NCBI GenBank assembly: GCA_028871345.1
Contig: JAGWNK010000007.1
Span: 1 to 64,000, forward strand
Source of the DNA: Alphaproteobacteria bacterium
Lineage (GTDB): Bacteria; Pseudomonadota; Alphaproteobacteria; Micropepsales; Micropepsaceae
Length of the DNA: 64,000 nt
Direction: 5' to 3'
Both the position numbers and the translations under genes were made by a program. Of this stretch, positions 1 through 64,000 are shown in pieces (position 1 is the stretch's first letter; the number at the start of each line of letters is the position of its first letter). The notes beneath the pieces were generated by a model. It ran no database searches, was not told where the DNA came from, and was given only the letters and a program-made list of their open reading frames with translations.

Positions 1-334
1 CCCCGAACAGGGCCAGGAGGCCCGGCGTCACTCTGCGCCGCTGCGGCCGCATCCAGGAGCGCAGATGCGCCCGCGCCTGCTTGAGGGGGCCGACGGCGGC
101 GGCGATGTCGGTCAACAGCGTCGCCTGCACCGAACGGTGGCCGAAATCCTCCCGCAGCGCCTCGGCGATGTCGTCCTGCCGGCGCACCAGCAGATCGATG
201 GCGCGACTGATCCGGTCGATGCGCAGCTCGGCGCTTGGCGCCCCCACCGCGACGACGGCCGCGCGCTGTCGCTCCAGCACCTGGCGCATCCTGTCCTGTT
301 CAGCACCCATCGGCAGTACTTCGGCCGTGCTCAT
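1..334 (-). CDS. Coniferyl aldehyde dehydrogenase-like protein, N-terminal part (runs off left edge)
   Basis: Only the first 111 codons are present; the gene continues beyond base 1. Starting at the ATG at 334, the product contains a stretch reading ELRIDRISRAIDLL, then DIAEALREDFGHRS, then a segment ending in RSWMRP. This is the typical N-terminal helical region of the coniferyl aldehyde dehydrogenase branch of the ALDH superfamily, which oxidises coniferyl or other bulky aldehydes to acids with NAD(P). The catalytic Cys and Glu lie outside the window, so activity cannot be judged. The frame is open throughout and diverges from the diguanylate cyclase gene across a 131-base gap. The substrate is inferred from subfamily resemblance only. 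Confidence 0.7.
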   Translation of the reverse strand, partial: MSTAEVLPMGAEQDRMRQVLERQRAAVVAVGAPSAELRIDRISRAIDLLVRRQDDIAEALREDFGHRSVQATLLTDIAAAVGPLKQARAHLRSWMRPQRRRVTPGLLALFG

Positions 335-465
335 GGTGTCGCCTCCGTCGGGGCGGATCGTAAACGCGCTGTGTGCAACTCAGCAATGCGCCTTAACCGT
401 TTCTTACCGCCCGCGGCCCGATGATGCCGTCCTGACAGCTACCGCGGCCGACGCTGCGGCAGGAA

Positions 466-1527
466 ATGGGGGCGTGCGTGCCAAATCAGGATCGTGAGCA
501 GGCTCTGGCCAAGGCGGCGTTCGCTTTGATGAGCGACTGCAACGTTCCGCCGACGCCCGACAATTTCGAGCTGTTCTACATCTATGCCGCCGGCCAGAAC
601 GCCGCGCTCACCAAGGCGATGGGCGAGATCGTCAGCGTCCGCGGCGGCTTCACGCCGATCGTGCTCGACGACCTGCGCGGCCGCTGCCTGCTGCGCGAGC
701 GCCACGCCCGCGCCATGGAGGACGTCGGTTCCGGCATCACCGAGATGTTGGACGAGGTCCTGCACAAGTTGGAATCCGCTGGCAAGGACGCCGGCGAATA
801 CGGCCGCGCCCTGTCGGCCGCCAGCGGCGAGCTCGGCGGCGATCATTCGCCCCAGGCCATGCGCCGGCTGGTCGACCGCCTGATCGGCGAAACCCGCTCG
901 ATGGAGAAGCGCACCAAGGCCCTCGAGACCGAGCTGCAGCAGTCCTCGCAGCAGGTCAACGAGCTCAAGACGCAGCTCGAGGACGTGCGCAAGGAAAGCC
1001 GGCTCGATCCCCTGACGGGCATCGCCAACCGCAAGGCATTCGACACCGAACTCTCCGCGGCCATCGCCGACGCCAAGGAGTCTGGCACGCCCGTGTCGCT
1101 CCTGATGTGCGACATCGACCATTTCAAGCGCTTCAACGACACCTGGGGTCATCAGACCGGCGATCAGGTCCTGCGTCTCGTCGCCAATTGCCTGTCGGAG
1201 AACGTCAAGGGCCGCGACACCGCCGCGCGCTATGGCGGCGAGGAATTCGCGGTAATCCTGCGCCAGACCACGCTGCGCGACGCGGTGGGCCTGGCCGACC
1301 AGATCCGCAAGACGGTGCAGGCCAAGAAGCTGGTGAAGAAGTCCACCGGCGACATCCTGGGCAAGATCACGGTGTCGATCGGCGCCGCCCAGTTCGCCGC
1401 AGGCGACGGCGGCGAACTGCTGGTGAAGCGCGCCGACATGTGCCTCTATCACGCCAAGAACGCCGGCCGGAACCGCGTGGTGGGCGAGAACGAGCTTTCC
1501 GCTCCGGCAAATATCGACGCCGCTTGA
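466..1527 (+). CDS. GGDEF diguanylate cyclase
   Basis: Probable soluble diguanylate cyclase making c-di-GMP from two GTP. Residues about 1-140 form an uncharacterised alpha-helical input region with no evident signal peptide or membrane segment. Residues about 145-178 are a likely coiled coil (many E, K, Q) leading into the conserved DPLTGIANR start of the GGDEF domain at 181. The active site reads GGEEF at 257-261 and the metal ligand is in CDIDHF (Asp216). The inhibitory I-site position (normally RxxD just before the active loop) reads KGRD at 248-251, so the key Arg is Lys and product inhibition may be weak. The ATG at 466 follows an aggaa; a GTG at 478 is an alternative start. Confidence 0.9.
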   Translation: MGACVPNQDREQALAKAAFALMSDCNVPPTPDNFELFYIYAAGQNAALTKAMGEIVSVRGGFTPIVLDDLRGRCLLRERHARAMEDVGSGITEMLDEVLHKLESAGKDAGEYGRALSAASGELGGDHSPQAMRRLVDRLIGETRSMEKRTKALETELQQSSQQVNELKTQLEDVRKESRLDPLTGIANRKAFDTELSAAIADAKESGTPVSLLMCDIDHFKRFNDTWGHQTGDQVLRLVANCLSENVKGRDTAARYGGEEFAVILRQTTLRDAVGLADQIRKTVQAKKLVKKSTGDILGKITVSIGAAQFAAGDGGELLVKRADMCLYHAKNAGRNRVVGENELSAPANIDAA

Positions 1528-1584
1528 GGCTTCCCAATCCGCGCGAACGCGGCCATGCTCGCCGGGCACTGAACCGGGGCCAGC

Positions 1585-2379
1585 ATGCGCACCGAATTCG
1601 AGCGTGTCGTCGTCACCGCGCATGATGGCGTGGCGGTGCTGTCGCTCAACCATCCCGAAGTCGTCAACGCGATCTCCGCCCCCATGATCGACGGCGCCAT
1701 GCGCGCGCTCGACATGATCGCGGCGGCGGGCTTCCGCGCCATGATCTTCACCGGAGAGGGCCGCGGCTTCAGCTCCGGTGCCAACCTCGCCGACCGCCCT
1801 CACGACGTCGGCGACATTCCTGCCGGCATCGGGCGCACTTTGGACAAGCTCTATCACCCGCTTCTGCGCAAGCTGCGCGACCTGCCCATGCCGATCGTCA
1901 CCGCGGTAAACGGTCCCGCCGTCGGCGTCGGCATGAGCTTCGCGCTGATGGGCGACATCGTGCTGGCGGCGCGCTCCGCCTATTTCCTGCACAGCTTCAC
2001 GCGCATCGGTCTGGTGCCCGACGGCGGCTCGACCTGGCTCTTGCCGCGGCTGATCGGGCTGGCGCGGGCCCGCGAGCTGTCGTTCCTCTCAGAGCGGCTG
2101 TCCGCCGAGAAGGCGCTGGCCTGGGGCCTGATCAACGGGGTGTGCGAAGACGCCGAGCTGATGGGCGAAGCGCTGAAGACGGCGCGCAAGCTAGCCGAGG
2201 GCCCCAGCACGGCGCTGAAGGCGCTGCGCCGGCTCTACTGGGAAAGTCCCCACAACACCTACGAACAGCAGCTCGATCTGGAGCGCGCCTGCCAGCAGAG
2301 CGCCGCCGGCACATCGGATTTCGTGGAAGGCGTCACCGCCTTTCTCCAGAAGCGGCCCCCGCGCTTTACCGGGCAATAA
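1585..2379 (+). CDS. Enoyl-CoA hydratase/isomerase family protein (crotonase; PaaG-like)
   Basis: Crotonase-fold protein of 264 residues, the usual family length. It has the N-terminal NHPEVVNA region, a CoA/oxyanion loop FSSGANLAD, the second oxyanion segment GPAVGVGMSFALMGD, and RIGLVPDGGSTWLLPRL. The VPDGG sequence, with Asp where hydratases often carry the second catalytic Glu, resembles the PaaG/isomerase branch rather than classical enoyl-CoA hydratase. It should act on an acyl-CoA in fatty-acid or aromatic-acid degradation, but the substrate cannot be set from sequence. It lies 57 bases after the diguanylate cyclase on the same strand, with no sign of a functional link. Confidence 0.85.
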   Translation: MRTEFERVVVTAHDGVAVLSLNHPEVVNAISAPMIDGAMRALDMIAAAGFRAMIFTGEGRGFSSGANLADRPHDVGDIPAGIGRTLDKLYHPLLRKLRDLPMPIVTAVNGPAVGVGMSFALMGDIVLAARSAYFLHSFTRIGLVPDGGSTWLLPRLIGLARARELSFLSERLSAEKALAWGLINGVCEDAELMGEALKTARKLAEGPSTALKALRRLYWESPHNTYEQQLDLERACQQSAAGTSDFVEGVTAFLQKRPPRFTGQ

Positions 2380-2462
2380 AGCGATAATCGCGGTACTGTG
2401 AATTGTAGTTGCCGGTGCCCTGCTGAAAGAGTCCCGGCGCATGCTTTTCGCGGGGATTTCCG

Positions 2463-4505
2463 ATGCGTCGCACCTTGTCGCTCCTGGCCGTACTGATGCT
2501 GGCAGGCTCCGCCGCCGGCGGGGCGTCCGCGCCGCAATTCGGGACCTGGGGCTTCGACGTGGGCGGCATGGACCGCGCCGTCAAGCCCGGCGACGACTTC
2601 AACGAATTCGCCAATGGCGGCTGGATCCGCCGCGCGGTGATCCCGGCGGACCGTTCCGGCGTCGGCGCCTTCGAGGATTTGCGGGTCCTGAGCGAGACAC
2701 GGCTCAAGGACATCATGACGGGGCTTGAGGCGCGGCCGCGCGACACGCTGTCGGTCGAGGAGCGCAAGCTTGTCGATCTCTACCAGGCCTTCGACGACAC
2801 CAAGCAGATCGAGGAACGGGGCCTGGCGCCGGTCAAGCAGGACCTCGCGCTGCTGTCCGGCGTGAAGACGCCTGAGGACGTGGCGCGCGCCATGGCCTCG
2901 CACCGCCTGGGCACCCAGAGCGTGTTCGGCATCCGCATCGGCGTCGATTCGCGCAATTCCAACGCCTATTCCGTGGACCTGACGCAATCGGGCATCGGCA
3001 TGCCCGACCGCACCTTCTACCTCAACACCGACGCGGATGCGGTGAAAACCCGCGACGCCTACCGCAAATTCCTCACCGACATGATGGGCCTGGCGGGCAT
3101 GGATCATGCCGCTGAGCGCGCCGCTGCCGTGTTCGACCTCGAAACCAGGATGGCCCGGGTGGAATGGGACAGGGCCGACCGCCGCGACCGCGACAAGGTC
3201 TACAATCCGATGACACTTGCCGAGCTGAAGGTGTTCGCGCCGGGCTTTCCCTGGGAGGCGTTCCTGGCCGAAGCAGGCATTCCCCTCAAGGCGCCCTACG
3301 GCGACCGCAAGCTCATCGTCCACGAGAAATCCGCCTTCCCGGCGCTGGCCCAGATCTTCGCGCAAACGCCGATCGCGGTGTGGCGCGACTACCTGACCGT
3401 CCATTACCTGCACACCTATGCCGGCGAGCTCCCCAAGAAGTTCGACGACACGAATTTCGCCTTCTATGGAACGGTCCTGGGCGGCAATCCCGAACAGCTC
3501 GACCGCGCCACGCGGGGCGTGCGCCTGCTCGACGGCGAGATCGGCGAGGCGCTGGGCAAGATCTACGTCGCGAAATACTTCCCGCCGCAGGCCAAGGCCA
3601 AGGCCGAGGCGCTGGTTCGCAATCTGCTGCAGGTCTACGAGAGCGAGATCGCCACCCTGTCCTGGATGAGCGACGCCACCAAGAAGAAGGCGCTGGAGAA
3701 GATCCGCGCCTTCCGCGTCGAGGTCGGCTATCCCGACCACTGGCGCGACTACTCGGCCTACACCGTGACGCGCGACGACCTCGTCGGCGATGTGCAGCGC
3801 GGTGAAGTCTTCGAATGGAACCGCGAGCTGAAGCGGCTCGACGATCCCGTCGACAAGACCGAGTGGTACATGACGCCGCAGACGGTGAACGCCTACAACA
3901 GTCCGTCCTTCGTCAAGATCGTCTTCCCCGCCGCCATTTTGCAGCCGCCGTTCTTCGATCCCAACGCCGACGATGCCGTGAATTATGGCGGCATCGGCGC
4001 CGTGATCGGCCACGAGATCAGCCACGGCTTCGACGACCAGGGCTCGAAATACACCGCCGCCGGCAACCTGGAGAACTGGTGGACGCCGCAGGACCGCGAG
4101 AAGTTCAACGAGCGCACCACCATGCTGGTGAAGCAGTACGACGCCTTCGAAGTGCTGCCTGGACTGCATGTCATCGGCAAGAACACGCTGGGCGAGAACA
4201 TCGCCGACGTCTCAGGGCTTTCCGTCGCGCTCAAGGCGTACCATCTGTCGCTCGGCGGCAAGCCGGCGCCGGTCATCGGCAGTTTTTCGGGCGACCAGCG
4301 CTTCTTCCTCGGCTTTGCCCAGATCTGGCGCTCCAAGACGCGCGAAAGCTCTCTGCGCACGCGGACCCTGTCCAATGAGCACACGGTGGACGCCTTCCGC
4401 GCCATCGGCGCCACACGCAATACCGATGCGTGGTACGCGGCGTTCGGCGTCAAGCCGGGCGACAAGTATTACCTGCCGCCCGACCAGCGCGTTCGGATCT
4501 GGTGA
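2463..4505 (+). CDS. M13 family zinc metallopeptidase (neprilysin/PepO-like), exported
   Basis: A 680-residue M13 endopeptidase, full length for the family. An N-terminal hydrophobic signal (about residues 1-24) indicates export to the periplasm. The zinc site is HEISH at 517-521, with the third ligand Glu578 in GENIADVSG, both canonical for M13. The NAYNSPSF substrate-binding segment and the C-terminal DAWYAAFGVKPGDKYYLPP, ending in RVRIW, are also typical. These enzymes cleave small peptides. The ATG follows a ggggattt ribosome-binding region. The stop abuts the stop of the convergent downstream gene with no intervening base. Confidence 0.93.
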   Translation: MRRTLSLLAVLMLAGSAAGGASAPQFGTWGFDVGGMDRAVKPGDDFNEFANGGWIRRAVIPADRSGVGAFEDLRVLSETRLKDIMTGLEARPRDTLSVEERKLVDLYQAFDDTKQIEERGLAPVKQDLALLSGVKTPEDVARAMASHRLGTQSVFGIRIGVDSRNSNAYSVDLTQSGIGMPDRTFYLNTDADAVKTRDAYRKFLTDMMGLAGMDHAAERAAAVFDLETRMARVEWDRADRRDRDKVYNPMTLAELKVFAPGFPWEAFLAEAGIPLKAPYGDRKLIVHEKSAFPALAQIFAQTPIAVWRDYLTVHYLHTYAGELPKKFDDTNFAFYGTVLGGNPEQLDRATRGVRLLDGEIGEALGKIYVAKYFPPQAKAKAEALVRNLLQVYESEIATLSWMSDATKKKALEKIRAFRVEVGYPDHWRDYSAYTVTRDDLVGDVQRGEVFEWNRELKRLDDPVDKTEWYMTPQTVNAYNSPSFVKIVFPAAILQPPFFDPNADDAVNYGGIGAVIGHEISHGFDDQGSKYTAAGNLENWWTPQDREKFNERTTMLVKQYDAFEVLPGLHVIGKNTLGENIADVSGLSVALKAYHLSLGGKPAPVIGSFSGDQRFFLGFAQIWRSKTRESSLRTRTLSNEHTVDAFRAIGATRNTDAWYAAFGVKPGDKYYLPPDQRVRIW

Positions 4506-5015
4506 TCAGTTGAAGCTCGGCCCGTCGGCGCAGCTGATGCCGTCGATGCGCCAGCCGCGCGGCGTCTGAAGAAGCGTATAGGTGGCGGCTCTCTTGCCGT
4601 CCTGCGGCCAGGCATATTCGATGACGACGCGCGATCCGAGATCGAGAACGGTGTGGTAAAGGTAGGTTTGCGAAACGTCCTGGCTGCAGGTCAACGGCAG
4701 GAAGTCCAGCCCGCACTCTTCGCCTTTGCGATATTTGCCGCCGCAGTCGCGCCGCACCCATTCCATCTCCGTCTTGCGGATGGCCGCGATCAACGCGGGC
4801 GTGAGCATGGTGCCGTAGTCGCGCGTCTGCCGGCTTCCGGGGCGATGGACAATGTTGTTGAGCTCGTTGTCGTCGGCGTCCGCCGCATGAAGCATGCGGT
4901 CGAGCTCCTTTTCCGTTTGGCTGGCGGGCGGGTGAAAGGACCCGGCGGCACTGGCCGGAACCGCGATGGCGTATGACGCTGCGAGGGCCGCCACCGTGCC
5001 CATTATCTTGATCAT
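4506..5015 (-). CDS. Hypothetical exported protein
   Basis: A 169-residue protein with a clear signal peptide (Met-Ile-Lys start, hydrophobic core, probable cleavage after a PASAAG segment near residue 24). The mature part has four cysteines that could form disulfides (RRDCGGK, EECGL, LTCSQ, ISCADG) and ends in a beta-rich stretch (RVVIEYAW, ATYTLLQTPRGWRIDGIS) resembling secreted DUF3828-type or NTF2-like folds. I do not recognise a specific family. It converges with the M13 peptidase and diverges from the SUMF1-like gene across 65 bases. Confidence 0.65.
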   Translation of the reverse strand: MIKIMGTVAALAASYAIAVPASAAGSFHPPASQTEKELDRMLHAADADDNELNNIVHRPGSRQTRDYGTMLTPALIAAIRKTEMEWVRRDCGGKYRKGEECGLDFLPLTCSQDVSQTYLYHTVLDLGSRVVIEYAWPQDGKRAATYTLLQTPRGWRIDGISCADGPSFN

Positions 5016-5080
5016 CGTCGCGCTCCCAATGGCCCCCGCGCGGATTGCCGCGCGGCCCGGCCTTGCCTACGATACATGGC

Positions 5081-5983
5081 ATGCCGCGGCTTGACAGGGT
5101 CCTGTTCGCAATTCTTCTTGCCGTGGGGCTCGCGACCGGGGCCAGCGGCGAAGACCAGTCCTCGCGCACCTTCAAGGAATGCCCCGACTGCCCCGAGATG
5201 GTCGGCATCCCGGCCGGCAAGTTCGTCATGGGCAGCCCCGCTTCCGAGCCCGGCCGCTTCGACAGCGAAGGCCCCCAGCACATCGTCACCGTCAAGGCCT
5301 TCGCACTGGGCAAATACGACGTGACCAGCGAGGAGTTCCTCAACTTCCTCAAGGCGACGGGTTACCAGCCCAAGCCCTGCAACGCGCTTCTGAACATGCG
5401 GTGGAGATCGCCGGGTAACGGCTTCGCCTATCCGCCCTACGACGAGGAGCCGCGCCGCTGGCCGGCCTCCTGCCTCGATTGGAGGGACGCCGAGAGCTAT
5501 GTCGCCTGGCTGAACAGGATGGTGCACGCCGCGCGGAACCTGCATCCCGGACCCGGTCCGTACCGGCTGCCGAGCGAAGCCGAATGGGAATACGCCGCGC
5601 GCGCCGGCACCACCACGGCTCGCTGGTGGGGCCAGGACATCGGCACCAACAACGCCAACTGCAACGGCTGCGGCAGCCGCTGGGACGATCGCACCCTGGC
5701 CGAGGTCGACAGCTTCCGTCCCAATCCTTTCGGGCTCTACGGCATGCTGGGCAATGTCTGGCAGTGGACCGCCGATTGCTGGCACAACAGTTATGTCGGA
5801 GCGCCGTCGGGCGCCAGGCCGTGGAGCGCGGCGCCGTGCCAGAAGCACGTGCTGCGCGGCGGCTCGTGGGACAACGTGCCGGTCTTCATCCGCTCCGCGG
5901 CGCGCAGCGGGGGCGCCCCCAGCGGCGGCGAATACGACTATTCCAGCCTCGCCGGCTTCCGCGTCGCCCGCGACCTGCCGTAG
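5081..5983 (+). CDS. Exported SUMF1/FGE-sulfatase-domain protein lacking the FGE cysteines
   Basis: Formylglycine-generating-enzyme-like fold of about 300 residues. I start at the ATG at 5081 because it gives a clean signal peptide (MPRLDRVLFAILLAVGLATG). Family motifs are MVGIPAGKFVMGS, the YDVTSEEF segment, YRLPSEAEWEYAARAG, FGLYGMLGNVWQWTADCW and HVLRGGSWDN, then SLAGFRVAR at the C-terminus. True aerobic FGE needs two cysteines just after RGGSW; here that stretch is DNVPVFIRSAARS with no Cys, so sulfatase activation is unlikely. Other cysteines (a CPDC pair after the signal, CNGCG mid-protein) may form disulfides. The role is unknown. Confidence 0.8.
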   Translation: MPRLDRVLFAILLAVGLATGASGEDQSSRTFKECPDCPEMVGIPAGKFVMGSPASEPGRFDSEGPQHIVTVKAFALGKYDVTSEEFLNFLKATGYQPKPCNALLNMRWRSPGNGFAYPPYDEEPRRWPASCLDWRDAESYVAWLNRMVHAARNLHPGPGPYRLPSEAEWEYAARAGTTTARWWGQDIGTNNANCNGCGSRWDDRTLAEVDSFRPNPFGLYGMLGNVWQWTADCWHNSYVGAPSGARPWSAAPCQKHVLRGGSWDNVPVFIRSAARSGGAPSGGEYDYSSLAGFRVARDLP

Positions 5984-6000
5984 CGCGTTTTCCGTCCCGG

Positions 6001-6068
6001 TTTGCGGGGGAGGTGTCGAAAGCGGCCTCAGGCCCCTTGAGACGACGGTAGCGTCGCTCCACCGCAAA
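6001..6068. repeat. Palindromic element with two internal hairpins
   Basis: The ends form a 12-base inverted repeat with one mismatch (TTTGCGGGGGAG at 6001-6012; CTCCACCGCAAA at 6057-6068). Inside lie GGCC-TCA-GGCC (6024-6034) and CGACG-GTAG-CGTCG (6043-6056), so the whole can fold as a three-way junction. It sits in a 276-base non-coding gap just after the SUMF1-like gene. It could be a REP/MITE-like repeat, a small structured RNA or a transcript end. No second copy was noticed in the window. Confidence 0.4.
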
Positions 6069-6259
6069 ATATTCTCCGCCCCCTCCTGCGACCGCGTCCT
6101 ACTGTTCGTCCAAGGAACGCGGCAAATTCCGTGCCCACCAACCAAAGTGATATTTTGTCGCACCTCTTGAAGCGGTACGCTGCGATGAGCATTTCCGCTA
6201 CATCACCACAATTGCATCGGAAGCGGTGAACGCCTCACCCTCGGGTGGGCCTCGCCGCG

Positions 6260-7009
6260 TCACCGCATCGTGTCGCGCGGGTTGAGGTCGAGCGTCAGGT
6301 GCATGACTTTGGGGTAATCCCCCGGCGGCAGGGCGATCGGCGAGGACAGCAGCGCCGCGTTGCGCGCGCTGATCGCCACGTCGCGATAGACCACGTCACC
6401 CTTGGCGCGCGCCAAATCGACGATCTCGGCCGAGACGATCGTGCCGTCCTGCTTCATCACGATGCGCAGCGGGATGGCGAAGCTGCGTTTGCCGAGGCGG
6501 GCGAGATCGAGACTCCAGCGTCGCTCGATCTGCGCCCGCACGTAGTCGCGGATGCTGTAGGTGGCGCTGGCCCCGTTGCCGTCGCCGGCGGTCATGTTGG
6601 ATTCGCCGGCGCCGGTCAGCTTCAGCGCCGAGTCCGGCGTGCGCAGCCGCGCCAAAGCGCGCAGCTTGGCGTCGAGCGCATCCTCGAGCGCCGGCTGGCG
6701 CCCGGTCGGCGACACGGATTGCGGCGTCGGGCTCGCCTCGCGCTGCGGCGTGGAGGCCAGTTGCTGGGGCACCGGCGACTTCTGCGCCGCGGCCGGCGAC
6801 ACCGTTTCTTCGCCCAGGCGCACCAGGTCGATGGGAACGAATTTGGGCAGAGCCCCCGGGGGCTGGGTGGTGTGGTGGATGGCCATGAGGAGGATGATCA
6901 GAGCCGCCAGGCCGTGCAGCAGCAGCGACCCCGCCAATCCCGGGCTTTCCCGCACTGCGGTTTTCCACCGCTCGGGGGACGCCAGGACGCTGTGGAGTTC
7001 CAAACGCAT
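6260..7009 (-). CDS. TonB/TolA-like energy-transducer protein, inner-membrane anchored
   Basis: A 249-residue protein with the TonB/TolA plan. It has a short cytoplasmic N-terminus, one membrane helix (about residues 25-45, LAGSLLLHGLAALIILLMAI), a Pro/Gln/Ser-rich periplasmic linker (about 75-115) and a C-terminal domain (about 150-245) with DYVRAQIERRW and a FAIPLRIVMKQDGTIV beta segment, as in TonB/TolA C-termini. No exbBD, tolQR or receptor gene is nearby, so the partner is unknown. It follows the SUF operon on the same strand after 55 bases that contain a perfect inverted repeat. Confidence 0.7.
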   Translation of the reverse strand: MRLELHSVLASPERWKTAVRESPGLAGSLLLHGLAALIILLMAIHHTTQPPGALPKFVPIDLVRLGEETVSPAAAQKSPVPQQLASTPQREASPTPQSVSPTGRQPALEDALDAKLRALARLRTPDSALKLTGAGESNMTAGDGNGASATYSIRDYVRAQIERRWSLDLARLGKRSFAIPLRIVMKQDGTIVSAEIVDLARAKGDVVYRDVAISARNAALLSSPIALPPGDYPKVMHLTLDLNPRDTMR

Positions 7010-7028
7010 CGGGCCGGCACGCTGCGAT

Positions 7029-7058
7029 CCGCCGCCATGATAGCGCCATTGGCGGCGG
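7029..7058. other. Perfect 9-base inverted repeat between the SUF operon and the TonB-like gene
   Basis: CCGCCGCCA (7029-7037) and TGGCGGCGG (7050-7058) are perfect reverse complements around a 12-base loop. The repeat lies just past the stop of the last SUF-operon gene, where a transcript end could be. There is no following T run on either strand, so factor-independent termination is doubtful. Confidence 0.35.
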
Positions 7059-7064
7059 AAAGGA

Positions 7065-7439
7065 TCACGCCCGCTTGCGCGATTTCGCCAGTAACCCGCG
7101 CTTGCGCTGCACGGTCGGCGATTTCTCGGCCACGGCCAGGGCGCGCCGCACCCATTGCGCCAGTTCCTCAGGCTCGTCGTAGAGCCGTTCCGGGATCCGG
7201 TAATAGGAGAGCGAGACCCCCTGCCCCGTCTTCTTGCGGTAGGTGAAGGGTGCGCAGCCCTCGGCGAGGAATTCGTCGCGGTTGGTCGCGTCGGTCTTGA
7301 GGTAGATCAATTCGTCGATGACGATTCCGACCATGGCGTCGCCGACGAACAGACCCAGTCCGCCGAACATGCGCCGGGCGTGGATCGTGCCGAAATGTTC
7401 GAAGAGTTCCGGGCGATAGGGTTCCGCCGCGGGGCGCAT
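7065..7439 (-). CDS. TfoX/Sxy N-terminal domain protein
   Basis: A 124-residue single-domain protein of the TfoX N-terminal family. Diagnostic stretches are ARRMFGGLGLFVGDAMVGIVIDE, then LIYLKTDATNR, and YYRIPERLYDEPEELAQWVRRAL. The C-terminus is basic (RKRGLLAKSRKRA). I start at the ATG at 7439, two bases after the sufA stop, so it is almost certainly translated as the last gene of the SUF operon. TfoX/Sxy proteins regulate competence in gammaproteobacteria; the role of the short alphaproteobacterial members is unknown. A link to Fe-S or stress regulation is inferred only from position. Confidence 0.8.
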   Translation of the reverse strand: MRPAAEPYRPELFEHFGTIHARRMFGGLGLFVGDAMVGIVIDELIYLKTDATNRDEFLAEGCAPFTYRKKTGQGVSLSYYRIPERLYDEPEELAQWVRRALAVAEKSPTVQRKRGLLAKSRKRA

Positions 7440-7441
7440 CG

Positions 7442-7828
7442 TCAGTCGGCCTTGGCCGGCGTGATCGAGACCGATTCCCCGCAGCCGCATGCCGCGGTCT
7501 GGTTGGGGTTGTTGAACACGAAGCGGGCGCCGAGTTTCTCGCGCACGTAATCCATCTCGGTGCCGACGAGGAAGAGAATGGCCTTGGGGTCGATGAAGAC
7601 CTTCACGCCCTTGTCCTCGACCACTTCCTCGAAGGGCTTGGCGCTTTCGGCATAGTCCATGGTGTAGCTCATGCCGGCGCAGCCGCCGTTGGTCACGCCG
7701 ACGCGCACGCCCAGGTATTTGCCATCGGCGTTGGCGATGATCTCGCGCACGCGGGCGGCCGCGGCGTCCGACAGGTGGATCGCCTTGGGCCGCTCGCGCC
7801 GGGGCTTGGTTGTCGTCGGTTCGCTCAT
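7442..7828 (-). CDS. sufA: Fe-S cluster assembly/carrier protein SufA (A-type, HesB/IscA family)
   Basis: A-type Fe-S carrier of 128 residues that receives clusters from SufBCD and passes them to apo-enzymes. The three conserved cysteines are present: one in NGGCAGMSY and two in the C-terminal CGCGES. A basic N-terminal extension (TKPRRERPK) precedes the domain. The start codon overlaps the sufT stop by one base (TGATG), which indicates translational coupling. It could equally be called erpA or iscA; I use sufA because of the operon. Confidence 0.92.
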   Translation of the reverse strand: MSEPTTTKPRRERPKAIHLSDAAAARVREIIANADGKYLGVRVGVTNGGCAGMSYTMDYAESAKPFEEVVEDKGVKVFIDPKAILFLVGTEMDYVREKLGARFVFNNPNQTAACGCGESVSITPAKAD

Positions 7829-8196
7829 CAGTACATGTTCAGTTCGAGTTTGGCTTCTTCGCTCATGCGGTCCGGTGTCCAGGGCGGATCGAAGGTCATG
7901 GTGACCGTCACCTGGCCGATGCCTTCCACCGCTTCGAGCGCTTCCTTGACCATGTTGGGCATCTCGCCCGCCACCGGGCAGCCCGGCGCGGTCAGCGTCA
8001 TGTCCACCGAGACGTCCTTGTTGTCCGCAACGTCCACCTTGTAGATGAGGCCCAGCTCATAGATGTCCACCGGGATTTCCGGATCGTACACGGTCTTGAG
8101 CGCCGCCACGAGCTTGGCCGTGAAGGCCTCAAGCTCCGCCGGCGGGATCGCCGATGTTGCGCCGTTTTCGTCGACGTTCTGCATCTCCAGGCTCAT
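7828..8196 (-). CDS. sufT: SUF system Fe-S assembly protein SufT (DUF59/MIP18 family)
   Basis: A 122-residue DUF59 (MIP18) protein assisting Fe-S maturation. Key features are VYDPEIPVDIYELGLIY, the LTAPGCPVAGEMPN segment with the conserved Cys, and VTMTFDPPWTPDRMSEEAK near the end. I chose the ATG at 8196 because it makes an ATGA overlap with the sufU stop; an open extension upstream lies inside sufU. SufT helps load clusters during high demand in bacteria where it has been studied. Its position between sufU and sufA fits that role. Confidence 0.92.
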   Translation of the reverse strand: MSLEMQNVDENGATSAIPPAELEAFTAKLVAALKTVYDPEIPVDIYELGLIYKVDVADNKDVSVDMTLTAPGCPVAGEMPNMVKEALEAVEGIGQVTVTMTFDPPWTPDRMSEEAKLELNMY

Positions 8197-8645
8197 TCGG
8201 TCTTGGCGACGCCACCCTCCAAGGCTGATTTCATCGTATGCCAGGCCAGCGTCGCGCACTTCACGCGCATCGGGAAGGCAGACACCCCGGCCATGACATT
8301 GAGACGGTCACGGTCGTCGGCGTCGAGACCGCCGGCGTCCTCGCCCTTGACGAGATGGAGGAAGCCGCCCATCAGCGTCTCGGCCTCGGCCACGGTGCGC
8401 CCGGCCAGCATGTCGGTCATCAGCGACGCCGAGGCCTGGCTGATGGCGCAGCCCCGGCCCTCGAAGCTGATGTCCTTGATGCGGCCGTCGTCGCCGACGG
8501 AAAGGTAGATCTTCACCCGGTCGCCGCACAGCGGGTTGTGCCCCTCGCCGGTGTGCGAGGCATGGTCGAGCGGCCCGAAATGGCGCGGGTGCCGCGAGTG
8601 ATCGAGGATCACTTCCTGATAGAGTTCGCGCAGACTGTCGTCCAT
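8193..8645 (-). CDS. sufU: SufU/IscU-like sulfur transfer or scaffold protein
   Basis: A 150-residue SufU-type protein. The three conserved Cys-containing stretches are NPLCGDRVKIYL, EGRGCAISQAS and VKCATLAW, the zinc/sulfur-handling residues of the SufU/IscU family. The insertion region around GFLHLVKGED is typical of SufU. It accepts persulfide sulfur from SufS and replaces SufE, which is absent here. The ATG at 8645 sits two bases after the sufS stop; a TTG six bases upstream is an alternative. Confidence 0.92.
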   Translation of the reverse strand: MDDSLRELYQEVILDHSRHPRHFGPLDHASHTGEGHNPLCGDRVKIYLSVGDDGRIKDISFEGRGCAISQASASLMTDMLAGRTVAEAETLMGGFLHLVKGEDAGGLDADDRDRLNVMAGVSAFPMRVKCATLAWHTMKSALEGGVAKTE

Positions 8646-8647
8646 GC

Positions 8648-9889
8648 TCAACCCAGGATCTTCCTGGCCTTCTCCAGGCCTGCGACCAGTGCCTCCACGT
8701 CCTCGCGCGTCGAATAGAGCGCGAACGAGGCGCGGGTCGTCGAAACCACGCCGAAGCGGTCCATCAGCGGCTGGGCGCAGTGATGCCCGGCGCGGACCGC
8801 CACGCCTTCACGATCCAATATGGTGGCCAGATCGTGCGCGTGCATCCCCTCGGCCTCGAAAGACAGGATGGCGCCTTTCGCGGGGGCGTCGCCGACCAGG
8901 CGCAGCCAGTTGAAGGGGCGGACCGCGTCCCTCGCGTAGGAGAGGAGCGACAATTCATGGGCCTTGACCGCCGCCCGGTCGAAGGCGGTGATGTAGTCGA
9001 GGGCGGCGGCCAGCCCCACGCTTTCGATGATCGGCGGCGTGCCGGCTTCGAAGCGGGCCGGCGGATCGGCATAGGTGATCTTGTCGCGGGTGACCTCGCG
9101 GATCATCTCGCCGCCGCCCAGCATGGGCCGCATGGCTTTGAGGTGCGCCATCTTGGCGTAGAGCGCGCCGATGCCGGTGGGACCGTAGAGCTTGTGGCCG
9201 GTGATCACGTAGAAATCGGCGTCCAGCTCGCGGACATCGACGACCTCGTGCACCGCGCCTTGGCAGCCGTCGACCAGGACGGGAACGCCGCGCGCATGCG
9301 CCGCGGCGATGATGGCCTTCAGCGGCGACACGGTGCCCAGCACGTTCGACATGTGGGTGACCGCCACCAGCTTGGTGCGCGGGCCGATGGCCTCGGCTAC
9401 CGCCGCCGCACCGAGCGAGCCGTCGTCGGCCACGTCCACCCATCGGAGGACGGCGCCGTCGCGCTCGCGCAGGAAATGCCAGGGGACGATGTTGGAGTGG
9501 TGCTCCATCACCGTCAGCACGATCTCGTCGCCGGGCTCGATGCGCGGCGCCAGCCACGACGAGGCCACCAGGTTGATGGCCTCGGTGCCGTTGCGCGTGA
9601 AGACGATCTCGTCCGCCGAGCGCGCGCCCAGGAAGCGGCGCACGGTCTCGCGCGCTTCTTCGTAGCGCTGGGTCGCCACGGCCGAAAGATGATGCACGCC
9701 CCGGTGGACATTGGCGTATTCGGAGGTGGCGAATGCCTCCATGGCCTCCAGCACCCGCCGCGGCTTCTGCGCCGAGGCCGCGCTGTCGAGATAGGCGAGC
9801 GGCTTGCCGTGCACCGGCCTGGCGAGGATCTCGAAATCCCCGCGCGGAGGCACGAAGGCCGGCGATGTCGCTTTGGTCTGCGCCATCAT
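8648..9889 (-). CDS. sufS: Cysteine desulfurase SufS (group II)
   Basis: PLP-dependent enzyme of 413 residues converting cysteine to alanine plus an enzyme persulfide for the SUF scaffold. The PLP lysine is Lys233 in VITGHKLYGPTG, and the active-site cysteine is Cys371 in RAGHHCAQPLMDRFG, the group II signature. RNGTEAINLVASSW and THMSNVLGT are the usual cofactor-binding stretches. The ATG at 9889 gives an ATGA overlap with the sufD stop. The open frame upstream of this lies within sufD and is not part of the protein. Together with the iscS-like gene at 13704-14834 the operon carries two desulfurases. Confidence 0.95.
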   Translation of the reverse strand: MMAQTKATSPAFVPPRGDFEILARPVHGKPLAYLDSAASAQKPRRVLEAMEAFATSEYANVHRGVHHLSAVATQRYEEARETVRRFLGARSADEIVFTRNGTEAINLVASSWLAPRIEPGDEIVLTVMEHHSNIVPWHFLRERDGAVLRWVDVADDGSLGAAAVAEAIGPRTKLVAVTHMSNVLGTVSPLKAIIAAAHARGVPVLVDGCQGAVHEVVDVRELDADFYVITGHKLYGPTGIGALYAKMAHLKAMRPMLGGGEMIREVTRDKITYADPPARFEAGTPPIIESVGLAAALDYITAFDRAAVKAHELSLLSYARDAVRPFNWLRLVGDAPAKGAILSFEAEGMHAHDLATILDREGVAVRAGHHCAQPLMDRFGVVSTTRASFALYSTREDVEALVAGLEKARKILG

Positions 9890-11022
9890 CGTGCCTGCTC
9901 CAGGGCGCGCGGCAGTACGGCCTCGATGTCGCGCCAGACCGCGGCGCGCAATTCGTCGTTGCCGATCTCGGCCACGGCTTCCTCGAGAAAGGCGCGCACC
10001 AGGAGCCGGCGCGCCTCGCGTTCCGGGATGCCGCGCGAGCGCAGGTAGAACAGGGATTCCGCGTCCAGGTCGCCGACCGCGGCGCCGTGGGCGCATTTCA
10101 CGTCGTCGGCGAAGATGATGAGTTCCGGCTTGAGATCGGCTTCGGCGCGCGTGCTGGTCAGGACGGCCTTGGCCGTCTGGCGGCTGTCGGAGCCGTTGGC
10201 GCCTTCGCGCACCGTGATCTTGCCCTGGTAGGCCGAGCGCGACTTGCCGCCGGCCACGTGCTTGAACTGTTGCGTCGAGTGGGTCTTGCCGGCGGCGTGC
10301 TCGATATGCGTGGTCACGTCCGCGTGGCTTTCGCCGCCCAGCACGTTGACTCCGGAGATGTGCGCCTCCGCGCCTTCTTCCCTGAGCACGAGATGGAGTT
10401 CGGTCCGCGACAGGCGCGAGCCGAAATTGGCGAAATGGGCGCGGTAGCGGGCGTCACGGGCCTCGCCCACCGCGATGTGCTCGACGGTGAACGACTTGGG
10501 CGCATTCGGAGCGATGCGCACGTGAGTCAGTTCGGCGCCTCGCCCCAGCGCGATCTCCACACCGACATTGCGCAGCAGGCCGGCGTCGACGGCATGGGTC
10601 TCGGCAAGCGTCAGGCAGGCGCCTTCCTCGAGCACGATCAGCAGCCGCAGATTGCCGGTGGAGCTCACCGTCAACGGCAAGATTTGGGGGATTTTGCGGT
10701 CCTTGGCGACGCGCAGCGCCGCGCCGCCCTGGGCGAACGCCAGCGATGCTTCTTCCATGGTCGGGCGGTTGCCGATGTTGCCCAGGTTCTTGACGACCCA
10801 GTCGGGCGGCGCGGGCTTCGCCAGATCGAACACTTCGACGCCGTCGGGCACTTCGCCGATCTGCCAGTGGGCGGTGCCGGCGGCGGCAACCTGTCCGGCA
10901 TCGAGCACTGCGCGCAGGTCGCTGTAGCGCCAGTGCTCGAAGCGGCGATGCGGCATGCCGCGGACGCGGAAGCTTTCGAGGGCTTCGGCCTTGCGTGCTT
11001 CGATGGGCGAAACCGCGCTCAT
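9886..11022 (-). CDS. sufD: Fe-S assembly scaffold subunit SufD
   Basis: SufD, 378 residues, a beta-helix protein paired with SufB in the SufBC2D scaffold. The sequence has the family's RRFEHWRYSDLRAVL N-terminal segment and, near the C-terminus, ELIIFADDVKCAHGAAVGDLD followed by LFYLRSRGIPEREARRLL, which hold the conserved Cys and His of the SufB/SufD interface. It overlaps sufC by four bases (ATGA) upstream and sufS by four bases downstream. Confidence 0.95.
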   Translation of the reverse strand: MSAVSPIEARKAEALESFRVRGMPHRRFEHWRYSDLRAVLDAGQVAAAGTAHWQIGEVPDGVEVFDLAKPAPPDWVVKNLGNIGNRPTMEEASLAFAQGGAALRVAKDRKIPQILPLTVSSTGNLRLLIVLEEGACLTLAETHAVDAGLLRNVGVEIALGRGAELTHVRIAPNAPKSFTVEHIAVGEARDARYRAHFANFGSRLSRTELHLVLREEGAEAHISGVNVLGGESHADVTTHIEHAAGKTHSTQQFKHVAGGKSRSAYQGKITVREGANGSDSRQTAKAVLTSTRAEADLKPELIIFADDVKCAHGAAVGDLDAESLFYLRSRGIPEREARRLLVRAFLEEAVAEIGNDELRAAVWRDIEAVLPRALEQAR

Positions 11023-11768
11023 GCCGGCTCCTTGGCCACCTGGGCGTAGCCCTTCGCTTCCAGTTCGAGGGCGAGTTCCTTGCCGCCTTCGGCGACGATG
11101 CGTCCGCCCGCCAGCACGTGCACACGATCGGGCACGATGTAGGTCAAGAGGCGCTGGTAATGGGTGATCACCAGCATGCCGCGCTGCGGCGAGCGCGTGG
11201 CGTTGACGCCGTCGGCCACCAGCTTGAGGGCATCGATGTCCAGCCCGGAGTCGGTCTCGTCGAGGATCGCCAGCTTCGGCTCGAACAGCGACAGCTGCAG
11301 GATCTCCAGGCGCTTCTTCTCGCCGCCGGAGAAGCCGACATTGAGGGGGCGCTTGAGCATCTCTTCGCTGACCTGCAGCGCCTCGGCCTTCTTACGCACG
11401 AGCTTCAGGACGCTCATGGCGTCGAGTTCGCTGTCGCCGCGGGCGCGCCGCTGGGCGTTGAGTGCCGTCTTGAGGAAGGTCAGCGTGCTGACGCCGGGAA
11501 TCTCGACCGGATACTGCATCGCCAGGAAGATGCCCTTGGCGGCGCGTTCTTCCGTCTTCAACTGGAGCAGATCGTGACCGTCATAGCTGATCGAGCCAGC
11601 GGTGACCTCGTAACCCTCGCGCCCCGCCAGCACGTAGGAGAGCGTCGACTTGCCGGAGCCGTTCGGCCCCATGATGGCATGCATCTTGCCGGCCTCGACG
11701 GTGAGCGTGAGGCCTTGGAGGATTTCCTTGCCGTCGACGGCGGCATGCAGGTTCTTGATCTCGAGCAT
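11019..11768 (-). CDS. sufC: SUF system ATPase SufC
   Basis: ABC-type ATPase of 249 residues that powers SufBCD. Walker A is GPNGSGKST, the ABC signature is FSGGEKKRLEI, Walker B is LAILDETDSGLD and the switch His is in VITHYQRLL. No membrane segments are present. I use the ATG at 11768; the preceding TTG would add five residues overlapping the cupin gene. The ATG shares one base with the cupin stop (TAATG), so the two are coupled. Confidence 0.96.
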   Translation of the reverse strand: MLEIKNLHAAVDGKEILQGLTLTVEAGKMHAIMGPNGSGKSTLSYVLAGREGYEVTAGSISYDGHDLLQLKTEERAAKGIFLAMQYPVEIPGVSTLTFLKTALNAQRRARGDSELDAMSVLKLVRKKAEALQVSEEMLKRPLNVGFSGGEKKRLEILQLSLFEPKLAILDETDSGLDIDALKLVADGVNATRSPQRGMLVITHYQRLLTYIVPDRVHVLAGGRIVAEGGKELALELEAKGYAQVAKEPA

Positions 11769-12243
11769 TATTCGCCATCCCAATAGTCGCAGGGCGAGAC
11801 CCGCCCGCGCGTCGAAAACGTCTTGTTCGCCAGGTCGAAGGCCTTGACGCCGGCCCGCACGCCGATCTTTCCGGAGTCGGGATATTCCACAACGTCGGCG
11901 CTGGTGTAGTTCGAGAAGCCGAGATAGCGCAGCTCATCGCTTCCCGTATTGATGATCTGATGTGCCTCGCCACCCGCCGGGGCGCTGAGGCAATCGCCGG
12001 CCTTCACCGGCAGCCGCTGCTCGCCGAAGCGATACTCGCCTGTTCCGGAGAGGACGAGGAACAGCTCGTCGCACTCGTGATGACGATGGAAGGGGAAGGC
12101 GATCTTGCCGGCAGGCACGACATGAAGCATGCAGCCCATGTATTTGAGGCCCAGCGCTTCGCCGACTTCACCGATCCGCACGGCGAACTTCTCGCCGTTC
12201 GAGAACGGCTTGAGCTCCAGATCGGCGGGGTTGACGACCGGCC

Positions 12244-12247
<4 letters not shown>
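11768..12247 (-). CDS. Cupin-domain protein embedded in the SUF operon
   Basis: A 159-residue single-cupin protein. The first cupin motif is seen as [20 protein letters not shown] with three His and two Glu/Asp as candidate metal ligands; the second region includes [19 protein letters not shown]. The C-terminal 50 residues ([18 protein letters not shown], then [10 protein letters not shown]) have one Cys. It overlaps sufB by four bases and sufC by one, so it is an integral, co-translated member of the operon. Cupins bind Fe, Mn, Zn or Ni, and a role in metal sensing or supply is plausible but unproven. It is not a standard Suf protein. Confidence 0.85.
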
Positions 12248-13703
<1,456 letters not shown>

Positions 13704-13707
<4 letters not shown>

Positions 13708-14834
13708 GCGGCTGCGCGCGGACGGACGCGCGCAACAAGGTTGGAAATGGCGGCAAGGGCCGCATCAACGTCGGCTCCGGTAGAGTCCCAGCCGAAACTG
13801 GCGCGCAGCGCGCAACGTGCCAAGTCTTCTCTTACACCCATTGCGGCAAGGACGTGTGACGGCTTGACGCTCCCCGAAGAACATGCCGCACCGGAACTCA
13901 TCATGACGCCATCCAGGTCCAGCGCCATCAGCGCCGTTTCGGCCGGGATGCCCGGCAAGGCGAAGTTCGAGGTGTTCCCCAGGCGCGGCGAAGCTTCTGC
14001 AAAGATGATCGCATCCGGCATGACCCGCCGCACGCCCTCTTCGAAGCGATCGCGCAACCCGCTCGATGCGTCCGTCCCCGCCGCCTCGGCCGCCGCGCCG
14101 AAGGCTGCGATTCCCGCGAGGTTTTCCGTTCCGGCCCGGCGGCCATGCTCCTGGCCGCCGCCGACCATCTGCGCTGCGAACGGAGCGTCGCGCACGACAA
14201 GGGCACCGGTACCCTGCAGGCCGCCGATCTTGTGCGCCGACAGGGTCACATAGTCGGCCGCGGGTACCGGCATTTTTCCCGCTGCCTGCACGGCGTCTAC
14301 GAACAAGAGCGCGCCGGCTTCGGCGGCGATCGACGATGCCTCCGCAACGGACTGGATCGCGCCCGTCTCGTTGTTGGCGGCCATCAAGGCGATCAGCGCC
14401 CGGCCCTTGCCTTCGCGCAGGGCCTTGCGCACGCTGTCGAGCACGATCACGCCATCGGGGGCGCAGGGGACGATCTCCAGCCTGATGCCCGCCATGCGTT
14501 CCGCGGCGGCCGCAGCGGCGGCCAGCACGGTTTCATGTTCGATGGCCGAGACGAACAGCCGCGTGATGCGCGAACCCGCAACCGCCGCGCCCTGGACCGC
14601 GCTCCACAGGGCTAGGGCGTTCGCTTCCGTGCCGCCGCTCGTGAAGACGACCTGCGAGGGTTTCGCCCCGGCGAAAGCGGCGACCTGTTCGCGTGCCGCC
14701 TCGATCATCGCGCGCGCGGCGCGGCCGCGGCCATGCACCGAGGACGCGTTGCCGCCGAGGGTCAGCGCGCGCTCCATGATCCCTTTCGCCTCGGGACGCA
14801 GAGGCGAAGTCGCGTTGTAATCGAGGTATGCCAT
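13704..14834 (-). CDS. Cysteine desulfurase, IscS/NifS-like (group I)
   Basis: Aminotransferase class V protein of 376 residues. PLP lysine is Lys202 in [15 protein letters not shown], and the mobile active-site loop reads [17 protein letters not shown] with Cys318, which marks group I desulfurases. The start [14 protein letters not shown] and [13 protein letters not shown] are standard. It lies 18 bases after iscR and overlaps sufB, so it is the first enzyme gene of the SUF operon. With sufS downstream, the operon encodes both types; this one may feed tRNA thiolation or other sulfur acceptors, which is inference. Confidence 0.93.
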
Positions 14835-14852
14835 CGTACTCTTGCGCGATCT

Positions 14853-15341
14853 TCAGGCGGCGGCGCGGCTATCCCCATCCTGCGCCGGTACTTCGGACGA
14901 CTGCAGGTCGAGCTGGGCGCGGCCAAGCACGCGTTTCTCGACGACATCGGCCAGCGAGACAGACGACAAGAAGACATGGATCTGCCGGCCGAGCTCTTCC
15001 CACAGGTCGTGGGTGATGCAGCGCGCGCCTTGCGTGGCGCATCCTTTGGCGCTGCCCGGCTTGCAGCGCGTCGCCGTGATCGGCTCGTCGACTGCCATGA
15101 TGATGTCTGCGACGCGGACTTCTTCGGACGGCCGGCTCAGCCTGTAGCCGCCGCCGGGACCGCGCACGCTGGAGACTAGGCCGTTGCGCCGCAGCTTGGC
15201 GAACAGCTGTTCGAGGTACGAGAGCGATATTTCCTGCCGTTCCGCAATGTCCGCAAGCGAGACCGGGCGCGAGCCGGCCTCATGCGTGGCCAGGTCGGCC
15301 ATCGCCATCACCGCATAACGACCTTTGGTGCTGAGTCTCAT
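14853..15341 (-). CDS. iscR: Rrf2-family Fe-S regulator IscR
   Basis: Winged-helix regulator of 162 residues. The ATG at 15341 gives the classic MRLSTKGRYAVMAMADLA start. The DNA-binding helix is in EISLSYLEQLFAKLRRNGLV, with the wing VRGPGGGYRLSR. Candidate cluster ligands are Cys93, Cys101, Cys108 and His111 (CITHDLW), spaced slightly wider than in E. coli IscR but in the same order, so it should bind a [2Fe-2S] cluster. First gene of the SUF operon, preceded by a promoter with an IscR-like operator, so it probably represses its own operon when cluster-loaded. The three cysteines favour IscR over RirA, but RirA-like function cannot be excluded. Confidence 0.92.
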   Translation of the reverse strand: MRLSTKGRYAVMAMADLATHEAGSRPVSLADIAERQEISLSYLEQLFAKLRRNGLVSSVRGPGGGYRLSRPSEEVRVADIIMAVDEPITATRCKPGSAKGCATQGARCITHDLWEELGRQIHVFLSSVSLADVVEKRVLGRAQLDLQSSEVPAQDGDSRAAA

Positions 15342-15436
15342 GGTCTTACTCCAAACTGCCGCGCGCGTTTTTCTTGCCCTTGGGGGGGCGCACTGGTGTA
15401 TGAACAACCATCAAGCGCGTGGCGTCTTCCCTTAGG

Positions 15437-15465
15437 GATATAGATTTCCCGACTACTTCAGTCAA
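15437..15465 (-). promoter_or_regulatory. Promoter of the iscR-suf operon
   Basis: On the minus strand TTGACT (15465-15460) and TATATC (15442-15437) are separated by exactly 17 bases, a near-consensus housekeeping promoter. It lies about 95 bases upstream of the iscR ATG in an AT-richer patch. The -35 and spacer are covered by the IscR-like palindrome. Confidence 0.65.
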
Positions 15466-15469
15466 GAAT
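15445..15469. promoter_or_regulatory. IscR type-1-like operator
   Basis: The core GACT-ACTTC-AGTC (15451-15463), flanked by CC and AAG, has the same half-sites and 5-base centre as the type-1 site of enterobacterial IscR (GACT-N5-AGTC with pyrimidine/purine flanks); the outer ATA/TAT bases are only partly kept. It overlaps the -35 and spacer of the iscR-suf promoter, the position expected for holo-IscR autorepression. Confidence 0.6.
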
Positions 15470-15604
15470 TCCTCCTGACGCATCGCAAAGAAATCGCTAT
15501 GGCACTGTTTTTGAACGATTTTAATTTGCGTAACATCAGGAAAAAAGCCCCAAATACCAGTTCCAACACAGCCGCCGGCCGCGCGTTCACGAGGAAATCC
15601 GACC

Positions 15605-16261
15605 ATGCCTGATATCATTCTTCCCGGCCCAGCGGGCCGCATTGAGGCGCGATATCAGCGGCAAAAGGCCCCGGGCGCGCCAATGGCACTCGTTCTGCAT
15701 TCGCACCCGCAATTCGGCGGGACTATGAACAACCCGCTGGTCTACGACCTCTTTCACATGTTCCACGGCCTCGGTTGCACCGCGGTCCGCTTCAATTTCC
15801 GGGGCGTCGGGCGCAGCCAGGGAACGTTCGATTCGGGCTCGGGGGAACTGTCCGACGCCGCCGCCATCCTGGACTGGATGAACACGCTCTATCCCAACCC
15901 CTCTTTCGTCTGGATCTGCGGCATCTCGTTCGGCGCGTGGATCGGCATGCAGCTTTTGATGCGCCGCCCCGAGATCACCGGGTTCGTCTCCATCGCCCCG
16001 CCGGCCAGCATGTACGATTTCGCCTTCCTGGCGCCCTGCCCGGCTTCGGGACTCATCGTCCATGGGACAAAGGACCTCGTGGTCCCCGAAGGCGATGTGC
16101 AGAAACTGGTGGACCGGCTGACGGCCCAGAAGGGCATCAAGATCACCTATGAGAAGATCGAAGGCGCCAATCATTTCTTCGACAAGCACGAGGGCGACGT
16201 GGTCGAAATGGTCAAGGAATACGTCCACCGCCGGATGACCCAGCCGCACGAGGGTCGCTGA
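15605..16261 (+). CDS. Alpha/beta hydrolase
   Basis: A 218-residue alpha/beta hydrolase of the short cytosolic type. The nucleophile elbow reads GISFG, preceded by FNFRGVGRSQG. The catalytic acid is likely in HGTKDLVVP and the His in EGANHFFD. This matches a widespread proteobacterial family annotated as alpha/beta hydrolase or dienelactone hydrolase-like, with unknown substrate. The ribosome-binding site is gaggaaa. It is divergent from iscR across 263 bases. A TPR gene follows, 23 bases after its stop. Confidence 0.85.
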   Translation: MPDIILPGPAGRIEARYQRQKAPGAPMALVLHSHPQFGGTMNNPLVYDLFHMFHGLGCTAVRFNFRGVGRSQGTFDSGSGELSDAAAILDWMNTLYPNPSFVWICGISFGAWIGMQLLMRRPEITGFVSIAPPASMYDFAFLAPCPASGLIVHGTKDLVVPEGDVQKLVDRLTAQKGIKITYEKIEGANHFFDKHEGDVVEMVKEYVHRRMTQPHEGR

Positions 16262-16284
16262 TGCGGCGAACACGTGGGAGTGCC

Positions 16285-16659
16285 ATGAATATTCGTCTGA
16301 CAATGGCCGCCCTGGCGGCGATCGTCGTGGCCGTGCCGGCCTATGCCGTGGACAACGCCAAGGTGTGTGCCAGCACCGCCAAAGACGGCGCCACGCCCGA
16401 CATGATCATCGAGGCCTGCTCGGCGATTGTCCAAGACGCCGACAATCCCGGCGTCCTCGCCGGCGCCTACTACAACCGCGGTAACGCATATTTCGACAAG
16501 AAGAACTACGAGCTCGCCATCGCCGATTACGACCATGCGGTGAAGCTGAGGGCGAACTACGCCTCCGCCATGTTCAACCGCGGCCTGGCCAAGAAACATT
16601 TGGGCGACAACGCCGGCGGCGATGCCGACATGGCGGCAGCCAAGGCGATGAACCAGTAG
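16285..16659 (+). CDS. Small exported TPR protein
   Basis: A 124-residue protein with a signal peptide (MNIRLTMAALAAIVVAVPAYA). About two tetratricopeptide repeats follow: AGAYYNRGNAYFDKKNYELAIADYDHAVKL, then YASAMFNRGLAKKHLGDNAGG. Two cysteines (KVCAST, EACSAI) may form a disulfide in the periplasm. I prefer the ATG at 16285 for its gggag site and clean signal; the ATG at 16261 that touches the upstream stop is possible. TPRs mediate protein contacts; the partner is unknown. Confidence 0.75.
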   Translation: MNIRLTMAALAAIVVAVPAYAVDNAKVCASTAKDGATPDMIIEACSAIVQDADNPGVLAGAYYNRGNAYFDKKNYELAIADYDHAVKLRANYASAMFNRGLAKKHLGDNAGGDADMAAAKAMNQ

Positions 16660-16660
16660 G

Positions 16661-17095
16661 CTAGATTTCCGGCGGCCGGCGGAAGGCGATCATCAGCCGG
16701 TTCCAGCCGTTGATGACGACGACCGCCACCGTCAGTTCGACGATTTCCTTCTCGCTGAACGCGTGGCGCGCACGCTCGTAAACCTCATCGGGCACGCTCT
16801 CGCGCCCCAGCAGGGTGACGGCTTCCGTCCATGCCAGCGCCGCCTGCTCCCGTTCGGTATAGAGCGGCGCCTCGCGCCAGGCATTCAACAGGTGGATACG
16901 CTCATGGGTCTCGCCGGCCTTCACTGCGTCGCGGACATGCATGGCGATACAGAAGGCGCAGCCATTGATCTGGGAGGCCCGGATCTTGACCAGCTCCAGC
17001 AGCTTCGCCTCAAGGCCGCAGCGGTCGACGTATCCCTGCAGCGCGCGCATGGCGTTCAGGGCCTCCGGCGCGGCCGTTCCCATGTCCAGACGCAA
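16661..17095 (-). CDS. AhpD-like carboxymuconolactone decarboxylase family protein
   Basis: About 144 residues with the AhpD-like core: ELVKIRASQINGCAFCIAMHVRDA holds the redox CxxC and nearby His typical of alkylhydroperoxidase AhpD-like proteins, followed by TEREQAALAWTEAVTLL. The likely start is the TTG at 17095: a GGAGGAG lies about eight bases before it, and MRLDMGTAAPEALNAM aligns with the usual family N-terminus. Probably a small antioxidant or peroxidase helper; substrate and partner are unknown. Convergent with the TPR gene. Confidence 0.82.
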   Translation of the reverse strand: MRLDMGTAAPEALNAMRALQGYVDRCGLEAKLLELVKIRASQINGCAFCIAMHVRDAVKAGETHERIHLLNAWREAPLYTEREQAALAWTEAVTLLGRESVPDEVYERARHAFSEKEIVELTVAVVVINGWNRLMIAFRRPPEI

Positions 17096-17234
17096 GCGTT
17101 TCTCCTCCAAGGGTGGCTGTTACGATATAGGGCCCGAGCCGCGGTTTGCGAGCAGATTCCCGGTAGCGAAGCGAGCCTTTTTGAATGGCTGCCATTCGTG
17201 CTAGACAGCCCGACTTTCCTTAAGGTTTTCCGCC

Positions 17235-18491
17235 ATGCCCGCGCCTGCATTCAAGTCCTCATTCTTGTGTACGATCGTGGAGCGCGGCGGTTATCAGGAC
17301 TGCACCGACGCCGAGGCCCTCGACGCTCTGCTGGGCAAGGAGATCGTCACGTCCTATATCGGCTTCGACTGCACCGCTCCCAGCCTGCATATCGGTAGCC
17401 TGGTCCAGATCATGACGCTTAGGCGGCTGCAGCAGAGCGGACACAAGCCGATCGTCGTCATGGGTGGCGGCACTACGAAGGTGGGCGATCCGTCGGGCAA
17501 GGACGAGAGCCGCCAGCTCCTGTCGCCGGAGCAGATCGAGTCCAACAAGAAGAGCATCCTGCGGATCTTCGAACGCTTCCTGAAGTTCGGCGACGGCCCC
17601 ACCGACGCCGTCATGGTCGACAACGCCGACTGGCTCGACAAGCTCGAATACATCCCGTTCCTGCGCGATATCGGCCGGCATTTCACGATCAACAAGATGC
17701 TGACGATGGACAGCGTCAAGCTGCGGCTCGACCGCGATCAGTCGCTCAGCTTCCTGGAGTTCAACTACATGATACTCCAGGCCTACGATTTCCTCGAGCT
17801 CTACCGCCGCTATGGCTGCCGGCTGCAATGCGGCGGCTCGGACCAGTGGGGCAACATCGTCAACGGCATCGACCTCGGCCGTCGCGTGTCCGCCGCCGAG
17901 CTTTTTGGACTGACCTCACCCCTGATGACCACGGCTTCCGGGGCCAAGATGGGAAAGACCGCGGCGGGCGCCGTGTGGCTCAACGCCGAACAGCTCAGCC
18001 CCTACGACTACTGGCAATACTGGAGGAACACCGAGGATGCCGACGTCGGTCGCTTCCTCAAGCTGTTCACCGATCTGCCGCCCGACGAGATCGCCCGGCT
18101 CGAGGCTCTGAAGGGGTCGGAGATCAACGAGACCAAAAAAGTGCTCGCGACCGAAGCCACCGCCTTGGCGCATGGCCGCCTCGCGGCGGAGCAGGCCGCC
18201 GAGACCGCGCGCCGCACCTTCGAGGAAGGTGCGCTCGATGCCCGTCTGCCGACGTTCGAGATCGCGCGCGCCAGGCTGGAAGGCATCGCCGTCACCGCCC
18301 TGGCGCACCAAGCCGGACTGACCTCCTCGGCCAGCGAGGCGCGCCGTCACATCGAAGGGGGTGGACTTCGCCTCAACGATGCGCCGGTCAAGGATGTCCG
18401 GGCCACGATTGCCGCTTCGGACATTTCTTCCAATGGCGTCATCAAGCTGTCCCTGGGCAAGAAGAAGCACATTCTTGTGAAGCCGGTATAG
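17235..18491 (+). CDS. tyrS: Tyrosyl-tRNA synthetase
   Basis: Class I aminoacyl-tRNA synthetase of 418 residues, charging tRNA-Tyr. The HIGH motif is HIGS at 52-55 and the KMSKS loop is KMGKT at 238-242. The tyrosine pocket is recognisable in [12 protein letters not shown] and [15 protein letters not shown]-terminal S4 RNA-binding domain (about residues 350-415) ends the protein. The convergent AsmA-like gene begins three bases after the stop, with no visible terminator between. Confidence 0.96.
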
Positions 18492-18494
18492 TCG

Positions 18495-21400
18495 CTATTG
18501 GCCCTTTGGCGACGGGGTCACAGCCTGCGTGTTGGGCTGAGGCTGCGGTGGTGTTGGCGCTGCCGGCTTGGGTGTGTTTGACGGGGGCGTCGGCATGCGC
18601 CCTTCGAAGATGCGCCGCAGAATTCCCGGCGCCAGCACGGACAACGGATTGATGCTGACCGACGGCTCGTCGGCGTTGCCCGTGACGGAATAGCTCATGC
18701 CGAAGATGCCTTCGCCCTGCTTCGACGTGAGCACGTCGCCGATCAGCGGGATGTTGCCGAGCACGCTGTTGATCCCGTAGATCGGCACGATGGTCCCTTT
18801 GAGCGCGATGTCGTTCTTGGAGCGGTCCACGTATCCGTCGGCGGTGATGCCGATCGCAGGACCCGTGGCGCGCGCGTCGCGCACCGCGACGACACCGTTG
18901 CGCGACGAGAATTGCACGTCGAGCGTGTCCACCTCGATGCCCTGTCCGCGCATCAGGTTGACCATGCCGCCAAGCGATCCGGCGGTGAAGACGCGGGCGA
19001 GGAACGGCTGATCGACGACGCGGAAATCGCGCAGCGTCATCTTGCCCTCGAAATCGGGCGTGTTCGCGTCGGACGTCGGCTGGTCCGCTCGACCTGGGAA
19101 CGATGCCGAGAAATCGAACTTTCCGCCGCGCATGCTGTTGAAGCCGAACAGGCCGCGGGTGAGCGTGCCCATGTCGTTGGTCGCGAGCGACATATGGCGG
19201 CCGTTGCCGTTCGGCGCGATGCTGGCCGATACCGTGGCCGTCTTGGACAGCGTTGCAGACAGTGTCATGGATGAAGGCTTGTCGGCGATGCCGGCGACGT
19301 CCAGGGCGAATTGCGACAGGGCCACGCCGTCGCGCAGCACCAGCCGGTCGAGCTTGGCGTTGATATGGAACGGCTCGTCCAGCGTATCGTCATCGCTCCC
19401 GCTGCCGTGGTGGGCCAGGCGTGAGCCGTCCAGCGACTTGCCGCGCAATTGAACATCGAGTCCGCTGCTGCCGCGGTTCAGATCGAGAGCGAAGTCGTCG
19501 ATCGGGCCGACCTTCACGGAAGGCGCGTGCAGTTGCGAGAGTTTGCCGGTGCCGTCGTACTTGGCGCTCGCCGTGACCGAGGTGCCGGGCCCCGTAATCC
19601 GGATGCCCTCGCTGGCGATGGCGCTTTTGGGGCCGAAGCCGAGATCCACCTTCGCCGTCATCGGGAAACCGGCGGGCTTGTTGACCCCGATGAAATCGAC
19701 AGTCAGTGCGGACGGTGTGAGATCGAGAGACAACGCACCTTGGGTGAGCGCGCCGCGGTGACCGGTCAACGTCCCCGATATTCCGATCGGCCCTCTGATG
19801 TAGTCCTTGGTCTTGAGCCCGAGCGCCGTCCGGGCCTGGTCGTCCACCGTGCCTTTGACCGAGATCTTGGTCGTTACGGCGTTCGCCGTCTTGAAATCTT
19901 CGGTCCAGTCCAGCGCCACGCGTGCCGCCGAACCGCCGAGCCCGGAGGTGCCCGTCGCCCGCAGCTTGGTGTTGTCGATCGCGAAATTGATCGTCCCGTC
20001 GGTCAAGCGCGTGTGGGGGCCAAGCGCCAGACTGAAACCGGTGACTGCAGCCTTGATGCCGATCGCAACCTGATCGACATCGAGCGCCTTGCGCATCGGG
20101 ACCCGGAACGACAGATCGATCTTCGCCGTGCCCTTGGAATCCGCGGCATTGACGTTGAAGCGCGTGGGGTAGCGCAGCGGCGGCATGTCCACGAGCGCCA
20201 GGACGTCGGACATCGAACCTTGCACCTGGCCCGTGATGTCTCCGGTCTCGTCCGCCGCGCCGAGATCCGGGATCGCGAACTTGGCGCCGCTGACGACCAG
20301 CGGGCCTATCTTGGCGGAACTGATGTCGGCCTTGAACGAATTGCCGTCGACAACCGCCGCGCCCTGCACCTGCGTCAGGTGCGTCAGGCCCTTGATGTAA
20401 TTGATCTCGCCGCCTGCGAGCGTGAATTTCACCGTCAAAGCCTCAGCCGGAAGCGTAGGTGCGTCGAGCATTCCCGCCGGGACATGCATCTCCAAGGAGA
20501 CGGGCCCTATCACGCCGGTCTGCATGTTCTCTGCGGCCCAATCGCGGGCCCCGGGCGCGGCCATGACCGGCCAATAACGGACGACGTCGCGCACGCTCAT
20601 CGGCGACAGGGAGGCACTGATCGAAATTGCCGGCGACTTGTCCTTCACCATGGTGAGGTCGCCTGACGCCTGCAGCGCCAAAGGCTTGCCGTTCACACCG
20701 AGGTGCTCGATCACCAGTTGCCTGGCGGAAGGTAACCACGCGCCGCGGAAATCAACGAGCTGAAACTGCACGGGTTCCGCGAACACGCCCGGAAGGTTGA
20801 GAGCAACGCTGTCCAGGCGCAACTCACCGCGAGCTTTGGCGAGCTCGCCGGTCGGCAGCGTCTGCAGATCCACCTTGCCCTGGATGTGACCGTTGATCCT
20901 GTCGGATTCGATCGTGGCATCGTCGATCAGGAGGCGCTGATTGACGCCGTCATATCGGCCGACGGCGTTCATCCGCCGGACGCGGACACCTCCATCGCGG
21001 ACGCCCGGAATGACAAAGGCGCCGGCTGCGGAGGCGCCGAAATCGGCGGACAGCAGATGGGAGCGCGCAACCTTGAACGAACCGGAAATGTCTACCTTCA
21101 GTGCGGTGTCCTTGACGGCGGCGAAGGTCTTGCTGTTGGCAGCCAGCGCACGGACTTCGAGCCCGGTGATCGCCACATCGCCGCCCACTTCGCCCGTCTT
21201 GGGCGGGAAGCGTATGTCGGCGGCGACATGTGCCGGATGTCCGGAGATTTCCACATCCGCGTTAACCCGCGCATCCAGGTTGTTGCCCGCCGTCGCCAGA
21301 CGGAAATCCGCCTGCGGCGCGACGACGAACAGACCCGTCGTCTCGTCGTAGAATGCCAGGCGGGCGTTGCGCACGGCGAAGCTTTCCAGGGACGAGGCGC

Positions 21401-21956
21401 GGCCGTTGGTGGTCCGGATCGCATCGGAGATGCGGCTGAGGATGTCATGCTCCTGCTTGTCCTTCTCGACACCCAACCTCAGGCCGCCGTTCGCAGTGCG
21501 AACCAGTGTGAGTTGGACGCCGACCAGGGCAATCCGCTTGACGACGATATTGCCCTGCAGGAACGGCCTTGCGGCGAGCCCGATTTCCGCCTTCGGCGCC
21601 TGCGCGATGATGCGCCCGCTGCTGTCAAAGACCCGGGTGCCGAGGATGACGAGGTTGACGCGGCCTTCGTCGCGCTCCCATTCGATGGCAGCCTGGTCGT
21701 ACTTCACTTCGATTCCTGGAAGCGCGCGGTCGAGGGCCTCGGCAAGCGTGTTGCCGAACGGCCCCAGCGAGACAGGTCCGAAAAGGAGGCGTACGCCCGC
21801 CCCAATGGCGAAAAATGCCAATGCCGCCGCAATGCCTGTCGCCACCAGGGCAGCGCGGCTGACATGGTGCGCCTTCACATACCGCCGTATGAAGGCGATA
21901 GGGGACCGCCGGGCCAAATCAGACAAGATCAAGGGTCGCGCACCTCGTCCATCCAC
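18495..21956 (-). CDS. Very large AsmA/YhdP-like protein (DUF3971 and AsmA-2 domains), inner-membrane anchored
   Basis: About 1150 residues: a short cytoplasmic N-terminus, one membrane helix (about residues 33-60), a long periplasmic beta-rich body, and a Pro/Thr/Gln-rich tail of about 45 residues. Repeating VxGxx/ADxxF-type beta segments, NRDxxFxISAS-like stretches and the C-terminal FEGKMTLRDFRVVDQPFLARVF, VDTLDVQFSSRNGVVAVRDA and MSYSVTGNADEPSVSINPLSVLAPG match AsmA-like/YhdP proteins, thought to bridge the periplasm and move phospholipid to the outer membrane. The start codon is uncertain: GTG at 21956 is used, with an in-frame TTG at 21932 behind an acgagg as alternative. Confidence 0.85.
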   Translation of the reverse strand: MDGRGARPLILSDLARRSPIAFIRRYVKAHHVSRAALVATGIAAALAFFAIGAGVRLLFGPVSLGPFGNTLAEALDRALPGIEVKYDQAAIEWERDEGRVNLVILGTRVFDSSGRIIAQAPKAEIGLAARPFLQGNIVVKRIALVGVQLTLVRTANGGLRLGVEKDKQEHDILSRISDAIRTTNGRASSLESFAVRNARLAFYDETTGLFVVAPQADFRLATAGNNLDARVNADVEISGHPAHVAADIRFPPKTGEVGGDVAITGLEVRALAANSKTFAAVKDTALKVDISGSFKVARSHLLSADFGASAAGAFVIPGVRDGGVRVRRMNAVGRYDGVNQRLLIDDATIESDRINGHIQGKVDLQTLPTGELAKARGELRLDSVALNLPGVFAEPVQFQLVDFRGAWLPSARQLVIEHLGVNGKPLALQASGDLTMVKDKSPAISISASLSPMSVRDVVRYWPVMAAPGARDWAAENMQTGVIGPVSLEMHVPAGMLDAPTLPAEALTVKFTLAGGEINYIKGLTHLTQVQGAAVVDGNSFKADISSAKIGPLVVSGAKFAIPDLGAADETGDITGQVQGSMSDVLALVDMPPLRYPTRFNVNAADSKGTAKIDLSFRVPMRKALDVDQVAIGIKAAVTGFSLALGPHTRLTDGTINFAIDNTKLRATGTSGLGGSAARVALDWTEDFKTANAVTTKISVKGTVDDQARTALGLKTKDYIRGPIGISGTLTGHRGALTQGALSLDLTPSALTVDFIGVNKPAGFPMTAKVDLGFGPKSAIASEGIRITGPGTSVTASAKYDGTGKLSQLHAPSVKVGPIDDFALDLNRGSSGLDVQLRGKSLDGSRLAHHGSGSDDDTLDEPFHINAKLDRLVLRDGVALSQFALDVAGIADKPSSMTLSATLSKTATVSASIAPNGNGRHMSLATNDMGTLTRGLFGFNSMRGGKFDFSASFPGRADQPTSDANTPDFEGKMTLRDFRVVDQPFLARVFTAGSLGGMVNLMRGQGIEVDTLDVQFSSRNGVVAVRDARATGPAIGITADGYVDRSKNDIALKGTIVPIYGINSVLGNIPLIGDVLTSKQGEGIFGMSYSVTGNADEPSVSINPLSVLAPGILRRIFEGRMPTPPSNTPKPAAPTPPQPQPNTQAVTPSPKGQ

Positions 21957-22062
21957 ATGCGCCGCACGCTTGCGGGCCCGGAGGGCTCTTGCGCTGAATC
22001 GCGCATCACTTTATCGCCTATACGGCCCGACGCCCCGCCGCAACTTAACTTCTGGATACGGC

Positions 22063-22527
22063 ATGGACCTCAAGCCCGGCGACAAGGCCCCCGCGTTCAA
22101 GCTCGCCACCGATGGCGACGGCGAGATTTCGCTGTCGAGCCTCAAGGGCCGTCCGTTTGTTGTGTACTTCTACCCTAAAGACGATACTTCCGGTTGCACG
22201 AAGGAAGCACTGGATTTCACGAAATTCCGTAAGAAATTTCAAGACTTAGGCGTTCCCGTGATTGGCGTGTCGAAGGACAGCGCCACCTCTCACCACAAGT
22301 TCAAAACCAAACACAAGTTGAACATAACGCTTGGCTCCGATCCCGAAACCAAGACCGCGCAGGCCTACGGCGTATGGGTCGAGAAAAGCATGTATGGCCA
22401 CAGGTATATGGGCATGGAGCGCGCCACCTTCCTGGTCGATGCCGGGGGCAAAATCCGCCAAGTCTGGCGGAAAGTGAAGGTGGCAGGCCATGCGGAGGCC
22501 GTGCTCGCTGCGGCAAAATTGCTTTGA
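22063..22527 (+). CDS. bcp: Thiol peroxidase of the Bcp/PrxQ family, without resolving Cys
   Basis: Peroxiredoxin of 154 residues reducing peroxides in the cytoplasm. The peroxidatic Cys45 is in DDTSGCTKEALDF. In two-cysteine Bcp the resolving Cys is five residues later (GCTxEAC); here it is Leu50 and no other Cys is present, so it should act as a 1-Cys enzyme recycled by an external thiol. FYPKD, VIGVSKDS and MERATFLVD are conserved. The ATG at 22063 begins the canonical MDLKPGDKAPAF; the upstream open frame is antisense to the AsmA-like gene. Confidence 0.93.
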   Translation: MDLKPGDKAPAFKLATDGDGEISLSSLKGRPFVVYFYPKDDTSGCTKEALDFTKFRKKFQDLGVPVIGVSKDSATSHHKFKTKHKLNITLGSDPETKTAQAYGVWVEKSMYGHRYMGMERATFLVDAGGKIRQVWRKVKVAGHAEAVLAAAKLL

Positions 22528-22676
22528 CGGCCCGGAAATCTTCGGCACCGCCCGCCCGGCGATTAACCTCCAAGTCGTTTTTCTGGGCTAACAACTTGAT
22601 CCACAGCCCACAAAAAGGTGAAATGCCGTCAACTGGGGTCGGCGCGGTCAAAGACGCCCAAAAGGGAAGTGTGGAG

Positions 22677-24107
22677 ATGAACGGGACGCTCGCGGAGCGC
22701 GTCTGGGCGTGGCTTCATGAGACATTTCCGGAGCGTCAGGTATACGTCCGCAGCGACGGGCGCGTGCAGTTCTTTACCTTTGGGCCTGCGCTGCAGGCGG
22801 CCCTGGCCGGCCTTTCACTGATCTTCCTCGGTTGGGTGGCGTTCGCCACCGTGAACGTGATCTTCAAGGACCGCATCATTGCGGCCAAGGACCACCGCTT
22901 CCAGCAGGCGCAGTCGGCCTACGAGAACCGCCTGGCCGACTTGCAGCTCTCCTATGACGAAGTGAACGGCGCCCTGGTCTCGGCAGAGGACAAGTTCAAG
23001 GCCACGGCCGACGAGCTGCAGGCCAAGCAGAATACGATCATGGGCTTCCTCGATCGGCGTCAGCAGGTTGACCAGGTCCTTACCAACAGCAGCATGCCGC
23101 TGCCTGCCGACAACAGCGCTGCCGGCTCGGGCCGCGAGTCGCCCAACGATGCCCTGGAAGCCCCGACGCCGCCCTCCTCGATCGGCAGCGGCAACTATGG
23201 CGGGTCTTCCGACATCACGGTCAACCCTCAGCCGGTCAAACCGCAGCCGAGGACCGCCAAGCCGGCGCACGCGAGCCTGCTCGATTTCAGCGGCGCGGTT
23301 GGTAGGCTCGCCGGGGTGCTGTTTGGACCGAAAAAGGAAGCCGAGATATCTCCCGCGACGGTCGAGCGGCATCCCATTCTGAAACGCCTGGCCGCGCAGA
23401 CCGAGCGGGTCCGCAGAATGGGCACCAGCGAAACGATGCTGATGGCGCGGGCCCAGGGCGAAGCGGCCGATGGCGTCAAGGAGATCCAGGCAGTTCTGCG
23501 CCATACGGGAATTAACCCTGATCAGTTTCAGCAGCAGCTAAATCAGTCCGAAGGGGTCGGTGGCCCCGAGATACCCCTGGAGTCGGTTCACATCGAAGGC
23601 ATCAGCGACACGGCGTTCCAGCAGGCTTATCTGCGCGCGTCCGCGGTCCTCGAGCAGCTTAATGAGTTATTGAGGGGCATGCGCCACGTGCCGCTGACCA
23701 CACCCGTCTCCGGTAGCCAGTTCGAACGCTCCAGCGGCTTCGGGCCGCGCGTCGATCCGTTTACCGGTCATTATGCATTCCATCCCGGAATCGATTTCGC
23801 AGGACCGTGGGGTGCTATCGTGCGCGCGACAGCGCCGGGTAAAGTTGTTTGGGCCGGACCCCGCGGCTCATACGGAAACATGGTTGAAATTGACCATGGC
23901 TATGGAATTCACACGAGATACGCACATCTATCATCGATCTTGGTGCATGTGGGCGCTAAGCTTGGTGAAGGTTCGCCAGTCGGAAAACTCGGGTCGACGG
24001 GGCGTAGTACCGGACCGCATGTCCACTATGAAGTTTGGTACGATGATGTGGTGAGAAACCCGAGGAACTTCATCGAGGCAGGGCGACATGTTCTCCAGCA
24101 AGAGTAA
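22677..24107 (+). CDS. Membrane-anchored M23 (LytM) metallopeptidase
   Basis: Probable peptidoglycan endopeptidase of about 476 residues. It has a cytoplasmic N-terminus, one membrane helix (about residues 38-60), a coiled-coil stretch (about 70-125), a Pro/Ser/Gly-rich linker and a C-terminal LytM domain. Zinc motifs are HPGID (HxxxD) and HVHYEV (HxH), with GYGIHTRYAHLS between. All zinc ligands are present, so it should be active. Start ATG at 22677; an in-frame ATG at 22623 after an aaggtga would add 18 residues. The 3' end overlaps the bactofilin gene by 20 bases, a pairing seen widely in alphaproteobacteria and linked to cell-shape control. Confidence 0.9.
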   Translation: MNGTLAERVWAWLHETFPERQVYVRSDGRVQFFTFGPALQAALAGLSLIFLGWVAFATVNVIFKDRIIAAKDHRFQQAQSAYENRLADLQLSYDEVNGALVSAEDKFKATADELQAKQNTIMGFLDRRQQVDQVLTNSSMPLPADNSAAGSGRESPNDALEAPTPPSSIGSGNYGGSSDITVNPQPVKPQPRTAKPAHASLLDFSGAVGRLAGVLFGPKKEAEISPATVERHPILKRLAAQTERVRRMGTSETMLMARAQGEAADGVKEIQAVLRHTGINPDQFQQQLNQSEGVGGPEIPLESVHIEGISDTAFQQAYLRASAVLEQLNELLRGMRHVPLTTPVSGSQFERSSGFGPRVDPFTGHYAFHPGIDFAGPWGAIVRATAPGKVVWAGPRGSYGNMVEIDHGYGIHTRYAHLSSILVHVGAKLGEGSPVGKLGSTGRSTGPHVHYEVWYDDVVRNPRNFIEAGRHVLQQE

Positions 24108-24639
24108 GGATAAGGATACAAGCGCACCCGCGGCGCCGACCGCACAATCCTCGCTGCAGCCAAAACGCATGGCGCGGTCGTCGGCGCCGTCCATCATCAG
24201 TTCCGATCTCGTGGTGCAAGGCACGTTGACCTCGAGCGGTGACATCCAGATTGATGGCCGCGTCGAAGGTGACGTGAACAGCGCCGGTCTGGTCATCGGC
24301 GACAAGGCATTCATTCACGGCGACATCATGGCCGAAGAGGTCACGGTGCGCGGCCGGGTGCAGGGCGGCATCCGCGCGCGCAAGGTGCTTCTGGCGTCGA
24401 CTTGCCACGTCGAGGGCAACATCTTGCACGAAGCGTTCGCCGTGGAAACGGGAGCCTTCTTCGAGGGAAACTGCCGCCACGCCGACAACCCGCTGGCGGA
24501 AGAGGCACCAAAGAAGTCCGACTACCGCGCTGCGCCTGCGGCATCGGCCGCGACCGCGGCTTCGACGGTGTCCGCCATGGTCTCACGCCCGATGGCGGCG
24601 GCCTCCACGGCCACCTTCACGCCGCTGAAGACCAACTGA
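24088..24639 (+). CDS. Bactofilin (polymer-forming cytoskeletal protein)
   Basis: A 183-residue bactofilin. The DUF583 beta-helix core (about residues 38-140) has the regular GxIQIDGRVEGDV, KAFIHGDIMAEEVTVRGRV, RARKVLLASTCHVEGNI repeats. N- and C-terminal tails are disordered (K/S/P/A rich). Bactofilins self-polymerise on the inner membrane and recruit peptidoglycan enzymes, so the overlapping M23 peptidase gene is a likely partner. A terminator follows. Confidence 0.93.
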   Translation: MFSSKSKDKDTSAPAAPTAQSSLQPKRMARSSAPSIISSDLVVQGTLTSSGDIQIDGRVEGDVNSAGLVIGDKAFIHGDIMAEEVTVRGRVQGGIRARKVLLASTCHVEGNILHEAFAVETGAFFEGNCRHADNPLAEEAPKKSDYRAAPAASAATAASTVSAMVSRPMAAASTATFTPLKTN

Positions 24640-24663
24640 CGGTTCTTGCAGACAGATTTGCGG

Positions 24664-24691
24664 AAGCCGGAAACGCCCGTTTCCGGCTTTT
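24664..24691 (+). terminator. Rho-independent terminator after the bactofilin gene
   Basis: Perfect 11-base stem AAGCCGGAAAC (24664-24674) / GTTTCCGGCTT (24679-24689) with a 4-base loop GCCC, running into a short T tract on the plus strand. It lies between convergent bactofilin and prfB genes and may serve both, although the minus-strand side lacks a T run. Confidence 0.75.
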
Positions 24692-24701
24692 GCGTTCGCG
24701 G

Positions 24702-25833
24702 CTAATCGAGATCCTTGATCTCTTCGGCCTTCTTGCCGCCCACGGCCTGCGCCAGAGCCGCCGCCATGAACGGATCGAGCTCGCCGTCAAGCACGTCCTG
24801 AGGCGCGCGACTTTCGACGCCCGTGCGCAGATCCTTGACGAGCTGATAGGGCTGCAACACGTAGGACCGGATCTGATGGCCCCAGCCGATGTCGGATTTC
24901 TCGCCGATGAAGGCGCCGGTTTCCGCACGCTTCTTTTCGAGTTCGATCTCATAGAGGCGTGACCGCAGCATGTCCCAGCAGACGGCCCGGTTCTGGTGCT
25001 GCGAACGCTCGGTCTGGCAGGACACGGCGATGCCGGTCGGAAGGTGCGTAATGCGGACGGCGCTCTCCGTCTTGTTGACGTGCTGGCCGCCGGCGCCCGA
25101 GGCCCGATAGACGTCGATGCGAACATCCTTTTCGGGAATATCGATCTCGATCGTCTGATCGATAACCGGATACACCGTCACTGACGAGAAGCTCGTATGC
25201 CGGCGGGCGTTGGCGTCAAAGGGCGAGATGCGCACCAAGCGGTGGACGCCGGCTTCGCTTTTCAGCCAGCCATAAGCGTTGGGGCCCTTGACCAGCAAGG
25301 TCGCCGACTTGATGCCGGCGCCTTCGCCTTCGCTTTCTTCGAGCCACTCGAGCTTATACCCCTTGCGCTCCGCCCACCGCGTGTACATACGCAGCAGCAT
25401 CTCCGCCCAATCCTGGCTTTCGGTGCCTCCCGCGCCGGCATGGATCTCCAAATAGGTGTCGTTGCCGTCGGCTTCGCCGGACAGCATGGATTCCAGCCGC
25501 AACGCGTCGGCGCGCCTGGCCAGTGCATCGATCGACCTTTCGGCATCGGCCACCATCGCCGCCTCGTTCTCGGCTTCAGCAAGTTCGAGGAGGCCCTGCG
25601 CGTCGGCGAGTTCGCCCTCCACCGCACGAACCGACGCGAGCGCCTCGTCAAGGCGCTGGCGCTCGCGCATCAGCTTCTGGGCTTCCTGGGGGCTGTTCCA
25701 AATGGCCGGATCCTCGGCCTTGGCGTTCAGTTCATCGAGGCGACGAACGGCTTTGTCCCAGTCAAAGATGCCTCCTCAGCAGGGCGACGGCCTGCTGGAT
25801 TTCGTCGACGTTGCGTTTGGTCTCGGGACGCAT
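24702..25833 (-). CDS. prfB: Peptide chain release factor 2 (RF2) with programmed +1 frameshift
   Basis: RF2 recognises UGA and UAA stops. The gene is read in two frames: 23 codons from the ATG at 25833 to CTT, then an in-frame TGA (25764-25762), and after a +1 shift 353 more residues starting GAC TGG GAC. Total is 376 residues, close to other RF2s. In full numbering the stop-codon-reading SPF lies at 203-205 and the peptidyl-hydrolysis GGQ at 248-250. An AGGAGG three bases before the CTT provides the usual frameshift stimulus. This is autoregulation: low RF2 lets the ribosome shift. The ClC gene lies 55 bases upstream on the same strand. Confidence 0.96.
25761..25776 (-). promoter_or_regulatory. 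Programmed +1 frameshift site of prfB
   Basis: Minus strand reads AGGAGG-CAT-CTT-TGA-C: an internal Shine-Dalgarno three bases upstream of the slippery CTT, followed by UGA and C, the weak-termination context of classic RF2 frameshift sites. Bases before and after translate as RF2 only if one base is skipped. Confidence 0.95.
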
Positions 25834-25888
25834 GGCTTGGTCTCTTGCGGCGAGCCGATATAGGGTCTCGGCAGGGCGAGTGCAATCG

Positions 25889-27730
25889 TCAGTCGGGCGG
25901 CGGTTCGAGGGCGTAAAGCCCACTTCCGGACTCGCTGGCCCGCAGATGTTCGAGTTCCTGGGTATACCGCTTGAGGGCATAGGCCTCGGTCATGAACCCT
26001 ACGACCCTGTGATCCGTCCGCGAGGCCAGTACGGGCAGCGTTTCGCTCTGGGTATCCTCGAAGCGCAGGAGCGCCGTGCGCAGATTGTCCCCCGGCAGCA
26101 GATGCAGCGCCCCGTGGCGCGCCAGATCACCGACCACAATGCCCGGCAAGGCGTCATCGAGGCCGTAATCGTGCGCCGCGATCATATCGATGGCGCCGAC
26201 ATACTGTCCGGCCCTGTCGATCACGAAGACCCGCTTGGCGGCCCCGGGCGGATACATCTCGCGCAGAGCCCGCAAGGTCATGTCGTTCATGACGATCTTC
26301 GGATCCGAACGCATCAGGCGGCCCACGGTCAGCTCGGAGATCCAGCCGACGTCGTGGGCACCCCGGATGGAAAGCCCTTTGAGATGGAAACGCCAGGTCG
26401 CGAAGGAATAGCCGAAGGTAAGGCGGACGATGGTCGAGGCGATGGTCACGGCGAGAAGCACCCCGACGGTGACGGCAAAGTCGCCGGTGGCCTCGAGGAC
26501 CAGGAAAACCATGGTGAACGGGGCCCCGATGATGGCGGCCGCGACGGATCCCATGCCGGCGAGCATGAACGCCGAACGCTGGGCGGCGATCTCGGGAAAC
26601 ACGAGAGCCCCCAGCTGGGCAAAGATGGCTCCGAAGAGCGCCCCCAGAAACAGCGATGAACTGAATAGCCCGCCGCGAAACCCGGACCCCACCGAGATGG
26701 CCGATGCAATCACCTTCGCCAGCAGCAGGACCGCCAGGAGCAGCAAGGGCAGCTGCGTGCTGAAATGGAACTGGATGGCGCCGTGTCCGCTTCCCAGGAC
26801 CTGCGGGAAGAAGAATGCGATGGCGGAGAGGAGCAGGCCGCCGATCGCCGGTCTTGCCCAATCCGGGATGCGCGCTGCCCGCAGCAGGCGCTCGGTGAGC
26901 GTCACGGACTGCATGGCCACGATCGCAATGCCGGCCGCAACCAGCCCCATCACGGCAAAGATGTAATAGCTGGTGGGGGCCATGGTGAGCCCGCCCGTTA
27001 CTTCGAAGAGCTCCTGCATATGGGTTATCGAGCGCTGGACCAGGGCGGCGCAGACCGACGCCACGACGACGGGGGCAAGTGCCCTTGTCGTATATCCGCC
27101 GAGAACGAGCTCGAAGCCGTAGAAGGCTCCCGCCAGCGGCGCGTTGAAGGCCGCCGCGATCGCCGCTCCCGCGCCGGCGGTCACAAAGATGCGCATGTCG
27201 ATCCGCCGCAGGCGGCAGTACTGTCCTGCGAGCGAATAGAATGCCCCGCCGAGCTGCGTGTAGCCCGCCTCCATGCCAAGGGATGCTCCCGCCGCGTTCG
27301 ACAACAGCGTGGAGAATGTCAGACGCAAGGAGTCGGCGAACGACATGCGGCCGCCGAACAGGGCATTGGCCTCGATGGGGTCGACGATCTCGGAGCCGCG
27401 CCGGTGGGTGGCGCGCCGGAAGAGGCCGAGGAGAAGTCCGCCGACCACGGGGATGATGAGGATGCGTGTGGGCGACACGCCGATGCCGCTGCTGAGAAAC
27501 TCCCGCATCGGCAGCGAGAAATTGGTGCGGTGGAGGAAAACGACCGCCTCGCGCAGCAAGGCGACGCCCAGTCCGACGACGGCACCGAGAGCCGCACAGA
27601 GCACGATCTGCAGGAACTCGTTGGCGCGCAACGCCCGCTGAAGCGACAGGAGGCCAAGCTTGGCCCTGCGGCCAAGAAAACGTCCGCCAGGGCCGGAAAA
27701 TTCCAGGAGACCACTGAAATGCACGGGCAT
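25889..27730 (-). CDS. ClC-family chloride channel/transporter with C-terminal CBS pair
   Basis: A 613-residue ClC protein with about ten or more hydrophobic segments (residues 40-450) and two CBS domains (about 470-590). The usual GREGP filter/gate motif reads GMEAGYTQ: the gating Glu is kept but Arg and Pro are not. The later GxFxP motif reads GLFSSSL, without Pro, so ion selectivity may differ from E. coli ClcA. Start ATG at 27730. It sits between mrcA and prfB, genes that are usually direct neighbours in alphaproteobacteria, so it is likely an insertion into a conserved block. Whether it is a channel or an antiporter is unknown. Confidence 0.9.
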   Translation of the reverse strand: MPVHFSGLLEFSGPGGRFLGRRAKLGLLSLQRALRANEFLQIVLCAALGAVVGLGVALLREAVVFLHRTNFSLPMREFLSSGIGVSPTRILIIPVVGGLLLGLFRRATHRRGSEIVDPIEANALFGGRMSFADSLRLTFSTLLSNAAGASLGMEAGYTQLGGAFYSLAGQYCRLRRIDMRIFVTAGAGAAIAAAFNAPLAGAFYGFELVLGGYTTRALAPVVVASVCAALVQRSITHMQELFEVTGGLTMAPTSYYIFAVMGLVAAGIAIVAMQSVTLTERLLRAARIPDWARPAIGGLLLSAIAFFFPQVLGSGHGAIQFHFSTQLPLLLLAVLLLAKVIASAISVGSGFRGGLFSSSLFLGALFGAIFAQLGALVFPEIAAQRSAFMLAGMGSVAAAIIGAPFTMVFLVLEATGDFAVTVGVLLAVTIASTIVRLTFGYSFATWRFHLKGLSIRGAHDVGWISELTVGRLMRSDPKIVMNDMTLRALREMYPPGAAKRVFVIDRAGQYVGAIDMIAAHDYGLDDALPGIVVGDLARHGALHLLPGDNLRTALLRFEDTQSETLPVLASRTDHRVVGFMTEAYALKRYTQELEHLRASESGSGLYALEPPPD

Positions 27731-27819
27731 TCACTCTCGACACACTGCGCCCCGGCGCACCGTGCGTAGCATGCCGCATCGAGATTCCCGGTGCTACCTG
27801 GAAATAACTCCGCCGGCGA

Positions 27820-30729
27820 TCAATAAAGGCCGCCGGTACCTTCCTCTACGCCATTCGGCGAAGTCGGCGTCGCGCCCGTCGGCACATCGCCGCCGATGAC
27901 CATTGGCGGCGGCGCACCGGGGTCGCCTGGAGCGGTTCCCGATTTGAAGGCCTCCATGATCGATCCCGGAGCTCCCTCGGGCACCGTTGCACCTGTCAGG
28001 CGGTCCACCGACAAGAACTCGATCCCCGGGGGCACGCGGAAAGGCGTCGGCGGGACGTCAGCCAGGGCGCCCTTCATGAAATCGCGGAAAATCGGGGCGG
28101 CCACCGTGGCGCCCTGCTCCATCTTGCCCAGCGTACGGGGGTTGTCGAACCCGACATAGACACCGCAGGCCAAATCCGGGGAGAAGCCGACAAACCACGT
28201 GTCGCGGGAGTCGTTTGACGTACCGGTCTTGCCGGCCAGCGGCTTGCCAACCGCCTGGACAGACTGACCTGTCCCGTGTTGGACGACACCCTGCAGGAAG
28301 GACACGATCTGGTAAGCGGTCCGCGGGTCGATGATCTGCTCTCGCGTGTCGGCCAGAAGCGGCTCGGCCTGGCCGTGCCAGTTCGGATCGTTGCAGCCGT
28401 CGCAGCGGCGCTGGTCATGTCGCCAAATCGTCCGGCCGTTGCGATCCTGGATTTGGTCGATCAATGACGGCGTGATCTTCTTGCCGCCGTTGACGAATTC
28501 CGAATAGCCCGTGGTGACGCGCAACAGAGTCGTACCGGTCGAGCCCAGCGCATTGGCCAGCAGCGGGTCGAGATGGTCGTACACGCCGAAGCGCTCCGCA
28601 TAGGGCACGATCTTGTCCATGCCGACGGCCTGCGCCAGGCGGACCGTCATCAGGTTCTTGGACAGCTCGATGCCCCGCCGCAGCGTGGCCAGACCGATGA
28701 ACTTCTTCTCGAAGTTCTCCGGGCACCACATCGGAAGCCCGGGGCCTTGCTGCATGCAGAACGGCGCGTCGAGGACTTTGGCCATGGGGGTGAAACCGTT
28801 GTCCAGCGCCGCGGCATAAACGAATGGCTTGAACGCCGAACCAGGCTGGCGCAACGCCTGCATGGCACGATCGTACTGGCTCGATGCGTAGGAGAACCCG
28901 CCGGAGAGGGCGAGAACGCGGCCCGTATGGGGATCCATCGCGACAATGCCGCCGTTGACTTCGGGCACCTGGCGCAGGCCGTAATCGCCGCGGTTGTCGA
29001 CAGGTTCGACGTAGATGAGGTTGCCCGTCTTGACGACGTCCTGCGGTTTCGACGGTGCCGCGCCGACCAGGGCGTCCTTCAACTCGCGTCGTGCCCAGGT
29101 GAGTTCGCTGAAGGGAATGCGCGCTGTCGTGCCGCCCGCAAGACCGATTCGGACGCTTCGGTCGGCGCCAAAGCCGAGGACAACGGCGACGCGCCAAGTA
29201 TCAATGCCCGATTGGTTGCCGACGCTGGCAAGGGTCGTCTTCCAGTCGCCTGTGACATCGATCGAGCTGACGGCGCCTCGCCAGCCGTGTCGCCGATCAT
29301 AGCGCACCAGGCCCATGCGTAGCGCATTCACCGCGAAATTCTGCAGACGCGTGTCCAGGGTCGCCCGCACCTGCAAACCGCCGTCATAGAGCGCCTGCAT
29401 GCCGTACCGGGCGTAGAGTTGCCGGCGAACTTCCTCGACGAAGTAGTTGGCGTCTTCCGTCTGGCTGCCGAGCGGGCGGGTTTCCGCGTTGAGCGGTTCG
29501 GCGATCGCCGCCTTGGCCTGCTCCTCCGTGATGTAGCCGTTCTCCTCCATCTGGCCGATGACCCAGTTGCGCCGGTCGACCGCAGCCTGGAGGTGGAATC
29601 GCGGATCGTAATGGCTCGGCGCCTTGGGAAGCGACGCAAGGAAGGCGACCTCGGCGATGTCGAGCTGATCCAGCGACTTGCCGAAATAGTTCAAGGCGGC
29701 AGCCGCAACGCCGTACGAGTTCTGGCCGAGATTGATCTCGTTCAGATAGAGCTCGAGAATCTTCTCTTTGGAATAGGTGGAGTCGATGCGCAGGGCGAGG
29801 ACCACCTCGCGGATCTTGCGCGCCAGCTTGACGTCCGAATTAAGCAGGAAATTGCGCGCCACCTGCTGGGTGATGGTCGAAGCGCCCTCTGGCCGCCGTC
29901 CCATCACGACCTTGCCGATGTCCTTGATTGCCGCACGCAGCATGCCGCTGGGATCGATGCCAGGGTGATTGAAGAAGTTGCGGTCCTCGGCCGAGGTGAA
30001 GGCTTCCACGACGAGCTTTGGAACGAATGAGATCGGCACGAACACGCGCCGTTCGCGCGCATATTCGCCCAGAAGCGTGCCGTCGCCGGCATAGACGCGG
30101 GTCGTCACCGGCGGCGTGTAGTTCTGGAGCGCTTCGACGCTGGGCAGGTCCCGCGTCACCCAGAGCACGTAGATGACGCCGGACAAGACAACCAGGCCCA
30201 GCAGCACGGCGGCGCCCAGGCCGGAATAGAGGACGGCGCGGGCGCGCCACTTCTGCCAGGAAACGGCGTCACGCACCTGCGACAGGGGAGATTCCCGCCG
30301 CGCCTTGGCCGGCTCGTCTGAATGCTGCGGCTCCGCTTCCTGATCCCGGAATCCGTCTGGAGCGACGCGAAGGCGCCATGCCTGGCTTTCACGAGGTCCT
30401 GGCGGCTCCATGGCGGCCATCGCCCTGGCTGCAGGCTTGACCGGCTCACCGGCCGCCGGCGCGCCCACGGCGGGCTCGTGGCGGGCCTCGACCGGGTTCG
30501 CCCCGACCGAGGGCTCATCGCCCGCGTCGGCGGGTTCCGTCACATGTTCGACCGGCTCCGCGTCGGCTTCGCCCGGCTCTGCATCGGCCCGACCCGGCTC
30601 TTCGGCGACCGGGGTCGCATCGTCCTGAGCCGCCGCCCGAACGGGAGCCTGGACAGGGTCGTCGGGCCCAGACTGTTCTTGCGGACCGGGCTCGGCCGGC
30701 TTCGAGACATCATCAGGATTGTCGATCAT
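27820..30729 (-). CDS. mrcA: Penicillin-binding protein 1A (bifunctional transglycosylase/transpeptidase)
   Basis: Class A PBP of 969 residues. Residues 1-160 are a long Ala/Glu/Pro/Asp-rich cytoplasmic tail, then one membrane helix (about 166-189). The GT51 glycosyltransferase has its catalytic Glu248 in SAEDRNFFNHPG and the EGASTITQQVARN motif. The transpeptidase serine is Ser631 in GSAFKPF (SxxK), followed by SKN and a KTG motif in GKTGTSNDSRDTWFVGF. It polymerises and cross-links peptidoglycan on the outer face of the inner membrane. It follows amiC by 33 bases on the same strand, so synthesis and cleavage enzymes are probably co-transcribed. Normal family length is about 800-850; the tail accounts for the excess. 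Confidence 0.95.
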   Translation of the reverse strand: MIDNPDDVSKPAEPGPQEQSGPDDPVQAPVRAAAQDDATPVAEEPGRADAEPGEADAEPVEHVTEPADAGDEPSVGANPVEARHEPAVGAPAAGEPVKPAARAMAAMEPPGPRESQAWRLRVAPDGFRDQEAEPQHSDEPAKARRESPLSQVRDAVSWQKWRARAVLYSGLGAAVLLGLVVLSGVIYVLWVTRDLPSVEALQNYTPPVTTRVYAGDGTLLGEYARERRVFVPISFVPKLVVEAFTSAEDRNFFNHPGIDPSGMLRAAIKDIGKVVMGRRPEGASTITQQVARNFLLNSDVKLARKIREVVLALRIDSTYSKEKILELYLNEINLGQNSYGVAAAALNYFGKSLDQLDIAEVAFLASLPKAPSHYDPRFHLQAAVDRRNWVIGQMEENGYITEEQAKAAIAEPLNAETRPLGSQTEDANYFVEEVRRQLYARYGMQALYDGGLQVRATLDTRLQNFAVNALRMGLVRYDRRHGWRGAVSSIDVTGDWKTTLASVGNQSGIDTWRVAVVLGFGADRSVRIGLAGGTTARIPFSELTWARRELKDALVGAAPSKPQDVVKTGNLIYVEPVDNRGDYGLRQVPEVNGGIVAMDPHTGRVLALSGGFSYASSQYDRAMQALRQPGSAFKPFVYAAALDNGFTPMAKVLDAPFCMQQGPGLPMWCPENFEKKFIGLATLRRGIELSKNLMTVRLAQAVGMDKIVPYAERFGVYDHLDPLLANALGSTGTTLLRVTTGYSEFVNGGKKITPSLIDQIQDRNGRTIWRHDQRRCDGCNDPNWHGQAEPLLADTREQIIDPRTAYQIVSFLQGVVQHGTGQSVQAVGKPLAGKTGTSNDSRDTWFVGFSPDLACGVYVGFDNPRTLGKMEQGATVAAPIFRDFMKGALADVPPTPFRVPPGIEFLSVDRLTGATVPEGAPGSIMEAFKSGTAPGDPGAPPPMVIGGDVPTGATPTSPNGVEEGTGGLY

Positions 30730-30762
30730 GGTGTTCGATTATGACCGGGCGACGCGGCTTCG

Positions 30763-32064
30763 TCACTGCAAGCTTTGGATCGCCTCGGGTCCGGCGGCCG
30801 CGGTAGTAACAAACTGGCGGTCGACGGCTGCAGCGATGGATGCGGCAACTCTATCGCGCCACGCGGAGGATTTCATCTGCTTCTCATCGTGGAGGTTGGA
30901 CAGGTAACCAAGCTCGATCAGAACCGCCGGGACGTCGGGCGCCTTCAGGACCACCAGGGCTCCGGAACGGTGAGGCTGGCGTGGCAAAATGTCCGTCGCA
31001 TGGGACAGCTCGGCCAGTGCCGTTTCGGCGAAATGTGACGATTTGTTCATGGTGTCCCGCTGGGCCAGATCGATGAGAATGGGCGCAACATCGGAGTTGT
31101 CGCCCGACAGGTCCACGCCCGCGATGACGTCGGCGCGGTTCTCGCGCGCTGCCAGCGCTGCCGCCTCCTTGTCAGAACCCTTTTCCGACAGCGTGTAGAC
31201 CGATAGCCCGCTCAATTCGGGGTCGTGGATCGAATCCGCATGCAGGGAGATGAAAAGATCGGCGTGCCAGGCGCGCGCAATGTTCACGCGTTCGCGCAAC
31301 GGAATGAAGACATCGGTATTCCGGGTCATATGGACGGTATACCCGCGCGCTTCGAGGGCCGAGCGCAGCCGCAGGCCCTCTGCGAGCACGATGTCCTTCT
31401 CCATCGTATCGTCGGGAGACACCGTTCCGGAGTCGATGCCGCCGTGTCCGGGGTCGATGACGATCACCTTCTTTAGGGCCGTCTGCGCAGGCGGTGCCTT
31501 TGGCAGCGACGCGACCTCGGCCGCGCGCTCGCGCGCCATGAGATCCGAAGGCCAGCCGGCCGTGCGGTCGAATTTCGCCTGTGTGGTGGGAAACAGGTCG
31601 ATGACAACGCGGTAGCCGTACCCGCCTTCCGGCGGCAGCACGAGGGGATCGTCCACCGTCACCGGCTGATTCAGGTCGATGACAAACCGGGAATTGCCCG
31701 GCCGGAACATGCCATAGCGGTAGCTCTTGACCGCTCCGTGGCCGCTGGGTCTCGGCGGGCCGTCCAGATGCCATCGCACGCTCGGCATGTCGATCACCAC
31801 CCGATCGGGGTTGGTGAGGGTGAAGGTGCGCATGGCAATCGGATCCGACAGTTCAACCACGAATCTCGTGCGATCGGCGTGCTCGCCGATTCTGGCCCCC
31901 ATGACGATCGGGTCCGTTGTGGCCTGCCCGGCCGGCGAGGCCGTATTCTGCAGTATCCTGGCGATGGCGTCGTCGGATGGCCCTGCGGCCGATCCTTGCG
32001 CCAGGATGCTCACACCCGAGGCGAGGAGGGCCACGCAAGGTGCGATAACCCTTAACATATGCAT
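30763..32064 (-). CDS. amiC: N-acetylmuramoyl-L-alanine amidase (AMIN plus Amidase_3)
   Basis: Periplasmic amidase of about 433 residues that cuts the peptide from peptidoglycan glycan strands during cell separation. A signal peptide (MLRVIAPCVALLASG) is followed by an AMIN domain (about residues 50-150), which targets septal wall, and an Amidase_3 domain (about 200-425). Zinc ligands are the His in DPGHGGIDSG, the Glu in DTMEKD and the His in ISLHADS. Met at 32064 is chosen because it begins the signal peptide; an ATG at 32115 would add 17 hydrophilic residues. It is divergent from rne. Confidence 0.93.
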   Translation of the reverse strand: MHMLRVIAPCVALLASGVSILAQGSAAGPSDDAIARILQNTASPAGQATTDPIVMGARIGEHADRTRFVVELSDPIAMRTFTLTNPDRVVIDMPSVRWHLDGPPRPSGHGAVKSYRYGMFRPGNSRFVIDLNQPVTVDDPLVLPPEGGYGYRVVIDLFPTTQAKFDRTAGWPSDLMARERAAEVASLPKAPPAQTALKKVIVIDPGHGGIDSGTVSPDDTMEKDIVLAEGLRLRSALEARGYTVHMTRNTDVFIPLRERVNIARAWHADLFISLHADSIHDPELSGLSVYTLSEKGSDKEAAALAARENRADVIAGVDLSGDNSDVAPILIDLAQRDTMNKSSHFAETALAELSHATDILPRQPHRSGALVVLKAPDVPAVLIELGYLSNLHDEKQMKSSAWRDRVAASIAAAVDRQFVTTAAAGPEAIQSLQ

Positions 32065-32115
32065 GGTCTTGGACCGCCTCCAGCCCCGCGAATCCGACGC
32101 TCGGGCATAAACCAT

Positions 32116-32515
32116 TTACGGTCCGTTAGCACCTTAGGAATTTGACTTGCCGCCGGGTGTTCCTCTTGCCGTCATCCGGCAGGCCACCTACAAGTGAGTT
32201 GCGCTGCGTCGGGCCGTCCCCGGCCCACCACATGGAGACCAGACGCAGGCCAGGGAATTTCCAAGGACCGTCCTTGGGCTTTGGCCGCGAGGCTCCCTCC
32301 AAACCGCAGCAGCATTGCAGCCAGACGGCCGTGTGCGTCGTCAGGCGATAGATGTGAACAGATGAACGACTTTGCGCCTGTCCTTTTGCTCCAGCCCGCG
32401 GCACGGCCGATGGCGGCGGCAGGACGGCGCTTGTCCCAGATGAGACAGGTCCGCCGCGGCTTGCTACGGGCGCAGATGCGCTCTGCCGGCTGCTGCGCGC
32501 CGTCCGGAGATATAA
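32116..32515 (+). other. 400-base intergenic region holding the rne leader
   Basis: No convincing gene. The plus strand should carry the 5' leader of rne, which in many bacteria mediates RNase E autoregulation. A perfect hairpin CCAAGGA-CCG-TCCTTGG lies at 32261-32277 and a GGGCC/GGCCC stem at about 32210-32225. The rne ribosome-binding site is ggagatataa before ATG 32516. No clear sigma-70 promoter was identified. Confidence 0.4.
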
Positions 32516-35284
32516 ATGCCCAAACGTATGTTGATCGATGCGAGCCACCCGGAAGAGACCCGCGTGGTGGTCCTGGATGGCCAGAAGGTAGAAGAGTTTG
32601 ATTTCGAGGCCGCCTCGAAGCGGCCGCTTAAGGGCAACATCTACCTTGCCAAGGTGACGCGCGTAGAGCCGTCGCTTCAGGCGGCCTTCGTGGAATACGG
32701 CGGAAACCGTCAGGGCTTTCTGGCCTTCTCGGAAATCCATCCCGACTATTACCAGATACCGGTCGCCGACCGCCTCGCCCTGCTGGCCGAACAGGAGGCT
32801 GATGCCCGCCGCCGCCAGGAGGACGATATCGAGTCCTTCGAAATCACCTCCTCGCCCAAGAAGGCGGCGCCGGACATGACGGACCACGACGAGTCCGCCG
32901 GAGATTCGGGCCATGACAACGCTGAAGGCGCCGAAGGGACGGAAGAAGACACCGAGGAAGCCGCCACATCCGACCGCACCCCCGCGCATGACGAAGGCGG
33001 TGCTGAATACGCGGGCGCATCCGAGACAACGGAACCGGCGGAAACCCTTCACGAGAATGGCACTGAAGACGCGGCTGGGCCGGGAGAACAGCAAGCCGAC
33101 GATAATGAGCCTGACGAAGGCGAGCCTGAACTGGCCGATCAGTCTGGCGAGCCAGCGGGACGAGATGAACCGGCAGAAGGAGCAAGCCCCGACGAGGGCC
33201 CCGCGGCGGATGCCGGTGGCCAGTCGCAGGCGTTGCAGGCCAAACGCCCTTCCCAGCGCTGGATGCGTCGGCGCCACTACAAGATCCAGGAGGTCATCAA
33301 GCGCCGGCAAATCATCCTGGTGCAAGTGGTCAAGGAGGAACGCGGCAACAAGGGCGCTGCTCTGACGACCTATCTGTCACTGGCGGGACGCTACTGCGTT
33401 CTGATGCCCAATACGCCGCGGGGCGGCGGCATTTCGCGCAAGATCACGAATGCCACGGATCGCAAGCGCCTGAAGTCCGCCGCGCAGTCCTTAGAGCTGC
33501 CCGAAGGCATGGGGCTGATCATCCGCACTGCGGGCGAGAATCGAACCAAGGTCGAGATCAAGCGCGACTATGAATATCTGCTCAGGCTCTGGGACACGAT
33601 CCGCGACCTGACGCTCAAGTCCAACGCTCCCGCCTGCGTTTACGAGGAAGGCGACCTCATCAAGCGGGCCATCCGCGACCTCTACAACAAGGACGTATCG
33701 GAGGTGGTCGTCGAAGGCGAGGAAGGCTATCGCAATGCGAAGGACTTCATGCGCATGCTGATGCCTTCGCATGCCAAGAACGTGAAGGTCTTCAAGGAGC
33801 CGGTGCCGCTGTTCCAGCGCCACCATATCGAGGCTCAGCTCGACGCGATGTTCTCGCCGACCGTTACGCTGAAGTCGGGCGGCTACATCGTCATCAACCA
33901 GACCGAGGCGCTGGTTTCCATCGACGTCAACTCCGGGCGCGCCACGCGTGAACATTCCATCGAGGACACGGCCACCAAGACGAACCTCGAAGCGGCGGAT
34001 GAGATCGGGCGCCAGCTCCGGCTGCGCGACCTGGCGGGACTGATCGTCATCGACTTCATCGACATGGAGGACAGCCGGAACGATCGTTCGGTCGAGAAAC
34101 GACTGCACAATGCGGTTAAGAACGACCGTGCCCGCGTGCAGATCGGCAAGATCAGCCAGTTCGGTCTCTTGGAGATGTCGCGCCAGCGGCTGCGGGCCGG
34201 CGTCATCGCGGGATCGACGGTTCCCTGCCCCCATTGTGGCGGCCAGGGCATTGTCCGTTCGGTGGAGTCGACGTCGCTGCGTGTCCTGCGCGGGCTCGAA
34301 GAGGAGGCCCAGAAGCAGCGCGCCGAAGGGCTCACGGTCTTGGTCGCCGAGGATGTGGCGTTCTACACGCTCAATCAGAAGCGCCGGGAGCTCGCTCGCC
34401 TCGAAAGCGAATACGACATCACGATCTCCTTTGAACCGAAGGAAGGTCTCAAGGCCGGCGATTTCGAGATCGAGCGCATCGGACAGCGCGAACCGTCGGC
34501 GCGCGCCAAGTCCGCCGTCACGCCGGAGTTGCCCGCCGCCGTCGAGTCGGAGCCCGAGGACGTTGTCGAGGAAGTCGACGCTGAGCCGCAGGAGACAATT
34601 TCGGAAGAGATCGTGTCGGACCGGCCTCAGCAACCTGCCGGTGAAGGCGGAGGCCGCCGCCGGCGCCGGCGTCGGCGCCGGGGGGGGCGCGATCGGTCCT
34701 TCCAGGGTGATCAGCCCCGCGATTTTCAGCCGCGAGCTCAGGCCGGAGGACCTGCACCGCAGGCCGAGCCGGATCACGACGTGCCCGAGGGCGAGGCTGC
34801 TGCCTCGGTCGAACGTGCCGAGGCTCCGTATCCGTCGAACGGTCAGCCGGACCAGTCAGGCCAGTTCGGCGAAGGCCGCCGGCGCAAGCGGCGGCGACGG
34901 CGTGGCCGCCGCGGCGGGCGCGACCGAAACCATTTCGGCGAGCAGCGTCCGGAGGGTACCGGCGAGGTCGAGGCGATCCAGGGCGCGGCTGCGGAGAACG
35001 TGCCGCTTCATCATGAGGCGCCGTTCGAGGACCGCTTCGGCCGGGTCGACGAGATCGACACGACGCCGCGCGAAGAGCCGCGTCCGGTGCCCCGTCCAGA
35101 TCCCCGGCCGGCGGATTCCGAAGCGGTGCCGAATGCGGCCTCCACGCCAGTCTGGTCGCTCGAGGCGGAAGCGCAGGAAGAGCGCGCTTCGGCGGCTCAG
35201 AAACCCGACGCCGCGGCCAAGCCGCAGAAGCCCGACGAGCCGCCCAAGAAGGGCTGGTGGCAGCGCACCTTCCGTCCCGACTGA
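32516..35284 (+). CDS. rne: Ribonuclease E
   Basis: RNase E of 922 residues, the main endonuclease of mRNA decay and rRNA/tRNA processing. The S1 region (residues about 35-290) is split by an acidic, low-complexity insertion of about 150 residues (95-248), common in alphaproteobacteria. Catalytic Asp470 (SIDVNSG) and Asp513 (VIDFID) coordinate magnesium. The Zn-link CPHC (571-574) holds the dimer. The C-terminal third is disordered with Arg-rich RNA-binding clusters (RRRRRRRRGG-like, near 722 and 795) and a short helical C-terminal tip (KKGWWQRTF), likely scaffold sites for degradosome partners. Confidence 0.96.
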   Translation: MPKRMLIDASHPEETRVVVLDGQKVEEFDFEAASKRPLKGNIYLAKVTRVEPSLQAAFVEYGGNRQGFLAFSEIHPDYYQIPVADRLALLAEQEADARRRQEDDIESFEITSSPKKAAPDMTDHDESAGDSGHDNAEGAEGTEEDTEEAATSDRTPAHDEGGAEYAGASETTEPAETLHENGTEDAAGPGEQQADDNEPDEGEPELADQSGEPAGRDEPAEGASPDEGPAADAGGQSQALQAKRPSQRWMRRRHYKIQEVIKRRQIILVQVVKEERGNKGAALTTYLSLAGRYCVLMPNTPRGGGISRKITNATDRKRLKSAAQSLELPEGMGLIIRTAGENRTKVEIKRDYEYLLRLWDTIRDLTLKSNAPACVYEEGDLIKRAIRDLYNKDVSEVVVEGEEGYRNAKDFMRMLMPSHAKNVKVFKEPVPLFQRHHIEAQLDAMFSPTVTLKSGGYIVINQTEALVSIDVNSGRATREHSIEDTATKTNLEAADEIGRQLRLRDLAGLIVIDFIDMEDSRNDRSVEKRLHNAVKNDRARVQIGKISQFGLLEMSRQRLRAGVIAGSTVPCPHCGGQGIVRSVESTSLRVLRGLEEEAQKQRAEGLTVLVAEDVAFYTLNQKRRELARLESEYDITISFEPKEGLKAGDFEIERIGQREPSARAKSAVTPELPAAVESEPEDVVEEVDAEPQETISEEIVSDRPQQPAGEGGGRRRRRRRRRGGRDRSFQGDQPRDFQPRAQAGGPAPQAEPDHDVPEGEAAASVERAEAPYPSNGQPDQSGQFGEGRRRKRRRRRGRRGGRDRNHFGEQRPEGTGEVEAIQGAAAENVPLHHEAPFEDRFGRVDEIDTTPREEPRPVPRPDPRPADSEAVPNAASTPVWSLEAEAQEERASAAQKPDAAAKPQKPDEPPKKGWWQRTFRPD

Positions 35285-36649
35285 TCAGTTCGCGGCGGGC
35301 GGCGTAGCACCCAAGCCGCTCGCCGCCGGATCGGGCAGCGCGGCGCAGGTCCCGTGGGCGCAGACGATGGCATTCACCGTGTCGTACGGCGCCACACCCG
35401 TCGAGCGCAGATCGTCGCGCGTGAGAATCTCGTCGCCACGCGCGATGCGGGCCAGTGCATAGGCGATCGCAGCCGTTCCGTTGGGCCCGCCGGCGCCCGC
35501 CCCAGTCAGCTCGGCGGGCGCATCTCCTCCATGACTGGCAACGACCGGCGTCAGAAACGCGGAAGCCATGCCGGCGCCGCTGGATGACGGCGCGCGCGCC
35601 AGCGTCACGCCGGTTCCCAGTGCCGTGTGGCCGGAGCCGAACGGGCCGTTCATAGTCACCGCGCAAGCCACGGCCAGACCGTTGTTGTCGGTCGCGGCAA
35701 ATCCCGTCGCGCCGAGGTCGTTGGGAAGTGCCGTTACATGGAAGTCGGCGAGCGATTGTTTGACGGCCACCATGACGGATGCCTGCAGATCCGTCGCGCC
35801 AGTCGGTGTCCCCTCGGCGCGGGCAAGATCGTCGAGCAATGCGCCGGCAAAGGCGCCGGCACCGGTATGCGACGTCGGCAGGAACACGTAGTCCGAGCCG
35901 AATTGCACGACGCGCGGTGTTCCGCGGACGGCTTTGTAGGCCGACAGGTCGGCCTTGCTGATGGCGCCGCCCTCTGCCGTGGAATAGGCGACGATTTTGT
36001 CGCCGACCGGGCCGCTGTAAAGGGCTTCCGGCCCCAGCACGCGGATGGTCGCGAGGGTGTCGGCGAGTTGCGGGTTGGCGGCGGTGCTGTCGGCACCGCG
36101 GACCTTGCCCGTTTCATCCATGAATTCCCCGGCGAGTCCCGCATCCAGCCGGATGATGCCTTCCGCGGCCGCTAGTCGTGTCGCCAGTGCTCGCGAAATC
36201 GGAAATCCCGTCCGCGCGTAGCCTTCAGCCGGCGCGACGACCTTCTGCCACGGCAGCGCGCCGTAGGCCGACTGCAGCAAGGCAAAGCCGCGCACATTGC
36301 CCGGCACGGCGTAGGCGCCGCCGCCTGTCGCATCGTGCGCGAGAAAATCGAACTCTTCATTCTGGTTGTGGGCCGGGTCATGGACGATGCAGATTCCGCC
36401 GCCGCCCAGGCCGGCGGCCACCGGATAGGTCACTGCCAGCGCAAAATACATCGCCGCCGCCGCATCTGCCGCGTTGCCGCCCTGCGCCAGCGTGGAGGCA
36501 CCGACCTTGACTGCGAACGGCTCGTCGCCGACGACCATGGCCGCGGATTTCGGACCGCCGCCCAGCCCGATCGAACTTCCGAGGTCGACCGAGCAACCGG
36601 CGAGCAGCAACATGCCGGTCAGGCCGGCGAGTACCCGTGTGCGAAACAT
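35285..36649 (-). CDS. Gamma-glutamyltransferase-family lipoprotein, probably catalytically dead
   Basis: A 454-residue GGT-like protein; typical GGT has about 560-580. The N-terminus is a lipoprotein signal with lipobox LAGC (Cys19). GGT fold marks include KVGASTLAQGGNAADAAAAM, GLGGGGICIV and MNGPFGSG. Where active GGT autocleaves before the Thr of TxHxSVV, this protein reads ATGFAATDNNG (Ala314 at the nucleophile position, Gly for His, Ala for Ser), so autoprocessing and transfer look abolished. It is convergent with rne, stop next to stop. A structural, binding or altered-hydrolase role is possible; no partner is evident. Confidence 0.8.
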   Translation of the reverse strand: MFRTRVLAGLTGMLLLAGCSVDLGSSIGLGGGPKSAAMVVGDEPFAVKVGASTLAQGGNAADAAAAMYFALAVTYPVAAGLGGGGICIVHDPAHNQNEEFDFLAHDATGGGAYAVPGNVRGFALLQSAYGALPWQKVVAPAEGYARTGFPISRALATRLAAAEGIIRLDAGLAGEFMDETGKVRGADSTAANPQLADTLATIRVLGPEALYSGPVGDKIVAYSTAEGGAISKADLSAYKAVRGTPRVVQFGSDYVFLPTSHTGAGAFAGALLDDLARAEGTPTGATDLQASVMVAVKQSLADFHVTALPNDLGATGFAATDNNGLAVACAVTMNGPFGSGHTALGTGVTLARAPSSSGAGMASAFLTPVVASHGGDAPAELTGAGAGGPNGTAAIAYALARIARGDEILTRDDLRSTGVAPYDTVNAIVCAHGTCAALPDPAASGLGATPPAAN

Positions 36650-36774
36650 GAAGGGCGCGTAATCCTTGGCTGGTTAACGGTTATGGCGGGCGCTCGCCTC
36701 CGTTGACGCAAGCGCACAGCACACATACCGTCCCCCCGGGTGGAGGGAAAGACGGGGGGAGGAGAGTTCAAGCC

Positions 36775-38187
36775 TTGTCAATTTGCAACCCTTTGCGGCG
36801 CCTCGGGCGCAGACTGGCCCGCGTCGTCCCTGCCCGTCCCGTGGCATTCGCGGTGGGATTCATAGGGGCCCTCTGCGCCTATGCGGCACCGGCCTCGGCC
36901 CAGGGGATATCTCTTCTTCAGGACACGGAAAGCGAGCGACTTCTGCACTCCTACGAAGACCCGATCCTCAAGGTGGCAGGCATCGACCCCACCGCCGTCA
37001 AGATTTATCTGGTCAACGATACCTCGCTGAACGCCTTTGTCGCCGAAGGACAAAATATCTTCGTCAACGTCGGGCTGTTCATACACCTGAAGAACCCCAA
37101 CGAGATCACCGGCGTCCTGGCGCATGAAACGGGACACATGGCCGGAGGCCACTTGACGCGGGATTCCGGAGCCATCGCGAAGGCCGAAATTCCCATGCTG
37201 CTGTCGATGGTCGTCGGTCTCGCCGCGGCCATTGCTGGCGCAGGGGAAGCTGGCATGATTTTGATGGGGGTGGGCCAAAGCGCCGCAGAGCATGAGTTTC
37301 TGAGTTTCAGCCGGGTCCAGGAGGCCACGGCCGACCAGATGGGACAGCGCTATATGCGCCTGACGCATCAATCCGGCGAAGGCATGGTGCATGTCTTCGA
37401 GCGGATGGCCGACGAGGCTGCGCTGGCCGGTATCGACGAGAAGCAGTTCGCCAGCGACCACCCTGCCGACCGCGACCGTGTGGCGCTGCTGCAGGAAGAG
37501 GCCGACGCTTCGCCGTATCGCGACGTTCCGGACAGCCCCCAGGCCGTCCACGCCTACGAGATGGTGAAAGCCAAGGTGATCGGTTTTCTGCTGCCGGTGA
37601 AGGAAGTGCTCGACCGCTACCCTACATCGGACCAGAGTGAGCCTGCGAGATATGCGCGCGCCATGGTCTATATGCGCCAACCCGATCTCCCCAAAGCCTT
37701 GGCCGAGATCACCAGCCTCATTAAGGACGAACCGAAGAACCCCTATTTCTACGAGATCCTCGGTCAGATTTACGTCTCGATGAGCCGGCCGCAGAAGGGC
37801 ATCGCACCCTATCAGACGAGCGTGAACCTGTTGCCGGATGCCCCGGAGCTACGGGTCTCCCTGGCCGCCGCACAGATTGCGACGGAAAACAAGGAATGGG
37901 AGAAGAAGGCCGTCGAGAACCTCAAGATCGCCCTCCAGCAGGACAACGAGGAGCCATTCGCCTGGTATGAGATAGCCCAGGCCTACAGTGACCTCGGCAA
38001 CGATCCCATGGCGAATCTGGCGACGGCGGAGCGGTACTATAGCGTCGGCGCGCTGCCGATGTCTGCTGTATTCGCCGTTCGGGCGCGCCAGAAGCTGAAC
38101 AAGGGTTCACCGGATTGGCAGCGCGCCAATGACATCATCGCCGTTGCGGAGGCTCAGGCCCCGCAGCGCGCTCGCGGGAACGAATGA
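36775..38187 (+). CDS. Periplasmic M48 metalloprotease with TPR repeats (BepA-like)
   Basis: About 470 residues. The start is taken as the TTG at 36775, eight bases after a strong gggggaggagag site; it yields a signal peptide ending PASAQG. Zinc motif is HETGH in LAHETGHMAGGH, with the third ligand Glu in RVQEATADQMG. The rest of the protein (about 260-460) is TPR-like (ARAMVYMRQPDLPKALAEI, NPYFYEILGQIYVSM, PFAWYEIAQAYSDLG). This is the architecture of BepA/YfgC, which acts in outer-membrane protein quality control. A DsbA-like gene begins one base after the stop. Confidence 0.92.
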   Translation: MSICNPLRRLGRRLARVVPARPVAFAVGFIGALCAYAAPASAQGISLLQDTESERLLHSYEDPILKVAGIDPTAVKIYLVNDTSLNAFVAEGQNIFVNVGLFIHLKNPNEITGVLAHETGHMAGGHLTRDSGAIAKAEIPMLLSMVVGLAAAIAGAGEAGMILMGVGQSAAEHEFLSFSRVQEATADQMGQRYMRLTHQSGEGMVHVFERMADEAALAGIDEKQFASDHPADRDRVALLQEEADASPYRDVPDSPQAVHAYEMVKAKVIGFLLPVKEVLDRYPTSDQSEPARYARAMVYMRQPDLPKALAEITSLIKDEPKNPYFYEILGQIYVSMSRPQKGIAPYQTSVNLLPDAPELRVSLAAAQIATENKEWEKKAVENLKIALQQDNEEPFAWYEIAQAYSDLGNDPMANLATAERYYSVGALPMSAVFAVRARQKLNKGSPDWQRANDIIAVAEAQAPQRARGNE

Positions 38188-38188
38188 C

Positions 38189-38932
38189 ATGAATCTGAAA
38201 CAGCAAGGCATCTCCGCTCTGGTGGGAGGCATCGCCGGGGCGGCTCTGGCACTGGCCGTAGTCGCGGCTGGCGTCTTCAGCTCGGGTCAAGCCGTCACCG
38301 ACTCCCGCATTCGCAGCTACCTCATGAGCCATCCTGATATCGTGATGGCCATGATCAATCAGGCTCAACTCAATCAGGCGCAGGACGAGGAGCGGCAGCA
38401 GCAGCAGGCGGTCGACAAGGTGGGCGCCAAGCGGTTCTTCGACCCGGCGGTGGCCTACGTCACGGGACCTGCCAACGCGAAGAACACCTTCGTCGAGTTC
38501 TTCGATTACAACTGCGTCCATTGCCGCAACTCCGTTGCCACCGTGAAGAAGTTCTATGAGGCCCACAGGTCGGATACGCGGTTTGCCTTCATCGACTATC
38601 CGATCTTCGGTGAGGAATCGACCGCCGCCGCGCAGATCGCGGTCGCCGCGCGCCAGCAGGGCGATCGCTATGTGCAGCTGCATTTTTCCCTGATGGGGGC
38701 GTCCGGTGAAGTCACCGGAGACGTGGCCTTCAAGAGCGCGCAGAGCCTGGGCTTCGACATGAAGAAGCTGATGACGGATGCGGGATCAACCGCGGCACAC
38801 CAGGACATCACCAGCGTGCACCGCCTCGGCGAAGAAGCGGCACTACAAGGGACGCCGACCTTCATCATCAACGGCAAGGTCCACAGCGGCGAGATCACGG
38901 ACGAGGAACTGGCCCAGCTCACGAAGAAATAG
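38189..38932 (+). CDS. DsbA-family thiol:disulfide oxidoreductase (ScsC/Com1-like)
   Basis: A 247-residue thioredoxin-fold protein, exported or membrane anchored through residues 8-30. An N-terminal helical segment (SHPDIVMAMINQAQLNQAQ) matches the ScsC/Com1-type oligomerisation region. Active site is CVHC in FFDYNCVHCRNSV and the cis-Pro loop is GTPTFIINGK. It should oxidise or isomerise disulfides in periplasmic proteins. It is one base after the M48 protease stop, so the two form an envelope quality-control operon. Confidence 0.92.
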   Translation: MNLKQQGISALVGGIAGAALALAVVAAGVFSSGQAVTDSRIRSYLMSHPDIVMAMINQAQLNQAQDEERQQQQAVDKVGAKRFFDPAVAYVTGPANAKNTFVEFFDYNCVHCRNSVATVKKFYEAHRSDTRFAFIDYPIFGEESTAAAQIAVAARQQGDRYVQLHFSLMGASGEVTGDVAFKSAQSLGFDMKKLMTDAGSTAAHQDITSVHRLGEEAALQGTPTFIINGKVHSGEITDEELAQLTKK

Positions 38933-38951
38933 GCTTTGCCGCGGCCCAGCG

Positions 38952-39941
38952 TCAGATCAACCCGGCGAGCGGACTCGAGGGATCGGCGTAGCGCTTCTTG
39001 GGCATGCGGCCCGCGAGATACGCCAGCCTTCCCGCCTCCACCGCGTGGCGCATGGCCGCCGCCATGGTCACGGGGTCCTTGGCCTCGGCGATGGCCGTGT
39101 TCATCAGCACACCGTCGCAGCCCAGCTCCATGGCAACCGTCGCATCGGACGCGGTGCCGACGCCGGCATCGACGATGACCGGCACCTTCGCCTCTTCGAC
39201 GATCAGCCGGATGCCGACGGGGTTCTGGACCCCGAGCCCCGAACCGATGGGCGCCGCCAATGGCATGATGGCGCAGGCTCCGATGTCCTCGAGTCGCTTG
39301 GCCATCAGGGGGTCGTCATTGCAGTAGACCATGACTTGGAAGCCCTCCTTGAGGAGAAGCTCCGTGGCCCGCAACGTCTCGATCATGTTGGGGTAAAGCG
39401 TCTTTTTGTCGCCGAGCACTTCGAGCTTGACGAGCGTCCAGCCGCCGGCTTCGCGCGCTAGGCGCAGGGTGCGCACGGCGTCTTCGCCGGTGAAGCACCC
39501 GGCGGTGTTCGGCAGGTAGGTGTACCGCTTGGGGTCGATGAAATCGCTCAACCGCTCCTGGCCCGGATCGGTGAGATTCACGCGGCGCACGGCGACGGTG
39601 ACCATCTCGGCCCCGCTGGCCTCAAGCGCCGCCGCGTTCATCGCGTAGGACTTGTATTTGCCGGTCCCGATGATCAGTCGCGACCGGAAGGTCCGGCCCG
39701 CGATCACCAGAGGCTTGTTCTCCGGCTTCGGTTCGTTGCCGCCGCCGATGAACTGGACGATCTCCAGCCTGTCGCCCTCGGCAAGGACCGTCGCGTCGTA
39801 CGCCGACCGCGGCACGACCTCCAGATTACGCTCCACGGCGATCTTGGCGGGGTCGAACCCCATGCCCTTGAGAAATACGGATAGGCTGACGGGTCCGCCC
39901 AGGTGGCGGGTCTCCCCATTGATAGTCACTGTCACGGCCAT
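38952..39941 (-). CDS. thiG: Fused sulfur carrier ThiS - thiazole synthase ThiG
   Basis: A 329-residue fusion. Residues 1-68 are a ThiS beta-grasp domain ([12 protein letters not shown] to [12 protein letters not shown]). Residues 74-329 are ThiG, a TIM-barrel thiazole synthase with the Schiff-base Lys172 in [20 protein letters not shown] and the phosphate-binding [11 protein letters not shown]. In unfused systems the ThiS C-terminal Gly-Gly is thiocarboxylated; here GGG (66-68) is internal. Fusions of this kind occur in other proteobacteria. ATG 39941; no TPP riboswitch was recognised in the 81-base gap to aroQ. Confidence 0.93.
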
Positions 39942-39983
39942 AAAGCCTTTTCCCGATTGCTGTTTGCCTAACCCCGTTTGCCC

Positions 39984-40011
39984 ATTATAAAGCCCGGGCC
40001 GAACGTATGAA
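39984..40011 (-). promoter_or_regulatory. Possible promoter of thiSG
   Basis: Minus strand carries a perfect TATAAT (39989-39984), 16 bases after a weak TTCATA (40011-40006). Position, 43 bases upstream of the thiSG ATG, is suitable. The -35 is poor. Confidence 0.35.
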
Positions 40012-40022
40012 CGGAGCCATTC

Positions 40023-40487
40023 TTGGCCAAGAAACCGACGGCCCCGCCGATATATGTCCTCAATGGCCCGAACCTCAACCTTCTCGGACTGCGCGAACCG
40101 GAAATCTATGGTCGCACCACGTTGGAGGAGATCGGGAAGATGGTGGCGGACAGGGCCAAGACGCACGGCCTGTCGGTCGTGTTCCGCCAGTCGAATCACG
40201 AGGGCCAACTGGTGGATTGGATTCAGGAAGCCCGGACGAAATCGGCGGCTATCCTCATCAACGGGGGCGCTTACTCCCACACCTCGCTGGCCATCCACGA
40301 TGCCTTGCGGGCCGTGGACGTGCCCGTCATCGAAGTCCATCTCTCCAACCCCCAGGCGCGGGAGGAATTCCGGCACCATTCGCGCATCAGCCCCGTGGCA
40401 AAGGGCGTGATCGTGGGGTTTGGGGCGCAGGGTTACCTGCTGGCGGTGGACGCCGCGGCTTCATTGGTCAAAAGGATAGGTGCATGA
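40023..40487 (+). CDS. aroQ: 3-dehydroquinate dehydratase, type II
   Basis: Dodecameric type II dehydroquinase of 154 residues catalysing step three of the shikimate pathway. Signatures are [18 protein letters not shown], the Arg/Tyr active loop, [29 protein letters not shown] and [19 protein letters not shown]. The start is TTG (40023) with ggag seven bases upstream; the nearby ATG at 40007 is in another frame. The stop overlaps the accB start (ATGA), making an aroQ-accB-accC operon. Confidence 0.95.
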
Positions 40488-40990
40488 GCATGAAGGACGT
40501 GAAATCGATCGGCGCGCGCATTGCGACGGGAGGCAAGGCCAGGTCGCTGCCCAGCATCGATGCGGCTGCGATCCGCGAACTCGCCGAACTGCTCACCCAG
40601 ACCGGGCTGACGGAGATCGAGATCGAGCAGGCGGGTTCCAGGCTGCGCGTCGCCCGGCAATCGGGTGGTACCGTCTTTGCGGAGGCTCCGCCGCGCGCCG
40701 TGTCCTCGTCTGCTCCGGCCGCTCCTGAGGCTCCGGCAGCGAGCAAAGGCCCGCACCCCGGCGCCGTGCCGTCGCCGATGGTCGGCACGGTCTACGTCGC
40801 CCCCGAACCGGGCAAGCCCCCGTTCGTGAAAGTCGGCGACACGGTCCAGGAGGGCGACACCTTGCTTATCGTGGAAGCCATGAAGACCATGAACCCGATC
40901 CTGGCGCCGCGCGGAGGCAAGGTCGCCGAGATCTGCATCCACGATGCGGAACCCGTCGAGTTCGGTCAGACGCTGCTCATCATCTCCTGA
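40484..40990 (+). CDS. accB: Biotin carboxyl carrier protein of acetyl-CoA carboxylase
   Basis: BCCP of 168 residues. An N-terminal dimerisation region (about 20-60) is followed by an Ala/Pro-rich linker (65-92) and the biotinyl domain (93-168) with biotinylated Lys134 in VEAMKTMN. It shuttles carboxyl groups from AccC to the transcarboxylase in the first step of fatty-acid synthesis. ATG 40484 overlaps aroQ; the stop overlaps the accC start by one base. Confidence 0.96.
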
Positions 40991-42336
40991 TGTTCGACAA
41001 GATCCTCATCGCAAACCGTGGCGAGATCGCGCTCCGCATCAACCGCGCCTGCAAGGAGATGGGCATCTCGACGGTCGCCGTGCACTCCACGGCCGACGCC
41101 GACGCTATGCATGTGCGGCTGGCGGACGAGAGCGTCTGTATCGGCCCTCCCCCGGCGGCCCAGTCCTATCTGAACATCCCGGCCATCATTTCGGCCTGTG
41201 AGATCACTGGCGCCCAGGCCATCCATCCGGGATACGGCTTCCTCTCCGAGAACGCCCGCTTCGCCGAGATCATCAAGGAGCATGGCATCACCTTCATCGG
41301 GCCGGAGCCGGAACACATTCGCCTGATGGGCGACAAGATCGCGGCCAAGCAGGCGGTGCAGGCCGTCGGTATTCCCACCGTACCCGGCTCCGACGGGGCG
41401 GTCGGCTCCGACGAGGACGCTTTGCGCACGGCGGAAGCCATCGGCTATCCCGTTCTGATCAAAGCCACGGCTGGCGGCGGCGGACGCGGCATGAAGGTGG
41501 CGCAGAAGCCGGCCGATCTGAGACTGGCGCTCACCACCGCGCGGGCCGAGGCCAAGAGCGCCTTCGGGAACGACGCGGTCTACATGGAGAAGTACCTGCA
41601 GCAGCCGCGCCATATCGAGGTGCAGGTCCTAGCCGATGCCGCCGGCCATGTCGTGCACCTTGGCGAGCGCGATTGCTCGCTCCAGAGGCGTCATCAGAAG
41701 GTTTGGGAAGAAGCCGGCAGTCCCGCCCTCAACGCGGAGCAGCGCAGCGAAATCGGCTCCGTGGTGACGACGGCGCTCGAGAAGCTCGGTTATCTCGGCG
41801 CCGGCACGATCGAATTCCTCTTCGAGGAGGGTCGCTTCTATTTCATCGAAATGAACACCCGCCTGCAGGTCGAGCACCCGGTGAGCGAGGCCATCACCGG
41901 GATCGACGTGGTGCGCGAGCAGATTCGCATTGCCAGCGGCGCACCTCTGGAGATCACGCAGAAGGACATCACTTTCGCGGGTCACGCCATAGAGTGCCGC
42001 ATCAACGCCGAGAATCCCTTCACGTTCCAGCCGTCACCTGGCCTCATCACGCAATTCCACACGCCGGGCGGCCTCGGCGTGCGCTTCGATTCCGCGATCT
42101 ATTCGGGTTACCGCATCCCTCCCTATTACGACAGTCTGGCCGGCAAGCTGATCGTCCACGGCAAGACGCGCAACGAATGCCTGATGCGCCTGCGCCGCGC
42201 CCTGGATGAACTCGTCGTCGGCGGCATCGAGACGACCATCCCCTTGTTCCAGCACTTGGTGCGCGAGAACGATATCCTCAACGGCGAGTACAACATCCAC
42301 TGGCTGGAACATTACCTGGCGAAAAAGGGCTCTTAA
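40990..42336 (+). CDS. accC: Biotin carboxylase subunit of acetyl-CoA carboxylase
   Basis: ATP-grasp enzyme of 448 residues carboxylating the biotin on AccB with bicarbonate and ATP. Features are [16 protein letters not shown], the glycine-rich lid [37 protein letters not shown] and the active-site [18 protein letters not shown]. Length and ends match the family. The ATG shares a base with the accB stop (TGATG). Confidence 0.97.
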
Positions 42337-42367
42337 GCGGGCGACTCTCCTGCGTTAGTCTCCCGCC

Positions 42368-43099
42368 ATGCACGCGCCGCGGCTTTCGCCCGAGATCGTC
42401 CTTCGTGCCTATGCCGAGGGGCTGTTCCCGATGGCACAGAGCCGCAACGATCCGACCCTCTATTGGGTCTCGCCGGATCGCCGCGGAATCTTTCCGCTGG
42501 GCGAATTCCATGTTCCCAAGCGGCTGGCCCGCACGGTGCGTTCCGACAAGTTCATGGTGACCGTCGACACGGCGTTCGCCGAAGTGATGCGGGCCTGCGC
42601 GGAGCCGGCGCCCGGACGCGAGGATACCTGGATCAACGATGAGATCCTGCGGCTCTACATCGCCCTGCATGGCAGCGGGCATGCCCATTCGGTCGAGAGC
42701 CGGATTGACGGCCGTCTGGTGGGCGGGCTCTACGGGGTGCAGCTGGGGAGTGCGTTCTTCGGCGAAAGCATGTTCTCGACGGAAACCGACGCCAGCAAGG
42801 TCGCCCTCGTCCACCTGGTAGCCCGGCTCAAGGCGGGCGGTTTCCAGCTACTCGACGCCCAATTCCTGACCTCGCATCTGGCGCGTTTCGGGGCCGTCGA
42901 AATCCCCCGCGCCCGCTATTTGAAGCTGTTGGGCAGGGCCCTTGTGGCCCAAGCCTACTGGCCCGCGTCTTCAGGCAGCGTCGGCATGGCTTCGTTGGCA
43001 CCCGCATTGGGCGACACCGGCCTGACCGGCGCCGAGGTGACGACGGCCGGCTGCTGGCCTGGAGCGTTGGTAATGCAGCTGATCGCCCAGACGTCGTAG
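42368..43099 (+). CDS. aat: Leucyl/phenylalanyl-tRNA-protein transferase
   Basis: Aat, 243 residues, adds Leu or Phe to proteins with basic N-termini, marking them for ClpAP. Conserved [64 protein letters not shown] and [16 protein letters not shown]. The core ends near residue 210; the last about 35 residues are Gly/Ala/Thr-rich and overlap the convergent DUF2155 gene by 145 bases. The overlap may mean that the 3' end is an extension. Confidence 0.93.
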
Positions 43100-43650
43100 A
43101 GCGGGTGTTGCATCGCGTTCAGGGCGGGGCTCGAAGCATACATCCAGCCGGAGAACGCGCGCCGCTCTGGCTTGTCCGGACGATGGTCGTCGATCTGCAG
43201 GAAAGCGGACGTCTCCGGCGTCTCGCTCGGCGGCGTCGAATAGCAGCTGCGGGCCGTGATCGTCAGGGTTGCAAAATGCACCGGGACGTTGAGCGGGGCC
43301 ATGATCGTGATGGCCTTGCCGGTGATCTTGTCGAGCGCCCGCAGTTCGAGAACTGCATGCTCCGTCGCTTGGCTGGGCGCGGGTGCACTCGCCGCGGTTG
43401 CGGCCGGCGCGCCCGCAGCATCGGGTGGGACGGTCGACCCGGGTGCTGTGGCCGGGGCAACGGCGGGCGCCGCGGTCGTTGCGGCCGGGACAGCAGCGGG
43501 CGCCGCAGTCGTTGTGGCAGGGCCCGCGGCAGGCGCAGGAGTCGAGGTCTGGGACATCGGCATGCTGACCGTGCCGGACGAGTCCTGGGCCTCGGCCGCA
43601 GCAATGACGGCCAGGACCGACGACAATGCAAGAACGGATACGCGTTTCAT
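42955..43650 (-). CDS. Exported DUF2155 protein
   Basis: A 231-residue protein with a signal peptide (about residues 1-21), an Ala/Pro/Thr-rich low-complexity linker (30-95) and a C-terminal DUF2155 domain (about 97-205). The domain contains [62 protein letters not shown]; two cysteines may pair. DUF2155 is confined largely to alphaproteobacteria and has no known function. The ATG overlaps the MlaD-like stop (ATGA). The last about 48 codons overlap aat on the other strand. Confidence 0.88.
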
Positions 43651-44135
43651 GGCTTCGGTGTGGCCGGGGTCGGACCTGTGTTGTTGTTCGTGCCGGAACT
43701 CGTGCTGCTGCCGACGAACCGGGACAACAGGCCCATCATGTCGATGGAGCCCTGGGTGTTGCGGATGACGCCGCCCGGCGGGAGCATCTTATCGCTGCCG
43801 CCCGGCGAGATCGACAAATATGAGCTGCCCAAGAGGCCGGAAGACGTCACAACCAGCGACGAGTCGTCGGGAACCTTCACGTCGCTATGGATGTCCATGT
43901 GGACGGTGACCAGGTAGTTCGCATCGAGCGTCATGGCCGAAACCGTGCCCACCTTGATCCCCGACAACCGGATATCGGTGCCCACGGCGATGCCGTCTAC
44001 CCGTGGCATCTTCGCCGTCAGCTCATAGCCCGACATGTTGGTGGCGCCCGTCGCGCGATAGGCGAACACGACGAAGAGCACCGCGACCGCGATGACGACG
44101 GCGCCGATCAGGGATTCCACCGTGTCGTTATGCAT
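43647..44135 (-). CDS. mlaD: MlaD/MCE-domain protein, single MCE, membrane anchored
   Basis: A 162-residue protein with a membrane helix (about residues 8-28) and one MCE domain (about 35-125: GYELTAKMPRVDGIAVGTDIRLSGIKVGTVS, LVVTSSGLLGSSYLSISPGG), then a Ser/Thr/Pro/Asn tail. This is the MlaD plan: the periplasmic ring that moves phospholipids between the outer membrane and an MlaFE ABC transporter. No mlaE, mlaF, mlaB or mlaC lies here, so partners must be elsewhere. The ATG at 44135 overlaps the NDUFA12-like gene by 8 bases. Confidence 0.9.
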   Translation of the reverse strand: MHNDTVESLIGAVVIAVAVLFVVFAYRATGATNMSGYELTAKMPRVDGIAVGTDIRLSGIKVGTVSAMTLDANYLVTVHMDIHSDVKVPDDSSLVVTSSGLLGSSYLSISPGGSDKMLPPGGVIRNTQGSIDMMGLLSRFVGSSTSSGTNNNTGPTPATPKP

Positions 44136-44520
44136 GCGGACTCCATGGTTCGTAATCGCCGGTTGCCGCGGCACGAATGCCGCCGCGCACCAGGCTGCCG
44201 GCGGGGCGATAGGCGCCCTCGGTGCCGGTCAGGTTGGGCTGGTGCTGCTTTTCCCAGCCGCGCTGGGGAGCGGCTGAACGAGGCGGCTCCTGGACGGTCT
44301 TCCGCAGCCAGCTGTACCAGTCGGCCGGCACCCGGGATGCCTCCACCGTGCCTTTGAAGAGTACCCAGCGGCGGCTGCCCTCTTTGTTCTGGTAGTACCG
44401 GTTGCCGAACGAATCTGTCCCCACACGGACCCCGTGAAGGCGCGTGGACAACAGGGTTCCCGGCGTGGCGTTGTTCCACCACGTGAAAATCAGTCTGAAC
44501 AACAGCTTTACGAAGCCCAT
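44128..44520 (-). CDS. NADH:ubiquinone oxidoreductase 17.2 kDa subunit (NDUFA12 family)
   Basis: A 130-residue homologue of the mitochondrial complex I accessory subunit NDUFA12. The signature is LLSTRLHGVRVGTDSFGNRYYQNKE, WVLFKG, and VPADWYSWL, followed by a Pro/Gln-rich tail ending in GDYEPWSP. Restricted to alphaproteobacteria and mitochondria, so a strong lineage mark. Probably a peripheral complex I subunit or assembly factor. First gene of the NDUFA12-mlaD-DUF2155 operon. Confidence 0.95.
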   Translation of the reverse strand: MGFVKLLFRLIFTWWNNATPGTLLSTRLHGVRVGTDSFGNRYYQNKEGSRRWVLFKGTVEASRVPADWYSWLRKTVQEPPRSAAPQRGWEKQHQPNLTGTEGAYRPAGSLVRGGIRAAATGDYEPWSPHA

Positions 44521-44964
44521 GCGCAGGTTCCGATCCCGAGATTCGCCGGACTATAGTGGTCCTCGCGCGCAATCGCCAAGCGGATGAAGGCCCACGTTCT
44601 GTCGCGCCTCCCCAACCATCCACAGAGGACTCACAAACGGGGGTGCGACCTGTGCGTCATCATATCGAAAAAATTTTCTGCGCGATTCCCGAACCCCGCT
44701 TGACTCCCGGGTTTTGGACAAGCGGTTAAGACACTGGATGTGGTAGGTAAGACTTCGTTTACCACTTAGCGCTTGCGCACCTTCTCTCCCAAGGACAATA
44801 CTTTGTCCCTGTCGCGCTTCGCGACACCAAATCTGGCGGACGAAACTAGGACTAGCCGCTGGGGTTCCTGCCGCACAGGCGAAACTCCGCGGAGAGCAGA
44901 ACTGTCCCCAAAATGGTGGCGCAAGACGACTGAGGATCGGCTCTAGGACCTACTTGGGGGTTTT
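44521..44964 (+). other. 444-base non-coding region: structured nrdJ leader
   Basis: No gene is supported. The region is lower in GC than its surroundings. Two adjacent hairpins occur on the plus strand: GGACAA-TACT-TTGTCC (44793-44808) and TGTCGCG-CTT-CGCGACA (44810-44826). A TTGACT (44700-44705) could be a -35 but has no good -10. ACACTGGATGTGGTA at 44731-44745 resembles an NrdR box only weakly. I could not recognise a cobalamin riboswitch core. The nrdJ ATG at 44965 follows a cttggggg site. Confidence 0.4.
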
Positions 44965-47900
44965 ATGCGTATTCCGCGTCAATTCACGATCGAGGGTCGC
45001 TCGCCTTACGACGGCATCGCCTTCCGCACGGCGACCAGCGAGATCCGGAATCCCGACGGGTCCGTGGTCTTCCGGCAGACCGACATCGAAGTCCCCGACG
45101 CCTGGAGCCAGGTAGCATGCGACGTTCTGGCTCAGAAGTATTTCCGCAAGGCGGGCGTCCCCGTCTCGCTGCGCGCCCTTCCCGAGGAAGGTGTTCCCGA
45201 ATGGCTATGGCGCAAGACCGCCGATGACGCCGCCACGACGGGCGAATCGTCGGCCAAGCAGGTGTTCGATCGCCTGGCAGGCACGTGGACTTGTTGGGGC
45301 TGGAAAGGCGGCTATTTCGACAGCGAGGCCGACGCGCGCGCCTTCCATGACGAGCTCTGCTACATGCTGGCGACGCAAATGGCGGCGCCGAATTCGCCGC
45401 AATGGTTCAACACCGGCCTGCACTGGGCCTATGGCATCGACGGTCCCAGCCAGGGGCACTATTTCGTCAACCCGACGACCGGCCGGCTCGAGAAATCGAA
45501 GACGGCCTACGAACATCCGCAGCCGCATGCCTGCTTCATCCAGTCTGTCGCCGACGATCTCGTCAACGAAGGCGGGATCATGGACCTGTGGACCCGCGAA
45601 GCGCGCCTGTTCAAGTACGGCTCGGGTACCGGCACGAATTTCTCGGCGTTGCGCGGCGAGAATGAAAGGCTTTCTGGCGGCGGCAAGTCATCGGGGCTGA
45701 TGAGCTTCCTCAAGATCGGCGATCGTGCTGCGGGCGCCATCAAGTCGGGCGGCACCACGCGGCGGGCGGCCAAGATGGTGATCGTCGACGTCGATCATCC
45801 GGACATCGAGGACTTCATCAACTGGAAGGTGATCGAGGAACAGAAGGTCGCGTCGATGGTGGCCGGCTCGAAACTCGCCGAGAAGCACCTGAAGGCGGTG
45901 CTGAAGGCCGCCGTGAACTGCCAGGGCTCCAACGACGACTGCTTCGACCCCAAGAAGAACCCGGCGCTGCGCCGCGAGGTGAAGGCCGCCCGCAAGGCGA
46001 TGATTCCGGACAACTACATCGAACGGGTGATCAGCTTCGCCAAGCAGGGCTACACCGACATCGACTTCCGCACCTATGACACCGACTGGGATTCCGAGGC
46101 CTATCTGTCGGTCTCCGGCCAGAACTCGAACAACACCGTGCGGGTGACTGATGAGTTCCTGCATGCGATCCTGAACGACGAGGACTGGCACCTGACGGCG
46201 CGCCGCGATGGCAAGGTCGTCAAGACGATCAAGGCGCGCGAATTGTGGGAGAAGATCTCCTACGCCGCCTGGGCCTGCGCCGATCCTGGCATCCAGTTCC
46301 ACACCACGATCAACGACTGGCACACCTGCCCCGCCGGCGGCGAGATCCGCGCCTCCAATCCATGCTCCGAGTACATGTTCCTCGACGACACGGCCTGCAA
46401 CCTCGCCTCCCTCAATCTCATGACGTTCCGCAAGGAGGTCGATGGCCGGAAGGATTTCGACGTCGAAGCTTTTCGCCATGCCGTGAAGCTGTGGACCATC
46501 GTGCTCGAGATCTCCGTGATGATGGCGCAGTTCCCGTCGAAGGAGATCGCGCAGCGCTCATACGACTACCGCACGCTTGGCCTCGGTTATGCCAACATCG
46601 GCGGGCTCCTCATGGCGGCCGGCATCCCGTATGACAGCCGCGAAGGCCGCGCCATCGCCGGCGCCGTCGCGGCCCTGATGACGGGTGTTTCCTATGCGAC
46701 CAGCGCGGAAATGGCGGAGGAACTGGGAGCCTTCCCGGAATATCCCGCCAACGCCACGGAGATGCTGCGGGTCATTCGCAACCATCGCCGGGCGGCCTAC
46801 GGCGAGAGCCGCGGCTACGAGAGCCTGTCCACCCTGCCCGTTCCCCTCGACATCGCTGCCATCGACCAGCCCGACCTGATCCGCGCCGCCAAGGCGGCCT
46901 GGGACGATGCGCTGGTGGTCGGCGAGAAGTTCGGCTTCCGCAATGCGCAGGCAACCGTCATCGCGCCTACCGGCACCATCGGCTTGGTGATGGACTGCGA
47001 CACCACGGGCGTCGAACCCGACTTCGCGCTGGTTAAATTCAAGAAGCTGGCCGGCGGCGGCTATTTCAAGATCATCAACCGTTGCGTGCCCGAGGCGCTC
47101 GACACGCTGGGCTACGACCAGAAGCAGATCGACGACATCGTCGCCTACGCCGTGGGCCATGGCACGCTGGAAGACTTCCAGGGCACGCTGAACGTCGAGG
47201 CGTTGCGCGCCAGAGGGTTCGGCGACGACGAACTCGGCAAGATCGAAGCTTCCCTGGAATCCGCCTTCGATATCCGCTTCGTGTTCAACAGGTGGACGCT
47301 GGGCGAAGAGTTCTGTCGCGACAAGCTCGGATTGGACCCGGCGGCCATGGAGGCCCCTGATTTCGACCTCCTCAAGACCATCGGCTTCAGCAGGGCCGAG
47401 ATCGACGCCGCCAACCTGCATGTCTGCGGCGCCATGACCCTCGAAGGTGCGCCGCACCTGAAAATCGAGCATCTGCCCGTATTCGACTGTGCCAACCCCT
47501 GCGGGCGCATCGGCAAGCGCTCGCTCTCGGTCGAGAGCCACATCCGCATGCTGGCCGCGGTGCAGCCGTTCATTTCAGGTGCCATATCCAAGACGATCAA
47601 CATGCCCAACGGCGCCTCCGTACGGGAGTGCGGCGAGAGCTACATGCTGTCGTGGAAGCTCGGGTTGAAGGCCAACGCGCTCTATCGCGACGGCTCGAAA
47701 CTGTCGCAGCCCCTGGCCAGCCAGGTATTCGACTTCGACGACGAGGAGGACGAGCTGGACGAAGTCCTGGTTCAACCGCTTGCCGCGCGCACGGCGGCGG
47801 TCACCGAGCGCGTGGTCGAGAAGATCATCGAACGCGTGGTGCGCGACCGCGAACGCGAGACACTGCCGCCCCGCCGCAAAGGCTATACCCAGAAAGCGAT

Positions 47901-48711
47901 CGTCGGCGGCCACAAGGTCTACTTGCGCACCGGCGAGTATGAGGACGGCCGTCCTGGCGAGATCTTCATCGACATGCACAAGGAGGGCGCCGCCTTCCGC
48001 TCGCTGATGAACAATTTCGCCATCGCGATTTCGATCGGGCTGCAGTATGGCGTGCCGCTGGAGGAATTCGTGGACGCCTTCACGTTCACGCGCTTCGAGC
48101 CGGCCGGCATCGTCATCGGCAACGACTCCATCAAGAACGCCACCAGCGTGCTCGACTACATCTTCCGCGAGTTGGCGGTATCGTATCTGGGGCGCAACGA
48201 TCTGGCGCATGTGCCGCCACACCATGACGAGGATCTCGGCGGCGGCGTCAACGAGGGTCAGAGGAAGGACGGCGTCCAGACCGTCAGCCGCACGACCTCG
48301 GTCGGCTATGTGCGCGGCAACGTGCACCGCATCGGCGTGGTGAGGGGTTCGGCAGCCCCCAAGATGCTGGAACTGACGGAAGCCGAGCACGACTTCGTCC
48401 ACGATCACGCCCACGACCACGCGGAGACCGTCGATCAGGACGACGAGACCGTCGACTTGAGCGAAATCGCAACCAGCATCGAGGCCTCGATCGCGGCCGC
48501 TGCCGACATCAATCCGGTCGGCCTTCAGGTGGCGGCGCTCGAGACCCGCATCAGTGCCGGCCTGCGCGACAACCACGCCAAGCAAGTCGCGGAAGCCCGC
48601 ATGAAGGGCTATGAAGGCGATGCCTGCGGCTCGTGCGGCAATTTCACCCTGGTGCGCAACGGCACCTGCATGAAGTGCAACACCTGCGGTTCGACGAGCG
48701 GTTGCAGCTGA
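44965..48711 (+). CDS. nrdJ: Adenosylcobalamin-dependent (class II) ribonucleotide reductase
   Basis: Class II RNR of 1248 residues reducing ribonucleotides with a B12-derived radical, so dNTP synthesis is oxygen-independent. The catalytic N-C-E set is Asn465, Cys467, Glu469 in [37 protein letters not shown] is the conserved loop of class II enzymes. A long insert of acidic/His-rich residues (about 1090-1170) and a C-terminal Cys-rich knuckle (CGSCGNF and [13 protein letters not shown]) are typical of the large NrdJ subtype. No nrdAB is in the window. A terminator follows. Confidence 0.97.
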
Positions 48712-48734
48712 TCGCGGGCCTCCGGCAACGCCGC

Positions 48735-48770
48735 AAGCCGGTCTCTTCGGAAACGGAGGGACCGGCTTTT
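48735..48770 (+). terminator. Rho-independent terminator of nrdJ
   Basis: A 9-base perfect stem AAGCCGGTC (48735-48743) / GACCGGCTT (48760-48768), a 16-base loop and a short TTTT at the 3' end (the last two bases of the stem are included in the run), 23 bases past the nrdJ stop. Confidence 0.7.
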
Positions 48771-48898
48771 CCTTTGCCTTCTCTGTGGCCGGCCGAAACA
48801 GCGGTGTCGCCGCTCTTGCTCCGCGGAACTATTCACGCGGGCGATGGAGCACGGTGTTGCGACAGGCGTTGAACCATAAGACACTTGCGAAGGTGATC

Positions 48899-49171
48899 AT
48901 GGCAACACCGGAAAAACTGGCGCAACTGGAGGAACGCATCCGCCGGCGCGCGCACGACATCTGGGAATCGGAAGGACGGCCCCAAGGCAAGCACGCCGAA
49001 CACTGGGAACGGGCGCGGCGCGAGATCGTCGGCCCGCCGCCGGGCCACTCCACGCTTGCGGGTGACAGCGCTGAGACGGACCACGAGCCGCCCTACTTCA
49101 CCGTCGACGATCTCGATGCCGAGCACGCGGGCGGTACCGGAGGCTTGGCCCCGTGGCGCGCCAAGCCTTGA
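48899..49171 (+). CDS. DUF2934 domain protein
   Basis: A 90-residue cytosolic protein whose first 40 residues match DUF2934: RIRRRAHDIWESEGRPQGKHAEHWERA. This short helical motif is common in alphaproteobacteria, often in several copies per genome, and has no assigned function. The remainder is acidic and Pro/Gly-rich. Good aaggtga ribosome-binding site. Convergent with the DUF1203 gene, stops two bases apart. Confidence 0.8.
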   Translation: MATPEKLAQLEERIRRRAHDIWESEGRPQGKHAEHWERARREIVGPPPGHSTLAGDSAETDHEPPYFTVDDLDAEHAGGTGGLAPWRAKP

Positions 49172-49173
49172 GT

Positions 49174-49638
49174 TCAGGCGCGTTCGACGCGGCACAGGAA
49201 GCACCCGTGGCCGGCGCTGTGGGCGTGGACATAAGCCGTGTCGGAGCGTGCGAACAGGCGCACCAGCGTCTGCTCGAGCTCTGTGCCTGTGACGACCTCT
49301 GAGGCGCTGATGCAGTCCTGCGCATCGTAGGCGCGCAGGGAGAGACGGCGCTCGCGAAGGATCGCGGGGATCCGCGTGTCGTCGTACGGCTCTGCCGCTG
49401 TTTCCCCCAGGAAGATCGGTCCCGAGGCGCGATAGGGCGAGTGCGCCGGCTGGTGTTCGAAAGGCAGAAGCAGCAGGCGCGCTCCCGGCTCGGCATCCCG
49501 AAGCGAAATCCTGCAAGGGAAACCAGGCTTCGCATCCGCCGTCACGCGGCGCATGCCGCGGGTGGCGAGTTCGTCGTCACTCAGTGAAAGCAGCGGTTCG
49601 AAAGGGGCCGGCGAGATGCCCCGAAAGCGGAATTCCAT
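49174..49638 (-). CDS. DUF1203 family protein
   Basis: A 154-residue protein matching DUF1203: PLLSLSDDELATRGMRRVTADAKPGFPCRISLRDA, then LLLLPFEHQPAHSPYRASGPIF, then VHAHSAGHGCFLCRVER. Conserved His and Cys (GHGCFLC) near the C-terminus suggest metal or redox function, but none is established. I start at the ATG at 49638, seven bases after a ggag; ATG 49650 would add four residues. Divergent from the pentapeptide gene. Confidence 0.8.
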   Translation of the reverse strand: MEFRFRGISPAPFEPLLSLSDDELATRGMRRVTADAKPGFPCRISLRDAEPGARLLLLPFEHQPAHSPYRASGPIFLGETAAEPYDDTRIPAILRERRLSLRAYDAQDCISASEVVTGTELEQTLVRLFARSDTAYVHAHSAGHGCFLCRVERA

Positions 49639-49756
49639 GACCGTCTCCATCGTTGGCAGCCCAGGATGACCGCGGCAATGGCCGGATTCGACCCGATCCT
49701 TGCGCCCGGTACGGCGTTTGCGAGGTCATGAGCGTCTGTTTCGGATCGGCACAGCC

Positions 49757-50203
49757 ATGCTCCGCTTCGCTCCTGCGCTCTTCATCGTCGCCGCCCTGGC
49801 GGCGTCCGAGGCTGCGCCCCCGGCACCGGGGGTGGACTCGATCAAGGCCGGCAACCACGATTGCCCGCATTGCATGCTGGCGGGCGCCGACCTGACCAAT
49901 CAGTGCGTCAAGAACGGCGACCTGCGCGGCGCCGATTTCGACAGCGCGCGTCTCGTGCTGATGTGCATGAGCTATTCGAATTTCGAAGGCGCCACGTTCC
50001 GCCAGGCGGATCTGTCGGGCGCCAATCTCTCCCATTCGCGCCTCGCCGGGGCCGACTTCACCGGCGCCGATCTGACCGCGACTTCGTTGAAGGGGACCGA
50101 CCTGACGCTGACAAGGGGGCTTAGCCAGCGCCAGCTCGACAAGGCCTGCGGGGACGCCGACACCAAGGCTCCCCGCGGGCTGTCCGTCCCGATCTGCAAT
50201 TAG
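49757..50203 (+). CDS. Exported pentapeptide-repeat protein
   Basis: A 148-residue protein with a signal peptide (MLRFAPALFIVAALAASEA). About ten pentapeptide repeats of the A(D/N)LxX type form a right-handed beta-helix (AGADLTNQCVKNGDLRGADFDSA, ADLSGANLSHSRLAGADFTGADL). CPHC near residue 36 and further cysteines suggest disulfides. The C-terminal SQRQLDKACGDADTKAP is the usual cap of pentapeptide proteins. Function unknown. A strong terminator follows. Confidence 0.82.
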   Translation: MLRFAPALFIVAALAASEAAPPAPGVDSIKAGNHDCPHCMLAGADLTNQCVKNGDLRGADFDSARLVLMCMSYSNFEGATFRQADLSGANLSHSRLAGADFTGADLTATSLKGTDLTLTRGLSQRQLDKACGDADTKAPRGLSVPICN

Positions 50204-50225
50204 CTTTGCCTCCTGGACACTTCCT

Positions 50226-50257
50226 GCCCCGGCTCGAGTTATGCCGGGGCTTTTTTT
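50226..50257 (+). terminator. Rho-independent terminator after the pentapeptide gene
   Basis: An 8-base perfect stem GCCCCGGC (50226-50233) / GCCGGGGC (50243-50250), a 9-base loop and seven T (50251-50257), 23 bases past the stop. Confidence 0.88.
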
Positions 50258-50324
50258 GCCCAATCACGGTTGATTGACTTTGGGCGGAGTGGGCGATCTG
50301 CTTTGCCAACCTTCGGATTAGCAC

Positions 50325-51092
50325 ATGCGCCGTTCGATCCTTCTCGCTCTTGTTGTGCTTGTCTTGTGTGCACCGCCGGCGCTTGCCGCTCCTCCGCCCG
50401 CGGAGACTTCGGGCAACGTCTGTTCGGTACGGAAGTTCGAAGGCAACCGCTTCACAGTGTGCGACTTCGATTCGCACACGGCGGAACTTCAGATCGCCGT
50501 GACGGGGCGTGATGGCGCGGCCCTGCGCAGTTTCGCGCGACTGGCGGCCAGTTTGGGGCCGCGCGCCCGCAAAGTGCTCTTTGCCATGAACGCAGGAATG
50601 TTCGGCACGAACGGCGCGCCGATCGGCCTCTACATAGAAAACGGCCGCCTACGGCACAGGCTGAATACGCGTGATGGATCGGGCAATTTTTACCTGACCC
50701 CGAACGGGGTATTCTCGCTCGACGCCCATGGCCGCGTGCGCATCGACACGACGGAACAATTCGCCGCTAAGAAACCCGCGGTGCTGTGGGCGAGCCAGTC
50801 CGGCCCCATGTTGCTTACGGATGGCGGCCGCAACCCGCACATTTCACCCGACGGACCATCCAAAAATATCCGCAACGGCGTGGGCGTGCTAGATAGCCGC
50901 CGCGCAGCGTTCGTCATCAGTGAGGAACCGGTCTCTTTCGGCCAGTTCGAGCGATTCTTTGCGGATGTGCTTCAATGCCGCGATGCGCTCTATTTCGACG
51001 GTGTGGTGTCGAGCGCGTGGATTCCGGCAGAGGACCGCAGGGACGACCGCGCGCCCCTAGGGCCAACGATCGTTGTCCTTAAGCGCAACTGA
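50325..51092 (+). CDS. Exported phosphodiester glycosidase-domain protein (NAGPA/DUF2233)
   Basis: A 255-residue protein with a signal peptide (MRRSILLALVVLVLCAPPALA). The domain matches NAGPA-like phosphodiester glycosidases: VLFAMNAGMFGTNGAPIGLYIENGR, NFYLTPNGVFSLD, ASQSGPMLLTDG, FVISEEPVSFGQFERFF, DALYFDGVVSSAW. Such enzymes remove a terminal sugar from phosphodiesters in glycans or wall polymers. The substrate here is unknown. Convergent with gcvPB, four bases apart. Confidence 0.88.
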   Translation: MRRSILLALVVLVLCAPPALAAPPPAETSGNVCSVRKFEGNRFTVCDFDSHTAELQIAVTGRDGAALRSFARLAASLGPRARKVLFAMNAGMFGTNGAPIGLYIENGRLRHRLNTRDGSGNFYLTPNGVFSLDAHGRVRIDTTEQFAAKKPAVLWASQSGPMLLTDGGRNPHISPDGPSKNIRNGVGVLDSRRAAFVISEEPVSFGQFERFFADVLQCRDALYFDGVVSSAWIPAEDRRDDRAPLGPTIVVLKRN

Positions 51093-51095
51093 ACG

Positions 51096-52661
51096 TCACT
51101 CCGCAGCCTTTGGCAGGTCGGGCGTCTTCCAGCGCAGCACCGGTTTGCGTGAGGCCGACGTCTCGTCGAGGCGGCGGCGCGGCACCAGCCGCGGGGCGCC
51201 CTCGAAGCGCGCCCGCTGACGGGCCTTGGCGTCCAGCGCCATCGCGCGCAGCACCTGGATGAAGCGGTCGAGGCTTTCCTTCGATTCCGACTCCGTCGGT
51301 TCGATCAGCATGGCGCCGTGGACCACCAGCGGGAAGTACATCGTCATCGGATGATAGCCCTCGTCGATCATCGCCTTGGCGAAATCGAGCGTGGTCACTC
51401 CGGTGTCGTGCAGGAAGGTGTCGTCGAACAGCGCTTCGTGCATGCAGGGCCCTTCGTACGGCGCCGACATCACGTCCTTGAGCGAGGCAAGGATGTAGTT
51501 CGCCGACAGCACGGCGTCCTCGCTGGCCTGGCGGATGCCGTCACGGCCGTGGCTCAGCATGTAGGCCAACGCCCGCACGAACATGCCCATCTGGCCGTGG
51601 AAGGCCGACATGCGTCCAAACGGCTTGGCGCCGGCGGGCAGCGCCGATTCGTCCTCGATCAGGCGGAAACCCTTGGCGTCGTGCACCAGCAGCGGCAGCG
51701 GCGCGTAGGCGGCCAGCCGCTCCGAAAGCACCACCGGGCCCGCGCCCGGCCCGCCGCCGCCGTGCGGCGTCGAAAAGGTCTTGTGCAGGTTGATGTGCAT
51801 GGCATCGACGCCGAGGTCGCCTGGGCGCACGCGTCCGGCGATGGCGTTGAAGTTGGCGCCGTCGCAATAGAAATAGGCGCCCGCCGCGTGGATCATGTCG
51901 GCGATCTCAAGCACGTCGCGCTCGAACAGGCCGCAGGTGTTGGGGTTGGTCAGCATGAAGGCGGCCACGTCGGGTCCCAGCTTTTCCTTGAGCGACGCCA
52001 TATCGACGCGCCCCTCGGGCGTGGCCTTCACTTCGTCGACGGTGAAACCGGCGAAGGCCGCCGTGGCCGGGTTCGTGCCGTGCGCGGATTCCGGCACCAG
52101 CACGCGCGTGCGTGCCTCGCCGCGCGCCTCGACGGCGGCGCGGATCGTCAGGATGCCGCACAGTTCGCCATGGGCGCCCGCCTTGGGCGACATGGCGACC
52201 GCCGGCATGCCCGTGAGCGTCGTCAGCCAGCGCGACAGCTCCGCGATCAGGGCGAGTGCGCCTTGCGAGGCCGGCAGCGGCGCCAAGGGATGCAGATCCG
52301 CGAAGCCCGGCAGCCGTGCCAGCTTCTCGTTGAGGCGCGGGTTGTGCTTCATGGTGCACGATCCCAGCGGATAGAGCCCGGCGTCGATGGCATAGTTCAT
52401 GCGCGACAGGCGCACGTAATGGCGTACCACCTCGGGCTCGGAAAGCCCGGGCAGCCCGATCGCATCGCGCCGGCGCAGGCCGCCCAGACGCACGTCGCTG
52501 ACGGCGACGTCGGGCAAATCGACGCCCGAGACGCCGGCGCGGCCGAGTTCGAAGATCAGCTTCTCTTCATGGTCGAGGCCGCGGTCCCCCGAGATCGTGG
52601 GCAGCTCGGCCTGCTTGTCGGCGGCGGGCGCAGACGGCCGGCCCTGGCTGTTCATGGTCAT
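51096..52661 (-). CDS. gcvPB: Glycine dehydrogenase (decarboxylating) subunit 2
   Basis: C-terminal half of the split P-protein, 521 residues. It holds the PLP lysine Lys294 in [19 protein letters not shown]. Other marks are [28 protein letters not shown] and [11 protein letters not shown]. With GcvPA it decarboxylates glycine and transfers the aminomethyl group to GcvH lipoate. ATG 52661 makes an ATGA overlap with the gcvPA stop. The last gene of the gcv operon. Confidence 0.96.
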
Positions 52662-54004
52662 GACAGGACCTCCGTCAACGCCGCGGCGAACGCGGTGCAA
52701 TCTTCATCGCTGGTGGTTTCGGTGGCGGCGACGATCAACAGGTCGCGCACCGCCGCGTTGGACGGCATCAGCCGTGAGGCCGGCACACCCGCGATCACGC
52801 CTTTCGCCGCCAGTGTGTCCACCACTTCGGCGGCCGGCTTCGGCAGCCTGAGCGTGAACTCGTTGAAGAAGGCGGGCGTCACAGCCGACACGCCTTTCAC
52901 CTTCGCGAGACGGTCGGCCAGCGCCGCCGCCCGCGCGTGATTGAGGCGCGCCAGCCGCGTCAGACCCTCTTCGCCCAGGAGCGACAGATGGATCGTGAAC
53001 GCCAGCGCGCAGAGGCCCGAATTGGTGCAGATGTTGCTCGTCGCCTTTTCGCGCCGGATGTGCTGCTCGCGGGTCGAAAGAGTCAGCACGTAGCCGCGCC
53101 GGCCATCCGCATCCACGGTCTCGCCGCAGAGCCGCCCCGGCATCTGGCGGACGAATTTATCGCGCGTCGCGAACAGGCCGACATAGGGACCGCCGAAATT
53201 GAGGCCGTTGCCGATCGATTGGCCTTCGGCGGCGACGATGTCGGCGCCCTGATGGCCCGGCGGCTCCAAGAGGCCCAGCGAGACCACCTCGGTCACCACC
53301 GCGACGAGCAGCGCGCCTTTGGCGTGTGCCGCCTCGGCGATCGGCTTGAGGTCGCGGATCAACCCGAACACGTCCGGGCTCTGCACCACGACACATGCCG
53401 TCTGATCGTCGATCAGCGCGATCACGTCTTCGGCGCGGCCGGGGGAGACGGGGGCGCGGACGACCTCACCGTGCAGGTGCGCCACGGTGCGCACCGTCTC
53501 GCCGTAATGCGGATGCAGCCCGCCCGACAGGATGGCCTTCGGCCGGCGCGTGACGCGCATCGCCATCAGCACGGCTTCCGCCGTGGCGGTCGAACCGTCA
53601 TAGAGCGAGGCATTGGCCACATCCATGCCGGTGATGAGCGCCACCTGCGTCTGGAACTCGAACAGACACTGCAGCGTGCCCTGGGAGATCTCGGGCTGGT
53701 AGGGCGTGTACGAGGTGAGGAATTCCGAACGCTGGATCAGATGGTCCACGGCGGCCGGCACGTGATGCTTGTAGGCGCCCGCTCCGCAGAAGAACGGCGC
53801 ATCGCCGGCGGCGACATTCTTCGCAGCCAGGCGCGACAGGTACCGCTCGACCTCGAGTTCGCCCTGCATGTCGGGAAGATCGAAATCCGAAACGCGGGCG
53901 GCGGCCGCCTTGGGCACGTCGCGGAACAGCGCATCGACGTCGCGCGCGCCGATCTTGCGCAGCATGGCGGCACGGTCGTCTTTGGCGAGCGGTAGGTAGC
54001 GCAT
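52658..54004 (-). CDS. gcvPA: Glycine dehydrogenase (decarboxylating) subunit 1
   Basis: N-terminal half of the split P-protein, 448 residues. [57 protein letters not shown] and [18 protein letters not shown] are typical. It lacks the PLP lysine, which is in GcvPB. The ATG at 54004 is used; the TTG three bases upstream is not needed. It follows gcvH by 54 bases and overlaps gcvPB. Confidence 0.96.
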
Positions 54005-54058
54005 CAATTACTCCCACATGTCACGACCCGCGTTATTGCCGGCCGCGGCAGGTCGATT

Positions 54059-54433
54059 TCACAGGCCTTTCACGTAGTCGGCGTAGGCGGCGGCCGTCAT
54101 GAGCTTTGTGGCTTCGGACGCATCGGCGATCTTCATCTTGAAGAACCAGCCGTCCCCTTCGGGCGACGCGTTCACCGTGGCCGGATCGGCGTTGAGTGCC
54201 TCGTTGACCGTCGTGACGGCGCCGCCGATGGGGGCGTAGACCTCGCTCGCCGCCTTCACGCTCTCGACCACGGCCGCCTCGGCGCCCTTGGCCAGCGACT
54301 TGCCCACGGATGGAAGTTCGACATAAACGACGTCACCGAGCTGCTCGGTGGCATACTTGGTGATGCCCACGGTGCCTTCGTCGCCGTCGATCCGCACCCA
54401 TTCGTGCTGGTCGGTGAAACGCGTCTCGCTCAT
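54059..54433 (-). CDS. gcvH: Glycine cleavage system H protein
   Basis: Lipoyl carrier of 124 residues shuttling aminomethyl between P, T and L proteins. The lipoylated lysine is Lys60 in [29 protein letters not shown] and the [11 protein letters not shown] segment are conserved. It is 15 bases after gcvT. Confidence 0.97.
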
Positions 54434-54448
54434 CTCAATGCTCCTGGG

Positions 54449-55570
54449 TCAAATGGCTCTCTTGTAGCGGTGGGCAACGAACGGCATCGGCGCCACCCGC
54501 GCCGGAACGATCTTTCCGCGGACCGACAGCCCCAGCTCGGTGCCGTCGCCGGCATAGGGCGCCTCGACATAACCCATCGCGATCGGCGCATTCAGGCTGG
54601 GCCCGTAGCCGCCGCTGGTGATGCGTCCGATCACGCGTCCGTCCTTGTTCAGGATCTCGGCGCCGTCGCGGACCGGCGCTTTGCCGTCGGGGCGAATGCC
54701 GACCCGCTTGCGCGCCGCGCCGCAATGGAGCGCCTGCATGATCTTGTCGGCCGCCGGGAAGTCCTTCTCGAGCTTACGCCGCTTGCCGATGGCCCAGACC
54801 AGGTTGGCCTCGACGGGATCGGTGGTCTCGTCGATGTCGTGGCCGTAAAGGCAAAGCCCGGCCTCCAGTCTCAGCGAATCCCGTGCTCCCAGTCCGATCG
54901 GCATCACCTCCGCCTCGCGCAGCAACCGCCGCGCCAGGACCTCCGCATCCTTGGCCGCGATCGAAATCTCGAAGCCGTCCTCGCCGGTATAACCCGTGCG
55001 CCCGACGATGGCGGGGATGCCCGCGATCCCGGTGCGCACGACCTGCATGAAGGTCAGCCCATCGATTCCCGGCGCGTGCCGCGACAGCACCGCGCCCGCC
55101 GCCGGTCCCTGCAACGCCAGAAGCGCGCGATCCGGCTGCGGCGCCAGTGTGGCTACACCCTTCAGACGCTCGCCGATATACGCAAAATCCGACTCCTTCA
55201 TCGAGGCGTTGACCACCAGGAAGAGCGCAGGCTCGCCTTCGAGCCGCGTCGTCATGAAGTCGTCCTTGATGCCGCCTTGGTCGTTGAGCAGCAGCCCGTA
55301 GCGTTGCATGCCCTGTTTGAGACCGGCCAGGTCCGCCGGCGTCACGCGCTCAAGCGCCCGCGCCGGATCCGCTCCGGAGAGGAACGCCTGGCCCATATGC
55401 GAGACGTCGAACAGGCCCGCCTTCTCGCGCGTGTGCAGATGTTCCTTGATGATGCCGCTCGGATACTGGACGGGCATGTCATAGCCCGCGAACGGCACCA
55501 TTCGGGCGCCCAACTCGACATGCAGGGCATGGAGGGGAGTCCGGCGAAGAGTCTCGGTCGTTTCAGTCAT
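54449..55570 (-). CDS. gcvT: Glycine cleavage system T protein (aminomethyltransferase)
   Basis: Folate-dependent T-protein of 373 residues releasing ammonia and making 5,10-methylene-THF. MVPFAGYDMPVQYPSGIIKEH, GLFDVSHMGQ, the GGIKDDFM segment (catalytic Asp), GYTGEDGFEIS, RDSLRLEAGLCLYGHD and GYGPSLNAPIAMGYV are conserved. First structural gene of the operon, behind a tandem glycine riboswitch; no gcvL (lpd) is present in the window. Confidence 0.97.
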   Translation of the reverse strand: MTETTETLRRTPLHALHVELGARMVPFAGYDMPVQYPSGIIKEHLHTREKAGLFDVSHMGQAFLSGADPARALERVTPADLAGLKQGMQRYGLLLNDQGGIKDDFMTTRLEGEPALFLVVNASMKESDFAYIGERLKGVATLAPQPDRALLALQGPAAGAVLSRHAPGIDGLTFMQVVRTGIAGIPAIVGRTGYTGEDGFEISIAAKDAEVLARRLLREAEVMPIGLGARDSLRLEAGLCLYGHDIDETTDPVEANLVWAIGKRRKLEKDFPAADKIMQALHCGAARKRVGIRPDGKAPVRDGAEILNKDGRVIGRITSGGYGPSLNAPIAMGYVEAPYAGDGTELGLSVRGKIVPARVAPMPFVAHRYKRAI

Positions 55571-55594
55571 GGCGCCCCGGCAATAAGTTCGTAC

Positions 55595-55626
55595 GGCGCG
55601 ATCCGTCCTCCGACGGAACCCGCGCC
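55595..55626 (-). promoter_or_regulatory. Expression-platform hairpin of the gcv leader
   Basis: Nested inverted repeats GGCGCG...CGCGCC (55595-55600 / 55621-55626) and CCGTC...GACGG (55603-55607 / 55612-55616), right after the second aptamer and 25 bases before the gcvT start codon. No T run follows, so it may act at translation or with Rho rather than as an intrinsic terminator. A GGAG lies in its loop. Confidence 0.5.
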
Positions 55627-55835
55627 CCCTCTGTCATCAAACCTGAGAGATTTCCCCCGGAAGGCTCTGTTCGAGCCGGTCCGGGATTACCCCTTCGGTG
55701 GGTGCCGCTTGCGCAGCGCCGCTTTCCAGAAGTTCATCACCTTCGCGGTCCTTTTGCCTGAGAGTTTCCGGGGCGGTTGCTCCTTCGGCCCCCACCGGAT
55801 CGAAATCCGGCGGACGTCTCCCGCGAGGGATCGTT
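55627..55835 (-). promoter_or_regulatory. Tandem glycine riboswitch
   Basis: Two aptamers on the minus strand. The first (about 55747-55835) has GGGAGAC, GGCCGAAGGAGCAACC and CTCTCAGGCAAAAGGAC. The second (about 55627-55746) has GGAAAGC, CACCGAAGGGGTAA and CTCTCAGGTTTGATGACAG. These are the conserved cores of the gcvT-type glycine riboswitch, here upstream of gcvT, where glycine binding normally turns the operon on. Outer boundaries are approximate. Confidence 0.93.
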
Positions 55836-55882
55836 TGCTCACCGCAGCCGCGCGCCTCCCGGCGGGTCCCTGCGTTCCGCGC

Positions 55883-55910
55883 ATCATAAAAGGAGGCTTA
55901 GGGGAGTCAA
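55883..55910 (-). promoter_or_regulatory. Promoter of the gcv operon
   Basis: Minus strand carries TTGACT (55910-55905), a 16-base spacer and TATGAT (55888-55883). Transcription would start near 55876, giving a leader of about 300 bases that includes both glycine aptamers. Confidence 0.75.
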
Positions 55911-55945
55911 CGCGTGCCTGGAAATCCCTGGGGAAAGGCCGCGAT

Positions 55946-56473
55946 TCAGGGTGCGGCGGAAGGGCTTTCCGACGGTTGGAAGGCTCCGGGGCCTTCGCCC
56001 CGGAAGATGACCACCGATTCGAGGGGAACGTCGACGTGCACGCCGACCACGATCGAACACAAGGCGCCATCATCGCCGGCGAAGGGCACGAGCAGGCGCT
56101 GGAGGTTGATCTGGTGTTCCGGCCAGCACAGTGCGGCGCGTTGGAACAAGGCTGCCTTCGTCTGCATGATCCTGTCGTAATTGGCACGCAGCGCCTTCGA
56201 AAGCCCGGTCTCGGGGAACTCGCTCAAGCGGCGCCCTTCGAAGTCGACTCCATAGATTTCCTTCATGAGCAGTCCGGCAACGCGGAAATGGAAGTCCTTG
56301 CCGGCGTCGATGACATCGACGACGTAAAGCCGTCCCAGGAGCCAGCGTACATCGCCTGGCCGGAATTGTCGGCGCAAAGGCATGGGCCGATCGCCGGCTA
56401 GGGCCTGGCAATACTGCGCGAAGCGCACCAGATCGTCGTGCGCCGCACCTTCATAGACTGACGCGAAATCCAT
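55946..56473 (-). CDS. PAS-domain protein (PAS_5 type)
   Basis: A 175-residue stand-alone PAS protein. RRQFRPGDVRWLLGRLYVVDVIDAGKDFHFRVAG, IYGVDFEGRRLSEFPE and CWPEHQINLQRLLVPFAGDDG form the sensor fold common in alphaproteobacteria as single-domain PAS_5 proteins. No output domain or HTH is present, so the partner is unknown. ATG 56473 follows a gggag site; ATG 56521 is a longer option. It is just upstream of the gcv promoter, same strand. Confidence 0.82.
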   Translation of the reverse strand: MDFASVYEGAAHDDLVRFAQYCQALAGDRPMPLRRQFRPGDVRWLLGRLYVVDVIDAGKDFHFRVAGLLMKEIYGVDFEGRRLSEFPETGLSKALRANYDRIMQTKAALFQRAALCWPEHQINLQRLLVPFAGDDGALCSIVVGVHVDVPLESVVIFRGEGPGAFQPSESPSAAP

Positions 56474-56671
56474 CTCCCGCCTTCCCAGCTGCGTCCGGGC
56501 GATCCCGCCCGGACCTGCCATGATGCGCCACAGGCGTTAGCGAGATATTTCCAGCGCTGACACGCAGGAGGCGAACAACTCCCCGATTCAGCCTATGCGA
56601 TATCTCTTTCTCGGGCGATCGGATGCCTCCGCCCGATTGGAGAAGCGCTGGCAACCGCCAGGTCCGCGGGC

Positions 56672-58438
56672 TCACATCCGGGAGGGGATCTCGATTCCGA
56701 GTAGGTCCAGAGCCTTGCTCAGAGCAGCCAGCGTCAGGCCGCACAAGCCGAGCCGTGCGGCACGCAGGGCCGCGTCGGTTTCCGACAGGATGTGGTGCTC
56801 GGCATAGAAACGGCTGAACACCTGGGCGAGGGTGAAGACATAGTCGCACAGGATGTTCGGCGCCCGCTTGTCCTCGGCCGCAGTCATCGCTTCGGGCAGC
56901 ATCAGAAGCTGCAGGATCAGCGCCCGCTCCTCCGGCGAACGCAGCACCGGACGGCCGTCGGTCGCGAAGCCCTGCTCCCGCGCCTTGCGCAGGATCGACT
57001 GGATGCGCACGGCTGCGTATTGGAGGTAGGGACCGGTCTTGCCTTCGAAGCGCGCGAAGCGGCCAAGGTCGAAGACGTAGTCGGTCAGGCGGAAGTTCGA
57101 GAGGTCGGCGAACTTGAGCGCGGCGATGCCGACCTTGCGCGCGATGTCCTCTCGTTCCTCCGCCGGATAGTCGGCGGCTAATCCCGCCTCGTCGAGGCGC
57201 TTGCGCGCCTCCTCGGTCGTCATGGCGATGAGGTCATAGAGCTTCATGACGCCGCCGGCGCGCGTCTTGAACGGTTTGCCGTCGGGTCCGTTCATGGTGC
57301 CGAAACCGGCGTGCTCGAGCATCGCCTTGCCGTTCAGGCCGGCCTTGCGGGCGGCGCGGAAGACCTGTTCGAAATGGGTGTGCTGGCGCTGATCGACGAT
57401 GTACAGCATCAGGTCGGGGTCGTTCGAACGGACACGGTCGATGATGGTGGCGAGATCCGTGGTACCGTAGAGCACCGCGCCGTCAGATTTCTGCAGGATC
57501 AGCGGCGGCATCTCCTTTTTGTCGCCGGGTTCGGCGATATGCACCACCAGCGCGCCTTCGCTTTCCTCGGCGAGGCCCCTGCGCTTGAGATCGTCGATCA
57601 TGGGTCCGATCAGCCCCTCGACGCTGGCTTCCCCTTTCCACAGGTCGAAGGTGATGCCCAGGCTGCCGTATTCGCGCTGCAGGCCGCGTTCCGACACCCT
57701 CACGAAGTGCTGCCATAGCGCGACATAGCCCGCCCGCCCGGACTGCAGCTCGAAGGTCGCCTTGCGCGCCGCCTCCAGCCGCGCCGGATCGGTTTTGCAT
57801 GCCGCCGCCCCGGCGGGATAGATCTCCTCCAGGTCGTCCATCGTCACTGGCGATTCTTCCGGGTACGGACCCTTGTAATCGGCGTCGAAATAGATCGGCG
57901 CGGTCCCCCGGGCCTCGATCTCGCTGATCAGCTGGCCCATTTGCAGGCCCCAGTCCCCCAGATGGACGTCGCCGACCACCATCCAGCCGTTGGCGCGGAA
58001 CAGGCGCTGCAGGCTGTCGCCGATGATGGCCGAGCGCAGGTGTCCCACATGCATGGGCTTGGCGACGTTGGGGCCGCCGAAATCGATGACCATCGCCTTG
58101 CCTGCCCCATGATCGGGGGCACCGAGACGAGCGTCCTTCGCCATCGTCCCGGCACGCAGGGCAAGCGCTTCGTCGGTGACGTCGAGGTTGATGAAGCCGG
58201 CGCCGGCGATCTCGACCTTGGCGAACAGCGCCTCGACCCTCAGCCGCGCCGCCACTTTATCGGCGATGTCGCGCGGCTTGTGGCGCAGCTGCTTGGCCGC
58301 CGCCATGACGCCGTTGCACTGGAACTGGGCGAGGTCGGGCCGTGACGACGGCTGCACCTGTCCGAACTGGGGCGACAGCCCTTCAGCCGCGAACGCGCGC
58401 CCCGCGATCGCGCTCAGTTCGTCGACCAGGCCCGTCAT
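56672..58438 (-). CDS. argS: Arginyl-tRNA synthetase
   Basis: Class I synthetase of 588 residues. The HIGH motif is HVGH in GPNVAKPMHVGHLRSAIIGD. The N-terminal additional domain (1-110), the editing-free catalytic core and the C-terminal anticodon domain, ending in LDLLGIEIPSRM, are all present. KTRAGGVMKLYDLI corresponds to the KMSKS-like loop, which is degenerate in many ArgS. ATGA overlap with the upstream lipoprotein gene stop. Confidence 0.96.
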   Translation of the reverse strand: MTGLVDELSAIAGRAFAAEGLSPQFGQVQPSSRPDLAQFQCNGVMAAAKQLRHKPRDIADKVAARLRVEALFAKVEIAGAGFINLDVTDEALALRAGTMAKDARLGAPDHGAGKAMVIDFGGPNVAKPMHVGHLRSAIIGDSLQRLFRANGWMVVGDVHLGDWGLQMGQLISEIEARGTAPIYFDADYKGPYPEESPVTMDDLEEIYPAGAAACKTDPARLEAARKATFELQSGRAGYVALWQHFVRVSERGLQREYGSLGITFDLWKGEASVEGLIGPMIDDLKRRGLAEESEGALVVHIAEPGDKKEMPPLILQKSDGAVLYGTTDLATIIDRVRSNDPDLMLYIVDQRQHTHFEQVFRAARKAGLNGKAMLEHAGFGTMNGPDGKPFKTRAGGVMKLYDLIAMTTEEARKRLDEAGLAADYPAEEREDIARKVGIAALKFADLSNFRLTDYVFDLGRFARFEGKTGPYLQYAAVRIQSILRKAREQGFATDGRPVLRSPEERALILQLLMLPEAMTAAEDKRAPNILCDYVFTLAQVFSRFYAEHHILSETDAALRAARLGLCGLTLAALSKALDLLGIEIPSRM

Positions 58439-59007
58439 TGCACGTACTGCCCGATCTTCTTGTTGTAATCGAGCTGCGCCTGCGTCAGCTGGAAGCCGAC
58501 GACCAGACGGTACTCCGCCGGTTCCTTGCCCTTGGCGGCCTTCACGACCGTCGAGTCGACCGTATCCTCGCCCTTGGTCGAGATCGCGCCGTTTTCGAAG
58601 GTGATCGTCAGCCAGTACAGCTTCTTGGCGCTGATGTTGCCTTCATTCGAAATCGCGACGAAGTACGGCACCTTGTAGGTGGCTTCCCCGCCGCCTGGGG
58701 AACGCGTCGCTTCGTAATAAACCTTGAGGCGCGCATCGGCCCGATGTTCCTTTTTGTCCAGGTCGCAGCGCGTGGACACGAAGGTCAGGTTGGCCGTGTA
58801 GAGAATGCTTGACGGATCGGCCGGGCCGGCTTTGGCATCAAAGGCCGGCAAGCTCGCCGTCGTGGCCAGGATCGCGGCGTCGGGGCAGAGCTCGGCCTTG
58901 TCGGAGCCGATGTAGCTGGCAACGGAATTGTAGGCGGAGCAGCCCCCGAGCGCGGTCACGGCGACCGCGCATACTGCCGCGACGAGAATTCGATGGGTTG
59001 GTCTCAT
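58435..59007 (-). CDS. Hypothetical lipoprotein
   Basis: A 190-residue protein with a lipoprotein signal (lipobox LGGC, Cys23). The mature part is beta-rich (LTFVSTRCDLD, ARLKVYYEATRS, YKVPYFVAISNEGNI) and ends in QLTQAQLDYNKKIGQYVQ. Cys in ELCPDA and TRCDLD may pair. I recognise no named family, though similar lipoproteins next to argS occur in alphaproteobacteria. Its stop overlaps the argS start, so the two are co-translated. Confidence 0.78.
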   Translation of the reverse strand: MRPTHRILVAAVCAVAVTALGGCSAYNSVASYIGSDKAELCPDAAILATTASLPAFDAKAGPADPSSILYTANLTFVSTRCDLDKKEHRADARLKVYYEATRSPGGGEATYKVPYFVAISNEGNISAKKLYWLTITFENGAISTKGEDTVDSTVVKAAKGKEPAEYRLVVGFQLTQAQLDYNKKIGQYVQ

Positions 59008-59179
59008 GGGAGGATCAATATGCCTAATGTGTGTCCGGGTATCGACGTGTCATTCCAGCACGTCTCCAAGTCGTCGGCGGAGCCCTGTGCAGACCGCCTT
59101 TCACTTGACTTTTTGCATGCCGGGGCCGAGTTGTGGGCCAACGCGTAAGAGCGCTGGACTGTAGCCAAGCAGGCTCTCG

Positions 59180-60151
59180 ATGGGAAGCACGGAGCAGACG
59201 GGCGGCTCGCCCCCCAAGCCGCCGATCAAGCTCGTTTTGGCGGCGCCTCGCGGGTTTTGCGCGGGCGTCGAGCGGGCGATCCGCATCGTCGAGATGGCGC
59301 TCGAGAAATTCGGCCCGCCCGTCTATGTCCGCCACGAAATCGTCCACAACCGCCGTGTCGTGCGCGATCTGGAGGGCCGCGGAGCGGTGTTCATCGACGA
59401 GCTCGACCAGGTCCCGGATGGAGCAAAAGTCATCTTTTCGGCCCATGGCGTGCCCAAATGGGTGCCCGAGGAGGCCGTGCGGCGAAAACTTTACTTCCTG
59501 AACGCGACCTGCCCCCTCGTCTCCAAGGTCCATGTCGAAGCCGAGCATCATTACGCGGCGGGCCGCCATATCGTCCTCATCGGCCATGCCGGCCATCCCG
59601 AGGTGGCTGGCACGCTCGGACAGCTGCCCCAGGGAGCGATCAGCCTGGTGGAAACGGCGGTTGACATCGCCGCGCTGTCGCCGCCCGATCCCGATCGGAT
59701 GGCCTATGTCACCCAGACGACCCTGTCGGTCGACGACACGAGTCTCCTGGTTTCGGCGCTGCGCCTGCGTTTTCCGGGCATCGTGGGCCCGCGCAAGCAG
59801 GACATCTGCTACGCCACGACCAACCGCCAGGAGGCGGTCAAGAGCATCTCGGCGCGCTCCGACCTGGTGCTGGTCCTGGGCTCGCCCAACTCGTCCAACA
59901 CGGTGCGTCTCGTCGAAGTGGCCCGACGCGCCGGCGTCAAGCGCGCCATGTTGATCGAGGGAGCCGATGCGATCGATTGGACGCTCGTTGACGCCGCCGT
60001 GGTCGGCATCTCGGCCGGCGCTTCGTCGCCCGAATCGCTGGTCGACGAGGTGGTCACGGCCTTCCGCTCGCGCTATGACGTCGAGCTCGAAGAAGCGACC
60101 GTGACGCGCGAAGACCTGACGTTCAACCTGCCGCGCGCCCTGGCCTCGTGA
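59180..60151 (+). CDS. ispH: 4-hydroxy-3-methylbut-2-enyl diphosphate reductase
   Basis: IspH (LytB), 323 residues, the last step of the MEP isoprenoid pathway. The 4Fe-4S cluster cysteines are Cys27 (GFCAGV), Cys111 (ATCPLV) and Cys210 (DICYAT). Substrate His are His56 (HEIVHN), His89 (FSAHG) and His139, with catalytic Glu141 in HPEVAGT. First gene of ispH-thrB-rnhA, 12 bases before thrB. A direct client of the SUF system in this window. Confidence 0.96.
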
Positions 60152-60163
60152 TACGAGCGTCTG

Positions 60164-61123
60164 ATGGCCGTCTACACCGAAGTGTCGTTCGAGGATCTCG
60201 AATCTCTCCTCCTGGAGTACGACCTGGGAGCGGCGCAGAGATTCAAGGGCATCGCCGAAGGCGTCGAGAACTCGAACTACTACCTGCAGACCGAAAAGGG
60301 CTCCTTCATCCTGACGCTTTACGAAAAGCGCGTGCATGAACCGGATCTGCCCTTCTTTCTGGGGCTGCTCGAGCACTTGGCGTCCCGCGGCATCGCCTGC
60401 CCGCTCCCGGTGCGCAGCCGCAGTGGCCACCAATGGATGCGGCTGAACAATCGGCCGGCGGCCTTGCTCACCTTCCTCAACGGTCTGTCGCTGCGCCGGC
60501 CGGAGGCTTCGCACTGCGCGGCGGCGGGCGAAGCGCTGGCGGCGTTGCACGAAGCGGGCAAAGGCTTCGCCCTCGCCCGCCCCAACGCGCTCGGCCACGA
60601 CGGCTGGATGGATCTTGCCCACGCCTGCCTGCCCAAGGCGGACAACGTGCAGAAGGATCTGGCTGCGCTGATCGCTTCCACGCTCGGCGAGCTCTCGGCG
60701 CCTTGGCCGGCGACGCTGCCCTCGGGCGTGATCCATGGCGACCTGTTTCCCGACAACGTCCTGTTCATGGGCGGACAGGTCTCCGGACTGATCGATTTCT
60801 ACTTCGCCTGCAACGACGCCTACGCCTACGACCTGGCGGTGATGCTCAATGCCTGGTGCTTCGAAAACGACGGCGGCTACAACGTCACCAAGGGCAGGAG
60901 TCTGATCAGCGCCTATCGCAGCAAGCGGGCGCTGTCCGAAGCGGAGATCGCCGCGCTGCCGTCGCTCGCCAGCGGGGCGGCGCTGCGCTTTCTCTTGACG
61001 CGGCTCTATGACTGGCTGAACCACGACCCGAACGCGCTGGTGCGGCCCAAGGACCCCCGCGAGTTCGCCAAGCGGCTGCGCTTCCATCGCAAGGTGCGCA
61101 GCCCCGTGGAGTACGGGTTGTGA
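60164..61123 (+). CDS. thrB: Homoserine kinase (APH-like type)
   Basis: ThrB of 319 residues with the aminoglycoside-phosphotransferase fold used by many alphaproteobacteria. [39 protein letters not shown], the catalytic [14 protein letters not shown] and [17 protein letters not shown] are characteristic. It phosphorylates homoserine for threonine synthesis. GTGA overlap with rnhA. Confidence 0.92.
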
Positions 61124-61575
61124 CGAAGCCCCGCGTCGACATCTTCACCGACGGAGCCTGTTCGGGGAATCCGGGACCGGGGGGCTGGGGCGCGATCCTT
61201 CGCTCGGGCGTTCACGAGCGCGAGTTGTCCGGCGGCGAGATGGCGACCACCAACAACCGCATGGAGCTGACGGCGGTCATCCGCGCGTTGGACGCGCTGA
61301 AGAATCCGTCCACGGCGATCATTCATACGGATTCGCGCTACGTGATGGACGGGGCCACCCAATGGATTAAGCGCTGGAAGGCCAACGGCTGGAAGACGGC
61401 CGACAAGAAGCCGGTGAAGAACGACGAACTCTGGCGGGCGCTCGACGCGGCGCTGACGCGACACAGCGTGTCGTGGCGGTGGATCGAGGGCCATTCGGGA
61501 CATGTGGAGAACGAGCGCGCCGACGCGCTGGCGCGCGCCGCGATTCCGTCGAGAGGAATCCCCCCGCGGTTCTGA
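61120..61575 (+). CDS. rnhA: Ribonuclease HI
   Basis: RNase HI of 151 residues degrading RNA in RNA:DNA hybrids. The catalytic D-E-D-D set is Asp11 ([14 protein letters not shown]), Glu49 (NNRMEL), Asp71 (HTDSRYV) and Asp135 (ENERADALA), with the His loop GHSGH. Start GTG at 61120 overlaps the thrB stop. Confidence 0.96.
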
Positions 61576-61896
61576 TCAGCAGTGCGGCACGTAACGCCCG
61601 CGCAGCCGCCGGCGCATGCTGGCGGGCGACAGCCGGCGGGCGGAGCGCCGCGGCCGCGACGCGGCTTGTGCCAGCTGGTCGAGTTCGCCCTCGCTGATGT
61701 CGTGGAGGCGCACCATCAGGTCGACCCTGGCGATGGCAAGCAGTTCGGCGGTTTCGGCGAGCCCCGCTTCGCTGAGCTCGGCGGCGCAGTTTGAGATTTG
61801 GACAGCGAGTTGCTCCAAGCGGGAATCCCGTGTCGCCTCGGGAGAATAGCCGCGGCGCCTGCAGGCCCCGCGGCTGAAAATATCGTCGGATAACAT
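61576..61896 (-). CDS. Hypothetical protein, Arg-rich C-terminus
   Basis: A 106-residue possible protein, starting at ATG 61896, convergent with rnhA (stop next to stop). The centre is helical (RLEQLAVQISNCAAELSEAGLAETAELLAIARVDLMVRLHDI); the end is strongly basic (SRPRRSARRLSPASMRRRLRGRYVPHC). No family recognised and the ribosome-binding site is weak, so the gene is only moderately supported. Confidence 0.5.
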   Translation of the reverse strand: MLSDDIFSRGACRRRGYSPEATRDSRLEQLAVQISNCAAELSEAGLAETAELLAIARVDLMVRLHDISEGELDQLAQAASRPRRSARRLSPASMRRRLRGRYVPHC

Positions 61897-62007
61897 CAAG
61901 GGGATGACTTCGTGGTTTGTGCGCGCGACAGTCTAGAGGCTCGCGCCCATCTCCGCCGTCGCCCATTTTCACACGGGGCGTTCCGAAAACTGAACACCGC
62001 CGAAATG

Positions 62008-62409
62008 TCAGGGCCGTTCGCTGTCCGCAAGCGAGCGCACGTAATCGAGCGCCTGTTTGCGCTTGTTGGGATCCTTAATGCGCAGGAAGGACACGAAGAG
62101 CTGCCGCCCCTGGATCGTGCTGTCCGATTCCGCGCTCACCGTCGCGGTCGTCACACCGGGCTCGAAAAAGCTGGCGACAGGGACATTCAGGATCTCGGCG
62201 ATTTCCATCAGGCGGCCGGCTCCGACACGGTTAACGCCGGTCTCGTACTTCTGAACCTGCTGGTAGGCGATGCCGAGCCGGTCTGCCAGACCCTGCAACG
62301 TCATCTTGGCGTTCTTGCGATGCAGGCGGATGGATTGGCCCACCTCGACATCGAGCGAACGCGACCGCTTCCGGCGCTCCGTAGGATTGCCGCCCGAAAT
62401 AGACTTCAT
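62008..62409 (-). CDS. XRE-family helix-turn-helix regulator
   Basis: A 133-residue regulator with an N-terminal HTH (about residues 24-83: VGQSIRLHRKNAKMTLQGLADRLGIAYQQVQKYETGVNRVGAGRLMEIAEILNVPV), followed by a short region (EPGVTTATVSAESDSTIQGRQ, KRKQALDYVRSLAD). This is the size and layout of many alphaproteobacterial cytosolic XRE regulators. ATG 62409 follows agagag; ATG 62427 is an alternative. Target unknown. Confidence 0.88.
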   Translation of the reverse strand: MKSISGGNPTERRKRSRSLDVEVGQSIRLHRKNAKMTLQGLADRLGIAYQQVQKYETGVNRVGAGRLMEIAEILNVPVASFFEPGVTTATVSAESDSTIQGRQLFVSFLRIKDPNKRKQALDYVRSLADSERP

Positions 62410-62445
62410 GGCTCTCTCTTGGCTCATAGCGCTGCCGCCGTACCC

Positions 62446-63489
62446 CTACAGAAAACAGTCATACCCCTCGTATAGGGAAGACAAGGATATCCCGCCCGCT
62501 TCCCGGGGCAAATCCCGTGGATGAATGAACTCTTTGGCAAACCACGGGTAGATCTTCGGCGAAAAGGCGTCGATCAACCAGTCGATTGTCCGCCGGACGC
62601 GCGGAATCCTGGCGGCGTCCGGGTGGTACGCCAACCAAACGTCATATGCAAAGCGAATCCCGTCGATATCGACCGGGACGATTCGCTCCGAAATGCCTCC
62701 CGCATAGGTTGGGAGAACGCCGATTCCCGCCCCACAGGAAATCGCGAAATAGTGAGCGCTGCTCACATTGGTTCGAAAAGACGCGATATCTGCGATCTGG
62801 GCGCTGGGAAACAGCCGGTGGAACTTTGCCTCAGAATTAATCTGATCTACGTCTTGTAGGACCATCCGGTGCTTGCCGAACTCGGCTACCGTCTTGGGGC
62901 AACCGTGGGTATCCAGATAGCGCCGAGCGGCGAAGGGCATCGTGTGCATCGTTCCCAGTCGCAAGATGCGCAGGTCCGGTGCGGTGGGGCGCGACAGCTG
63001 GATGCCGATGTCGGATTCCAAGCGTAGAACGTCCGCTGGATTCATCGTGCATATCATGTTGACGAGCAATTTCGGGTGAGACGTCCCGAAGCGCGCCAGT
63101 TGCGGCACCAGCCAGAATGAACCCAAACCCTCGGTGACACTAAGGCGCACTTCGCCCTTTAGAGACACGTCTCTGTGCCGCATCCGGGCGATGTCGAACG
63201 AGGCCATTTCCATGCGGCGCGCCGCGGCCAGAAGCTGCGCGCCCTCCTCGGTCACCCGAACGCCATCCACATGGCGTGTGAGGAGCGTCAGCCCCACGTC
63301 GCGCTCGAACTCGTCGATTTGCCGGCGGACCGTGTTGACGGATTCGCGGAGTGCGTGGGCCGCCGAACGCAGGCTTCCCCGACGGGCCACTTCGAGGAAG
63401 GCCCGCGCGCCGTCCCAATCGCGCAACGTGAAGCTTTCATCGGTCCGCGTCTTGGCGGGCGCCGCCCGCTTCTGTTTTGTGCGTCGCAT
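62446..63489 (-). CDS. LysR-family transcriptional regulator
   Basis: A 347-residue LysR-type regulator. HTH at about residues 23-85 (LRDWDGARAFLEVARRGSLRSAAHALRESVNTVRRQIDEFERDVGLTLLTRHVDGVRVTEEG), then a substrate-binding domain. N-terminal 20 residues are basic. The C-terminal about 20 residues are Gly/Ser/Tyr-rich. Upstream on the same strand is a Gfo/Idh/MocA gene, 66 bases away; regulation of that gene is possible but unproven. Confidence 0.9.
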   Translation of the reverse strand: MRRTKQKRAAPAKTRTDESFTLRDWDGARAFLEVARRGSLRSAAHALRESVNTVRRQIDEFERDVGLTLLTRHVDGVRVTEEGAQLLAAARRMEMASFDIARMRHRDVSLKGEVRLSVTEGLGSFWLVPQLARFGTSHPKLLVNMICTMNPADVLRLESDIGIQLSRPTAPDLRILRLGTMHTMPFAARRYLDTHGCPKTVAEFGKHRMVLQDVDQINSEAKFHRLFPSAQIADIASFRTNVSSAHYFAISCGAGIGVLPTYAGGISERIVPVDIDGIRFAYDVWLAYHPDAARIPRVRRTIDWLIDAFSPKIYPWFAKEFIHPRDLPREAGGISLSSLYEGYDCFL

Positions 63490-63555
63490 AATCCCCTCAA
63501 TTTATCCGAGCAATCTCTAAAATATCACGTACTGCGTGTACACTGCTGCGTTTTA

Positions 63556-64000
63556 TCAGGGCAGCAGGAATTCGGCGTGCGCTGCAGCGCTCGACTCGGC
63601 CGCTTCGAGAATGTCCATCACCGCGATGCCATCCGTCGCGGGCACGGGGACGGCCGCGCGGCCCGCCAGGGCATCGCGCAGCGCTTCGTAATAGCCGCGG
63701 TAGTCGCATTTTTCCGCCGCCGGGGATGTTTCGCGGCCGTCAGGTCCAACCAGCACGCCCGGCCGCGGATCGTGGCAAAAGCCGGCATCGCCGGGCTTGC
63801 CGCCATTGCGCAGGAAAGCTTCCTGCGGATCGAAGCCGTGCTTCACGTAACTTCCCAGCGTGCCCTGGGCCACAAGCCGCAGGCTGCTCCACGGCGCCAG
63901 GGAGCTACCCGCGAGCACCACGCGTCGCTGCTGATAGCGCAGCAGGACGTGAAAATAGTCGGTCGTGACGGCGCCAGGCCGCTGCGCTGCTAAGTCCGCG
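63556..64000 (-). CDS. Gfo/Idh/MocA oxidoreductase, C-terminal part (runs off right edge)
   Basis: The last about 148 codons of an NAD(P)-dependent sugar/inositol-type dehydrogenase; the N-terminal Rossmann domain lies beyond the window. The C-terminal domain shows RPGAVTTDYFHVLLRY, GTLGSYVKHGFDPQEA, GDAGFCHDPRPG and DYRGYYEALRDALAG, matching the YdgJ-like branch. Substrate unknown. The frame is open through base 64000. Confidence 0.85.
   Translation of the reverse strand, partial: ADLAAQRPGAVTTDYFHVLLRYQQRRVVLAGSSLAPWSSLRLVAQGTLGSYVKHGFDPQEAFLRNGGKPGDAGFCHDPRPGVLVGPDGRETSPAAEKCDYRGYYEALRDALAGRAAVPVPATDGIAVMDILEAAESSAAAHAEFLLP

Follow-up and report, generated by a model that had tools for sequence, protein, structure and literature searches.

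Organization of the isc-suf locus

The window (the whole stretch of 64,000 nucleotides that was analysed) carries on its minus strand a single gene run from position 15407 down to 7442, comprising in this order genes for an IscR-like regulator and a NifS/IscS-like desulfurase, sufB, a cupin gene, sufC, sufD, sufS, sufU, a gene for a SUF-associated protein and one for a sufA-like carrier. The Rrf2 regulator heading the run (14853–15407) scores 194.8 bits against TIGR02010, below the cut-off of 207.55, and lies above cut-off for the Rrf2 superfamily model TIGR00738; C-x7-C-x6-C-x2-H is visible in its sequence. The NifS/IscS-like protein (13704–14834), the second cysteine desulfurase of the run, reaches 305.4 bits with TIGR03402, under the equivalog cut-off of 530.75. 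Matches above cut-off identify sufB (12244–13707; TIGR01980, 637.9 bits) upstream of the cupin gene, sufC (11019–11768; TIGR01978, 349.7 bits) downstream of it, sufD (9886–11022; TIGR01981, 234.2 bits), the cysteine desulfurase gene sufS (8648–9889; TIGR01979, 534.3 bits), sufU (8193–8651; TIGR01994, 154.9 bits) and the gene for the SUF-associated FeS_assembly_P protein (7828–8259; TIGR02945, 155.9 bits). The sufA-like A-type carrier (7442–7828) scores 131.3 bits with TIGR01997, slightly below the cut-off of 136.2, and matches TIGR00049 above cut-off. The start of sufS was set from the profile match, the listed reading frame extending upstream to 10096, and the supported start of sufC is the ATG at 11768, as opposed to the TTG at 11783 in the program-made list of open reading frames. 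A second U-type scaffold was considered and rejected, as the IscU model matches SufU alone in the window's genome, and this under its cut-off. Immediately downstream of sufA lies a gene for a TfoX_N protein (7065–7490, minus strand), and nine of the 33 suf-linked loci in the named survey described below have a similar gene; an alpha/beta hydrolase gene (15605–16261, plus strand) adjoins iscR in divergent orientation.

The cupin gene (11768–12247, minus strand) is an open reading frame of 159 codons with a Pfam Cupin_2 match. As the preliminary description had stated, it is inserted between sufB and sufC and overlaps both: the sufB stop codon TGA and the cupin ATG share the four nucleotides ATGA (12244–12247), and the cupin stop codon TAA shares one nucleotide with the ATG of sufC in TAATG (11766–11770). 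Its base composition (GC 0.627, GC3 0.806) looks native beside those of sufB (0.620 and 0.863) and sufC (0.649 and 0.884). In the eight relatives lacking the cupin whose junction was compared, sufB ends in a TAATG or TGATG shared with sufC; the cupin gene is thus seated seamlessly in an otherwise coupled junction.

The layout of the window follows that of the isc-suf operons of R. sphaeroides and C. crescentus, which consist of iscR, two desulfurase genes and a co-transcribed sufB-X-sufC-sufD segment (PMC4618611, PMC11475020, PMC6956336). In those operons X is a hypothetical protein or a putative ADP-ribosylglycohydrolase, and the portions of the papers available to us mention no cupin occupant, whereas X of the window is a cupin. 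RT-PCR results given in the accessible text indicate co-transcription of the run in R. sphaeroides, where the insert is the hypothetical protein RSP_0439, a further promoter lies upstream of sufB and the authors assume one operon (PMC4618611), and likewise in C. crescentus, where a small frame annotated as an ADP-ribosylglycohydrolase occupies the slot (PMC11475020). The non-annotated frames of the operon are described as variable (PMC6956336). By analogy, the window cupin would be co-transcribed with the isc-suf genes and may be under IscR control in this organism. A search of the open-licence PMC literature found no description of a cupin in the sufB–sufC slot, and none of the papers it brought up with both 'cupin' and a suf term places a cupin beside suf genes in its accessible text.

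The cupin protein and its metal site

The window cupin matches Pfam Cupin_2 with an E-value of 4.7e-16 and 58.7 bits, against a gathering score of 27.2. The view that it is no known Suf component holds, as none of the NCBIfam models, those of the curated Suf proteins included, matches it at E≤0.001. Its AlphaFold2 model (AF2; mean pLDDT 93.5) and the structure comparison assign it the double-stranded beta-helix cupin fold. The 50 structural matches listed have Z-scores from 12.2 to 20.4; many are titled cupins, and we take the remaining ones to be cupins by class. The two best folds are structural-genomics cupins, AFE_0303 (PDB 3l2h; Z 20.4, rmsd 2.1, 147 aligned residues) and SPO2919 (PDB 3i7d; Z 19.3, rmsd 2.1, 142 aligned residues), the next match having a Z-score of 14.9. 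3l2h, in which all four metal ligands align, ranks first both by fold and in the sequence comparison with the PDB (E 1.7e-14), 3i7d being the second entry by fold and the third by sequence; identity to the window cupin in the structural alignment is only 24% and 22%, respectively. Both entries are titled 'sugar phosphate isomerase', an annotation label of the depositors, and the open-licence PMC search found no tested function for AFE_0303 or SPO2919 and no paper naming SPO2919.

In cupins, three histidines and one glutamate from motifs 1 and 2 act as metal ligands. The corresponding putative ligands of the window protein are H54, H56, E61 and H96, and the His/Glu site earlier ascribed to this single-cupin protein is intact. 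Thirty-five suf-linked relatives were aligned with 70 others (six very divergent rows of 111 were left out): all four residues are kept in 35/35 suf-linked proteins, and those not seen beside suf genes keep H54, H56 and E61 in 70/70 cases and H96 in 69/70. EYPDSGK and a C-terminal Y-x-x-G-E are retained in both sets alike. Members with intact motifs that were not seen beside suf genes include Myxococcota and gammaproteobacterial rows, and the non-suf relatives of Rhizobium, Sinorhizobium, Devosia, Xenorhabdus and others share with the window protein the family, the ligands and EYPDSGK. Since motifs and ligands are kept in and outside suf operons, the chemistry seems to be a trait of the whole family and not of its suf-linked members alone. 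One and the same set of ligands can hold different metals in different cupins, according to the available part of one study (PMC7689651).

These data bear on the role proposed in the preliminary description, a SUF-specific one in metal handling, as a metallochaperone or in quality control, which would make the cupin a putative partner of SufBC2D. The location of the gene between, and coupled with, two genes whose products belong to the same complex, the intact metal site and the recurrence in the slot all speak for it, as do six positions (9, 23, 26, 40, 51 and 83, including M at 40 and F at 51) at which suf-linked members are distinct from the rest, though close relatives of the window protein are over-represented in the suf-linked set. 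The invariant motifs, however, are also those of members for which no neighbouring suf gene was seen, haloarchaea and cyanobacteria have sequence relatives too, and no cysteine column reaches 80% among suf-linked members, C39 being present in 66%.

Distribution of the slot cupin

In the order to which the window belongs, the cupin was found at E≤1e-20 in 7 of 96 genomes and was absent from the other 89. Six of the seven adjoin sufB and the seventh lies on a 3 kb contig without any suf gene. As sufB itself is present in 81 of the 96 genomes at E≤1e-150, the slot cupin accompanies it in six of those 81. Among 30 sufB loci of the order that were fetched, three contain the cupin, whereas sufB and sufC lie no more than 5 nt apart in 20 and are separated by 151–221 nt in seven; the interval is therefore too short for a cupin in 27 of the 30. 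Close relatives whose sufBCD genes are intact have no cupin homologue anywhere in the genome at E≤1e-20. SUF can thus do without the cupin, which, unlike a core SUF component, does not accompany the operon in all close relatives. Together with the shared motifs, the missing cysteine column and the hot-spot nature of the slot considered below, this makes the proposed SUF-specific role improbable.

Beyond the order, a motif-limited scan ([DE][VLI][VI]EYP[DA]SG) for relatives in named genomes retained the best 80 of 289, leaving 209 aside, and favours the closest relatives and carriers of that motif. Thirty-three of these best 80 of 289 sit in an isc-suf operon; both sufB and sufC flank the cupin in 29, and the other four (L045, L074, L076 and L080) end at a contig edge. 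The remaining 47 of the 80 contain no SufB, SufD, SufS or SufU match at E≤1e-6 within fetched flanks of up to 6 kb. The 33 loci carry 13 plausible NCBI family names and one implausible Bacillaceae label; many are metagenome bins, and isolates of Cucumibacter, Bauldia, Maricaulis and Mameliella are also among the carriers. Among 33 loci inspected for this (the window, L013 and 31 named loci), four have a slot shared by two family cupins, namely L046, L054, L066 and L097. The contig titled Oceanobacillus sp. HTM 045 (L103) bears an operon of alphaproteobacterial type whose SufB groups with that of Mameliella; it is probably mislabelled or part of a mixed assembly.

A different picture is given by an even sample of the class, in which sufB was found in 130 of 192 genomes and 120 regions downstream of it were fetched, with sufC within 5 kb in 119. 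None of the 120 contains a slot cupin, although the same profile recovered known slot cupins as a positive control. Consequently, selection for linkage must be weak or local, and the result still counts against a general role of the slot cupin. One further genome of the sample (G164), whose sufB is split across two contigs, does carry the cupin (L013). Family f70, which is centred on G164 and was hence picked for having a case, contains sufB in 59 of 60 genomes. Its slots were readable to sufC in 55 of 57 fetched regions and, with G282 and G164 added, in 57, seven of which hold the cupin; a separate cupin search found the family in 9/60 genomes at 10 places, seven of them beside sufB.

In all, the cupin family occupies the sufB–sufC slot in 41 loci (the window, 33 named and seven of f70) that span several deep subclades. 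An accident of one lineage, suggested at first by the 0/120, was dropped in view of the 7/57 in f70 and the 33 of the best 80 of 289 named relatives. The sufB-cupin-sufC synteny, whose survey had been proposed earlier, thus recurs in distant alphaproteobacteria, far from randomly, but its distribution is patchy.

The sufB–sufC junction as an insertion hot spot

Insertions are concentrated at the junction of sufB and sufC, a hot spot with many unrelated occupants. With starts set by homology, gaps of at least 250 nt were found in the class sample in 15/119 sufB–sufC junctions, compared with 2/117 sufC–sufD junctions; with the most upstream starts, the counts were 13/119 and 1/117. Pfam identifies RidA-like, YbjQ-like, Uma2, nucleotidyltransferase, CaMKII_AD/SnoaL-like and AAA_21 proteins in the slot, and a PIN-like frame as well as additional RidA-like and YbjQ-like frames were recognized by eye only.

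The cupin could therefore be a passenger in a hot spot, tied to Fe-S assembly by nothing beyond its expression there. The asymmetry of the gaps, the variety of unrelated genes that the slot takes and the absence of the cupin from most genomes of the order fit such a reading. A random gene, however, would not recur as one family in so many slot loci and deep subclades, sometimes twice per slot, and the cupin accounts for 7 of the 17 sufB–sufC intervals of at least 250 nt in f70. We consider a mere passenger unlikely, though a serious competitor.

History of the slot cupins

In a tree of 86 of the 111 cupins, the suf-linked label requires 7 changes, against a mean of about 27 after shuffling; in a 59-row tree with second copies added the figures are 7 and about 17. 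As near-copies cluster a label by themselves, these low counts show clustering and not one origin. Strict vertical inheritance of one slot cupin was rejected: a single clade is incompatible with the data for Hyphomicrobiales (p-AU 3.5e-6), for Oceanicaulis plus Maricaulis (0.007) and for the window's family (0.011), while for the window's genus rejection was not reached (0.058). These tests used 28 of the 35 suf-linked cupins, and the groups, though taxonomic, were defined once the tree was known. Identity to the window protein is 66% for the Cucumibacter cupin and only 32% for its SufD, and in a locus of the window's own genus (L043) the values are 59% for the cupin and 51% for SufD. To judge from these comparisons, the slot cupins do not follow the relationships of the organisms. 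Either tandem ancestors or paralogues once resided in the slot and were differentially lost, or cupins may have arrived repeatedly. Within the order, the SufB tree needs four changes of cupin presence, of which the starred branches force only one. No raised identity was seen at the 3' end of sufB or the 5' end of sufC that would indicate recombination through them.

Possible role of the window cupin

We favour the reading that the window cupin has an accessory function as a metal-dependent small-molecule cupin and is expressed along with isc-suf, a prediction to which we assign a probability of roughly 0.58. A random insert would not account for so specific a recurrence, sufBCD is retained in near relatives that lack the cupin, and the motifs of the cupin are not SUF-specific; the accessory cupin is thus preferred to a passenger, and then to a SUF partner. 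The slot cupin accordingly seems to be an accessory protein that turns up repeatedly, not an overlooked component of SUF. The sufB–sufC junction would act as a tolerant slot in which an inserted gene comes under the control of the operon, and family cupins may have been kept, lost, duplicated or exchanged there many times. Placed in the isc-suf operon, the cupin would be synthesized alongside the Fe-S machinery, whose level in Caulobacter increases under iron shortage, and selection may have acted on this co-expression. The protein itself, predicted to lie outside the core of SufBCD, would bind or enzymatically convert a small molecule with the help of its metal.

To our knowledge, the iron source of SUF and its accessory factors are still open questions. 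A gene with a metal site, encountered repeatedly between two core suf genes in carriers of 13 plausible family names, is a candidate that can be tested at little cost. The sufB–sufC junction appears to be a slot for accessory genes in an essential operon, and its census lists candidates co-expressed with Fe-S assembly. A bolder proposal, which we advance as a speculation and regard as distinctly unlikely, is that the slot cupins serve alphaproteobacterial Fe-S assembly as a recurrent auxiliary factor whose versions can be exchanged: their subtypes, single or paired, would have settled in the slot because synthesis beside nascent SufB and SufC allows them, when iron is scarce, to work on the SufBC2D scaffold during its assembly or on the iron or sulfur by-products of the scaffold.

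As a special case of the accessory cupin, the protein might be a protective oxidase or detoxification enzyme directed against redox-active aromatics or quinones harmful to Fe-S clusters. The window cupin is probably a member of COG3837. The fungal cupins AtD and PatJ of COG3837 take part in epoxyquinone formation, according to the accessible text of one report (PMC12356543). TcmJ and RemF are among the weaker matches of the window cupin, and wrbA and a VOC gene are found close to a plasmid-borne relative. Cupin fold similarity, however, predicts no substrate, and other members have different neighbours; a relative on pSymB, for example, adjoins GNAT and rib genes. We regard such an enzyme as very improbable.

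Further genes of the slot

Small membrane proteins of about 83–103 amino acids with an N-terminal WF motif occur in the slots of L044, L054, L071, L097, L013, L270 and L347, and no Pfam model matched the three that were scanned (L044, L097 and L347). Six of the seven come directly or closely after a cupin. An obligate partnership with the cupin was considered, as the protein follows a cupin in six distinct loci, but was rejected: a protein similar by eye is present in the cupin-less slot of L347, and genome G268, which has its cupin match at another place, contains two copies of the small membrane protein.

RidA-like genes are found in the slot of L070 (6483–6971; Ribonuc_L-PSP by Pfam) and, by eye, in those of L069, L079 and L109. 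RidA proteins protect PLP enzymes in other settings, and two PLP desulfurases are encoded in the isc-suf operon in which these slot genes occur. Three loci of the class sample (L239, L262 and L264) have in common a MazG-like frame of 91–95 amino acids in the sufB–sufC slot, recognized by eye, with no convincing Pfam match for L239. In the sufB–sufC slot of L374 (1471–3248), an AAA_21 ATPase gene and a weak DUF4276 frame below cut-off follow a cupin and a SnoaL-like frame seen by eye; the AAA_21 and DUF4276-like genes look like a defence-type pair.
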